From positions 1-41,751 of the IMG/VR virus record IMGVR_UViG_3300036826_000085: a stretch of 41,751 nucleotides of DNA; one strand, written 5' to 3'. The notes under the pieces are model-generated. The model was given only the letters and a program-made list of their open reading frames with translations. It was not told where the DNA came from and did not search any database. Made by a program: the position numbers and the translations under genes. Positions 1 to 41,751 of the stretch are shown here, in pieces (position 1 is the stretch's first letter; each line of letters starts with the position of its first letter). The DNA comes from a virus.

Positions 1-399
1 CGCTCGAGAGGGTTTGCCCGTCTGATCCCGACGCACACGGTCCGACGTGCCCGTTCGATCTTCTGCGTTTCGATGCTCAGGTGAATTCTCTGCTGCTTCG
101 CGCAGTTCCTCGTCGGTCCAAACCGTTTCTCGTACGGTAGGCACGTCGTTCGCGGGCTCCGGTGTTTTAGGCGGAGCTCCATAGCGAAGCCACGCGACCG
201 TAACACCGAAGTATCCCGCGAGATCACGGAGCGTTGCTTCGCGCGGGAATACTTCGCCTGCTTCCCACCGCAAATAGGTAGATAGCGCCACTTCGAGCGC
301 GTCGGCGACTTCTTTTGCCATGACGTCTCGCTCTTCGCGGACACCTTTGTGACGTCGCTCCTGCGACACACGACGGCCAAAAGCATGTAAGTCGTCCAT
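1..399 (-). CDS. XRE-family (CI-like) repressor, C-terminus cut by window edge
   Basis: Reading leftward from an ATG at 399, the frame stays open for 133 codons to base 1. The protein begins MDDLHAFGRRVSQERRHKG and has a helix-turn-helix of the XRE/Cro-CI type at about residues 8-65 (MAKEVADALEVALSTYLRWEAG, then a second part ending VTVAWLRYG). The rest is a short charged tail without a recognisable peptidase-type C-terminal domain. It is divergent to the Cro-like gene at 498, the classic arrangement of a phage immunity switch, so repression of the early operon is inferred. If the window ends are joined, translation continues R-E-D-H-L and stops at a TAG, giving about 138 residues. That supports a circular molecule but does not prove it. 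Confidence 0.82.
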   Translation of the reverse strand, partial: MDDLHAFGRRVSQERRHKGVREERDVMAKEVADALEVALSTYLRWEAGEVFPREATLRDLAGYFGVTVAWLRYGAPPKTPEPANDVPTVRETVWTDEELREAAENSPEHRNAEDRTGTSDRVRRDQTGKPSRA

Positions 400-497
400 T
401 GGCACTACCTTGCGTTAAAGGGTTGCCACTTCCAAAATTCGGGCTTGCGCTACCAGAAAACGGTAGTAAGTTCCGTCGCACACCAACTGCGGCAGAC
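400..497. promoter_or_regulatory. Divergent promoter/operator region between repressor and Cro-like gene
   Basis: This 98-base gap separates two divergent HTH genes. It holds an inverted repeat, CTACC (450-454) and GGTAG (462-466) around AGAAAAC, and another copy of the half-site as ACTACC at 404-409; GGTAGT at 462-467 is the same six bases inverted. A TTGCCA at 423-428 could be a -35 box, but no good -10 box follows at normal spacing. The arrangement suits an operator bound by one or both HTH proteins. Which protein binds which site is not visible. Confidence 0.5.
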
Positions 498-740
498 ATG
501 ACGCTACCCGACAGCAGTCCAACGCGCAAGCAAAGGTTCGAGGCGGCTCTCAAGCTCGCCGGTATCACGCTGCGCGACTGGAGTAACGATTTCGGTGTCG
601 ACGGCACTCACGTAGGTCGTGTGCTCAGCGGCGAGCGTACCGGCGGCGCTGAATTGAATGCCGCGATCGACGAAACGATCGAGCGGCATCTCGGCGGCTT
701 CGCCGCGAGTGCGGCGCTTTCGCAAGAGGTGGGCCGCTAA
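498..740 (+). CDS. Cro-like HTH regulator
   Basis: An 80-residue protein starting MTLPDSSPTRKQRFEAALKL. Residues about 8-50 read as a small helix-turn-helix (ALKLAGITLRDWSNDFGVDGTHVGRVLSGER), of the kind found in phage Cro-like and host-derived XRE regulators that hold the HTH and little else. The longer in-frame start at 399 would run through the operator region and has no better translation signal, so I chose the ATG at 498. No strong ribosome binding site precedes it. As the first gene of the rightward early operon, directly opposite the repressor, it probably switches off the repressor promoter or tunes early expression. The exact role is inferred from position. Confidence 0.7.
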   Translation: MTLPDSSPTRKQRFEAALKLAGITLRDWSNDFGVDGTHVGRVLSGERTGGAELNAAIDETIERHLGGFAASAALSQEVGR

Positions 741-778
741 TACCGGCGCCGCGTCAGGTCCCAGGCGCACACAAACAA

Positions 779-808
779 ATCGGGCCAGCGCGCGAACGCT
801 GACCCGAT
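779..808. other. Stem-loop between Cro-like gene and early operon
   Basis: Two 12-base arms, ATCGGGCCAGCG and CGCTGACCCGAT, pair with one mismatch around a 6-base loop (CGCGAA). No T-run follows on the plus strand, while the minus-strand side is T-rich (the complement of ACAAACAAAT). It may be an attenuator or a site for antitermination after the Cro-like gene. A simple rho-independent terminator is less likely in the rightward direction. Confidence 0.45.
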
Positions 809-849
809 CGAGACCCCGCCCTTCAAAACCCCTTGAGCAGAGAAATCTA

Positions 850-1074
850 ATGAGACCGCTCCCCCTCGCAAGACCGACCGACGTGAGACGCATCGTCGCC
901 TTTCTGTTCCTGGTCTTCTTCGCCTTCATCGTTGCCGCTGCGACGGCATGCGAGCTGCCGCCGTCGTGCCCCTACGTCGACGTCGCGGATACCGTCGCCA
1001 TCATGGGCCGCAACTCCCATGGCGTGCGCGACACGCTCGGCCTCTCGGTCACCCACAAGCGGGTCTGCGAATGA
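850..1074 (+). CDS. Small membrane-anchored or exported protein
   Basis: A 74-residue protein with a charged N-terminus (MRPLPLARPTDVRR), a strongly hydrophobic stretch at about residues 15-33 (IVAFLFLVFFAFIVAAATA) followed by Cys, then a polar tail. The AxAC junction could be a weak lipobox or just the end of a transmembrane helix. The ORF could extend upstream, but the ATG at 850 places the hydrophobic segment at the N-terminus as expected. Its stop overlaps the ATG of the HNH gene (ATGA). I do not recognise a family. Small membrane proteins in early phage operons are often involved in superinfection exclusion or host takeover, but nothing here demonstrates that. Confidence 0.55.
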   Translation: MRPLPLARPTDVRRIVAFLFLVFFAFIVAAATACELPPSCPYVDVADTVAIMGRNSHGVRDTLGLSVTHKRVCE

Positions 1075-1949
1075 CGCCGATCTGCGACTACTGCGGCGAC
1101 GAGTCTCGCGTCCTGCTCCGCGCGACGATCGGCTCGAGCGAGTGGCCACACGTCTGCCCCGAGTGCGCGCGGGAATGCACGCGCTGCGGCGCGATCGGCG
1201 TCGCGGACGAGGATTTCAAGGCGAGCGACAGCCGCGGCGCAGTTGATCGCGCCGCGGCGTCGCGCCGGATCCGGACCACAAAAATGAAAGCGATACCGGC
1301 GTTTGGTCCAGAGTCAGGTCGGGGATTCATCGTCAGCGCCAGCGATGTCGCCAAGTTTTTGGCGCACGTTCAGCGTGACAATGCTTGCTGGCTATGGCAG
1401 GGCCGCAAGAACAGCGGCGGGTACGGCGTCATGTCCCTCCGTGGTTACCGCGGTCCATTTGTGGCGCATCGGATCGCAATGGCGGTTCATCTCGGAAGGT
1501 CGTTGCCGCCGGGACTCGTCGTCATGCACACCTGTGACAATCCTGCCTGCGTCCGCGTCGATCATCTCCGTCTCGGTACACAAAGCGAAAACATTCGCGA
1601 TGCGGTTGCGAAAGGACGAATGCCCTCCAGGCGGGATCGCGCCCATTGCAGACATGGGCATGAACTGACGCCAGAAAATACCGTGGAACGGCGCGATCGT
1701 CGCCGCAATTTCGTTTATCGCGCCTGCCGAACGTGCGAGCGAGAAATCTCATTAAAAAGCTGGCGAAAAAGGCATCCCCCGCTCGATCGCGAGAATTGTA
1801 GACGTGGGCACGCACTCACGCCGGAGAATACGGTGTACCGTCGCAATCGACGTGGCTGCCTACATCGGCGCTGCCGAACATGTGAACGAGAAAATGCCCG
1901 CGAATCCTACCGTCGATGTCATTCGCATTCAGTGAGTACACAACTCTAA
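1071..1949 (+). CDS. HNH endonuclease with N-terminal zinc ribbon and two C-terminal zinc-knuckle repeats
   Basis: A 292-residue protein in three parts. Residues 1-45 hold a zinc-ribbon-like set of cysteines (C5, C8, C29, C32, C36, C39). Residues about 98-182 match the HNH_3 homing-type nuclease pattern: CWLWQG, GGYG, AHR (132-134), VMHTCDNPACV (151-161), DHL (164-166) and GTQSEN, with H153 in the place of the general base. Residues 191-280 hold two copies of a module, C-x2-GH-x-LTPEN then C-x2-C, beginning at C193 and C243. An internal ATG at about residue 72, just where the HNH part begins, suggests insertion of a nuclease gene into a small zinc-ribbon gene. Its function is probably site-specific nicking or cleavage of DNA. 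ATGA overlap with the gene before. Confidence 0.85.
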   Translation: MTPICDYCGDESRVLLRATIGSSEWPHVCPECARECTRCGAIGVADEDFKASDSRGAVDRAAASRRIRTTKMKAIPAFGPESGRGFIVSASDVAKFLAHVQRDNACWLWQGRKNSGGYGVMSLRGYRGPFVAHRIAMAVHLGRSLPPGLVVMHTCDNPACVRVDHLRLGTQSENIRDAVAKGRMPSRRDRAHCRHGHELTPENTVERRDRRRNFVYRACRTCEREISLKSWRKRHPPLDRENCRRGHALTPENTVYRRNRRGCLHRRCRTCERENARESYRRCHSHSVSTQL

Positions 1950-1966
1950 CTCGAGGGAGTTCGCAA

Positions 1967-2503
1967 ATGCGGCAAGCTGTTGAACGAATCAGAGAGGCGC
2001 ACCAGGACGCGCGCGCGCAAACACTGCCGCCGGAGGTGGCGTTGCCGCCCGTCGGGTGCTGCCGCTGCAACCAGCCGTCATGGGTGATGGTGCGCTGCGA
2101 TGAGGCGAAGTATGCGGCATTTCTCTGCGCGAACGACGTCGTCCCCGTCGTCGAGTTTTTCCAGCACCGCAAGCTGCGCTATACCATCGCCCCACTCGCG
2201 AGCAGCCGGCACTGGGGTCACGTCCTTATCGGCGGCAACGATGTCGAGCTATACGTCAAAGCGACGTTCGATGGCGTGATCGGCGACGCGGGCCTGCCGT
2301 TCGAGGATGCGGAAATCGCGCGGCTCGCCATTGAGGCGCAGCTGCACGACCGCCTCGGCCGCCACCTCGACCGCGGCGAGCAGATCCTGGTCGCCGCCGC
2401 GGTCTCGATCGAGTGGCAGCGCCGCGACCGTCTCGCACGCGAAGAGGCCGCGCACTCCGCGTCCGAATGGTTGTATGACTTCAGCCAAGGCGGTGCGCGA
2501 TGA
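1967..2503 (+). CDS. Hypothetical early protein
   Basis: A 178-residue protein starting MRQAVERIREAHQD. A good ribosome binding site (GAGGGAG) lies seven bases before the ATG at 1967, better than the in-frame upstream ATG at 1916, which lies inside the HNH gene. A CxxC motif (GCCRCNQPS) near residue 32 and a Cys at about residue 47 could bind a metal. The C-terminal half is predicted mainly helical and charged (EWQRRDRLAREEA). No family recognised. It sits between the HNH nuclease and Gp157 and overlaps the latter by ATGA, so it is co-expressed with the recombination genes. Confidence 0.7.
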   Translation: MRQAVERIREAHQDARAQTLPPEVALPPVGCCRCNQPSWVMVRCDEAKYAAFLCANDVVPVVEFFQHRKLRYTIAPLASSRHWGHVLIGGNDVELYVKATFDGVIGDAGLPFEDAEIARLAIEAQLHDRLGRHLDRGEQILVAAAVSIEWQRRDRLAREEAAHSASEWLYDFSQGGAR

Positions 2504-3030
2504 CCGCGGGCGTCGCACTCCATGACCTCGGTCATGCTCGTGACATTCTCGACGAATGGCTCGACGAGGCTGAAGGCGAGGCCACGCCGGAGCTCGAGCA
2601 GCTGATGGCCGAGCTAGACGTGAAGGCCGACGAGAAGATCGTCAACGTCGCGTTGTACATCCGCGAGCAGCTCGCCACCGCGATCGCGATCGACGCGGAA
2701 GTCGAGCGCTTGGTCGCTCGCGCGAAGGCGCGGAAGAACGCGGCCGATCGGCTGAAGCGCTACCTCGAGGCGTGGATGGTCCGGCTCGAGAAGACGAAGA
2801 TCGTCGACGCGCGCTGCACGGTCGCGCTCCAGAAGAATCCGCCGAGCGTCAAGGGCGACCTGACGCCGGAAGTCCTGATGGACCTGTACGGCGACGACTC
2901 CTCGCTCGTGCGATACAAGCCCGCGACGTACGAACTCGATCGCCGGGCTGCGCTCGAGCTCCACAAGGCAGGCGAGTCGTTGCCGGTCGGGCTCACCGTC
3001 GAGCAGTCCAGCAGCTTGAGAATTCGCTAA
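2500..3030 (+). CDS. Siphovirus Gp157-family protein
   Basis: A 176-residue protein with the full family pattern: a long charged coiled coil at about residues 20-100, including KADEKIVNVALYIREQ and an ARKNAADRLKRYLEAWM segment, then KIVDARCTVALQKNPPSV and a C-terminal SLRIR. The Gp157 family (PF05565) is regularly found next to phage single-strand annealing and ssDNA-binding genes. Its biochemical role is not settled, though it is usually listed with recombination accessory proteins. Here the partners would be the Sak4-like ATPase (5872) and the DUF669 protein (6896). The start overlaps the previous stop by ATGA. Confidence 0.88.
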   Translation: MTAGVALHDLGHARDILDEWLDEAEGEATPELEQLMAELDVKADEKIVNVALYIREQLATAIAIDAEVERLVARAKARKNAADRLKRYLEAWMVRLEKTKIVDARCTVALQKNPPSVKGDLTPEVLMDLYGDDSSLVRYKPATYELDRRAALELHKAGESLPVGLTVEQSSSLRIR

Positions 3031-3042
3031 CCGAGGATGACC

Positions 3043-4551
3043 ATGGCCAAGCGCGATGTGCTGGAAGATGAGCTGGATGATCTCCTCGACGGCGTCGATC
3101 CCGAAGAGACCGACGACGCCGTCGTCGCGGACGACCACTGCGAGATCTGCGGCGAGTACGAAGGCGAGTGCACCTGCGAGGATGCCGGAGACGAGAGCGA
3201 CGAAGCGGACGACGCGCCACCCGATCGACACCGCGGCGCCGACGAGCGTATTCTCGAGATCGCGCTCGAGGACATCGCGCCGGATCCGGAGCAGGCGCGC
3301 GACGAAGGCGCCGACGATTCGATCGGCGACGCGCTCGAGCCGAGCGACGTCCTGCCGCCGATCGAGGTGCGCACTCACCCCAATCCGAGCACGGACTATC
3401 CACCGTACATGATCATCGATGGCGAACGTCGCTGGCGTGGGTCGAAGAAGGCGGGTCGCACGCACATCCGCGCCTGGGTGAATGTCGACCCAGGCGACGA
3501 CGGAGATCGGCTGCTGCGCCAGGCGGTGCTGAATGAGGGCCAGCGCCTCAAGCCGATGGAGGAGGCGCGCACCTGGGCGCGCATTCGCGCGGCCAAGTGC
3601 TGGAACCTGCAGCAGCTTGCGGACGCGGTGCGCCGGCCGAAGTCGACGGTCAGCGATCGCCTCGCGCTGCTCGACGCGCCGGCGCCGTTTCAGCCGTTGT
3701 TCGCGAAGGGGATTCTCACCGCGGCCGCGGCACCGATCGTTCGCGAATTCCGCGACGTCCCGGAGCGGATCCTCCGGGAAGTCGTGGAGGAATGCAAGAC
3801 GAGCGATTGGGGCGAGCAGATCGACAATGGCGTGCCAGTGCCCGTCGAGCAGGTCCGGTCATCGCTTGACTACTTCCTCACGGGTGAGTGGGGAACCGAA
3901 CGGAAGCTCCGCCCGATCGACAAGAAGCTCGGCACCGAGTACACGGGCGCCACGTGCACGATCAAGGGCAAGAAGTACGCGATCGACGTCGAGGCCTACG
4001 ACGAGATCGCGACCGCGGCCGCAGTGACCGAGCGTAGCGCCGACACCAGCGCGCCCCGGCAGGAGCCGAAGTGGATGATCGAGCAGCGCGAGAAGCAACG
4101 GAAGGAGCGGATCGCGCACGAAAAGAAGCGCGTGTTGCACCGCGCGCAGTATGACGTGATCGCCGCGAAGCTGCCGACGAAGCTCGACGCCGACTGGTCG
4201 CTGTTCGTGATCGCACAACTCGTGAAGGAGATCCAGCAGGACGATCTCCGCGTCGTCTGCAAAGTGCTGAACCTCGAGCCGCCGAAGAAAGGGAAGTTCG
4301 GCGGCCTGAATTTCGACCGGGCCATTCTGGACTACGCGGTCAGTCTCGATGATGGCCCACCGCGCGTAAAACTCGCGCTGCAGGTGCTGCTCGCCCGCGA
4401 TCTCAACGTCAGCATGTACATGCTGGGCGGTCCGGAACGGCTGGCCGAGGCGGCGAAGCTCCTGAAGATCGACCTCTCAAAGATCAAACCGACTGCCGAC
4501 GAGAAGGCGAAGGCGCCGGCGAAACCCTCGACCAAGAAGAAACGCTCATGA
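3043..4551 (+). CDS. ParB-like protein with acidic Cys-containing N-terminus
   Basis: A 502-residue protein. Residues 1-65 are very acidic and include a knuckle-like C33-x2-C36 and C43-x-C45. Residues about 70-150 form the ParB/sulfiredoxin-type domain with the IIDGERRWRG signature (125-133), followed by the HTH region (about 165-215: NLQQLADAVRRPKSTVSDRLALL). The C-terminal part is long and Lys-rich (ending PAKPSTKKKRS). I chose the ATG at 3043 because GAGG at 3033-3036 sits six bases upstream; the ATG at 3037 is too close to it. No ParA is present in the window. The protein could be a centromere-binding partition protein, a DNA-modifying or nuclease-type ParB relative, or a regulator. ParB-domain proteins in phage recombination operons are common and mostly uncharacterised. 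Confidence 0.8.
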   Translation: MAKRDVLEDELDDLLDGVDPEETDDAVVADDHCEICGEYEGECTCEDAGDESDEADDAPPDRHRGADERILEIALEDIAPDPEQARDEGADDSIGDALEPSDVLPPIEVRTHPNPSTDYPPYMIIDGERRWRGSKKAGRTHIRAWVNVDPGDDGDRLLRQAVLNEGQRLKPMEEARTWARIRAAKCWNLQQLADAVRRPKSTVSDRLALLDAPAPFQPLFAKGILTAAAAPIVREFRDVPERILREVVEECKTSDWGEQIDNGVPVPVEQVRSSLDYFLTGEWGTERKLRPIDKKLGTEYTGATCTIKGKKYAIDVEAYDEIATAAAVTERSADTSAPRQEPKWMIEQREKQRKERIAHEKKRVLHRAQYDVIAAKLPTKLDADWSLFVIAQLVKEIQQDDLRVVCKVLNLEPPKKGKFGGLNFDRAILDYAVSLDDGPPRVKLALQVLLARDLNVSMYMLGGPERLAEAAKLLKIDLSKIKPTADEKAKAPAKPSTKKKRS

Positions 4552-5012
4552 GCGCCGCGACGAAGACCGTCAAACACTGCCCCCATTGCCGGGGCGAACT
4601 GGAGATGGTGCGCCCGCGTGGCGGCGAACCGTTCGAGCGCTGCACAGGCTGCGGCCGCGGAGCCGCCGCGGTGACGTTCCCGTACAACACGTTCATCAGG
4701 CACTTCGCGAAGGTCGTCACGAACGCCGGGCTGATCGCGGGCCGCGAAGACCCCCAGGGCGTCACGTTCCACACGCTCCGCCACACGTTCGCCAGCTGGA
4801 TGATCATGTCCGGCCAGGTCGACCTCTACACGGTCGCGCAGCTGCTCGGCGACACGCTTCAGGTCGTCGAAGACACCTACGCGCACTTGGCGCCGGACTT
4901 CAAGAAAAGAGCGATCGAGGCGATCAAGGGCACGATCGCCATTCCGTCGCTCGCGACGACCGACGCAACAACTGCCACCGGAACTGCCACCTTGGAGCCG
5001 ATTTCATGCTAA
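4548..5012 (+). CDS. Truncated tyrosine recombinase fused to a zinc ribbon
   Basis: A 154-residue protein. Residues 8-40 carry two CxxC pairs (CPHC at 11-14, CTGC at 32-35). Residues 46-118 match the C-terminal part of a phage/Xer-type integrase: an F-x-HFAKVVTNAGL helix, VTFHTLRHTFASWM (H75 and R78 of the catalytic HxxR), QLLGD (98-102) and TYAHLAPDF with candidate nucleophile Y111. Normal integrases have about 300-400 residues. This one lacks the core-binding domain, the first catalytic Arg and the Lys, and has Asp where the usual LGH histidine sits. It is therefore unlikely to integrate DNA alone. It could be a decayed integrase, a DNA-binding remnant or a split enzyme. ATGA overlap with the ParB-like gene. 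Confidence 0.75.
   Translation: MSAATKTVKHCPHCRGELEMVRPRGGEPFERCTGCGRGAAAVTFPYNTFIRHFAKVVTNAGLIAGREDPQGVTFHTLRHTFASWMIMSGQVDLYTVAQLLGDTLQVVEDTYAHLAPDFKKRAIEAIKGTIAIPSLATTDATTATGTATLEPISC
4973..4990 (+). repeat. 18-bp direct repeat, copy 1
   Basis: TGCCACCGGAACTGCCAC is found here, at the 3' end of the recombinase remnant, and again exactly at 5157-5174. The unit itself contains TGCCAC twice. The spacing between copies is 184 bases. Confidence 0.8.
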
Positions 5013-5467
5013 ATAAGGGGCACGGAATTTATGTTAGGGGCGAATCGTCTCATGGCGGGAATCGGAGGGAGAATCCGGAAGCGCCGGTAATTTCGCCGCT
5101 TACGGAATCCGAGGCAAACGGCGGAAATCGTCGAATCGCCCCGGTTTCTGAAGTAGTGCCACCGGAACTGCCACAAGCCGCCAGCGGACGACGGGCCCCC
5201 ACCGCGGCGCAGATGCGCACCATGCGGCTGCTCGCCGCCGGCGCGACGATCACCGGCGCCGCTGAGCCGCCGAGCGGCTACCACATCATCATCAAGACCG
5301 TCCGCGTGCAGCGCGTGACGACCCGCGTCATGCACGAGATGATGACGCACGGGTGGATCGCGTTCAGCGGCGCGAGGAACCGCTGGGAGCTCACTCCGCT
5401 CGGCCGCGATCTCGTCGACGTGAAGACGTTCGTTCGCGCGTTCGCGGACGCGCAGGGCGCCGCATGA
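5006..5467 (+). CDS. Hypothetical protein with winged-helix-like C-terminus
   Basis: A 153-residue protein. The first 60 residues are low-complexity and polar (HGGNRRENPEAPV and similar). Residues about 68-140 look like a winged helix of the kind used in small phage DNA-binding proteins: AAQMRTMRLLAAG, TTRVMHEMMTHGWIAF, WELTPLGRDLV. The LTPLGR motif is typical of the wing and last strand in MarR/PadR-like folds. The ATG at 5006 lies inside the 3' end of the recombinase remnant, with GGAG at 4994-4997 as ribosome binding site. The N-terminal part overlaps the second copy of the 18-bp repeat. DNA binding is inferred; no specific family assigned. Confidence 0.65.
   Translation: MLNKGHGIYVRGESSHGGNRRENPEAPVISPLTESEANGGNRRIAPVSEVVPPELPQAASGRRAPTAAQMRTMRLLAAGATITGAAEPPSGYHIIIKTVRVQRVTTRVMHEMMTHGWIAFSGARNRWELTPLGRDLVDVKTFVRAFADAQGAA
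5157..5174 (+). repeat. 18-bp direct repeat, copy 2
   Basis: Exact second copy of the repeat at 4973-4990, in the N-terminal coding part of the winged-helix-like gene. It is read in a different codon context from copy 1. Confidence 0.8.
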
Positions 5468-5850
5468 TGGCGCTCTTCGGCGATCTGAACCCGAATTGGC
5501 GCGGTGGCTCCTGGATCAACTCCAAGGGCTACGTGATGGTGCTCGTCGGCCGCGAGCACCCGATGGCGAACTGTCGGGCATATGCTCCTCGCGGTCGCGT
5601 GGTGTGTTTTGAAACCCACGGCATGCCGCAGCCGGGCCAGCACGTCCACCACATCGACGGCGACAAGCAGAACGACACGCCGGACAACCTCCGCTGGGAA
5701 TGGCCGTCGGCCCACGGCGGCTACCACCTGACGCCCGAACGCGCACGGAAGATCGGCGCGATCGGCGGCAAGAAGGCAGCGCGGATCCGGAGGCGCGAGC
5801 GCCGCCGCGCAGAACAGCTGCTCCGCCGACGTCGCCGCCGGGCGGCGTAA
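5464..5850 (+). CDS. HNH endonuclease
   Basis: A 128-residue protein of the HNH_3-like homing type. It begins with the DLNPNWRGG motif common in these phage nucleases, then KGYVMVLV, and has the catalytic VHHIDGDKQNDTPDNL segment (61-76) with H62-H63, D65 and N75. The tail from residue 90 is very basic, ending in runs of arginine, and probably contacts DNA. It differs clearly from the HNH protein at 1071. The first ATG at 5464 overlaps the preceding stop; a second ATG follows directly at 5467. It lies between the winged-helix-like gene and the Sak4-like gene, as expected for a free-standing homing nuclease inserted in a recombination operon. Confidence 0.85.
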   Translation: MMALFGDLNPNWRGGSWINSKGYVMVLVGREHPMANCRAYAPRGRVVCFETHGMPQPGQHVHHIDGDKQNDTPDNLRWEWPSAHGGYHLTPERARKIGAIGGKKAARIRRRERRRAEQLLRRRRRRAA

Positions 5851-5871
5851 CCTCTTCATTCGAGAACCCTC

Positions 5872-6831
5872 ATGAGCGACATGGACCTCTCCAGCATCAC
5901 CATGAACTACGCGACGCGGCCGCCGCGCGTCGTCATCTACGGCGATCACAAGATCGGCAAGTCGACGTTCGCCTGCTCGGCGCCGAACCCGATCGTCATC
6001 CGAACCGAGGACGGCCTCGCGGCGATCCGCGTCCCCGCGTTCCCGCTCGCGAAGTTCTACTCGGACGTCCGCGGCGCGATCGAGACGCTGTACAAGGGCG
6101 GGCACAGGTTCCAGACCGCGGTCCTCGATTCACTCGACTGGCTCGAGCCGCTCGTGTGGGCGCACACCGCCTCGGCCGAAGGCAAGAACGGCATCGAGGA
6201 CATCGGCTATGGGAAGGGCTACATCATGGCCGACGAGTATTGGCGCGAGATCCTCGACGGTCTCGACGCGCTGAATGCGAACGGCATGACGATCATCTGC
6301 CTGGCGCACGCGGAGATCAAGCGCTTCGACGCGCCGGACACCGAGGCCTACGACCGCTACCAGATCAAGCTGCACAAGCGTGCGGCGGCGATGGTCCAGG
6401 AGTGGGCCGACGTGATCGGGTTCGCGCACCACGAGATCATGACGGTGAGCCAGGACGTCGGCTTCAACAAGACGACGACCCGCGGCGTCAGCGCTGGTCG
6501 TCGCATCCTCTCCGTCGAAGAGCGGCCTGCCTACTACGCCGGCAACCGCTACTCGCTGCCGGCGGATCTCCCGTTCCCGAAAGTCGGCGCGTGGGAAGAG
6601 TTCGCGAAGGCGTGCGCGCCCGCGTTCGCCGAGCCTGCACCGGACGAGCAAGCGAGCTGGCTCGCGAACGCAGGCGACGCCGGTGTGCTCGACGACACGG
6701 TCGACGTCGAGACGGCCGAGCCGGATCCGGACGAAGTCGTCGCGGTCTGCTACGACGAGGAAGGCAACGAGGTGGTGATCACGAGAGCAGACCGCGAGGA
6801 GCAAGAGGCGGCGTTGGCCGCCAACGAATAG
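5872..6831 (+). CDS. Sak4-like single-strand annealing ATPase (RecA/Rad51 fold)
   Basis: A 319-residue P-loop ATPase with Walker A GDHKIGKST (24-32), an acidic Walker B region TAVLDSLDWL (82-91), and downstream MTIICLAHAEIKRFD and QIKLHKRAAAMVQEWADVIGFA segments typical of the phage AAA_24/Sak4 group. Sak4 proteins are short RecA-like recombinases or annealing proteins that work with an ssDNA-binding partner. The DUF669 gene follows at 6896 and Gp157 lies upstream, which strengthens the call. The acidic C-terminus (about 265-310) could bind partner proteins. The start has only a weak ribosome binding site (CGAGAA). Confidence 0.85.
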   Translation: MSDMDLSSITMNYATRPPRVVIYGDHKIGKSTFACSAPNPIVIRTEDGLAAIRVPAFPLAKFYSDVRGAIETLYKGGHRFQTAVLDSLDWLEPLVWAHTASAEGKNGIEDIGYGKGYIMADEYWREILDGLDALNANGMTIICLAHAEIKRFDAPDTEAYDRYQIKLHKRAAAMVQEWADVIGFAHHEIMTVSQDVGFNKTTTRGVSAGRRILSVEERPAYYAGNRYSLPADLPFPKVGAWEEFAKACAPAFAEPAPDEQASWLANAGDAGVLDDTVDVETAEPDPDEVVAVCYDEEGNEVVITRADREEQEAALAANE

Positions 6832-6846
6832 CAGCACCGCACGACC

Positions 6847-6866
6847 TCATTCACGTCCGTGAATGA
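6847..6866. promoter_or_regulatory. Perfect 9+9 bp palindrome between Sak4-like and DUF669 genes
   Basis: TCATTCACG (6847-6855) and CGTGAATGA (6858-6866) are exact reverse complements around TC. No T-run follows, so it is not an intrinsic terminator. It may be an operator for a dimeric regulator or an mRNA hairpin near the DUF669 start. It occupies most of the gap between the two genes and includes the alternative ATG at 6863. Confidence 0.6.
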
Positions 6867-6895
6867 GCAATCACACGAACAAGGGAATCACAGCA

Positions 6896-7405
6896 ATGAG
6901 CACCGAAATGAACTTCGACGCGAACAGCGTCAAGCCCGCGCCCCCGGACGGCCCGCCTCTGGTCCCGATCGGATGGCACATGATGGCGATCGTCGCGAGC
7001 GAGATGAAGACGACGAATGACGGCAAGGGCAAGTATCTCAAGCTCGAGCACCAGGTGATCGAGGGCGAGTACAAGGGCCGGAAGGTGTGGGTGCAGCTGA
7101 ACCTCGTGAACCCGAACGAGACGACGGTCAAAATCGCGCAGGAGCAGCTGTCGGCGATCTGCCACGCGACCGGCGTGCTGAAGCTCAAAAACTCGAGCCA
7201 GCTGCACAACATCCCGATGCAGTGCCGGGTAACGATCCGCCAGTCGAAGGGCTACGACCCGCAGAACGACATCAAGGGGTGGAAGGCGCCCGACGGCGGA
7301 ACGGCGAGCGTCGCGAGCCCTGCGCAGCCCACAGCGACTGTCGCTGCAGCTGCGGCGCCGGCGTCGGCGAACGCTCCGGCCTGGGCGCAGAAGAAGAGTG
7401 CCTGA
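6896..7405 (+). CDS. DUF669 family ssDNA-binding protein
   Basis: A 169-residue protein. Residues 5-125 follow the DUF669 pattern: an opening MNFDANSVKP, GWHMMAIVASEMKTTNDGKGKYLKLEHQVIEG, YKGRKVWVQLNLVNPNE and AICHATGV. The C-terminal 40 residues are Ala/Pro-rich and end in a basic KKSA. DUF669 proteins are regarded as phage SSB analogues and often sit beside Sak4-type genes. AAGGGA (6881-6886) nine bases upstream supports the ATG at 6896. The upstream ATG at 6863 lies inside a palindrome with no binding site, and MNFDAN at 6908 remains possible. Confidence 0.85.
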   Translation: MSTEMNFDANSVKPAPPDGPPLVPIGWHMMAIVASEMKTTNDGKGKYLKLEHQVIEGEYKGRKVWVQLNLVNPNETTVKIAQEQLSAICHATGVLKLKNSSQLHNIPMQCRVTIRQSKGYDPQNDIKGWKAPDGGTASVASPAQPTATVAAAAAPASANAPAWAQKKSA

Positions 7406-9155
7406 GCTGCGCTATTACCAGCGCGCGTGTGTCGACGCCCTGTTCCAATGGGTGTCGGCGCACGACGGGCACCCGCTCGTCGTCATCCCGACGGGCGGGG
7501 GCAAGTCGCTGATCATCGGGACGATCATTCAGGAAGCCCTCGGCAACGCCGAAGGCGCGCGGGCGCTCGTGCTCGCGCATCGCAAGGAACTGATCCAACA
7601 GAACGTCAAGGCCGTCGCGAGCGTGATGCCGCTCGGCCGCATCGGCGTCTACTCGGCGGGACTCAAGTCTCGCGACACGACGTCGCCGATCATCGTCGCC
7701 GGTATCCAATCGATCGCGCGGCGGCCGCATGACCTGGGCGCGTTCGATCTCATCCTGATCGATGAAGCGCACTTGGTGCCGACCGAGGACGACACGATGT
7801 ACCGGAAGTTCATCGCGGCCGCGGTGACGGCGAACCCGCACGTGCGCTTCATCGGGCTCACGGCGACGCCGTACCGGCTCGGGCACGGACTGCTCCACCG
7901 CGGCCGCGGTGCGCTCTTCACGGACATTGCGTACGATGCTTCCGTCAAACAGCTGATCGCCGACGGCTATCTCTGCCGGCTGATCAGCAAGGCCACGCTG
8001 ACGCAGCTCGACACGAGCAGCGTCGCCACGCGCGGCGGCGAGTTCGTGCCGGGGCAGCTCGAGCAGGCGGTCGACCACGACGACACGAACACGGCGGCCG
8101 TCGACGAGATGATCGAGCTCTTCGCCGATCGCAAGAAGTGGCTGATCTTCTGCGCGGGTGTGAAGCACGCCGAGCATATCGCCGAAGCATTGCGCACGGC
8201 AGGCGTTCCGGCCGCCGCGGTGCATGGCGAGATGCCTGCCGAAGACCGGCGCCGGGCGCTCGACGAGTTCAAGGTCGGTGCGCTGCGCGCGATCACGTCG
8301 ATGGACGTGCTGACGACTGGGTACGACGAGCCCGCGATCGACGCGATCGCGCTGCTCCGGCCGACGAAGTCGACGGGCCTCTACGTCCAGATGGTCGGCC
8401 GTGGGTTTCGGCTGCACCCGTCGAAGACGAACACGCTGGTCCTGGACTTCGCCGGCAACGTGTCGCGCCACGGGCCCGTCGACGCCATCGAGATCAAAGA
8501 GAAGGGACCGTCGCCCGGCGGCGAAGGCGCGACGCCGACCAAGACGTGCCCCAACTGTCAGTCGATCGAGCACGCGGGCGTCTCGCTCTGCACGGTCTGT
8601 GGTTTCGAGTTTCCGAAACCCGAGAGGCCGCCGATCTTCGGGACCGCCGGCGACGATCCGATCCTCTCGGACGAGCCGAAGAAGACGACCTGGCACGAAG
8701 TCACACACGTCGAATACGACTACCATCAGCCACGCGACGAGGAGAAGCCGCCGTCTCTTCGTGTCGAGTACTACATGGGCTTCCGTCGGCTCGCGATGGA
8801 ATGGATCTGCCTCGAGCACGACGGCTTCGCGCGCGACAAAGCGGAGCGCTGGTGGAAACGGCGCTCTCCGGATCCGGTGCCGGACACCGTCAATGACGCG
8901 CTGCGCCTCGTCGACGAGCTGATCACGCCGACCAAGATCGGCACGGTGCCCGACGGCCGGTGGACGCGCGTCATCGAGTACGAGCTCGCGGGAGCGCCGT
9001 CGGCGCCGATCGGCCTGCTGCCGCGTGCGTGCTGGAGCTGCGGCTACTGGGCCGAAAAGAAGAAGTGCTGTCTCAAGTGGGACGCCGAGCCGCCGGCGGA
9101 TGTTCAGCTGGTCGGCTGTGAATCGTGGAAGGAAGAAGAGGAAGTCCCCTTTTAG
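7398..9155 (+). CDS. SF2 DEAH-box helicase
   Basis: A 585-residue superfamily 2 helicase. Visible motifs are RYYQR (Q-motif-like, 5-9), Walker A PTGGGKS (31-37), LIDEAH (120-125), LTATPYR in the middle, and the C-terminal RecA-like domain with DVLTTGYDEPAID and QMVGRGFR. A zinc finger follows (CPNC, then CTVCGFEF) and a second Cys cluster near the C-terminus (CWSCG, CC, GC). The layout resembles phage and RadD/UvsW-type helicases that remodel branched DNA. The start is a GTG at 7398 overlapping the DUF669 stop by eight bases, with AAGAAG just upstream. Probable role: unwinding or branch migration in replication and recombination. Confidence 0.92.
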   Translation: MPELRYYQRACVDALFQWVSAHDGHPLVVIPTGGGKSLIIGTIIQEALGNAEGARALVLAHRKELIQQNVKAVASVMPLGRIGVYSAGLKSRDTTSPIIVAGIQSIARRPHDLGAFDLILIDEAHLVPTEDDTMYRKFIAAAVTANPHVRFIGLTATPYRLGHGLLHRGRGALFTDIAYDASVKQLIADGYLCRLISKATLTQLDTSSVATRGGEFVPGQLEQAVDHDDTNTAAVDEMIELFADRKKWLIFCAGVKHAEHIAEALRTAGVPAAAVHGEMPAEDRRRALDEFKVGALRAITSMDVLTTGYDEPAIDAIALLRPTKSTGLYVQMVGRGFRLHPSKTNTLVLDFAGNVSRHGPVDAIEIKEKGPSPGGEGATPTKTCPNCQSIEHAGVSLCTVCGFEFPKPERPPIFGTAGDDPILSDEPKKTTWHEVTHVEYDYHQPRDEEKPPSLRVEYYMGFRRLAMEWICLEHDGFARDKAERWWKRRSPDPVPDTVNDALRLVDELITPTKIGTVPDGRWTRVIEYELAGAPSAPIGLLPRACWSCGYWAEKKKCCLKWDAEPPADVQLVGCESWKEEEEVPF

Positions 9156-9527
9156 ATGCTGCTCATGGCTGACGATCTGAAACAACACGGACCGAATCCG
9201 CTCGTGAGGATGCCCGACCTCTGCTACCGGCATCAGTACGATCTCGTCAGGCGACGCCTGCATTTGGAGGAAACCGACCCATGGCGAGCGGCCATCATCG
9301 AGGCACAGATGCTCCTGTTGCAGGCCGCGCTCGTGCATCCAAGCGTCCAGGCGCGCAGCGAGGGGAATCCGCTCAATCTCTCGATCGTGCTCGCAGAGAT
9401 CGGCTGTCTCGCGTGCTTCCTGCCGCAGGACTACAGGACCGCCGTCGTGCTGATCAAAGATCCGAATGTGAAAACCGGCGACCTGATCTATCGACGCGCG
9501 AAAGATCCCCGGTGGCCGCACGCGTGA
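9156..9527 (+). CDS. Hypothetical early protein
   Basis: A 123-residue protein, starting directly after the helicase stop. A purine-rich GAAGAAGAGGAAG upstream can serve as ribosome binding site; the ATG at 9165 is an alternative start. The sequence is mainly helical (AAIIEAQMLLLQAALVH, NLSIVLAEIGCLACFLPQDY) with no metal or nucleotide motif. I do not recognise a family. Its position between helicase and primase-helicase genes points to a replication accessory or regulatory function, but nothing in the sequence is decisive. Confidence 0.7.
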   Translation: MLLMADDLKQHGPNPLVRMPDLCYRHQYDLVRRRLHLEETDPWRAAIIEAQMLLLQAALVHPSVQARSEGNPLNLSIVLAEIGCLACFLPQDYRTAVVLIKDPNVKTGDLIYRRAKDPRWPHA

Positions 9528-9572
9528 GCGGCCCGGCGACGTGATCCCCTTTTAGACAATTAGCTCTGACAC

Positions 9573-9947
9573 ATGAGAGACGCTCCGCTGGATGCTTCGC
9601 TGTTGGACACTGCGCTGAACTACGCCTCGCGCGAAACACGCAACCACGTTGCCGATGCGCTCGCGTGCCATCTGCACAACGACGGCCACGTGCTCGAGGG
9701 GAACACCGAGGCAAATGACGTCGAGTGGTTCGCCCGCAACCTGTACGAGCGCCTGCGGGACGGCGCGCTGCGCTGGGAGAACACACAGCCAAACGTTCAG
9801 GATACTTACCGCGAACACGCGCGCACGGTGTTGGCGGTGCTGCCAGACTTTCAATTACGCGTCGCCCGTCGTCTCATCACGCTGAGCAAGGTGGTGCGGG
9901 ACATCGAGCGCGCCGAACGGCTTCAACGGCGGGGCCGCGATCGTTGA
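9573..9947 (+). CDS. Hypothetical early protein
   Basis: A 124-residue, helical, charged protein (MRDAPLDASLLDTALNYASRE). It has HLHNDGHVLEG and WFARNLYERLRDGALRWE segments, and ends in a basic tail (ERAERLQRRGRDR). No ribosome binding site is evident before the ATG. The stop overlaps the start of the primase-helicase gene, so the two are probably translationally coupled. The 45 bases upstream contain TCCCCTTTTAGA, also present 400 bases earlier at the helicase stop. No known family recognised. Confidence 0.65.
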   Translation: MRDAPLDASLLDTALNYASRETRNHVADALACHLHNDGHVLEGNTEANDVEWFARNLYERLRDGALRWENTQPNVQDTYREHARTVLAVLPDFQLRVARRLITLSKVVRDIERAERLQRRGRDR

Positions 9948-12298
9948 TGCTGACTGCTGACGCCGCCGCCCTTGCCACGTTCATTGATGCCCTCTTCCGC
10001 TATGCGGATGACGGCACCTGGGTCGCGTGGCGCGCGTTCCGCGACGACGCGAAGGACAAGCCACCGGTCTTCATCGAGTGGAGCCAGGTCGCGCATAGCG
10101 CTGGGATCTTCGACGACGCCGTGCAGCACGCGACGGCGGCCGCGCAACACGAGTTCCCCGCGGTCTTCTGTCCGCCGATCGCGACGTTCCTCACCAAGCG
10201 CGCCCGCGAGGTCGATCTCGCGAACGGCTTGGCGCTGTCAGTGGAGTGCGACAACTCGCCGGCGGCCGCGCGTGCGACCCTCGAGCAGCTGCTGGGGCCT
10301 GCGACCGTCGTCGTCGCGTCCGGCGGCTTCACGCCCGACGCCGAGCCGAAGCTGCATCTGCACTGGCGGCTCGCCGAGCCGACGTCCGACGCGGAGTCGC
10401 ACGCGACGCTCAAGCGCGCACGCATCCTCGCGACCGCGATCGTCGGCGGCGATGCGACCAATGTGCCCGCGGTGCACCCGATCCGGTGGCCCGGATCCTG
10501 GCACCGGAAGGGTGAGCCGCGGCTGGCGACGATTGTTGCCTGTGACATCGATCGTGAGCTCGTGTTGTCTGACGCGCTCGAACAGTTGGCAAGCGTCGCG
10601 CCCAGGCGCCCGGAGACCGGTACACTTCCCGAGCAGAATGGCACGGGCGAGACCTCGCAGCTGATCGCGACGCTCTTGTCGGGATCCGCGATCCACGCGC
10701 CGCTCGTCGCGCTCGCGTATCGCTACCTCAAGGGTGGGATGTCGGATGCACAGTGCGTGCACACGCTGCGTGGGATCATGGACGCGATCCCCGAGGCGCA
10801 CCGCGGCGGCGCCGATCGTTGGAACGGCCACTATCGAGACGTGCCGCGGACGGTGCGTACCGCGCGGGAGAAGATCGGCATCGAGTCGCCGCCGGCCGCA
10901 CCGCCGGACCTATCAGAATTCCTGAATCAGTCGCCGGCCGTCGTCGTCGTCCGGAAGCAGGAGCCGCGCGACATCCCCGCGGAGCTGTTGACACCTCCCG
11001 GTGTCCTGGGCGACGTGGTCACGTATGGGCTGGCTTCCGCGGTGCGGCCGGTGCCGATCTTTGCCGTCCAGGCGGCGCTCGCGCTCGGATCGATCGTGTG
11101 CGGACGCCGGTACGTCACGAGCGAAGAGAACTACTCGAGCCTCTACTTCTTGAACGTCGCCCGCTCGGGCACCGGCAAGGAACACGCGAAAACAACGATC
11201 GAGGCTGTCTTGCTCGCGGCCGGAAAAGAGGGATTACTCGGAAGTTCGAGTTATTCGTCGGGAAGCGCGGTTTTTTCGGCGCTATTACAGAAGCCTCAAC
11301 ACTTGACGATCATCGACGAATTCGGAAAGTATCTGGAGGCGGCGTCGAACCAACGCGAGAACTGGAAGACCGAGGTGTTGACTCAGTTGATGGAAGCCTT
11401 CGGGCGCTGCCACGGCCGGATGATGACGCCTCAGTTCAGCACGATGACCGTGTCGGCGAAAGCCGCCGCGGATATGAAGCCGAAGACGATCACGCGGCCG
11501 GCGATCACGCTGCTCGCGATGACGACGCCGTCGACGTTCTACGACACGCTGCGCTCGACCAAGATCCAGGACGGGTTCCTGAACCGCTTTCTCGTCGTCG
11601 AGCACCAGGCGCCGCGCGAGCCGCGGCGGAAGCGCCAGGACGTCGACGCGCCGGCGTCCGTTGTCGCGTGGATCAAGCAGCTGCTCGAGCCGGAGGGAAA
11701 CCTCGACCCGTCGAACCTGATCGACGTCGCGCCGGATCCGACCGTGGTGCCGCTCACAGATCGGTCCCAGCTGCTCGCGAGCTCGTTCGAGCGTGAGATG
11801 TTGGATCTCTCCGTCCAGCTCGAGCAATCCGGACTGGGCGACATGCCGATCCGCGCGGCCGAGATCGCGCTCCGGCTCTCGCTGATCGTGTCGCTGTCTG
11901 AAGTGCCGGACACGCCGACGGTGTTGCACGACCACCTCGACTGGTCGCAGCGGTATGTCCGGTTCTTCCTCGAGCAAACGATCGCGATCGTCCGCGAGCG
12001 CGTGGCCGACAGCGCCACAGAACGGACTCGCAACGTCATTCTCGCTGCGATCCGTGGGGCCGGGAGCCAGGGCGTCACGGAACAGGAGCTCCACCGAGAG
12101 AAGCCGTTCATCAGCGTCGCGAAACGCGAGCGGCTCGAAGCGATCGAGTCACTGATCACGGCCGAACTCATCGCTTGGGCGAGCGTGCCAAGCGGCAAGC
12201 GAGGCCGTCCCCGCCAGGCGCTCGTCGGCATCAATGCCGATTTAACCGAATTGAATGAAAACGACCCGGAAAATTCGACCCCGCAAGACGCTGCGTAG
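9947..12298 (+). CDS. Primase-helicase (RepB-type primase domain plus DUF3987-like ATPase)
   Basis: A 783-residue protein. The N-terminal 220 residues resemble the RepB/archaeo-eukaryotic primase-like domain: LALSVECDNSPAAARATLE with an acidic pair, HLHWRL, NVPAVHPIRWPGSWHRKGEPR. The central part (about 340-600) is a DUF3987-type ATPase with Walker A SGTGKEH (407-413) and Walker B LTIIDEF (453-459). The C-terminal region (about 695-760) has a winged-helix-like segment (ILAAIRGAGSQGVTEQEL). Such proteins prime and unwind DNA for phage or plasmid replication. It is the last gene of the early operon and is followed by an AT-rich repeat region that could be its origin. ATG overlaps the stop of the gene before. 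Confidence 0.85.
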   Translation: MLTADAAALATFIDALFRYADDGTWVAWRAFRDDAKDKPPVFIEWSQVAHSAGIFDDAVQHATAAAQHEFPAVFCPPIATFLTKRAREVDLANGLALSVECDNSPAAARATLEQLLGPATVVVASGGFTPDAEPKLHLHWRLAEPTSDAESHATLKRARILATAIVGGDATNVPAVHPIRWPGSWHRKGEPRLATIVACDIDRELVLSDALEQLASVAPRRPETGTLPEQNGTGETSQLIATLLSGSAIHAPLVALAYRYLKGGMSDAQCVHTLRGIMDAIPEAHRGGADRWNGHYRDVPRTVRTAREKIGIESPPAAPPDLSEFLNQSPAVVVVRKQEPRDIPAELLTPPGVLGDVVTYGLASAVRPVPIFAVQAALALGSIVCGRRYVTSEENYSSLYFLNVARSGTGKEHAKTTIEAVLLAAGKEGLLGSSSYSSGSAVFSALLQKPQHLTIIDEFGKYLEAASNQRENWKTEVLTQLMEAFGRCHGRMMTPQFSTMTVSAKAAADMKPKTITRPAITLLAMTTPSTFYDTLRSTKIQDGFLNRFLVVEHQAPREPRRKRQDVDAPASVVAWIKQLLEPEGNLDPSNLIDVAPDPTVVPLTDRSQLLASSFEREMLDLSVQLEQSGLGDMPIRAAEIALRLSLIVSLSEVPDTPTVLHDHLDWSQRYVRFFLEQTIAIVRERVADSATERTRNVILAAIRGAGSQGVTEQELHREKPFISVAKRERLEAIESLITAELIAWASVPSGKRGRPRQALVGINADLTELNENDPENSTPQDAA

Positions 12299-12309
12299 CA
12301 ACGACTTCT

Positions 12310-12404
12310 GAATTGATCGAATTGATCGAATTAAATGCACTGGCCCGTCCCTCTGGTGGAGACGGGCCAGAAAAAGGGTACTAGGCAATCAATTCGATCA
12401 ATTC
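12310..12404. repeat. 17-bp inverted repeat built from 9-bp tandem units
   Basis: The left arm GAATTGATCGAATTGAT (12310-12326) and the right arm ATCAATTCGATCAATTC (12388-12404) are exact reverse complements. Each arm is itself two tandem copies of a 9-base unit, so both direct and inverted binding sites are present. Confidence 0.9.
12340..12370. terminator. GC-rich hairpin inside the inverted repeat, possible terminator
   Basis: CTGGCCCGTC (12340-12349) pairs perfectly with GACGGGCCAG (12361-12370) around an 11-base loop. On the plus strand it is followed by AAAAAGGG, not a T-run, so plus-strand intrinsic termination is uncertain. It might still end early transcription together with the outer stem. 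Confidence 0.45.
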
Positions 12405-12507
12405 AATTAAATAACATATATATCTCTATGTATATATACTACAACATCTTACAGAACCAGGCTCAGCCATTCACCGGAAGCGTCTAATTGAGTCCCAAAT
12501 ATTGAAA

Positions 12508-12921
12508 ATGCGCCTCGTGATGCCCGAGCCGCCGTCGCTGAACCAGATGATCGACATGGCCAAGAGGCGGACCCGCCGAAGCCGGACCGGTGGGTGGATG
12601 AGGAAGTCTCTGCCGGTCGTGTACGACCAGCGACTCGAGACGTATGAGCTCGAGTGCCTCGCTGCGCTCAGAATCGCCGGCATTCGGCTTCCAGTCGCTC
12701 CCTGGCCACGTTGGTGCCTCGAGGCGGCAGAGTTTCGGCTGCACTCGCTGCGTGACCCGGTCGAGCTCCTGGCGAGCCTCAAGTGGCCCGTCGACGCGCT
12801 GGTGCGGCTCGGCTTCGTCGCGGGCGACAGTCCGCGGGAGCTGTTGGGAACACCAGTCCCGACCCAGGTGATCGATCGCGGTAATCGCGGCGTGACGCTC
12901 ACCATCAGGTGCGTGCAATGA
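12508..12921 (+). CDS. RusA-like Holliday junction resolvase
   Basis: A 137-residue protein with the RusA fold pattern: an opening PPSLNQMID motif, a conserved Trp/Arg segment PWPRWCLEAAEFRL, then DPVELLASLKWPVDALVRLGFVAGDSPREL, where the family normally has D-x-DN-x3-K-x2-D-x-L-x3-G-x3-DD. The acidic residues are mostly kept, but the DN pair reads DPVE and the final DD reads GDS. The enzyme would cut four-way junctions or branched DNA in late replication. ATG at 12508 chosen; TTG at 12502 and a later ATG at 12520 are possible. No strong ribosome binding site in the AT-rich leader. ATGA overlap with the next gene. Confidence 0.72.
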   Translation: MRLVMPEPPSLNQMIDMAKRRTRRSRTGGWMRKSLPVVYDQRLETYELECLAALRIAGIRLPVAPWPRWCLEAAEFRLHSLRDPVELLASLKWPVDALVRLGFVAGDSPRELLGTPVPTQVIDRGNRGVTLTIRCVQ

Positions 12922-13658
12922 AACCGTTCGAAGCGGTGGTCACTGCCGGCCGAGATCCAGTTACGATCGACGACGCCCTCGTCAAGCGGTACATGCGCTA
13001 TCTCGACGAGAACGACGACGGCCACTTCTACTGGACCGGCGCCAAGACCCGCACCGCGGGCGTGCTCACGGTCGAGCACATGCTCGTCGATGTCCGCTCG
13101 CTGGGATGGGTCATCCACACCGCCGGCGACATTCCGCGTGGTCTCCTTCCTCGACCGAAATGCGGGAAGCTGCTCTGCATCCGCCCCGAGCACATGCAGC
13201 TAGTGCCAAGCCGCGCTCGCGGTCGCGTGAAGAAAGAGCCCGACTTCGCCCAGAAACACGCGCCATTCCATGGTGACACATCGCCAGGTGAGGCAACGCT
13301 CGAGGAGCTGACGCCGCCGGGCCTCCAGCGGCTCGCGCATGCGCAGTTCGGTGGCACGCCACCGACCAAACACACCAGCGCTTGCAGATGCGCTGCGTGT
13401 TGGCCGGCGGCAACGTCACGACAGGAAGCAACGAAGGAACCTGACATCTTCGATCGCGAGCGCAAACGAGTCCAGGCGAGGCTCGAAGCGAAACGCGACG
13501 CGCCAACAGACGCGGAGAAGCTCGCGTTCCTCGGCCAACCTGGCGTCGCGCATGTCACCTACAAGAGCGGCGCCACGCTCGTGTTCCATTTCACCGAACA
13601 ATTCTTCGGCATGACCTTCGACGAAGCCGTCGTGAACGCGATCCGCGGCCACGCGTAA
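12918..13658 (+). CDS. HNH-derived protein with altered catalytic site
   Basis: A 246-residue protein. Residues 20-97 retain the outline of an HNH_3 nuclease (FYWTGAKT, GDIPRGLLPRPKCGKLLCIRPEHMQL), including the PKCG-x2-LCIRPEH zinc motif (C82, C87, H92). The histidine that normally precedes CDNP in these enzymes is replaced by the LLPRPKCG sequence, so catalysis is doubtful. A second Cys/His group (HTSACRCAACW) appears at about 154-164. The C-terminal 50 residues (VTYKSGATLVFHFTEQFFGMTFDEAV) look like a separate small domain. It may be a DNA-binding relic of a homing enzyme. Overlaps the RusA-like gene by ATGA. Confidence 0.7.
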   Translation: MKPFEAVVTAGRDPVTIDDALVKRYMRYLDENDDGHFYWTGAKTRTAGVLTVEHMLVDVRSLGWVIHTAGDIPRGLLPRPKCGKLLCIRPEHMQLVPSRARGRVKKEPDFAQKHAPFHGDTSPGEATLEELTPPGLQRLAHAQFGGTPPTKHTSACRCAACWPAATSRQEATKEPDIFDRERKRVQARLEAKRDAPTDAEKLAFLGQPGVAHVTYKSGATLVFHFTEQFFGMTFDEAVVNAIRGHA

Positions 13659-13667
13659 GGAGACCAT

Positions 13668-13874
13668 TTGAACCTCTCGCCGCAGCAACAGCGAGTGGTC
13701 GCGCTTGTCCGCACCGGCGCGAGCTACGAGCAGATCGGGCAGACCCTCGGTGTCGATCGCCGGACAGTCGCGACGTACGTCGATCGGATCGCCAGGAAGA
13801 TCCCGAATCCGGAGCAGCTGCGGCCCTACCTGGCCGTGTTCGTGTGGAGCCGCCTGTCAGTCAAAGCCGACTAG
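13668..13874 (+). CDS. Small LuxR/sigma-4-type HTH protein
   Basis: A 68-residue protein reading MNLSPQQQRVVALVRTG, then YEQIGQTLGVDRRTVATYVDRIARKI, which is the GerE/LuxR-type or sigma region 4-type HTH and takes up most of the protein. The start is a TTG at 13668 with AAGGAG (13657-13662) five bases upstream, an excellent binding site that decides the unusual start codon. It stands between the resolvase region and the packaging genes, so control of the middle or late operon is a fair guess. Confidence 0.8.
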   Translation: MNLSPQQQRVVALVRTGASYEQIGQTLGVDRRTVATYVDRIARKIPNPEQLRPYLAVFVWSRLSVKAD

Positions 13875-13908
13875 CGCGGCTCCTGGCGCGGGGTGTACAC
13901 ATTCGCTC

Positions 13909-14277
13909 GTGAAAATCTGCGCACGAACCCGGAGGCTCTTATGCGCTCCTGAGCCCAACGAGGCCGCCCGAGAGGCGGCCTCGGTCGCATCTGGCATCGA
14001 CGTCATTCGCATTCACGATGATCTCGATGGACCCGAGCCGCCGCACGATGCGCTGGCCACCGTTGTCGGTACGAGCTGCGGCAATGAGCCCGACATCGCG
14101 CCGGCACTCGCTCGCGGGCTCTATCACACCCAGCAGATCCACCGCCTCTCCATTCAGTCGGCGCCGACGCGCCATTGCCGCCGCGGGCTGCATCTGCTGA
14201 CGCCGGAGAACCTCAAGAAGGGCGCCTGCCGCGCATGTCAGAACGAACGCGAACGCGCCCGCCGCCATGCCGCTTAA
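13909..14277 (+). CDS. Protein ending in an LTPEN zinc-knuckle module
   Basis: About 122 residues if read from the GTG at 13909; no other in-frame start follows and no clear binding site precedes it, so the start is uncertain. The C-terminus [19 protein letters not shown], then [12 protein letters not shown], is the same module that occurs twice in the HNH protein at 1071 (C-x2-G-x-LTPEN ... C-x2-C-x-RE). The middle is acidic ([11 protein letters not shown]). No nuclease domain is present here, so this may be a spread-out DNA-binding module or a decayed HNH gene. A GGAGG box at 13931-13935 precedes an ATG at 13941 in another frame that stops after three codons. Overlaps the next gene by 11 bases. 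Confidence 0.6.
13959..13983. other. Strong 10-bp hairpin
   Basis: CGAGGCCGCC (13959-13968) and GGCGGCCTCG (13974-13983) pair perfectly around CGAGA. It resembles the stem of an intrinsic terminator, but GGTCGC-type sequence rather than T residues follows. It lies inside the N-terminal part of the 13909 reading frame. Confidence 0.5.
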
Positions 14278-14452
14278 GAGTGGCTCGAGCGATTCCGTGA
14301 TTCAGTCGAACATCGCGGAGCTCATCAAGGCTGGCTATCCCGCGAACCAGGCCGCCGCGATCGCGTACAAGCACGCCGGCACCTACCACGCCGACCACAA
14401 CCCGGACTCGAAGCACGAGCCCCACCGTGGCCGCACGCTCCTCGCGACGTAA
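14267..14452 (+). CDS. Small conserved phage protein (MPLKxGSS type)
   Basis: A 61-residue protein beginning [19 protein letters not shown], with [18 protein letters not shown] after it. Many phages carry a 50-80 residue protein with just this pattern (MPLKKGSS, then IKAG-PQKQAVAIA), commonly near the packaging or structural genes. Its function is unknown to me. The ATG overlaps the gene before by 11 bases. The C-terminal 20 residues are polar and His-rich ([15 protein letters not shown]). Confidence 0.75.
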
Positions 14453-14453
14453 C

Positions 14454-14651
14454 ATGCACAAGCAATCGGGTGGGACGTCCAATACGGCCGGAGGATACCA
14501 GTGTAAGTGCGGGCAGTGGGTGACGCCGCTCTGGTCGCACGCGTGTCCGATGAACGAGCCGCTGGCGTGCTCGGCGCCCAAGGGCTGGGAGTGCCCCAAG
14601 TGCGGCCGCTGCAACGCGCCGTGGATCTCGCACTGCGACCATGGCGCGTAA
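14454..14651 (+). CDS. Small zinc-ribbon protein
   Basis: A 65-residue protein with four Cys pairs or CxC/CxxC groups: YQCKCGQW, SHACP, WECPKCGRCNAPW and SHCDH. The CPxCG-x-C-NAPW signature is common in small phage proteins located just ahead of the terminase. It is likely a structural zinc ribbon that binds nucleic acid or a protein partner. The ATG at 14454 follows directly after the preceding stop; the in-frame upstream ATG at 14427 would overlap that gene. The 3' end overlaps the terminase small subunit start by 11 bases. Confidence 0.75.
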   Translation: MHKQSGGTSNTAGGYQCKCGQWVTPLWSHACPMNEPLACSAPKGWECPKCGRCNAPWISHCDHGA

Positions 14652-15123
14652 GCGAGCTCCGAAGCGCAAGAACGGACGGCCGAGCGCCTACAAGGCCGTC
14701 TACGCGAAGATGGCGTACCGCCACTGCTTGCTCGGCGCGACGAACGTCGAGCTCGGGAAGCTCTTCAGCGTTTCCGCGCAGACGATCGACGCGTGGATGA
14801 AGGCGCATCCCAAGTTTCTTGATGCCATAAAGGCCGGCCGAGAGGACGCTGACTCCCGCGTCGCGCGTGCGCTCTATCATCGCGCGATCGGCTACTCGCA
14901 TCCCGCCGTCAAAATCCTTTCCGTCTCTGGTGGCCCTGGCGCTGGCTCGAGCATCGAAGAGGTGCCCTACATCGAGCACTATCCGCCGGACACCAAAGCC
15001 GCGCAGCTGTGGCTCAACAATCGGCAGCCCGAACGCTGGCGCGATCGCCGCGAGGTCGAGATGACCGTCGTCGACAAGCGCGCCGAGCGCCTCCAGAAAG
15101 CGAGGCTGCGTCTTGTCGGGTAA
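14641..15123 (+). CDS. terS: Terminase small subunit
   Basis: A 160-residue protein. Residues 1-25 are basic (MARKRAPKRKNGRPS), residues 25-60 form an HTH (AYRHCLLGATNVELGKLFSVSAQTIDAWMKAHPKFLDAI), and the middle has the AGREDADSRVARALYHRAIGYSHP sequence very common in phage small terminases. The C-terminus (YIEHYPPDTKAAQLWLNN, then QPERWRDR) is also typical. It recognises the packaging site and recruits the large subunit encoded next. Which genome ends it makes (cos or headful) cannot be seen. Confidence 0.9.
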   Translation: MARKRAPKRKNGRPSAYKAVYAKMAYRHCLLGATNVELGKLFSVSAQTIDAWMKAHPKFLDAIKAGREDADSRVARALYHRAIGYSHPAVKILSVSGGPGAGSSIEEVPYIEHYPPDTKAAQLWLNNRQPERWRDRREVEMTVVDKRAERLQKARLRLVG

Positions 15124-15127
15124 GCCG

Positions 15128-16594
15128 ATGACCGAGGCCGAGGTGGAGCTGGCCCTGATCGATCATATGGCGAAGTTCACGCACGATCCGCTCGGATACG
15201 TGAAGTTCGCATTCCCGTGGGGCGAGGCCGGCACCGAACTCGCCGATCAGACGGGCCCGCGATCGTGGCAGCGGAAGGTGCTCGAGCGCATGGGCGCATT
15301 ACTCCGCGACGGCAAGACGCGCTACGCCGTTATCCAGGAAGCGATCGCGTCGGGGCACGGCATCGGCAAGTCCGCGCTCATCGCGTGGGTCTGCAAGTGG
15401 GCGCTCGATACGTGCGAAGACACGAAGGTCGTCATCACGGCGAACACCCAACAGCAGCTGCTGACGAAGACGTCGCCGGAGCTCGCGAAGTGGCACCGCC
15501 TGTCGATCACCTCGCACTGGTTCACGTTCACCGCGACCGCGCTCTATTCGACGGATCCGGAGCACGAGAAGACGTGGCGTGCGGACTTGGTGACCTGGTC
15601 GGAGAACAACACCGAGGCCTTCGCCGGCCTGCACAACGCCGGCAAGCGCTTAGTGCTCCTCTTCGACGAGGCCTCCGCGATCGCCGACAAGGTGTGGGAG
15701 GTCGCCGAGGGCGCACTGACCGACGCGATGACCGAGATCATGTGGTTCGTGTTTGGCAACCCGACGCGCGCGACCGGCCGCTTCCGCGAATGCTTCCGGA
15801 AGTTCCGCCATCGCTGGCACGGCGAGCACATCGACAGCCGGACCGTCGAGGGCGTGAACGTCGAGCAGCTCCAGAAGATGGTCGACGACAACGGCGAAGA
15901 TTCGGACATCGTGAAGGTCCGCGTGCGCGGGATGTTCCCCGCTGCGTCGCTTAAGTCGTTCTTCTCCGAATCGGACGTCGATCCGGCCTACGGTCGCCAT
16001 CTGCGCGACGATCAGTTCAGCTGGGCGCCGAAGATCATCAGCGTCGACGGCTCGTGGGAGGGCGACGACCCGCTCGTGATCGGGCTCCGGCAAGGGCTGA
16101 TGTTCAAGATTCTCAAATGCCTGCCGAAGAATGACAACGACGTCTGGGTCGCCAACCTGGTCGCGCGCCTCGAGGACGAGCTCGAGGCGGACGCCGTCTT
16201 CATCGACGGCGGCTTCGGCACCGGCATCGTGAGCGTCGGCCGCACGCTGCAACGTGCCTGGCGCCTCGTCTGGTTCGCCGAAGAGTCGGCCGATAAGGGA
16301 TGTCTCAACAAGCGTGCAGAGATGGCGAAGCTCACGCGCGACTGGCTCCGCGAGGGCGGTGCGATCGAGATGATCCCGCAGCTGCGCGAGGATTTGCTCG
16401 GGCCGGAGACCGTCGCGCGACTTGACGGCAAGCTGCAGCTCGAATCGAAGAAAGAAATGAAGCTGCGCGGGCTGCCGTCGCCCAACCACGGCGATGCGCT
16501 GTTCCTCTCGTTCGCGTATCCCGTCGCATCCAAGCGCCACGACCTCGCCGCGGTCAATGGCGGCGGCCGCGCGGTATGCGAGGAGTGGAATTGA
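15128..16594 (+). CDS. terL: Terminase large subunit
   Basis: A 488-residue packaging motor with an N-terminal ATPase and a C-terminal nuclease. Walker A is SGHGIGKS (75-82), Walker B LVLLFDEAS (175-183), and the coupling region FVFGNPTR (207-214). The nuclease domain starts at IISVDGSWEGDD (303-314), with candidate metal ligands D307, D360 in VFIDGGFG, and a late Asp in NHGDALFLSF. A TTG at 15113 is an alternative start overlapping the small-subunit gene; I prefer the ATG at 15128. The stop overlaps the TTG of the GNAT gene. Confidence 0.95.
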   Translation: MTEAEVELALIDHMAKFTHDPLGYVKFAFPWGEAGTELADQTGPRSWQRKVLERMGALLRDGKTRYAVIQEAIASGHGIGKSALIAWVCKWALDTCEDTKVVITANTQQQLLTKTSPELAKWHRLSITSHWFTFTATALYSTDPEHEKTWRADLVTWSENNTEAFAGLHNAGKRLVLLFDEASAIADKVWEVAEGALTDAMTEIMWFVFGNPTRATGRFRECFRKFRHRWHGEHIDSRTVEGVNVEQLQKMVDDNGEDSDIVKVRVRGMFPAASLKSFFSESDVDPAYGRHLRDDQFSWAPKIISVDGSWEGDDPLVIGLRQGLMFKILKCLPKNDNDVWVANLVARLEDELEADAVFIDGGFGTGIVSVGRTLQRAWRLVWFAEESADKGCLNKRAEMAKLTRDWLREGGAIEMIPQLREDLLGPETVARLDGKLQLESKKEMKLRGLPSPNHGDALFLSFAYPVASKRHDLAAVNGGGRAVCEEWN

Positions 16595-17043
16595 TCACCA
16601 TCCGCTTCGCCACATTCGAGGATGTCGAGTGGCTCTTCACGCAGTGCATCGACTTCGATCGGTTCTTCGGCGCCAAGCAGTCGCTCATGGCCGACGATCC
16701 AGCCTACACGCGGGAGCTGCTCGCGACGCTCATCACGCAACACATCGTCCTTGTGGCGGTGCGCGGGGTCGAGCTCATCGGGTTCATCGCTGGGAGCCTC
16801 GCGTCCCACCCGTTCCGCCCGACGCTGTCCGTTGCGACGGAGCTGCTGTGGTGGGTGCTGCCCCCGAATCGCCAGAGCAGCGCCGGCGCGCGGCTGCTCA
16901 ACGCGTTCGAGGATGTCGCACGCGATCGCGGCGCTCAGTGGATCCTGATGGCGCTCGAGGCAGAGAGCCCGGTGCGCCCTGAATCGCTGACGCGTCGCGG
17001 CTATCGCGCGAAGGAAACGAGCTACCTGCTGGAGGTCGCGTGA
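16591..17043 (+). CDS. GNAT-family N-acetyltransferase
   Basis: A 150-residue protein starting MITIRFATFEDVEWLF, the standard opening of a GNAT fold. Strand beta4 and the acetyl-CoA loop are at ELLWWVLPPNRQSSAGARLLNAFEDVARDRG, with the Q/R-x2-G/A-type pyrophosphate-binding motif modified to RQSSAG. The end RRGYRAKETSYLLEV is also typical. The TTG at 16591 has AGGAG (16581-16585) at ideal spacing; an ATG at 16576 is the alternative. GNAT genes between terminase and portal are known in podovirus genomes, with a target that is unknown. It may acetylate a virion or host protein. Confidence 0.85.
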   Translation: MITIRFATFEDVEWLFTQCIDFDRFFGAKQSLMADDPAYTRELLATLITQHIVLVAVRGVELIGFIAGSLASHPFRPTLSVATELLWWVLPPNRQSSAGARLLNAFEDVARDRGAQWILMALEAESPVRPESLTRRGYRAKETSYLLEVA

Positions 17044-17177
17044 CGATTCAGGTTGGCTGGCCATGCCGCCGCCCTCGCGCCGGCGTCGAGCACGAGAAAC
17101 TGATCAGCGGTCACGTGTTTCGGCTCGTCATCTGGCCGGAGCGTTGGGGCATTTACTTCGCCTGGTACAAGTACTGA
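17040..17177 (+). CDS. Tiny hypothetical protein (45 residues)
   Basis: This frame starts with GTG overlapping the GNAT stop and ends at a TGA that overlaps the ATG of the next gene, filling the gap exactly. The product ends HVFRLVIWPERWGIYFAWYKY, rich in aromatic residues as in many short phage proteins. Coding is inferred from the perfect start/stop coupling on both sides. No family assigned. Confidence 0.5.
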   Translation: MTIQVGWPCRRPRAGVEHEKLISGHVFRLVIWPERWGIYFAWYKY

Positions 17178-17470
17178 TGGCCGCGCTCTCGACACTCGCG
17201 GCGGTCGGCGCCGGGCTCGCGACGAGCTACCTGCTCAAGCCGAAGGCGCCGAAGCAAGCGCTGACGCCGCCGCCCGTCGCGCCGCCGCCGGATCCGTCCA
17301 TCGCGTTGCTCGCGGCCGCGCGCGCCGCGCAGCAGACCGCGCTACTCAACAAGCGACGCAACCAGTCCACGGCGGGCGGCGCCGGCGTGAATCCGTCGAC
17401 GCTGCTCACCGGGCCGAGCGGGCTCACGACCCCGCCGCCCGTGCAGCGCAAAACACTCCTCGGGTATTGA
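17177..17470 (+). CDS. Small Pro/Ala-rich phage protein
   Basis: A 97-residue protein with a hydrophobic N-terminus (MAALSTLAAVGAGLATSYLL), a Pro-rich middle (ALTPPPVAPPPDPS) and a C-terminus with NPSTLLTGPSGLTTPP then KTLLGY. Proteins of this make-up, with a hydrophobic start and an ending close to TLLG, are regular members of podovirus packaging and head gene clusters just before the portal gene. The role is unknown; a minor virion or membrane-associated part is possible. ATG at 17177 overlaps the stop of the 45-residue ORF. Confidence 0.75.
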   Translation: MAALSTLAAVGAGLATSYLLKPKAPKQALTPPPVAPPPDPSIALLAAARAAQQTALLNKRRNQSTAGGAGVNPSTLLTGPSGLTTPPPVQRKTLLGY

Positions 17471-17473
17471 GAA

Positions 17474-17806
17474 ATGGAAACGCAATCGAAGAATCCGGAG
17501 ACGGTGGAGTTCGTCGTCCCGCAAGCGCCGGACAGCGTCACGGATGCCGAATCGCGCGAGCTGTACCGGGACGTCAACGTCGGTCGCCGCATCATCAAAG
17601 GTCACGCGGCCTACCTCGACGCTCTCCGGCGCCAGGCGGCGCGCCTGATGAAGCGCGAGGACGTCGAGACGAGCCCGGAAGTCATCGCGAACATCACGCT
17701 CGCGTACCGCCACCTCGAGGACGCGTCGATGCGACTCGGCAAGGCGCTCCAGGCGATCGACGGCGGCGTCAGCGTCTACGATCGCGCGACGACTGTCGGA
17801 GCGTGA
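17474..17806 (+). CDS. Small two-helix protein, possible Acb2/Tad1-type hairpin
   Basis: A 110-residue protein. After a polar start (METQSKNPETVEF), residues 30-95 are predicted as two long helices: ELYRDVNVGRRIIKGHAAYL with LDALRRQAARLM, then SPEVIANITLAYRHLEDASM followed by RLGKALQAI. The second helix, with its hydrophobic-x-HLE-x-A-x-M-x3-KAL spacing, resembles the helical hairpin seen in phage nucleotide-sponge proteins of the Acb2/Tad1 group, which are also often encoded in head-gene operons. The match is loose and from memory. A head completion or scaffolding role is equally possible. The next gene starts immediately after its stop. Confidence 0.75.
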   Translation: METQSKNPETVEFVVPQAPDSVTDAESRELYRDVNVGRRIIKGHAAYLDALRRQAARLMKREDVETSPEVIANITLAYRHLEDASMRLGKALQAIDGGVSVYDRATTVGA

Positions 17807-19522
17807 GTGGCTGAGACGAATCGCCAGCGCTACCAGGCGCTGCTCACTGCGCTCAAGACTGAGCGCAGCTCATTCGAGTCGCATTGGAAAGAGATCGGCG
17901 ACTTCCTGTTTCCCCGTGGTGTTCGCACGTCGACCAGCGACACGAATCGCGGCACGAAGCGTTACGACAGGATCGTCGACGGCAGCGGCGTTATGGCTGC
18001 GCGCACGCTCGCCGCGGGCATGACGAGCGGCATGACGTCGCCGGCGCGGCCGTGGTTCCGGCTCGGGACGATCGAGACCGAGCTCGCGAAGTTCGGGCCC
18101 GTGAAGGACTGGCTCGAGACGTGTCGTGCGACGATCGCGTCGATTCTCCTGCGCTCGAACTTCTACAAGCAGGTGCCGATCCTCTATCGCTCGGCCGGCG
18201 TCTTCGGTACTGGCGCGATGGGCTGCTTCGAGGACGAGCGCACGCTCGTGCGTTTTCAGGGCTATCCGCTCCGTGAATATTTTCTCGCGCTCGACTATCG
18301 CGAGGATTGCCGCGTCTTCGTGCGCGAGTTTCGGATGACCGTGCGCCAGATCGTCGGGCAGTTCGGGAAGTTTGATCGCGCCGGCAATCTCCAGAAGGAC
18401 AATCTCTCGGCGACGGTCGCCAATGCCTGGGACCGGAGCAACTACGACACGGCGATCGACGTCTGTCACGTCATCACGGCGAACACGCAGGCGAATCCGC
18501 GGTCGCTGGGAGCGAAGTTCAAGCCGTTCACGGATTGCTATTTCGAGTCTGGCAACAGCAGCGATGGGAACACCGACCGCTATCTGCGCGAGGCTGGCTT
18601 CGACGAGTTCCCGATCTTCGCGTTCCGCTGGGAGACACAACCCGGCGACGTGTACGGCACCGATTGCCCCGGCATGACCGCGCTCGGCGACGTCAAGCAA
18701 CTGCAGACAGCCGAGAAGATTTCGCTCTCTGCGATCGACAAAATGGTGCGGCCGCCGATGGTGGCGCCCAGTTCCGCGCGCGCCGCTCGCCTCTCACAGC
18801 TACCGGGCGATCTCAGCTACTTCGACGAGACGAAGGAGGCCGCGATCCGGCCGCTCGTTGACACGACGACCTTCCGCGTCGATCTCCTCGAGAGCAAGCA
18901 AGAGCAAGTCCGCGCGCGAATCGACGAAGCGTTCTACAAGCGGCTCTTCCTGATGCTGTCGACGATCGATCCGAAAGACGTCACGGCGACCGCGGTCAAC
19001 GAGATGAAGGAAGAGAAGCTGTTAATGCTCGGGCCCGTGCTCGGCCAGGCCGATCAGGATGTCTTGAAGCCGAACATCGACCGCGTGTTCGCGATCGCGC
19101 TGCGGAACGGCATGCTGCCGCCGCCGCCGCCAGAGCTCGAGGGCCAGGAGCTCGAGGTTGAGTATGTCTCCGCGCTCGCCCAGGCGCTGAAAGCAATCGG
19201 CCGCTCCGGCGTCGACGCGTTCACGGGCTACGCGCTGCAGCTCGCGCAGGTCCAGCCGGATGTCATGGACAAGCTCGACACCGATGTGATGATCGAGCGC
19301 TACGCCGAGATGACCGGCGTACCGCCCGACATGGTGCATTCGGACGACGAGGCCGCGGAGCTCCGCCGTCAGCGCGCAGACATGCAGCGCGGGCAAGCGG
19401 CGATGGCGTCGGCCACCCAGGGCGCCGCGGCCGCGAAGGACCTCGCCGACGCGAAGATCACCGACGACTCAGCCCTGAGCGCGGTGCTCAACGCCGGCGG
19501 TGGAGTACCGGCGAATGCCTGA
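17807..19522 (+). CDS. Portal (head-tail connector) protein
   Basis: A 571-residue protein of the podovirus head-tail connector family (PF12236 type). It opens with RYQALLTALKTERSSFESHW, KEIGDFLFPRG, and later has ARTLAAGMTSGMTSPARPWFRL, a hallmark of this family, and VYGTDCPGMTALGDVKQLQ. The C-terminal section (about 470-571) is the crown/barrel type helical region ending in an Ala-rich tail. Twelve copies would form the vertex through which DNA enters and leaves. The start is GTG at 17807, with GGAG (17798-17801) five bases upstream. Confidence 0.95.
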   Translation: MAETNRQRYQALLTALKTERSSFESHWKEIGDFLFPRGVRTSTSDTNRGTKRYDRIVDGSGVMAARTLAAGMTSGMTSPARPWFRLGTIETELAKFGPVKDWLETCRATIASILLRSNFYKQVPILYRSAGVFGTGAMGCFEDERTLVRFQGYPLREYFLALDYREDCRVFVREFRMTVRQIVGQFGKFDRAGNLQKDNLSATVANAWDRSNYDTAIDVCHVITANTQANPRSLGAKFKPFTDCYFESGNSSDGNTDRYLREAGFDEFPIFAFRWETQPGDVYGTDCPGMTALGDVKQLQTAEKISLSAIDKMVRPPMVAPSSARAARLSQLPGDLSYFDETKEAAIRPLVDTTTFRVDLLESKQEQVRARIDEAFYKRLFLMLSTIDPKDVTATAVNEMKEEKLLMLGPVLGQADQDVLKPNIDRVFAIALRNGMLPPPPPELEGQELEVEYVSALAQALKAIGRSGVDAFTGYALQLAQVQPDVMDKLDTDVMIERYAEMTGVPPDMVHSDDEAAELRRQRADMQRGQAAMASATQGAAAAKDLADAKITDDSALSAVLNAGGGVPANA

Positions 19523-19880
19523 GCCGCGTGCACTGGTCGGCAACGCCTCGAGCGAGCGCCAGGTGGCGAACGCGAAGCGGATCGAGCGCCAGCGACAGCA
19601 GCAGCTGGACGCAGATCTCGCCGTGCTGCTCGGGACGCCCGAAGGCGTCCGTGTATGGACGCATCTCGCTGCCCGATGGAATGGCTGGCGCTCCGTGTTC
19701 GCGCCGACCGCGCTGGCGATGGCCTATCGCAGCGGCCAGCAGGATGTCGCGCACGAGCTCCTGAGAATTGCCGAGAACGCGGCGCCTGGCACGCTGGCGA
19801 GGATCCGCGCCGAAGAAGAACGCCTCGCCGCTGAGCTGCGCGGCGTGAGCACCACTGAATCCGAGGACTCTGATGCCTGA
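19515..19880 (+). CDS. Bbp19-like phage protein
   Basis: A 121-residue protein that matches the Bbp19-like domain of Bordetella phage BPP-1: KRIERQRQQQLDADLAVLLG, GTPEGVRVWTHLAAR, FAPTALAMAYRSGQQDVAHELL. In this group it is encoded between portal and scaffold, exactly as here. The role is probably in head assembly, but it has not been clearly defined. ATG at 19515 overlaps the portal 3' end by eight bases. The C-terminus overlaps the scaffold start likewise. Confidence 0.8.
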   Translation: MPEPRALVGNASSERQVANAKRIERQRQQQLDADLAVLLGTPEGVRVWTHLAARWNGWRSVFAPTALAMAYRSGQQDVAHELLRIAENAAPGTLARIRAEEERLAAELRGVSTTESEDSDA

Positions 19881-20529
19881 TCCAACACCGACGCCCGATC
19901 CGACACTGACACCGGCTCCGACTCCGGATCCGGCGCCACCGGCACCGACCGATCCGCCGGCTCCTGTTCCGCCGGCACCGGCACCGACCGATCCGCCGAA
20001 GCCGCCGGATCCGGCGCCTGTCGAATACAAGTTGGCCCTGCCCCAGAACACCGTGCTCACCGATGCGAGCCTCGAGAGGACGACCGCCTTTGCGCGCACG
20101 TCGGGACTCTCACCTGAGGTTGCGCAGAAGGCGCTCGAGTTCGCGGACAGCGAAGTGAAGACCGCGCGCGACGACTTGCTCGCGGCGTGGCAGCCCGGCG
20201 ATCCGGCGACGAACACCGCGCCTGGCGCCGAGTGGAAGAAAGCGCACGACGGCTACCTTGCGGCTGCGCTTGCGGACCCGGAGCTCGGCGCCGGCGACCA
20301 GATGAAGCTCGACGCCGCAGTCGCGAAGGCGCAGCAGGTCTTCGAGAAATACGCGACGCCCGAGTTCCGCACGCTGCTTGCGCGAACCGGCTACGGCTCC
20401 CACCCGGAAGTCCTGCGGGTGTTCGCGAACATCGGCAAGGCGATGGGCGAGCAGCTGCCGGTGCCGAGCAACGCACACGGCGACGGCCGGTTGTCGGACG
20501 CCGAAGTGTTCTACGCGAAGAAGGGATAA
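19873..20529 (+). CDS. Scaffold-like protein with Pro-rich N-terminus
   Basis: A 218-residue protein. Residues 1-48 are a Pro/Ala/Thr/Asp repeat (PDPTPTPDP and similar), built in the DNA from repeated CCGGCACCGACCGATCC-type units. Residues 50-218 are mostly helical and charged (SLERTTAFARTSGLSPEVAQ, DLLAAWQPGDP, KLDAAVAKAQQVFEKY), with the NAHGDGRLSDAEVFYAKKG ending seen in many BPP-1-type scaffold or head-protein genes. The position directly ahead of the major capsid gene fits a scaffold. The Pro-rich part may be a flexible linker. Confidence 0.8.
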   Translation: MPDPTPTPDPTLTPAPTPDPAPPAPTDPPAPVPPAPAPTDPPKPPDPAPVEYKLALPQNTVLTDASLERTTAFARTSGLSPEVAQKALEFADSEVKTARDDLLAAWQPGDPATNTAPGAEWKKAHDGYLAAALADPELGAGDQMKLDAAVAKAQQVFEKYATPEFRTLLARTGYGSHPEVLRVFANIGKAMGEQLPVPSNAHGDGRLSDAEVFYAKKG

Positions 20530-20554
20530 GACAACTCAAACACACGAACGACCG

Positions 20555-20579
20555 CGGGCGCTCCCAGTCGGGGCGCCCG
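20555..20579 (+). terminator. Terminator-like hairpin before the major capsid gene
   Basis: CGGGCGC (20555-20561) and GCGCCCG (20573-20579) form a stem that continues inward as CCC/GGG with one unpaired T. TTCGCGTTCC follows, a weak T-rich tail. The sequence TCGGGGCGCCCGTTCGC (20568-20584) recurs exactly at 22261-22277. Confidence 0.6.
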
Positions 20580-20608
20580 TTCGCGTTCCCAGCAACGGAT
20601 AAGCCATC

Positions 20609-21634
20609 ATGCCAACAATTGGCGCAACGGTCCTCACGCTCGTCGATTGGGCGAAGCGGCAGGACCCGAATGACAAGACGGCCCGCATCATTGAGATGCT
20701 GAGCCAGACCAACGCGATCATCAACGACGCACCGATGCTCGAGGGCAACCTGCCCGTTGGTCACCGCACCACGGTGCGCACGCAGCTGCCGACGGTCGGT
20801 CGCCGTCGCCTCAACCAGGGCGTGACGCCGTCGAAGAGCACGACCAAGCAGAGCGACGAGCAGGCCGCGATCTACGAGGCCTGGTCGGAAGTTGATGTCG
20901 ATCTGGCGGATCTCGGGGGAGACGTTGCCGGGTTCCGGCTCTCCGAGTCGTCTGCGTTCCTCGAGGGCATGAACCAGGCGATGGCGGCGAGCGTGTTCTA
21001 CGGCAACGCCGGCGTCGACCAGACCAACTTCACGGGCTTTGCGCCGCGCTATCCGGCGTCGACGGGCTTCGTGACGTCGCCGAACGTGATCCTGGGCAAC
21101 GGCACGCCGGCCGGCAGCGACCAGACCTCGATCTGGCTCGTGGGCTGGGGGCCGAATTCGGTCCACATGTTCTACCCGCGCGGGTCGACGGTGGGGCTCA
21201 CGCATCAGGATCTCGGTATCGAGACGGCCGAGACCACGGCCGGTATCGGTCAGACGCGCATGCGCGTGTACCGCGACCGCTACGTGTGGAAGGCAGGGCT
21301 CGCGGTCCGCGATTGGCGCTACGTCGTTCGCATCGCGAACGTCGACACGTCGAACCTCGTCGCCAACACGAACCCGCCGACGCCGGATCTGATCACGCTG
21401 ATGTCCCGCGCGATCGATCGCATCCCGTCGATCGGCGCGTGCCGGCCGGTGTTCTACATGAGCCGCACGCCGCAGTCGTGGCTGCGCGTTCAGGCGCTTG
21501 CGAAGTCGACCAACGCGATCGCGGTCGAGCCGGCGCTCAACCAGTTCGGTCAGCGTTTGGGCGATCTCTCCTTCCTCGGGATCCCGATCCGCACCTGCGA
21601 TCAGATCCTCGAGACCGAAGCGATCCTCTCGTAA
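20609..21634 (+). CDS. Major capsid protein (GP7/Bbp17-like)
   Basis: A 341-residue protein with the opening MPTIGATVLTLVDWAKRQDP, then EMLSQTNAIINDAPMLEGNL, PVGHRTTVRTQLPTVGRR and LNQGVTPSKSTTKQ, which is the characteristic N-terminal half of the podovirus major capsid family to which the BPP-1 coat protein belongs. The remaining sequence is as expected for an HK97-fold coat protein (AMAASVFYGNAGVDQTNFTG). It would form the icosahedral shell with the scaffold before it and the cement protein after it. It is isolated by hairpins at 20555 and 22250, probably for high expression. Confidence 0.95.
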   Translation: MPTIGATVLTLVDWAKRQDPNDKTARIIEMLSQTNAIINDAPMLEGNLPVGHRTTVRTQLPTVGRRRLNQGVTPSKSTTKQSDEQAAIYEAWSEVDVDLADLGGDVAGFRLSESSAFLEGMNQAMAASVFYGNAGVDQTNFTGFAPRYPASTGFVTSPNVILGNGTPAGSDQTSIWLVGWGPNSVHMFYPRGSTVGLTHQDLGIETAETTAGIGQTRMRVYRDRYVWKAGLAVRDWRYVVRIANVDTSNLVANTNPPTPDLITLMSRAIDRIPSIGACRPVFYMSRTPQSWLRVQALAKSTNAIAVEPALNQFGQRLGDLSFLGIPIRTCDQILETEAILS

Positions 21635-21682
21635 TTCCGCCCGCCGTTTCATAGGCATCGAACACTCACAGAGGACTTGGAC

Positions 21683-22231
21683 ATGAAAGCAATTCCGAGC
21701 AATAAATGGCATCGGCCCTGGGCGGTTCGCGCCGCCCTGGTGGCCGTGATGTTGGTCTTCGCGTTGCTTGGTCATCCGATCCCCGCTGTCGCGGGCGTCG
21801 TCGGTATGATCATCGACAACGAAAACAGGTTCTCAGTCGCCCAGGCGCTCGTCGCCACGGCGGTCTCGACGGACCTCATCGATCTCGGCGCTGACCGAGA
21901 CATCGGCATCGGCGAGCCGATGGTAGTCGTCGTCACCGTCGACGTCGCAGCGGCCGGCGGTGGTACGTTGCAGGTCACCGTGCAGGCGGACGACAACTCC
22001 GGTTTCGCCAGTCCCGGCACTGTCGCGCAGACGGGGCAGATTGCCGCCGCCACCTTGGTGGCCGGTTACAAGTTCGCAGTCCAGATTCCGCCGGACTTGC
22101 TGACCGAGCGGTTCTTGCGGCTGAACTACACGCTCGTGACGATGACGGGCATCACGCTCACTGCGTCGCTCATCCCGCAGAACTTCATGCAGGCGGATGC
22201 GTACGGCGCCAGCGGCTTCACGGTCAAGTAA
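21683..22231 (+). CDS. Bbp16-like capsid cement protein with hydrophobic N-terminal extension
   Basis: A 182-residue protein. From M42 it follows the Bbp16 pattern: MIIDNENRFSVAQALVATA, STDLIDLGADRDIGIGEP, then beta-rich segments and a C-terminal TVK. Bbp16 proteins decorate or clamp the BPP-1-type capsid. Unusual here are 41 extra residues with the look of a signal peptide: a basic start (MKAIPSNKWHRPWAVR), a hydrophobic core (AALVAVMLVFALLG), then PAVAG. GAGGA at 21671-21675, seven bases before the ATG at 21683, supports the long form. The ATG at 21806 would give the normal-size protein but has no good binding site. Confidence 0.82.
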   Translation: MKAIPSNKWHRPWAVRAALVAVMLVFALLGHPIPAVAGVVGMIIDNENRFSVAQALVATAVSTDLIDLGADRDIGIGEPMVVVVTVDVAAAGGGTLQVTVQADDNSGFASPGTVAQTGQIAAATLVAGYKFAVQIPPDLLTERFLRLNYTLVTMTGITLTASLIPQNFMQADAYGASGFTVK

Positions 22232-22249
22232 GTCGATCCTGCTTCACGC

Positions 22250-22273
22250 GACGGGCGTCCTTCGGGGCGCCCG
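22250..22273 (+). terminator. Terminator-like hairpin after the cement protein gene
   Basis: ACGGGCG (22250-22256) pairs with CGCCCGT (22267-22273), with a short CC/GG extension around TTC. TTCGCATTTCC follows, giving a modest T-rich tail. It shares 17 identical bases with the hairpin at 20555, so the two elements bracket the capsid and cement genes. Confidence 0.6.
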
Positions 22274-22303
22274 TTCGCATTTCCTCGCACTCACAGAGAA
22301 CCA

Positions 22304-22744
22304 ATGGCCAAGCAGAAGCCCACCGGCGAAGCCGGCGCCGACAACGCGCCGACCGACGACGCCGCGGCGGAAAACACGCCCACCGTTGAAGCACTCACGG
22401 CCGAGAACAATCGGCTCAAGGTGGAGCTCGAGAAGATCAAGAAGCTCACCGGCAGAGCCGAAGTGCCGCCGCATGTTCCAGTGTGGAAGCGTCATCAGGT
22501 GCGTGCCACCGGCCGCGGGTTCGTCAACAACCGCGTGTACGACGCCGGCGAAGAGTTCACGATGACGATCGACGCCGGCGTTAACGAAGCGACCGGCAGA
22601 CCCATAGCGCCGCCGTCGTGGGTGGAGCTGCTCGACGAAGGCACTCCTGTCGGCGAGAACGCCAACGGCGTGCCGAACGGGATCGACTTCGCGAAGGCCG
22701 AGCCGCCGAAGACGCAGACGGGCTTCGCCGCGGGCGTGGTCTAA
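22304..22744 (+). CDS. Hypothetical head-region protein with coiled coil
   Basis: A 146-residue protein. Residues 1-30 are disordered-looking (MAKQKPTGEAGADNAPTDD). Residues 28-52 form a probable coiled coil (EALTAENNRLKVELEKIKKL). Residues 60-110 hold a small beta domain with VRATGRGFVNNRVYDAGEEF then PPSWVELLDEG, similar to the short YDxGDxF...SWM/V-EL proteins that occur in many phage head modules. The C-terminus is disordered. It likely belongs to the virion or its assembly; no firm function. Confidence 0.7.
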   Translation: MAKQKPTGEAGADNAPTDDAAAENTPTVEALTAENNRLKVELEKIKKLTGRAEVPPHVPVWKRHQVRATGRGFVNNRVYDAGEEFTMTIDAGVNEATGRPIAPPSWVELLDEGTPVGENANGVPNGIDFAKAEPPKTQTGFAAGVV

Positions 22745-22750
22745 CGACCG

Positions 22751-23398
22751 ATGGCCGCATCCGCCACGGAGATCGGCAACCTCGCACTCGCGCATCTGGG
22801 CAGCGGCGTCCAGATCGCGAGCCTCACGGAACGCAGCGCGGAGGCGCGTGCCGTCAGTCTCTGGTATGCGCAGACGCGCGACGAAGTGCTTGGGGCGTTC
22901 CCCTGGCCGTTCGCGCTGCGCACCGTCGAGCTCGGGCTCGTGCAAGAGAACCCGACCGATGAATGGGGGTTCTCGTATCGTTACCCGGCTGCCGCGCTGA
23001 CGATCTGGCGCATTGTCGGCTTCGATCGCATCGGGCGCGGCGTGCTGGAATGGAATTGCTGGCCGTGGGCAGCGGTGCTCTCGCCGCCTCCGTTCCGCGT
23101 GCTGTCGGATGACTTGGGTCAGCTCGTGTACTGTGATCTCGACGCCGTCACGGTCGAGTACACGGTGCGCCTTGAGACGGTCGAGCGTTTCCCGGCCGAC
23201 TTCGTGAACGCGATCGCGCTCAAGCTGGCCGAACACATGGGGCCACTCGTGACCAAGGGCGATCAATTCAAGCTCGGTGCCCGCGCCGGGCAGCTGTATG
23301 TCGCCGCTCTCGCGGCCGCGCAGGCGCGCGCGGCGAACGAAGAGCGCGCCGACCGCTGGAATGGCGGTGACTCTGACCTAGTGCGCTCCAGACTTTAG
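22751..23398 (+). CDS. Tail tubular protein A (T7 gp11-like adaptor)
   Basis: A 215-residue protein with the family pattern of podovirus adaptor proteins: ATEIGNLALAHLGSGVQIAS at the start, SAEARAVSLWYAQTRDEVLG, then FPWPFALRTVELGL and later FRVLSDDLGQLVYCDL and FPADFVNAIALKLAEHM. In T7-like particles twelve copies bind beneath the portal and connect to the nozzle. The C-terminal part is a helix with many Ala and Arg residues. It is followed by the staple and nozzle genes in the order known for the BPP-1 group. Confidence 0.92.
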   Translation: MAASATEIGNLALAHLGSGVQIASLTERSAEARAVSLWYAQTRDEVLGAFPWPFALRTVELGLVQENPTDEWGFSYRYPAAALTIWRIVGFDRIGRGVLEWNCWPWAAVLSPPPFRVLSDDLGQLVYCDLDAVTVEYTVRLETVERFPADFVNAIALKLAEHMGPLVTKGDQFKLGARAGQLYVAALAAAQARAANEERADRWNGGDSDLVRSRL

Positions 23399-23408
23399 AG
23401 GATTTTTC

Positions 23409-23705
23409 ATGGCCAATGACACGAAGCTGGTCAGCATGAAGCTTCCGCAGCCCGAGAAGAAACGGACTGAAGAAGTCATGTATCCGACGCACGCCGGCGG
23501 TCCGGAGTACCCGTACGGGCTGCAGGTGAGTCTCGAGACCGAGCAGCTCGCGAAGCTCGGCGTCACGAAGCTGCCGGATGTCGGCGCCACGATGACGCTC
23601 ACCGCGAAGGTCGAGGTCTGCAGCGTGAGCCAGTACGAGTCGCGCGACGATGAACAGCCGCGGCGCACACTGAGCCTTCAGATCACCGATCTCGCGCTCA
23701 GTTGA
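23409..23705 (+). CDS. Capsid staple-type protein
   Basis: A 98-residue protein beginning MANDTKLVSMKLPQPEKK, with PEYPYGLQVSLETEQLAKLGV, LPDVGATMTLTAKVEV and the SLQITDLAL ending. This pattern is shared by small podovirus proteins annotated as capsid staple proteins, which reinforce the shell. The ending ISLQITDMAL or similar is highly conserved in them. The stop overlaps the TTG start of the tail tubular protein B gene. Confidence 0.78.
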   Translation: MANDTKLVSMKLPQPEKKRTEEVMYPTHAGGPEYPYGLQVSLETEQLAKLGVTKLPDVGATMTLTAKVEVCSVSQYESRDDEQPRRTLSLQITDLALS

Positions 23706-26692
23706 ATATCGCGCAGCGCTCCTTCACCGGCGGCGAGCTCGCGCCGGCACTCTACGCACGCACCGATCTGGTCAAGTACGCGACCGGCCTTCGCACGTGT
23801 CGCAACTTCCTCGTGAATCGCTACGGCGGCGTGTCAAACCGGCCGGGGACGCAATTCGTCGGCGGCACCAAGGCCAGCGGCGTCGGGCGGTTCATTCGAT
23901 TCGCGTTCTCGAACGAGCAGACCTATCTGATCGAATTCGGCGATCGATACTTACGCTGGTTCAGCGCCGCGGCGCGGGTCATCGTCTCGAGCGCGACCGC
24001 GTGGGCCAACGCCACTGCTTACACGGTCGCCGATCTCGTTTCGCGCAGCGGTGTCTTCTACTACTGCAAGCGGGATCACACCTCGGCGACGGCGACCGAT
24101 GCACCGGGCACTGGCTCCGCGTGGGAGGGCACCTGGTCCGCGCTCACCATGAGCGGCACTGACGGGATCTATGAGATCCCGACGCCCTACTTGGCTGCGG
24201 ATCTCGCGCGGCTCCAGACGTTCCAGGATGGCGACACGCTGACGATCGTCCATCCGGACTACGCGCCGCGGCAGCTCAAGCGCTACGATCACACGCGCTG
24301 GATCCTCGAGACGCTCACCTTCGGCCCGTCGATCGATCAGGTCCAGAACGTGGCCGCGACCGGCGGCGATTCGACGGGCACCGCGAACACTTATTACGCC
24401 GTCACCGCGGTCTCGGAAGATTTCGGCGACGAGGGGCTCCCGGGTCTCGACACCGCGACCGATGCAGTGCCGACCGGAGCGCTCCCGATCGCGCTGTCTT
24501 GGGACGTCACGCCGGGCGCGCGCACCTATCGCGTGTACAAGTCGCTCGACGGGCAGGCGTACGGTTTTATCACCGAGGTCGGCGGGATCGCGCTGCCGCA
24601 GTCGAACACGACGTGGTCGGACAACAACGAGTTCGCGTCCACCAACGTCGTCGGCTCGGACTACGTCCCCGCAGCCGGCCAGGCGCGTATCACGGTCCTC
24701 TCCAGCGCCAGCGCGCGCGCGGTCGATGGGAAATACACCGTCAAGGGCACCATCAGCGTGGCAGCCACGGACGGGCCGAGCGATGTCAGTGGCCGCGTCC
24801 GTGTGTTTTACAAGCGAGACTCTGAAACACGCGTCGACGCTGGCATCATCGCCACGGATGGTTTTGCGGGCGGCACCTTCGACTCGTTGCCATTCCAGGC
24901 TGTGATCACGGTGCCCGACAACGGGTATTCAACGCTCGTGTTGGACTTCGTGCCCGAGGTGGCCGCGCAGGCGCTGGCCGGCCTTGCCATCGCGACATGC
25001 ACGGTGGACTTCACCTCGCCGCCGAACGACGTCGTGACGTGGACGGCGCCTCAGTTGACGTTCTCTGATACCGGCTTCACGCCACAATTCGACATCGCCC
25101 CGCCGCAGTCGCCGACGCTGTTCACAGGGCCTGGTCTCTTCCCGGCGGCCGTTGGCAGTTTCCAACAACGTCGACTCTATGCGGGAGCGTCGCTCGCGCC
25201 GGCGCAGGTGCGCGGGAGTCGGACCGGTGTGCCGCGGTCCTTCACCACGTCAACGCCGCGGCAAGACGACGACGCGCTGCTCTTCGCGCTCTCGACCTGG
25301 ACGCGCACGGAGATTCGGCACCTGCGCGACCTCGCGCGGCTCGTTGTCTTCGCCTCGAGCGGCGAGTGGATCGTCGAAGGGGACAATACCAACATCCTCA
25401 AACCGAACGCAATCAACGCGCGCCAGCTGTCAGCGTTCGGGGCGAGTTTTCTCGCTCCCCTCCAGGTCGGCGCCGCCACGCTGTTCCTGCAGGCGCGCCA
25501 GACCATCGTGCGCGACCTTACAATCGACACCGTGCAGGGCGCGAGCTCGAGCGACCTCTCGGTGTTCGCGGCGCACCTCTTCGACGGCTACACGATCGTC
25601 GACTGGGACTATCAGCAGATCCCGCATGGCATCGTCTGGGCGGTCCGGAGCGATGGCGTCCTGCTCGGCCTCACTTACTTGCCCGAACAGCAGGTGTGGG
25701 GTTGGCACAAGCACGACACCGACGGCGCGGTCGAGAATGTGTGCGTGGTTCCTGAAGGGAACGAGGACGCGGTCTATCTGCTCGTGAGAAGGATGATCGA
25801 CGGTGCGACCGTGCGCTATGTCGAGCGCATGACGCCGCGTGCGATCACCGCACTCACGGATCCGCGCGACCTGATCTTCATGGACGCCTCGCTGTCATAC
25901 GATGGCCGGAACACTGGCGCCACGACGATCACCATTTCAGGCGGCACGAACTGGGACGATGGCGAAACGCTGACGCTCACGGCCTCGAGCGCGCTCTTCG
26001 CCGCGGACATGGTGGGCGGCGCGATCGTGGTGTTTGACGCCGACGGCGCCGAGCTCTTTCGCGTGGCGCTCGAGACCTTCGGCTCGGCTACCGTGATGAC
26101 CGGCCATCCGAATAAGGACGTGCCGGCCGAGTATCAGGGTATCGCCACGACGAGCTGGGGTCGCGCGGCAATCACGTTTGAAGGCCTCGAGCACCTGGAG
26201 GGCTGCGAGGTCTCGGTGCTCGGCGACGGCCTCGTGCAGGCCTCGCCCAACAACGATGTGTATGGCGCGCCGCTTGTTGTCGCCGGCGGCAGCGTGACCA
26301 TCCCCACGCCGGCGTGCGTGGCGCACATCGGCTTACCCTACCTGAGCGATCTCGAGACGCTCGACATCGACACCGCGCAGGGCCCGAGCCTCAAGCCGTT
26401 CAAGGTAATGATCAACAGCTTCACCTGCGTCGTCGAGGCCTCGAAGCCGTTCTTCGTCGGCGGCGCGCCGCCGAGCAACGACGACACCGATCCGCTCGAG
26501 AATCTCGACGAGGTCATGCGTCGCGACGTCGTCAACGACTTCAATCCGCTGGAGATCCGGACCGGCGACTTCGACGCGACGTTTTCGAATCGTTGGAACT
26601 CGCACGGCCGGGTGTTCGTGCGGCAGCCGGATCCGGTGCCGACGACGCTGCTGGCGGTCATTCCCGAGGGCGCGATGGCGCCGACCAACTGA
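23702..26692 (+). CDS. Tail tubular protein B-like (nozzle) protein with inserted FN3- and carbohydrate-binding-like domains
   Basis: A 996-residue protein. The start NIAQRSFTGGELAPALYARTD, then YATGLRTCRNFLVNRYGG with VSNRPGTQF, is the typical opening of podovirus nozzle proteins. Residues about 100-160 (AWANATAYTVADLV, FYYCKRDHTS, AWEGTWSAL) resemble a chitin-binding-type module. Residues about 220-300 (YYAVTAVSEDFGDEG, ALSWDVTPGARTYRVYKS) resemble a fibronectin type III domain. The rest has WNSHGRVFVRQPDPVPTTLL at the end, where known nozzle proteins finish. T7 gp12 is about 800 residues, so the extra length fits the inserted domains, which might bind host polysaccharide. TTG start at 23702. 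Confidence 0.88.
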   Translation: MNIAQRSFTGGELAPALYARTDLVKYATGLRTCRNFLVNRYGGVSNRPGTQFVGGTKASGVGRFIRFAFSNEQTYLIEFGDRYLRWFSAAARVIVSSATAWANATAYTVADLVSRSGVFYYCKRDHTSATATDAPGTGSAWEGTWSALTMSGTDGIYEIPTPYLAADLARLQTFQDGDTLTIVHPDYAPRQLKRYDHTRWILETLTFGPSIDQVQNVAATGGDSTGTANTYYAVTAVSEDFGDEGLPGLDTATDAVPTGALPIALSWDVTPGARTYRVYKSLDGQAYGFITEVGGIALPQSNTTWSDNNEFASTNVVGSDYVPAAGQARITVLSSASARAVDGKYTVKGTISVAATDGPSDVSGRVRVFYKRDSETRVDAGIIATDGFAGGTFDSLPFQAVITVPDNGYSTLVLDFVPEVAAQALAGLAIATCTVDFTSPPNDVVTWTAPQLTFSDTGFTPQFDIAPPQSPTLFTGPGLFPAAVGSFQQRRLYAGASLAPAQVRGSRTGVPRSFTTSTPRQDDDALLFALSTWTRTEIRHLRDLARLVVFASSGEWIVEGDNTNILKPNAINARQLSAFGASFLAPLQVGAATLFLQARQTIVRDLTIDTVQGASSSDLSVFAAHLFDGYTIVDWDYQQIPHGIVWAVRSDGVLLGLTYLPEQQVWGWHKHDTDGAVENVCVVPEGNEDAVYLLVRRMIDGATVRYVERMTPRAITALTDPRDLIFMDASLSYDGRNTGATTITISGGTNWDDGETLTLTASSALFAADMVGGAIVVFDADGAELFRVALETFGSATVMTGHPNKDVPAEYQGIATTSWGRAAITFEGLEHLEGCEVSVLGDGLVQASPNNDVYGAPLVVAGGSVTIPTPACVAHIGLPYLSDLETLDIDTAQGPSLKPFKVMINSFTCVVEASKPFFVGGAPPSNDDTDPLENLDEVMRRDVVNDFNPLEIRTGDFDATFSNRWNSHGRVFVRQPDPVPTTLLAVIPEGAMAPTN

Positions 26693-26693
26693 C

Positions 26694-27206
26694 ATGGCCG
26701 CTCTCACTGCCGCGCTGCTCGCCGCGCAAGTCGGGTCGCAGTTCTTCGCGCAACGCGCCCAAGCGAACGCCGCCCAGCAACAGGGCACGTACGAGCGTGC
26801 GCAATTCAATCAGAACGCACAGATCGCCGAGTGGCAGGCCGAGGACGCGATGCGACGCGGCGAGGAAGCGGTTGGCGCCAAGGTCGCCGAGACCCGTCAG
26901 GCCGTGGGCTCCGCACGTGCAGCTGGCGGTGGCAGTGGCGTGACTGGCCCGGCGTCGGAGCTCGCGGACGAGTACTCGACCTTGGGCGCGTTCGATGCGA
27001 TCACGCTGAAGAACAACGCGGCGCGCGAGGCGTGGGGCTACCGCACCGAGGCGACGCAAGCGCGCGGCCAGGGTGAGCTCGCGTATCGGACGGGCCGCCA
27101 GACGGCGAGCGCGCTTCGTAACCAGGCGTTCGGCACGCTGCTCACCGGCGCGGTGCAAGGCGCCGAGATGTACAAGCAGTATCGCCGCGACAACCCGAAG
27201 AAATAG
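26694..27206 (+). CDS. Internal virion protein (gp14-like)
   Basis: A 170-residue protein. The N-terminus MAALTAALLAAQVGSQFFAQ, then RAQANAAQQQGTYERAQF, and a Gly-rich SARAAGGGSGVTGPASELAD segment are typical of small internal virion or ejection proteins of podoviruses (the T7 gp14 position). The C-terminal part is helical and basic (MYKQYRRDNPKK). It probably enters the host envelope during DNA ejection. It starts one base after the previous stop and is followed directly by the next internal protein gene. Confidence 0.78.
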   Translation: MAALTAALLAAQVGSQFFAQRAQANAAQQQGTYERAQFNQNAQIAEWQAEDAMRRGEEAVGAKVAETRQAVGSARAAGGGSGVTGPASELADEYSTLGAFDAITLKNNAAREAWGYRTEATQARGQGELAYRTGRQTASALRNQAFGTLLTGAVQGAEMYKQYRRDNPKK

Positions 27207-28943
27207 ATGCCGACTGTCCCGGTCCGCACCATTGGCACCGCGCCGCTTCCTGGCGTCCGCGTGCCCACTGGCGCGCCCTCGGCTGCGTTCCCCGGCGCGA
27301 TCCAGGGCGGAAGCCTCGGCGAAGCGATCCAGCCGGCGCTCTCACTCGTCGACCGGTACCAACAGGAAGAGCGGAAGCGCGCGAACGACATTCAGAATGT
27401 CGATTCCGACAACCAGCTCGCCGATCTCCAGACGCAGCAGGAGACGCAGATCCGTGCGCGCCAGGGTAAGGACGCGATGGGCGCGCTCGGCGACGCGCGG
27501 ACGAGCTGGGACGCCGGCGTCTCGCGCATCACGAGCGGGCTTCACACCGAAGAGCAGCGGCGCTTCGCCTCGGCACGCGCCGCGCAACGGTGGCAGTCGC
27601 TCTCTGCGTTCGGTGAGCAGCATGCGGCGACCGAAGCCGCGCGGTTCGACGACGAGTCGACCTCGAGCGCGCTCACGACGCGCATCAATGACGCCGCCGC
27701 GCACCATACGGATCCGGCGGCGATCAACCAGGCGGTCGGCGAGACGCAGGCGCTGCTACTGGACTACGGCAAGCGGAAGGGATGGGGCGCGGACATCACC
27801 GCTCAGCGCACGGCCGACCAGGTCTCGAAGATCCACACCGCGGTGATCTCGCGGTACCTGAATCTCGGCGACGACCGCTCGGCGCAGACGTACTACGACG
27901 CGAACAAGGAGGCGATCGTCGGCACGCAGCGCGACGAGATCGATCGCGCGCTCGAGACAGGCTCCACGCTCGGCGAGTCGCAGCGGCAGGCGGACGCGAT
28001 CGTCAAGAAAGGCGGCACCCGCACCGAGATGTATGCGGCCGCCAGAGAGATCGACGATCCGAAAGTTCGCCAGGCGACCGAGCGCGAGCTGGGCAATCGC
28101 TTCGCCCAGGACGACGCGGCTCAGCGCGCGGACTATCAGCAAACGCTCACGGCGGCCTACGACTTTGCCGACAAGGGGCAGCGTCCGCCGACGACGCTCT
28201 GGACGCAGCTGCATGGCCCCGATCGCCGCTCGGTCGAGTCGTATCGACAGACGGTCCTCAAAGGCGTGCCGGTCGAGACGAATCTGTCGACCTACTACAT
28301 GCTTCGCGGGCTGGGCTCCTCGGCCGCGACCCGCGACCAGTTCGTGCAGACGGATCTCTTCAAGTATCGCAACGAACTGAGTCCCTCCGACTTCAAGGAG
28401 CTCGTCGACTGGCAGGCCGGGCTCCGGTCGCAGACGACGAAGGCGATGAGCGAGGCCGACGGCTACCAGACCATCAACCAGGTTGTCGATGGGACGCTCC
28501 GCCAGATCGGCCTCGATCCGTCGCCTAAGCCGAATGACAGCGAAGGGAGCGAGGCCTCGAGGGTGGCAAGGTTCCGCCGGGCGGTCGACACTGTCCTGCA
28601 CCAGCAAGAGCAACAAACCGGCAAGAAAGCCACGGCGGCCGACGCGCAGCGTGTCGTCGACGATCTCGTTGTGCGCGGCAAGGTTCAAGGGAGCGGATTC
28701 GGCGGATTCTTCGGGACCGAGCGCTTCGCTTTCGACCGGCGGCCGGGCGAAGTGCTCGTGTTCGACGTGAAGGACGTGCCGTCGGCCGACCGGCCGCTGA
28801 TCGAAGAGGCCTTGCGCCGGAGCGGCGTGCCGGTCACGCCGCAGAGCGTCGTGGACCTCTATACGAGATATTTGAATACGCTGGCACCGGAAGATCGGCC
28901 GCCGTTGTTCCGCGGCACCGGCACCTCGGGGAGCTGGCCGTGA
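27207..28943 (+). CDS. Internal virion protein (gp15-like)
   Basis: A 578-residue, mostly helical protein. After a Pro/Gly-rich start (MPTVPVRTIGTAPLPG) residues 50-400 are charged helices (QQEERKRANDIQNVDSDNQL, AARFDDESTSSALTTRINDA), as in middle-size internal proteins that build the inner core or the ejection tube. No catalytic motif seen. Position between a gp14-like and a very large internal protein gene is the same as in T7 (gp14, gp15, gp16). GTG of the next gene overlaps its stop. Confidence 0.78.
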   Translation: MPTVPVRTIGTAPLPGVRVPTGAPSAAFPGAIQGGSLGEAIQPALSLVDRYQQEERKRANDIQNVDSDNQLADLQTQQETQIRARQGKDAMGALGDARTSWDAGVSRITSGLHTEEQRRFASARAAQRWQSLSAFGEQHAATEAARFDDESTSSALTTRINDAAAHHTDPAAINQAVGETQALLLDYGKRKGWGADITAQRTADQVSKIHTAVISRYLNLGDDRSAQTYYDANKEAIVGTQRDEIDRALETGSTLGESQRQADAIVKKGGTRTEMYAAAREIDDPKVRQATERELGNRFAQDDAAQRADYQQTLTAAYDFADKGQRPPTTLWTQLHGPDRRSVESYRQTVLKGVPVETNLSTYYMLRGLGSSAATRDQFVQTDLFKYRNELSPSDFKELVDWQAGLRSQTTKAMSEADGYQTINQVVDGTLRQIGLDPSPKPNDSEGSEASRVARFRRAVDTVLHQQEQQTGKKATAADAQRVVDDLVVRGKVQGSGFGGFFGTERFAFDRRPGEVLVFDVKDVPSADRPLIEEALRRSGVPVTPQSVVDLYTRYLNTLAPEDRPPLFRGTGTSGSWP

Positions 28944-31900
28944 CGGCGCCCTTCAATCCCTTCCTCGGCGTGCTCGAGGGCGACCAGCAGGGCCGCTCGC
29001 AATCGCTCAAGGAATCGCTCTTCGTCGCCGACAAGCGACCCGACAGCGCGCGCTGGGCGAAGGTGCTCGACCTGGCGCAGCGTGCGAAGCTGCCGACGGA
29101 TCTCGTCGACCGGAACTTCGATCAGCTGCAGCCGGTCGCGGCGCCGGATCCGGACCGCCTGGGGCGCGAGGCGCCGGGCCTCGCGCAATGGATGCAGAAT
29201 GTCGACAACGCGACGCTCGGCAAGTCGGAGGTCGAGCCGCTCGGCCGCGTCGACCGCGGCGTCTCGATGCTGACGCGCGTCTCGCGTCTCTTCGGTCCCG
29301 AGAGCGAGACCGGCGGCGCGCTCAGGACGGGCATCGCGGACCTCGAGAGCACCGCCGCCCATCTCGCGGTCGCGTTCGGGAAGGTAGACCCCGCGACAGC
29401 CGCGCAATTCATCGCACAGCAGAACCGCACCGCCGCGGAGCTCCGCGCGGCCGCGCCGGCGTACGTGCATGAGTATCAGCAAGCGCTCGAGCAACGGCGG
29501 CCGTCACTGAGCATGGGCCTCGCCCTCGCCGGTAGCGGAAACCCCGCCGTGAACGCCGCGTCAGTCGGACTGATCCTCGACTATCTGCGGACTTTCCTGC
29601 GGCCGCGAGCACTTGCGTACCAGGCGGTGGAATCGCTGCCGTCGATGGGACCGGCGATGGCTGGGACGTTCGGCGGCGGCGCGGCAGGCGCTGCGATCGG
29701 CTCGGCCGTTCCAGTCCTTGGGACAGCGGTCGGCGGCACGGTGGGCTCCGTCGTCGGCACGTTCGCGGGCGCCGCGCCGATGGCCGTCGGCGCCGAGATC
29801 AACGCGGAGTTCGCGCGTCGCGGCGTCGATATCACGGACCCGTCCGCGTTAGAAGCCGCGTTCCGGAATCCCGCCGTGATGGCATCGATCCGATCGAAGG
29901 CGCTCCGCGCCGGCGTCTCGAACGCGCTGGTCACCTCGCTCTTTGCCGGGATCGCGGGTCGCTTGCCCGCGGCCGCGAAGGCTGCCGGTGCCGGTCCGCT
30001 GCGCGTTGCCGGTGCCGTTGCTGCGGATCTTGGAATTCAAGCCGCTGGTCAGGGCGCAGCGACAGCCGCCGGCGAGGTCGCAGCCGGACGGAAAGTCGAG
30101 CCGTCGAGCGTCATCGAGTCCGCGATCGCGAACCTCGGCGCGTCGATCGGCTTCGAAGCGCTCGGCGCCGCGCGACGTGGCACGTTCGCGAAGAGTCCTC
30201 AGCGGTTCGCGGAACAGGTCGTCGAGGGCGCCAGCAAGGCCCTGCAGGCGCACCAGGATGCGCAGACGCTGACGGAGCTCGGCGCTGCAGTGTCAGAGGC
30301 CCCTGTTACCGCCTCGGTGCCTGAGCGCTTGCGCGAGCTCGTGGAGATGACCGGCGGCGTCGACGCGAACGCGATTTATTTCCAGACCAACGAGTGGGAC
30401 CAGCATTTCATCAACGACAATCGCTCGCCCGCGGCCGTCGCCGCACAGATCCTGGGCGACAACGGCCGCGCGTACGACGAGGCAAAAGCGACGGGCGAGC
30501 CGCTTCGCATCCCGCTTGGCGATTACGTCTCGCGCGTGATGACGACGCCGGACGCCGAGCCGCTGTTAGAGTTCGCGCGGACCGAGCCGACCGGCATGTC
30601 GCTCCGCGAAGCGCGTGAGTACCTCCAGGAGCTGCCGGCGACGCTCAAGACGCTCGTCGACGAGATCTCCTCGAGCCCGGAAGCGAAAGCGGCGGCACTC
30701 GAGGAGAACGTGCGGACGCAGCTCGAGGAGGCAGGTGCGCCGGCGCCGGCGACGAACGCGCAACTGGTGGGCCGCTTCTTCAAGACGGTGGCGTCGCGGC
30801 TCGGCATCGATGTCGAGCAGCTCGCGCAACGCTATCCACTCCGGATCCAGCGCGGTGAAGCAGAGCAGCCGGCGACCATCGCGTCGACGCTCGAGCAACC
30901 AGCGGGCGGTCCCATCGAGGCGGCCACGCGCGTCGAGTACCTACAACCTGTCACGGCGGAGCAGCCCCGTGGCCGGATCCGTCTGAGCGGTGGCGGCGAG
31001 AGCACAGTCATCGAGCTGCTCGAGAACGCGGACCGCTCGACGTTCCTCCACGAGACCGGCCATTTCTATCTCGACGTCCTCGACACCGAGGGCGCGGGCG
31101 CGGACTCGCCGCTGGGCGCCGATCGCCGCACGATTCGCGACTGGCTCGGCGCCGAAGGCGACACGCCGCTCACACGCGAGCAGCACGAGCAATTCGCGCG
31201 CGGCTTCGAGGCATACCTGATGGAAGGCAAGGCGCCTACCGCAGGGCTTCGCGGCGCTTTCTACCGGTTCCGGAACTGGCTGCTGAAGATCTATCGCGAC
31301 GTTTCGGCGCTCAAGGTCCATCTCTCGGAGCCGGTGCAGAATGTCTTCGCGCGGCTGCTTGCGACCGATGAGGAACTGTCGCGCGTCGAGCAGGCGCCGC
31401 TCTTCCCGGATCACGCCGCGGCGATGGCCGCAGGTATGGACGAAGCGCGCGCGAAGAAGTACCTCGCCGCTGTCGACGATGCGAAGCAAAAAGCGGCCGA
31501 AGAGCTGACGACTCGCATGATGGCGCAGCTGCGCCGCGAAGAGACGACCGAATGGCGGAGGCTTCGCGCGCCGATCGTCGAGGAAGTCATCAAGCAGATC
31601 GACGCGGATCCGGCCTACATCGCGCGCGCGCTGCTCCAGAAGGGCACGAAGCCCGACGGCTCGCCGCTGCCGGAAGGCACGGCGCCGATCAAGCTGCATC
31701 GCGACGCGGTCCGCGCGAGCTACGGCGACGAGGCGTGGAAGGCGTTGCCCAAGGGCATCACCGTGGCCGACGGCGTCAACCCGAACATCGCGGCCGAGGT
31801 GCTCGGATTCCCGAACGGACGCGCACTCGTCGACGCGTTGATCGCGACCAAGCCGCGGAGCGAGCGGATCGACGAGCTCGCGGACTACACGATGCAGGTC

Positions 31901-34765
31901 CGCCATGGCGAACGGCTGAGCGAGTCCGAGCTGCACGGCATGGCGGTCCGCGCGGTCCACAACGAGCAGCAGTCGAAGCTGCTCCACGCCGAGATGGAAT
32001 ACCTGGTCTCGGATCACTTCGCGCAGTTCAAGGGCATCGCGAAGGAGTTGATGAAGAAGGTGCCGCCGATCGCGGCGGTCCGCGCCGAGGCGGAGCGGCT
32101 CATCGGGAATAAGCCGATCCGCGAGCTCCGGCCGGATCTGTTCGAGATGGCGAGCGCCCGCGCGGCACGCGAAGCGTCGGAGGCCTTCCACGCCGGCGAC
32201 ATCCCGAAGGCCTTCGCCGCGAAGGAGCGCCAGCTCCTGGCCACCGAAGCGCTTCGCGCGGCCCGCGCCGCGCGGGATCAGGTGGATGCCGCGACCGAGC
32301 AGTTCAAGGAGATCTTCAGGCCAGACACGCAGCTCGGCGTGAAGCGTGATCTGCATCTCGTCAACGCGGCGCGGGCTATCCTCGCGAGCTACGGCGTCGG
32401 CCCGCGCGACATGGCGGCCGCCGAGTACCTCGAGCCGATGCGCCGCTACGACCCGGAGCAGTATGACGTGGCGCGTGCGCTGGTCGACCAGGCGACCATA
32501 GGCCGCGCGACCGGCGATTTCAGGAATCTCTCATACAACGACTTCGTCGACGTCCGCGACGCCGTCAACGGACTGTGGGAACAATCCCGTCGGTCCAAAC
32601 AGATCGAGATCGAGGGCCGCAAGGTTGACCGCCAGCAGGCGGAAGCCGAGATGATCGACGCCATGAACTACGGCCGCGGGATTCCTGAGCGCACCGAGGG
32701 CGTGAAGCGTGCGGTGACCGAGTGGGACAAAGCGAAGCGCATGCTGATGGGCGTGCGCGCCTGGCTGCGCCGAGCCGAGCACTGGGTCGACGCGATGGAC
32801 GGCGGCGACCCGAACGGGCCGTTCCGCAAGTACCTGTTCAACCCGGTGATCGAGGGCATCGCGAAGTATCGTGTCGCGAAGCGCGACGCTCTTGCGAAAT
32901 ACCTCGAGGTCGCGAAGCTGGTCGAGGACCGCGTGACGCCGGACCCGATCGCGGCGCCGGAGGTCAACTATACGTTCGGCGGGAAGTCGGAGCTGCTCGG
33001 CGCGCTGCTCCACACGGGCAACGGATCGAACCTGCGGAAGCTCTTGCTCGGCCGGCGCTGGGGCACGGAGCGCGAAGACGGCACGGTCGACTCCACGGCT
33101 TGGCAGGCGTTCATCGAGCGGATGCAGCGCGAAGGGGTCCTGAGCAAAGCCGAATACGACTACGCCCAGGGCGTGTGGGATCTCCTTGAGAGTCTCAAGC
33201 CGGACACGCAGCGCGCGCATTTCGACATGTACGGCCGCTACTTCGACGAGATCACTGCGCAGCCGTTTCAGGCGAATGGCCAGGCCTACCAGGGCGGCTA
33301 CTTCCCTGCCCGCGCGGATCCGTTCCTGGTGGCCGACCAGGCGATCAAGCGCGAGGCCGAATCGTTCCTCACGGTCGACAACGCGTTCATGTTCCCGACG
33401 ACGGGCAAGGGCTTCACGAAGAGCCGCGTGGAGTACAATCGGCCGCTCCTGCTCAATGTCGGCCAGGTGATGAGCGCGATCGACGGGGCGCTCCGGTTCA
33501 CGTACATCGAGCCGCGCGTGCGTGACGTCGCGCGCATCGTCATGAGCCGCGAGTTCCGGCCGACGCTCGACCAGCTCGACCCGACGATCGCCGGCGAGAT
33601 GCTCGTGCCGTGGCTCCAGCGCGCCGCCACGCAGACGAGCCAGATCCCCGGTCGATTCAAGGCACTCGATCGCTTCTACACGCAGCTCCGCCGCCGCGCG
33701 GGCATGCAGACGCTGGCGTTCCATGTCGTGAACGCGCTGCAGAACTTCGCGAACATCCCCGCGGCCGCGCTCAAGGTGCCGCCGGCGCGACTGGCGAGCG
33801 CGCTCGCCCGGTATGTGAAGCAGCCGCGTGAGCTCGCCGCCGAGATCAACGATCTGTCGCCGTACATGGCGACGCGGATGAATCAGTCGACGGCCGACGT
33901 GCTCGGGCAGATCGACGAGCTGCTCATGAACCCGTCGAGGTTCGAGCAAGCGCGGGATTTCGCGGTGAAGCACGCGAACATTCTCGCGCACGGGACGCAG
34001 TCGATGGTCGATGTGATCACCTGGAGTGGCGCATACGATGACGCGATCGCGAAGGGGCACGATTCTGACGCCGCGGTGCGTATCGCTGATAGCGCGGTGC
34101 GCGAGACACAGGGGAGTGGGGCGCCGGAAGACATGGCGCGGTTCGAGGCACAGACGCCATTCACGCGCCTCTTCACGCTCTTCTCGGGCTACTTCAACAT
34201 GAACGCGAACTTGAACGCCACCGAGTTCGCGAATGCAGTGGGCAAGGCGGGTCTCAAGAAGGGCGCCGGCCGCGCGCTCTACGTCTACACGCTCGGGTTC
34301 CTGCTGCCAGCGCTGATGGCCGAGGGTATCGGAAGGGCGGCCCAGGGGAAGCCGCTCGATGAGGACGACGACGGCGTCATGGACGATCTCCTCGGCTACT
34401 TCTTCGGCTCGCAGTTCTTCACCGCGGCGCGCATGGTGCCGCTCGTCGGCCCGATCACGGAATTCGGCGTACGCCAGTTCACGGGGCGGCCGGCCGATCG
34501 CATCAACGCCTCGAGCGCGATCACGACGATCGAACGCGCAGCGAAATCACCGAAGGACGTCTACGATGCCCTGCACGGCAAGCTCACCACCGCGGGCATT
34601 CGGGATGTGCTCACGGCGATCGGCCTGCTGACGAACCTACCGCTCGCACCGCTCGCGAAGCCGATCGGCTATCTCCACGACCTCTCGACGGGCCGCGCGC
34701 CGGGCGGGAACGCGCTCGAGATATTGCGCGGCCTCGCCACCGGCTACGCAGGAGCGACGCCATGA
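28940..34765 (+). CDS. Large internal virion protein / polyvalent protein with HExxH-like motif
   Basis: A 1941-residue protein, the largest in the window. Residues about 230-290 are Gly/Ala-rich and hydrophobic (GGGAAGAAIGSAVPVLGTAV), possibly membrane-inserting. Residues about 695-830 resemble a large-polyvalent-protein-associated domain with FLHETGHFYLDVL, where H704-E705-x2-H708 is a zinc-peptidase-type HExxH, and FARGFEAYLMEGKAPT. Long helical regions follow to the end, where LFTLFSGYFNMNANLNATEF and membrane-like helices (LYVYTLGFLLPALMAEGI) occur. I see no lytic transglycosylase motif as in T7 gp16. It likely is ejected with the DNA. GTG start at 28940 overlaps the gene before. Confidence 0.85.
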   Translation: MTAPFNPFLGVLEGDQQGRSQSLKESLFVADKRPDSARWAKVLDLAQRAKLPTDLVDRNFDQLQPVAAPDPDRLGREAPGLAQWMQNVDNATLGKSEVEPLGRVDRGVSMLTRVSRLFGPESETGGALRTGIADLESTAAHLAVAFGKVDPATAAQFIAQQNRTAAELRAAAPAYVHEYQQALEQRRPSLSMGLALAGSGNPAVNAASVGLILDYLRTFLRPRALAYQAVESLPSMGPAMAGTFGGGAAGAAIGSAVPVLGTAVGGTVGSVVGTFAGAAPMAVGAEINAEFARRGVDITDPSALEAAFRNPAVMASIRSKALRAGVSNALVTSLFAGIAGRLPAAAKAAGAGPLRVAGAVAADLGIQAAGQGAATAAGEVAAGRKVEPSSVIESAIANLGASIGFEALGAARRGTFAKSPQRFAEQVVEGASKALQAHQDAQTLTELGAAVSEAPVTASVPERLRELVEMTGGVDANAIYFQTNEWDQHFINDNRSPAAVAAQILGDNGRAYDEAKATGEPLRIPLGDYVSRVMTTPDAEPLLEFARTEPTGMSLREAREYLQELPATLKTLVDEISSSPEAKAAALEENVRTQLEEAGAPAPATNAQLVGRFFKTVASRLGIDVEQLAQRYPLRIQRGEAEQPATIASTLEQPAGGPIEAATRVEYLQPVTAEQPRGRIRLSGGGESTVIELLENADRSTFLHETGHFYLDVLDTEGAGADSPLGADRRTIRDWLGAEGDTPLTREQHEQFARGFEAYLMEGKAPTAGLRGAFYRFRNWLLKIYRDVSALKVHLSEPVQNVFARLLATDEELSRVEQAPLFPDHAAAMAAGMDEARAKKYLAAVDDAKQKAAEELTTRMMAQLRREETTEWRRLRAPIVEEVIKQIDADPAYIARALLQKGTKPDGSPLPEGTAPIKLHRDAVRASYGDEAWKALPKGITVADGVNPNIAAEVLGFPNGRALVDALIATKPRSERIDELADYTMQVRHGERLSESELHGMAVRAVHNEQQSKLLHAEMEYLVSDHFAQFKGIAKELMKKVPPIAAVRAEAERLIGNKPIRELRPDLFEMASARAAREASEAFHAGDIPKAFAAKERQLLATEALRAARAARDQVDAATEQFKEIFRPDTQLGVKRDLHLVNAARAILASYGVGPRDMAAAEYLEPMRRYDPEQYDVARALVDQATIGRATGDFRNLSYNDFVDVRDAVNGLWEQSRRSKQIEIEGRKVDRQQAEAEMIDAMNYGRGIPERTEGVKRAVTEWDKAKRMLMGVRAWLRRAEHWVDAMDGGDPNGPFRKYLFNPVIEGIAKYRVAKRDALAKYLEVAKLVEDRVTPDPIAAPEVNYTFGGKSELLGALLHTGNGSNLRKLLLGRRWGTEREDGTVDSTAWQAFIERMQREGVLSKAEYDYAQGVWDLLESLKPDTQRAHFDMYGRYFDEITAQPFQANGQAYQGGYFPARADPFLVADQAIKREAESFLTVDNAFMFPTTGKGFTKSRVEYNRPLLLNVGQVMSAIDGALRFTYIEPRVRDVARIVMSREFRPTLDQLDPTIAGEMLVPWLQRAATQTSQIPGRFKALDRFYTQLRRRAGMQTLAFHVVNALQNFANIPAAALKVPPARLASALARYVKQPRELAAEINDLSPYMATRMNQSTADVLGQIDELLMNPSRFEQARDFAVKHANILAHGTQSMVDVITWSGAYDDAIAKGHDSDAAVRIADSAVRETQGSGAPEDMARFEAQTPFTRLFTLFSGYFNMNANLNATEFANAVGKAGLKKGAGRALYVYTLGFLLPALMAEGIGRAAQGKPLDEDDDGVMDDLLGYFFGSQFFTAARMVPLVGPITEFGVRQFTGRPADRINASSAITTIERAAKSPKDVYDALHGKLTTAGIRDVLTAIGLLTNLPLAPLAKPIGYLHDLSTGRAPGGNALEILRGLATGYAGATP

Positions 34766-34775
34766 GGACTTCATT

Positions 34776-36875
34776 ATGACGATTTCGACGACCACTGCTC
34801 GCAATACTTACAACGGCTCCGGCACCACGGGGCCGTTCGCTTTTACGTGGAAGATTTTTGCCGCCGCGGACCTCCGCGTCGTGAAGCGCTCGAGCTCTGG
34901 CGCCGAGACCGTGCTCGCGTATCCAACGGACTACAGCGTCGCCGGCGTCGGCGACGGATCCGGCGGCTCGATCACGCTGACGACGGCGCTCGCGGTCGGT
35001 GAAACGCTCGTCATCCGCCGTCTGCCCTCGCTGGTGCAGCCGACGGCGCTGCGCAACCAGGGCACTTATTTCCCCGCGACGCTCGAGGACCAGCTCGATC
35101 GGCTGCTGATGCAGGTGCAGGGGATCCAGGACGACGTCGATCGCGCTGTGAAGGTGCAGGAGTCGCGCGACCCGAGCGTGTTGAGCATGGCGGCTGTGGT
35201 GCCGCAGGCTGGGCGCGTGCTGGGCTGGTCTTCATCGACGAAGCTCGAAAGCGTGGCGGTCGACGCTGGGGCGGTCTCGCTGCCCGGTGATGGCCGCACG
35301 GTCGACTCTACATCGGCATTCTTGGCGAATAACGCCGTGTTCAATGTGCTCGACTACGGCGCGATCGGCGACGGTGTGACGAACGACCGGAACGCGATCC
35401 AGGCGGCCCTTGACGCGCTCCCTGCGACCGGTGGCGTCGTGCGGTTCCCGAAGGGCGCGTATGTCATTAACAGCCAAGTGTTGATCGGCCAGGACGGCAC
35501 GCAACTCGTGTTCGACTCCGGCGCGACGATCGTTGCGACCATCCCCGCAGCTGACGTGACGCTCATCAACTCCGATTCCAAGGACAACGTTGTTGTCGAT
35601 GGACTGAACGTTGACGGAGCGTTTCCGTGGGCGGTCTACATCTCGGGCGGCTCCGGTCACCGCATCCGCAATTGCCGCATTCGCGGCGGGACCGTTGCCT
35701 CCTCGGGAATTTGTGGGGGCATTCGGGTCCAAGACTGCTCCGACGTGCAAATCATTGGTAACGACATCGCTGAGTGCGGGAACGCATCTCTCGATGCCGG
35801 CGCGGATATTCAGTGCAACCTCGGTGACATCATCGTTGACGATATTCTCATCGCATTCAACGAATGCCATTCGACAGAGGTGATCGAAAATATTTGCGGT
35901 TTCAATCTCCACCATGGGCGCATCATCGGGAATCGTTGCTCCGGTGCCAGGGTGTTCGCGTCGAGTACGGGCACGGGCGGTTACGGCATCCTGTGCTATG
36001 GAACTGCGGGCATCAACGTCGACAACGTCGGCACGGTGCTGATCGACGGGAACCAAGTCGCGGACACTGAAGGGAACGGGATCTACACGCAAGACCGCAT
36101 GAAGCGAATCACGATCGTGAACAACGACGTGAGCGGCGCGTGTACGACGATGACCGAGGGCTCGCTCCTCGTCGCGGGCATCGTGTGCGAGGGAGAGGAC
36201 AGCATCGTCGCCAATAACCGTGTCATCGACAGCGGGAAAAACGGAATCGCGACCTCAACGCACGCCGGGATTGTCATTCGCGGGAACACGATCGTTGATC
36301 CGGCCGAGGACGGTATCACAGTCACGACGCAGGATGACGTTCTTATTCAAGGAAACCTCATCCGCGGCGTCGGCACGGGGAAGTTGGCAATCGGACATCG
36401 TGGGTTCGTGGACCGCGTGAACGATGGAATCGTGATCGAAAACAACGTGATGCTGGACTGCACGCACGCGATTCATCTCGGGCCGAGCGCAACCAACTGC
36501 ATCGCGAGAGACAACGTCTCGACGGGACTCACGGACACAGGCTACATCGCACACGTGCAGGGCGCTGGAGCGATCGTCGAGCGCAATATCGGAAACGGTC
36601 GCCTACCGGATGTGCCGTCCGTGGCGAGCGCAGCAACGATCGCGCTGCCGTTCGGTCCGGACGTTGTGACGGTCACGGGCACGACGAACATCACGAGCAT
36701 CACGGCGACAGGCCACACGGCGAGACGGGTGACGCTGGTGTTCACCGGCATCCTGACATTCACGGACGGCAGCAACCTGAAATTGAATGCCAATTTCGTG
36801 ACAAGCGCCGACGACACGATCACTCTCGTATGCGACGGCACGAATTGGTTCGAGGTCTGCCGGAGCGCAAACTAA
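34776..36875 (+). CDS. Tail fibre/spike with T7-type N-terminus and pectate-lyase-like beta-helix
   Basis: A 699-residue protein. Residues 1-130 match the T7 gp17 N-terminal particle-binding domain (ARNTYNGSGTTGPFAFTWK, IFAAADLRVVKR, YSVAGVGDGSGGSITLT, LRNQGTYFPATLEDQLDRLL). From about 188, NVLDYGAIGDGVTNDRNAIQAAL begins a Pectate_lyase_3-like right-handed beta-helix that runs to about residue 610, with many repeated turns (IIGNDIAECGN, IRGNTIVDPAEDGI). The end is a short beta domain (LTFTDGSNLKLNANF, WFEVCRSAN). It would bind or degrade a surface polysaccharide. GAGGA (34764-34768) lies seven bases before the ATG. Confidence 0.9.
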   Translation: MTISTTTARNTYNGSGTTGPFAFTWKIFAAADLRVVKRSSSGAETVLAYPTDYSVAGVGDGSGGSITLTTALAVGETLVIRRLPSLVQPTALRNQGTYFPATLEDQLDRLLMQVQGIQDDVDRAVKVQESRDPSVLSMAAVVPQAGRVLGWSSSTKLESVAVDAGAVSLPGDGRTVDSTSAFLANNAVFNVLDYGAIGDGVTNDRNAIQAALDALPATGGVVRFPKGAYVINSQVLIGQDGTQLVFDSGATIVATIPAADVTLINSDSKDNVVVDGLNVDGAFPWAVYISGGSGHRIRNCRIRGGTVASSGICGGIRVQDCSDVQIIGNDIAECGNASLDAGADIQCNLGDIIVDDILIAFNECHSTEVIENICGFNLHHGRIIGNRCSGARVFASSTGTGGYGILCYGTAGINVDNVGTVLIDGNQVADTEGNGIYTQDRMKRITIVNNDVSGACTTMTEGSLLVAGIVCEGEDSIVANNRVIDSGKNGIATSTHAGIVIRGNTIVDPAEDGITVTTQDDVLIQGNLIRGVGTGKLAIGHRGFVDRVNDGIVIENNVMLDCTHAIHLGPSATNCIARDNVSTGLTDTGYIAHVQGAGAIVERNIGNGRLPDVPSVASAATIALPFGPDVVTVTGTTNITSITATGHTARRVTLVFTGILTFTDGSNLKLNANFVTSADDTITLVCDGTNWFEVCRSAN

Positions 36876-36877
36876 CG

Positions 36878-37114
36878 ATGCTCGATTCGGCCACGTTGAC
36901 CGCGCTCGGGATCTCGGGCGCGGGGCTCGCGCTCACCATCGGATCCGGCGCGATCGCCTACGGCGCGATGAAACAGAAATCCGAGTCCACGGCCGACGCC
37001 GTGAAGGAACTCGGCCAACGGATCGAGAAACGACTCGACCAGTTCGACCACAAGCTGGGCGGCATCAGCCGCGAGGTCAGTGAGATGCGGGGCGAACTCA
37101 ATGCGAGGGAATAA
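36878..37114 (+). CDS. Small membrane protein with coiled coil, lysis module
   Basis: A 78-residue protein with one transmembrane segment at about residues 8-30 (LTALGISGAGLALTIGSGAIAYG) and a charged coiled coil (about 35-75: ADAVKELGQRIEKRLDQFDH). Such one-helix-plus-coil proteins are common just ahead of holin genes. It may help hole formation, act as an antiholin, or serve as a membrane anchor. The ATG at 36878 is two bases after the fibre stop; the longer frame from 36830 would overlap the fibre gene. Confidence 0.7.
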   Translation: MLDSATLTALGISGAGLALTIGSGAIAYGAMKQKSESTADAVKELGQRIEKRLDQFDHKLGGISREVSEMRGELNARE

Positions 37115-37117
37115 CGA

Positions 37118-37435
37118 ATGACCGATCCAAGCCAACCGCCGCGTCAGACGACGCGGGTCATGCAAGCGATGCAGGCGTCGCACGAAAGTCCACTCACGGT
37201 CCCGCGTTACGTCGTCGGGGCCGTTTTGCTGCTGTTCGCGCTGGGCATGTTCGCGTTTCACGTCATCACGCACTACGGCGAATCGCTTGGCGTCTTCGAG
37301 CAGCGGTTCATCGCCGCGTGCGCGCTCGCTGGCTTCGGCGTCATGCCGCCGGCGGAAGCGCTGGTGCGCTTCCTGTTCGGCCTCGTCGGGGCGTGGCGGA
37401 AGTTCAAGGCGCCGCCGTCCGGATCCGGCCAATGA
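37118..37435 (+). CDS. Holin-like membrane protein
   Basis: A 105-residue protein with two hydrophobic stretches: residues about 30-50 (YVVGAVLLLFALGMFAFHVI) and about 65-93 (FIAACALAGFGVMPPAEAL, VRFLFGLVGAW), followed by a basic tail (RKFKAPPSGSGQ). Size, two membrane helices and a charged C-terminus fit a class II-type holin. It is encoded directly ahead of the DUF5675 protein, a common pair. Assigned by topology and place only. Confidence 0.7.
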   Translation: MTDPSQPPRQTTRVMQAMQASHESPLTVPRYVVGAVLLLFALGMFAFHVITHYGESLGVFEQRFIAACALAGFGVMPPAEALVRFLFGLVGAWRKFKAPPSGSGQ

Positions 37436-37872
37436 GGACACTCACGATTCGCCGCCTCGAGGAAGGTCCCGCCGGCACCTTCGGCGTCGCATACGACGAG
37501 TGCGGACACTTCACCGCGGTGACGCTCGAGCGGCCGTGGGTCGACGCCGACGAGAACGGCCACCGCGACGCGAACGTCTCCCGCATCCCGGCCGGCGCGT
37601 ACGAAGCGTTCCGCCGCGTCTCGCCGAAGCGGGGCTTCGAGGTCTTCGAGCTCGAGAACGTGCCGGACACGTCGAACGCGCAGATCCATCCGGCCAACAC
37701 CGCCGACCAGCTCGAGGGCTGCATCGCGGTTGGCAAGCGCCGCGGCGACGTGTTCGGCAACGGGAGCACGCCCGGCGTCCTCGACTCACGCGACGCGTTC
37801 AACGCGCTGATGTCCGAGTTCACGGATCCACGGATCCGTGTCGTGATCCACGACATCGAGGTGGCCGCATGA
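37432..37872 (+). CDS. DUF5675 family protein, candidate endolysin
   Basis: A 146-residue protein with the family pattern: FGVAYDECGHFTAVTLERPW, NVSRIPAGAYEAFRRVSPK, GFEVFELENVP, QIHPANTADQLEGCIAVG and GVLDSRDAFNALM. The conserved H (in IHPAN) and C (in GCIA), and the fold of the family, which recalls L,D-transpeptidase-like domains, have led to suggestions that DUF5675 proteins act on peptidoglycan. No other lysozyme, amidase or endopeptidase is recognisable in this window, so it is the best lysin candidate. ATGA overlap with the holin-like gene. Confidence 0.82.
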   Translation: MRTLTIRRLEEGPAGTFGVAYDECGHFTAVTLERPWVDADENGHRDANVSRIPAGAYEAFRRVSPKRGFEVFELENVPDTSNAQIHPANTADQLEGCIAVGKRRGDVFGNGSTPGVLDSRDAFNALMSEFTDPRIRVVIHDIEVAA

Positions 37873-38408
37873 GACAAGCCCTCACGGTGCTCGCAATCAT
37901 CGTCGCTTTCCCGCTGGCGATCTGGTACGGCAAGGCGTCCCAGCGCAAGGCGAACGACGAGCTACGCACGATCGAGCAGCAGGTCGTCACGGTCACCGAC
38001 ACGGCCGAGAAGCTCAAGATCGTCGTTCAGCACGACACCCAATGGGTGCGAGTTACTGTCGCGAAGGCGAACAGCGGCCGCGATTCAGCACAGAAGGAGC
38101 TCGCGGAGCTCGACAGCGCAGCGAAGGCCGACTCGCTCGTGTCAGCGCGGCTCACTCAGGAGGCCGCGAGCGCAGCTGGTGAAGCGCTCGAGCGGGACTC
38201 TGTCGCGATCGCCGCACACGAGCGGGCACTGGCCGACGCCCTCCGCGCCAAGCAATGGAGCGATAGCGGGTGGGCGCTGGCCAACCAGCGCGCCGGCGTC
38301 ATGGAGCGCGCTGCGGGCGCCGCGCGGTCGACTGGCCGAAAGGAAGGGTTTGCAGCTGGGGTTGGGTTCACGCTGGTCGTTCTTCACTTTATCGGAGGCA
38401 GGAAATGA
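37869..38408 (+). CDS. Spanin-like membrane protein with periplasmic coiled coil
   Basis: A 179-residue protein with an N-terminal membrane anchor (residues about 3-20: QALTVLAIIVAFPLAIWYG), a long charged helical part (25-150: QQVVTVTDTAEKLKIVVQHD, RDSAQKELAELDSAAKADSL) as in i-spanins (Rz), and a second hydrophobic stretch at the very end (FAAGVGFTLVVLHFIG). The C-terminal hydrophobic end is unusual for an i-spanin. It is followed by a lipoprotein gene that could be the outer-membrane partner. ATGA overlap with the DUF5675 gene. Confidence 0.65.
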   Translation: MRQALTVLAIIVAFPLAIWYGKASQRKANDELRTIEQQVVTVTDTAEKLKIVVQHDTQWVRVTVAKANSGRDSAQKELAELDSAAKADSLVSARLTQEAASAAGEALERDSVAIAAHERALADALRAKQWSDSGWALANQRAGVMERAAGAARSTGRKEGFAAGVGFTLVVLHFIGGRK

Positions 38409-38815
38409 GAAGACTGTTATCGATCGGGCTGGCATTCCTCGGTGCCGTGTCATGTTCGGACGTGACGGCACCGGCCAGTGCCAGAACGCCATCGTACACT
38501 GAGGCGCCAGCGGCCGCCGCGCCGACCTGGCAAACGCAGGAGATTCATGTCAGGAAGCACGGCAACACATATCGAATCACCATCGTCCAGGACTCGGCTG
38601 GGGTGATCCATGCTTTCGACGTCGAGTGTCGGTCAGGCTATTCGATGGCGACGGGCCGGTGCCTCGACGCAGACTCGTCGAGCACCTCTCTCGAAAGGAC
38701 ACCCAGCGAGGAACGAGGATCGATTACGGCGATGATACTCACGCCGATCGTACGGCGAGGTTCGTCGGGCGGACGCCCTTTGTTATCGCTTGCGCCGAAT
38801 CTCGTTCGTCTGTGA
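38405..38815 (+). CDS. Lipoprotein, possible o-spanin
   Basis: A 136-residue protein with a signal sequence MRRLLSIGLAFLGAVSC and Cys-17 as probable lipidation site (AVSC is a weak but acceptable lipobox), then SDVTAPASARTP, the style of Gemmatimonadota lipoproteins. Residues about 45-75 (EIHVRKHGNTYRITIVQDSA) and CRSGYSMATGRC with two more Cys. Standing after the spanin-like gene it may be the outer-membrane part, though it is longer and less Pro-rich than most Rz1 proteins; lysogenic conversion is another option. AGGCAGGA precedes the ATG. Its 3' end overlaps the leftward DUF2335 gene by 33 bases. Confidence 0.68.
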   Translation: MRRLLSIGLAFLGAVSCSDVTAPASARTPSYTEAPAAAAPTWQTQEIHVRKHGNTYRITIVQDSAGVIHAFDVECRSGYSMATGRCLDADSSSTSLERTPSEERGSITAMILTPIVRRGSSGGRPLLSLAPNLVRL

Positions 38816-39265
38816 TTTTCGCGCTCGGCGGAACGCCCAGACAATAGGCGCTAGCGGAACGAGACACGCGGCAACTTCCTGCGCTGAGCGGCCAAGGTAA
38901 ATCAGGAATATGGCTCCACCGACGCTTGCCAGAGATATCAGGCTCGCTGAGACCGCGCCAATGATCGACGCAGCGCCGTTGAAGTTAAGAAACTTCCGCT
39001 CCATCAGCTGGCGGTGCGCACTCTGTCGCTCGGCAAGCGCCATGAAACGGCCCGTCGCGCCGGGAAGCAATGATTCGAATCGCTCGAGATGTTGAGGATG
39101 TGGAATGAGGCCGTTGTACAGCTCGACGGTCTGTTCCATCATAGCCTGAGCGCGCAACTCCCGTCGTTCCTTCGGGTGCTGCGCGCTCTCCGTTACTGCG
39201 GGCGAATTCGTCGGTTGCACCGAATTGCCTGGCCGTTTCTTTTTCCGTTTCTTACTTCGCGGCAT
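38783..39265 (-). CDS. DUF2335 family membrane protein
   Basis: A 160-residue protein. The N-terminus is Lys/Arg-rich (MPRSKKRKKKRPGNS). Residues about 50-90 match DUF2335: YNGLIPHPQHLERFESLLPG then RFMALAERQSAHRQ. Two hydrophobic segments follow at about 97-120 (IIGAVSASLISLASVGGAIF) and 125-147. DUF2335 proteins are small predicted membrane proteins often carried on phages and islands; function is unknown, with superinfection exclusion a fair guess. It is the last gene of the leftward accessory operon and converges with the lysis cassette. Confidence 0.78.
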   Translation of the reverse strand: MPRSKKRKKKRPGNSVQPTNSPAVTESAQHPKERRELRAQAMMEQTVELYNGLIPHPQHLERFESLLPGATGRFMALAERQSAHRQLMERKFLNFNGAASIIGAVSASLISLASVGGAIFLIYLGRSAQEVAACLVPLAPIVWAFRRARKSQTNEIRRKR

Positions 39266-39464
39266 CCGCGGTGAGGGTCTCCAGCGCTTTGTGCAGGTCG
39301 CGATTGGTGACTCGGAAGTCGCTCGCGAGGGCGCGCATATCGGCTTCAGCGGGCGTGCGGCTTAATTTTACCGCTTCGCGCCCCAGTTCACCCGAGATAT
39401 CGATCGCGCGCGCGACGCCGCCAAGGAAGCTTGGACGAGTAAAGATGTAGTCGTCGAATGACAT
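39252..39464 (-). CDS. Small hypothetical accessory protein
   Basis: A 70-residue protein starting MSFDDYIFTRPSFLGGVARA, with RTPAEADMRALASDFRVTNR after it. Small proteins with an opening like D-x-L/I-F-T/S-RPSFL-x-G are present in various phages and bacteria, function unknown to me. Predicted helical. The 127 bases upstream carry an imperfect inverted repeat and may hold its own promoter. Its 3' end overlaps the DUF2335 start by 14 bases, so the two are a transcription unit. Confidence 0.7.
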   Translation of the reverse strand: MSFDDYIFTRPSFLGGVARAIDISGELGREAVKLSRTPAEADMRALASDFRVTNRDLHKALETLTADAAK

Positions 39465-39591
39465 AAGGGTATCCCGAGTTGCTACGCGCGTAACCTAGAC
39501 GCGCAGACCGGAGAGAGGCAACAATCGTTCGCCCAAGTCTTTCCGGGATCGACTATTGTTACCCGAGCCTAACATCCCAGTTCTCAACAGG
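39465..39591. promoter_or_regulatory. Gap with inverted repeat, possible promoter for the DUF2335 pair
   Basis: GGCAACAAT (39517-39525) and ATTGTTACC (39555-39563) are reverse complements with one mismatch. A second short pair, GCGCGT/ACGCGC, lies at 39485-39505. This is the only sizeable gap inside the leftward operon, so a separate regulated promoter is likely; no clear -35/-10 pair is visible. Confidence 0.35.
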
Positions 39592-39897
39592 TTAACGGCT
39601 CCTGTTCGGTTCGTCAGGTCGGACAGCATCGACGCGCTCAGGCGGCCGCCCGAAGCTGCGAGCCGGGTCGTCCGCGAAGTAGAGCGGCGCCGACGCGAGC
39701 TGCTCGAGCAGGATGTCCGGATCCGTACCGCGCTCGCGGTCGGCTTCTGTCATGAGCATGGAGCGGCGCGCGCCGCCATCGAGCGGCTCGAAGCCGCGGC
39801 GAGCGCCGCGGCCAAGCGGGAGCCGTGAAGACTTGCCGGCGAGTACCTGGTAATCGTGCACGCGCCACTGCCGTCCGGATCCGTCGGTGATGATCAC
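39592..39897 (-). CDS. Hypothetical accessory protein
   Basis: About 101 residues from a GTG at 39897 that overlaps the zinc-ribbon stop as GTGA, the coupling seen across this genome. An ATG at 39957 would add 20 residues but overlap the upstream gene by 64 bases. The sequence (VIITDGSGRQWRVHDYQVLA, FEPLDGGARRSMLMTEADRE, DILLEQLASAPLYFAD) looks like a small beta-rich domain followed by helices, as in hypothetical proteins of several soil bacteria. No function known. A plus-strand frame over the same bases looks like a shadow. Confidence 0.62.
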   Translation of the reverse strand: MIITDGSGRQWRVHDYQVLAGKSSRLPLGRGARRGFEPLDGGARRSMLMTEADRERGTDPDILLEQLASAPLYFADDPARSFGRPPERVDAVRPDEPNRSR

Positions 39898-40097
39898 AGC
39901 TGCACTCGGATCATCGACGAGACCAGGTACACGTTCTCGTGACCACAGAAATCGCATCGGCTTCGTTGGACCGGTCGGCTCCTGTTCACGATCTTGACAG
40001 GACTTCCCTTGCCACCCTGGTCATCGGGGATACGAGGGACGAACTGTTTGCAGTTCTTGCAGTGAATGCCGTACCAGAATTCGCCTTTTGCGGGCAT
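39894..40097 (-). CDS. Small zinc-ribbon protein
   Basis: A 67-residue protein: MPAKGEFWYGIHCKNCKQFV, a middle with GSPVKIVNR, then SRCDFCGHENVYLVS. Two CxxC pairs (residues about 13-16 and 50-53) form a classical zinc ribbon. The start at 40097 has GAGGG seven bases upstream on the minus strand and is better than the longer frame from 40184, which overlaps the previous gene. It may bind nucleic acid or a protein. Coupled to the next gene by GTGA. Confidence 0.75.
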   Translation of the reverse strand: MPAKGEFWYGIHCKNCKQFVPRIPDDQGGKGSPVKIVNRSRPVQRSRCDFCGHENVYLVSSMIRVQL

Positions 40098-40107
40098 CGT
40101 ATGGCCC

Positions 40108-40434
40108 TCACGCGTCGGGGTTCTGGGGGTTTCGCTCGAGCTTGAGCACCCGTGGTGGGTCGTCGTCCGGCCGGAGATACGCATTCGCGATTCGCTCGAG
40201 CAGGTCGGTGATGTCGACGACGAAAATCCGATCGCCGACGGACACTGCGAGCTCGGCCGGCCCTTCCGTTATGCCGCCCCCTTCGCTGGCGACAGAATGC
40301 TGCACGGCGAGTCCGGCGTCGACCGGTTGACCGCCCGGACCGTCAACGATTCCTCGAGCGATCTCCTTCGACTGGTAAACGCCACGTTGCGGCAGCTGCA
40401 CGCGGACAGCGACGTCGAACGGTGGCTCAGGCAT
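40108..40434 (-). CDS. Hypothetical accessory protein
   Basis: A 108-residue protein starting MPEPPFDVAVRVQLPQRGVY. The middle (AELAVSVGDRIFVVDITDLL) looks like beta strands, and the C-terminus is polar (RPDDDPPRVLKLERNPQNPDA). It overlaps the membrane-protein gene upstream by eight bases and ends ten bases before the zinc-ribbon start, so it belongs to the operon. No family recognised. Confidence 0.62.
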   Translation of the reverse strand: MPEPPFDVAVRVQLPQRGVYQSKEIARGIVDGPGGQPVDAGLAVQHSVASEGGGITEGPAELAVSVGDRIFVVDITDLLERIANAYLRPDDDPPRVLKLERNPQNPDA

Positions 40435-40639
40435 CGTTGGTCACCCGCCGGTGCTCGTCGCGTTCCTTGCGTTCGAGCCGGCGCTCGTCGCGCGATTCGC
40501 GGCTGTAATACGACTGGAGAAAGAGCAGCCCGAAGACGATCGCGGCGCCGGGCACGAACCAGATGCCATGCCGCCAGGTCCAGGCGGTAAACCAGAAGAT
40601 CGCGCAGGCGACGGCGAGCCAGTGAAAGGATTTGCTCAT
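40427..40639 (-). CDS. Small membrane protein
   Basis: A 70-residue protein with two hydrophobic stretches (about residues 7-22, WLAVACAIFWFTAWTW, and 27-43, WFVPGAAIVFGLLFLQS) and a strongly charged tail (ESRDERRLERKERDEHRR). Topology is a helical hairpin with a cytosolic tail. It might be a superinfection-exclusion or second holin-like protein, but that is not supported beyond topology. Its ATG overlaps the stop of the lipoprotein gene (ATGA). Confidence 0.65.
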   Translation of the reverse strand: MSKSFHWLAVACAIFWFTAWTWRHGIWFVPGAAIVFGLLFLQSYYSRESRDERRLERKERDEHRRVTNDA

Positions 40640-41091
40640 GGCCGGCCATCGATGACGCCGCGCATCGCGGCCTGGCGCCCTCGCTCCTTGAGTGAAGCGG
40701 TAAGCCGGCCGATCTCGAGATTGCGCCGATCGACCGCACGTAGCTCATTCGCCGGCGTCAGATGCGCCGCCGCGATTCGGAGATCGTAGGCTTCCTGCTT
40801 CGCCGCCAGCGTCGCACGCAAGAACGGCTCGCAGGCCCCACCGGCAGCGTCGGCGATATCGACCGGCACGGCAGTCGTGCGTGCGCGCGCTAGGCCGTAG
40901 GCTGTCGCGCAGTCCGTGTACACTCGTGTGCTCGAGTCAGCGGTCACATCGAGCGAATCAGCGCGGGCGTAACGGGCGCGATCAGTCTTGTCGATCGTCC
41001 CGCCGACCCAGAACTCCTTCTTCATTGGGTCGAGCGTCACAGAACTGCAGGCGACGCAGGCTAGGATTGAAAGCAGCGCGGCGATTCTCAT
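40636..41091 (-). CDS. Lipoprotein of the accessory operon
   Basis: A 151-residue protein with signal sequence MRIAALLSILACVACSS; Cys-15 in VACS is the likely lipidation site. The mature part begins SSVTLDPMKKEFWVGGTIDK and later has helical charged sections (LRATLAAKQEAYDLRIAAAH, NLEIGRLTASLKERGRQAAM) like a spanin or coiled-coil envelope protein. The ATG at 41091 places the signal peptide at the N-terminus; longer frames run through the XRE gene. It may be an envelope-modifying lysogenic conversion protein. An o-spanin role is less likely since it is far from the lysis cassette. Confidence 0.7.
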   Translation of the reverse strand: MRIAALLSILACVACSSVTLDPMKKEFWVGGTIDKTDRARYARADSLDVTADSSTRVYTDCATAYGLARARTTAVPVDIADAAGGACEPFLRATLAAKQEAYDLRIAAAHLTPANELRAVDRRNLEIGRLTASLKERGRQAAMRGVIDGRP

Positions 41092-41120
41092 ATGTGAGAA
41101 AGGTTGAGGGATGTGGCGTC

Positions 41121-41339
41121 TCACGGCACGAACCAATCGAGCCGTTTTCGGTAGAGCTTCGCGAACGCCGAGAGTTCGATCGGGTCGATGCGCCGCTGCC
41201 CGCGCTCGATGTCCGACACGCGCGACTGCGGGATGTGTAACCGATCCGCAACCTCTGTCTGTGTCAGACCCCTGGATGATCTTGCCGCGACGAGTCTCCG
41301 CAACATGAATCGGTACGCCGGCTGTTGTGTGCTCCGCAT
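41121..41339 (-). CDS. XRE-family regulator
   Basis: A 72-residue protein that is almost entirely a helix-turn-helix: FMLRRLVAARSSRGLTQTEV, ADRLHIPQSRVSDIERGQRR, then LSAFAKLYRKRLDWFVP. The SRVSDIERGQRRID part is a textbook recognition helix and following loop of XRE proteins. It is the first gene of the leftward accessory operon. Inverted repeats 80-220 bases upstream (41420-41559) are candidate operators. If the molecule is circular, it lies downstream of the CI-like repressor in the same direction. Confidence 0.85.
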   Translation of the reverse strand: MRSTQQPAYRFMLRRLVAARSSRGLTQTEVADRLHIPQSRVSDIERGQRRIDPIELSAFAKLYRKRLDWFVP

Positions 41340-41751
41340 GCCGCCAAGGCTTTGCGGCAGAGACGGCTATCCAAAGTACCGATAACGGACATCTGGGCGT
41401 TTCATTGCGTGCGGTCGGGATCATTAGAGCTTTCTTAGAAATCGGAGTGTGGCGTGAGCTCAACGGGGGAACGGTCAGTAAGCAGGCGATCCTCGAACTG
41501 CGACGACACCGTGAGGCTCGATTGGCCGCCCCGGTAAAGATTAGAGTGCTCTAATGATCTGCCGTTCCCCGTTTAAGGCGGTTAAGGCTGGGTTCGGCTG
41601 AGGTAAAAGATTCCCTGTTGACAGGGGAAACTTTCCACGACACGTTGCCCGGCGTCATCAGTGGATTCCCTGGTTGCCTTCGCTGTACCTTCGGTAAGAC
41701 GTACGTTTATCCGCGGCATCGTGGCGGCAACCCCTACAGGTGATCTTCCCT
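41340..41751. other. Region without a confident gene
   Basis: No convincing coding sequence was found in these 412 bases. A plus-strand frame at 41327-41554 has no family pattern and no good start. The region holds ATTAGAG-type inverted repeats (41420-41559), a TTGACA at 41619-41624 inside an imperfect palindrome TTCCCTGT/ACAGGGGAA, and a GC-poor patch. It may contain promoters for the flanking XRE and repressor genes and possibly an attachment site. Confidence 0.5.
41420..41559. promoter_or_regulatory. Inverted repeats GATCATTAGAGC, likely operators
   Basis: GATCATTAGAGC at 41420-41431 recurs as its exact reverse complement GCTCTAATGATC at 41548-41559. The second copy also forms a compact palindrome with ATTAGAG at 41540-41546 (ATTAGAG-TG-CTCTAAT). 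Three half-sites within 140 bases upstream of an XRE gene fit an autoregulatory operator. Confidence 0.6.

Follow-up and report, generated by a model that had tools for sequence, protein, structure and literature searches.

In PICI and SaPI elements, the origin directly follows the initiator gene on its 3' side, and two sets of iterons flank an AT-rich region; primase and initiator are sometimes fused in these elements (PMC6092414). The C-terminal domain of the SCCmec Cch2 helicase binds direct repeats located just downstream of its own gene (PMC7581432). In pRN1, a stem-loop of low sequence conservation downstream of ORF904 is required as origin, and downstream stem-loop origins were already proposed by the same authors for some phages (PMC4234260). 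The P4 alpha protein is a fused primase-helicase, the winged helix of which binds the origin repeats (PMC4234260). A survey predicted DUF3987 domains as helicases fused to AEPs (PMC5862659).

In this study, a whole viral contig of 41,751 nucleotides (the window) was analyzed. The region from 12309 to about 12455 is proposed to be a replication origin recognized by the C-terminal winged helix of the protein encoded upstream, and the probability of this reading was put at roughly 0.8 from the sequence and the structural models. An earlier note on this DNA had suggested an origin here. The suggestion gained support because the anatomy is unique in the contig, the layout is conserved in relatives while the repeat words change, initiator-type domains were modelled in the protein, and the words of a related group track the wing of the winged helix.

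The primase-helicase gene (9725-12298, + strand; 857 aa) was investigated by using Pfam, AF2 models, Foldseek, and VIA-align. Pfam found only DUF3987 in the protein. The AF2 model of aa 409-857 (pLDDT 86.7) matched MCM helicases, with a Foldseek E of 1.5e-6; VIA-align to MCM gave a Z of 19.8 over 267 residues at 3.3 A with 14% identity. An MCM-like AAA+ helicase (DUF3987) was assigned to about aa 425-755 (10997-11989, + strand) from Pfam, AF2, and VIA-align. The same model showed a winged helix of helix-helix-helix-strand-strand order at model residues 356-427 (pLDDT about 82-90), corresponding to aa 764-836 (codons 12014-12232, + strand). This domain is the proposed reader of the window repeats, a role suggested by analogy with the D5 group considered below. 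The primase domain had no Pfam or PDB sequence match, and searching the sequences of solved structures with alignments of the primase and of the helicase gave nothing useful. The AF2 model of aa 74-393 (pLDDT 88.6) showed the AEP fold, and Foldseek matched it to RepB' (E 2.4e-8) and S-2L PrimPol (E 2.7e-8, TM 0.79 by target). An AEP primase domain was placed at about aa 74-400 by the AF2 model and Foldseek. Taken as models, these results suggested that the gene encodes a fused AEP primase, an MCM-like helicase, and a putative DNA-binding winged helix.

The element lies immediately 3' of this initiator-type gene, as do PICI/SaPI origins. A perfect inverted repeat begins at the 11th base past the stop (12298), and from the 12th base two tandem 9-bp GAATTGATC units were read directly from the sequence (left array; 12310-12318 and 12319-12327, + strand). 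Tandem units directly after the gene were thus present at 12310-12327, together with inverted copies, as the earlier note had stated. By inverted-repeat comparison, the left arm is TGAATTGATCGAATTGAT (12309-12326, + strand), and the right arm is the reverse complement of TGAATTGATCGAATTGAT (12388-12405, - strand). Each arm is 18 nt long and the arms are 61 nt apart; the repeat had previously been called perfect, which was correct, and 17 bases long, which was one base short. The right array consists of the inverted units ATCAATTC (12388-12395) and GATCAATTC (12396-12404) on the - strand. The 10-bp G+C hairpin reported inside the inverted repeat was found between both arrays, with CTGGCCCGTC at 12340-12349 and GACGGGCCAG at 12361-12370. 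A GC scan delimited an AT-rich block at 12387-12455, the proposed unwinding element, which overlaps the right array. The arrays enclose the hairpin. The AT-rich block coincides with the right array and continues past it, beside the arrays and not between them.

The whole contig was scanned for similar features. This was the sole inverted repeat with arms of at least 16 nt within 300 bp. Both the 50-mer and the 60-mer with the least GC in the contig (0.18 and 0.20, respectively) started at 12387, the next-lowest non-overlapping segments were at 0.38, and the GC minimum of the 41.7-kb contig fell at the element at every scale tried, in agreement with the earlier description of AT-rich DNA unlike the rest of the genome. 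For a 310-bp stretch around the stop and past it, the repeat score was 32, with a maximum of 10 among 1000 dinucleotide shuffles. Cumulative GC skew was uninformative, since 108 of the 200 random shuffles spanned at least as wide a range as the contig. The far side of the AT-rich block showed no clear repeat copy, and a coding-overlap check found no reading frame open across the element. A higher short-repeat score occurred at only one other site, at ~19891-20100, within the coding DNA that opens a protease-like ORF. The end of the AT-rich block, TACAACATCTTACAG (12440-12454), recurred almost unchanged as ACAACATCTTGCAG at the same position in the distant relative L201 (about 1386-1399), and a shorter resemblance to it was seen in the close relative L002. 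The next ORF (12502-12921, + strand) matched no family in Pfam or PHROG above cut-off; read by eye it may be RusA-like, which is a lead, and in the close relative L005 the repeats are likewise followed by a similar ORF.

Nucleotide relatives of the region were absent from phage records. Viral contigs encoding a related primase domain were gathered, and their downstream regions were scored against shuffles. Clustered direct and inverted short repeats were found directly after the gene in these relatives, each with its own word; 56 of 71 downstream regions beat the shuffles at p<0.01, and after collapsing to protein clusters sharing the primase domain the result was 25 of 30 (p<0.01). The C-terminal half of the protein was about 60% identical to that of the window in all three close relatives. 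Their repeat words were CACTTTAGA (L002), GCACTTCTG (L005), and TGGCACTTT (L175), the repeat score was matched by 0 of 1000 shuffles at each locus, and the lowest-GC stretch of each locus adjoined the element. Additional repeat copies occurred past the AT-rich block in all three. Further words included ATGTTGCCA (L003), CAGTCCACA (L015), and ATTTCCGG (L017). Conservation at the same place in relatives thus held for the layout of the repeats and failed for their sequence. Dam-type GATC control, suggested by the GATC in the window word, was rejected, since other words are without it.

L175 was retrieved with the C-terminal half. Its N-terminal domain is different (16% identity), the helicase, winged helix, and layout are kept, and its word resembles those of L002 and L005. 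Because L175 keeps helicase, winged helix, and repeats despite a different N-terminal domain, the repeats go with the C-terminal half. Distant DUF3987 relatives were mixed: the element was found in L183, L194, and L201, L207 was weak (13 of 1000 shuffles), and in many others the element was missing or the gene was followed by no gap. The element was also present in the isolated phages AcaML1, Cheetobro, and Aminay, which have a D5-type helicase; Cheetobro and Aminay are Mycobacterium phages. In BIP-1, cited for its stem-loop in PMC4234260, no tandem units were seen by eye.

With only four members, the clade of the window is too small for a wing-word covariation test. The well-sampled D5/DUF5906 group, with 78 distinct loci and an SF3/D5 helicase unlike that of the window, was used instead. 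Two tandem and two inverted units changed in concert in 71 of the 78 loci, with a typical start-to-start spacing of 77-79 bp between tandem and inverted units. Because hairpin pairing requires no match between units within one arm, the concerted change points to a protein that reads every unit. Among protein segments, with partial r corrected for overall distance, the best correlation with word distance was found near the C-terminal wing (aa 761-790, partial r about 0.5). The segment 601-620 scored nearly as high, yet it varies by only 3%, and its signal probably marks a clade. For 115 D5-group pairs sharing at least 85% identity in their bodies, rho of word distance was -0.78 with wing identity and 0.06 with body identity; these pairs are not phylogenetically independent, and the p-value is not literal.

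The bodies of L124 and L116 are 99.2% identical, yet both wing and word differ. Their DNA identity drops about 120 bp before the primase stop and is back about 400 bp after it, and similar block boundaries were found in L101/L070, L101/L066, and L124/L139. The single, sharply delimited block swapped between these near-identical phages, of about 0.5 kb, comprises the wing, the repeats, and the following segment. It is tentatively proposed, at slightly less than even odds, that wing and iterons form an exchangeable specificity cassette of ~0.5 kb, which is swapped whole between near-identical phages and changes origin identity. Owing to the adjacency of wing and repeats, linkage alone could move both together, without explaining the concerted change of the units. 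By eye, the ORF after the repeats in L070 (2918-3871) and in L124 (2446-3366) carries a second copy of the primase winged helix before a RuvC-like domain, and the corresponding ORF of L116 has no second copy. Within the first 150 nt past the primase stop, at least one frame was open in 77 of the 78 D5-group loci; the repeats of this group probably coincide in part with the beginning of the next gene, one unit being three codons. Codons as a general cause of the 9-bp period were rejected, as the units of the window, its relatives, and Cheetobro sit in non-coding-looking DNA.

The covariation with the wing also bears on an alternative in which the words serve the primase domain as single-strand priming sites and are not targets of the winged helix. 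The prim-pol of phage NrS-1 recognizes the specific motif 5'-TTTGGTTA-3' (PMC8718748), and an AEP primase domain is likewise found in the window protein. However, L175 differs in its N-terminal domain yet keeps the helicase, the winged helix, and a word resembling the L002 and L005 words, and in the D5 group it is the C-terminal wing, and not the primase, that the word tracks, which makes this explanation improbable. A minor extra role of the repeats as primer start sites is compatible with the origin.

A function in RNA or transcription was rated slightly lower still. The hairpin would stop or attenuate early transcription, the former having been raised by the earlier note, or the repeats would be operators for a regulator of the next operon. 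The predicted transcript fold is very stable (-51.8 kcal/mol, z -6.9), and one weak promoter-like match lies inside the AT-rich block. However, termination at the hairpin found no positive support, as there is no T-run after it and no + strand terminator was found. Rfam gave no family near threshold, the best match being a chance-level miR-393 (E 0.67). Pairing alone leaves the matched, co-changing units within the same arm unexplained, and D5-group words follow the wing of the primase itself. A partition or recombination site is very improbable: the window has both a ParB-like gene (3037-4551), for which the element would be parS, and, following it, a small integrase-like ORF (154 aa, 4548-5012) that matches only the C-terminal part of tyrosine integrases and could have its site here, but the ParB-like gene is 8 kb from the element, and the element comes after the primase across numerous contigs and phages that are unrelated, each having its own word.

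For the proposed origin, the C-terminal winged helix of the upstream gene's protein would bind the 9-bp units, and the inverted arrays would position two helicase assemblies facing opposite ways, giving a bidirectional start. The MCM-like domain would melt the adjoining AT-rich block, and the fused AEP primase would begin synthesis on the exposed strands, the steps presumably occurring in this order. Several points count against the origin reading: the wing covariation comes from a group with an SF3/D5 helicase, in which wing and repeats are DNA neighbours; the AT-rich block is beside the arrays; and many distant DUF3987 relatives are without the element.

A very similar origin is apparently carried by phages of several helicase classes. 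If the cassette proposal is true, the window carries one allele of a wing-iteron cassette system, and swaps of the cassette perhaps protect against cross-recognition, whether by competing phages, by satellites, or by prophages. The matched wing/word pairs, some of them in near-identical genomes, are a ready set for decoding how winged helices read repeats, and would predict origin-compatibility groups among phages.

Compared with the known systems, the window shares with SaPI/PICI an origin 3' of the initiator gene, short iterons, and an AT-rich melting region. However, a G+C hairpin lies between the window iterons, the AT-rich block being on one side, and the window carries structural genes and belongs to a phage instead of a satellite. 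The SCCmec Cch2 system differs from the window in its separate primase and in having only three AAGTG iterons and no long inverted repeat. The primase of P4 alpha is TOPRIM-type, unlike the AEP primase of the window, and the likeness drawn here is by description. The pRN1 ORF904 unites an AEP primase, a helicase, and a winged helix in a single protein, as the window protein is modelled to do, and a long stem-loop just downstream of such a gene was also found in the window. The pRN1 stem is 21 nt with a loop of 58 nt, and the window arms are 18 nt and 61 nt apart; pRN1 has no iterons, whereas tandem 9-bp units lie in the window arms. In place of the SF3 helicase of the pRN1 type, the window has DUF3987, modelled as an MCM-like AAA+ domain. 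On the best reading of these analogies, the window origin resembles the SaPI/PICI, Cch2, and pRN1 origins and would not be a strict member of any of them, because its AT-rich block lies beside the arrays, in contrast to PICI, and its helicase appears to be MCM-like instead of SF3, in contrast to pRN1.
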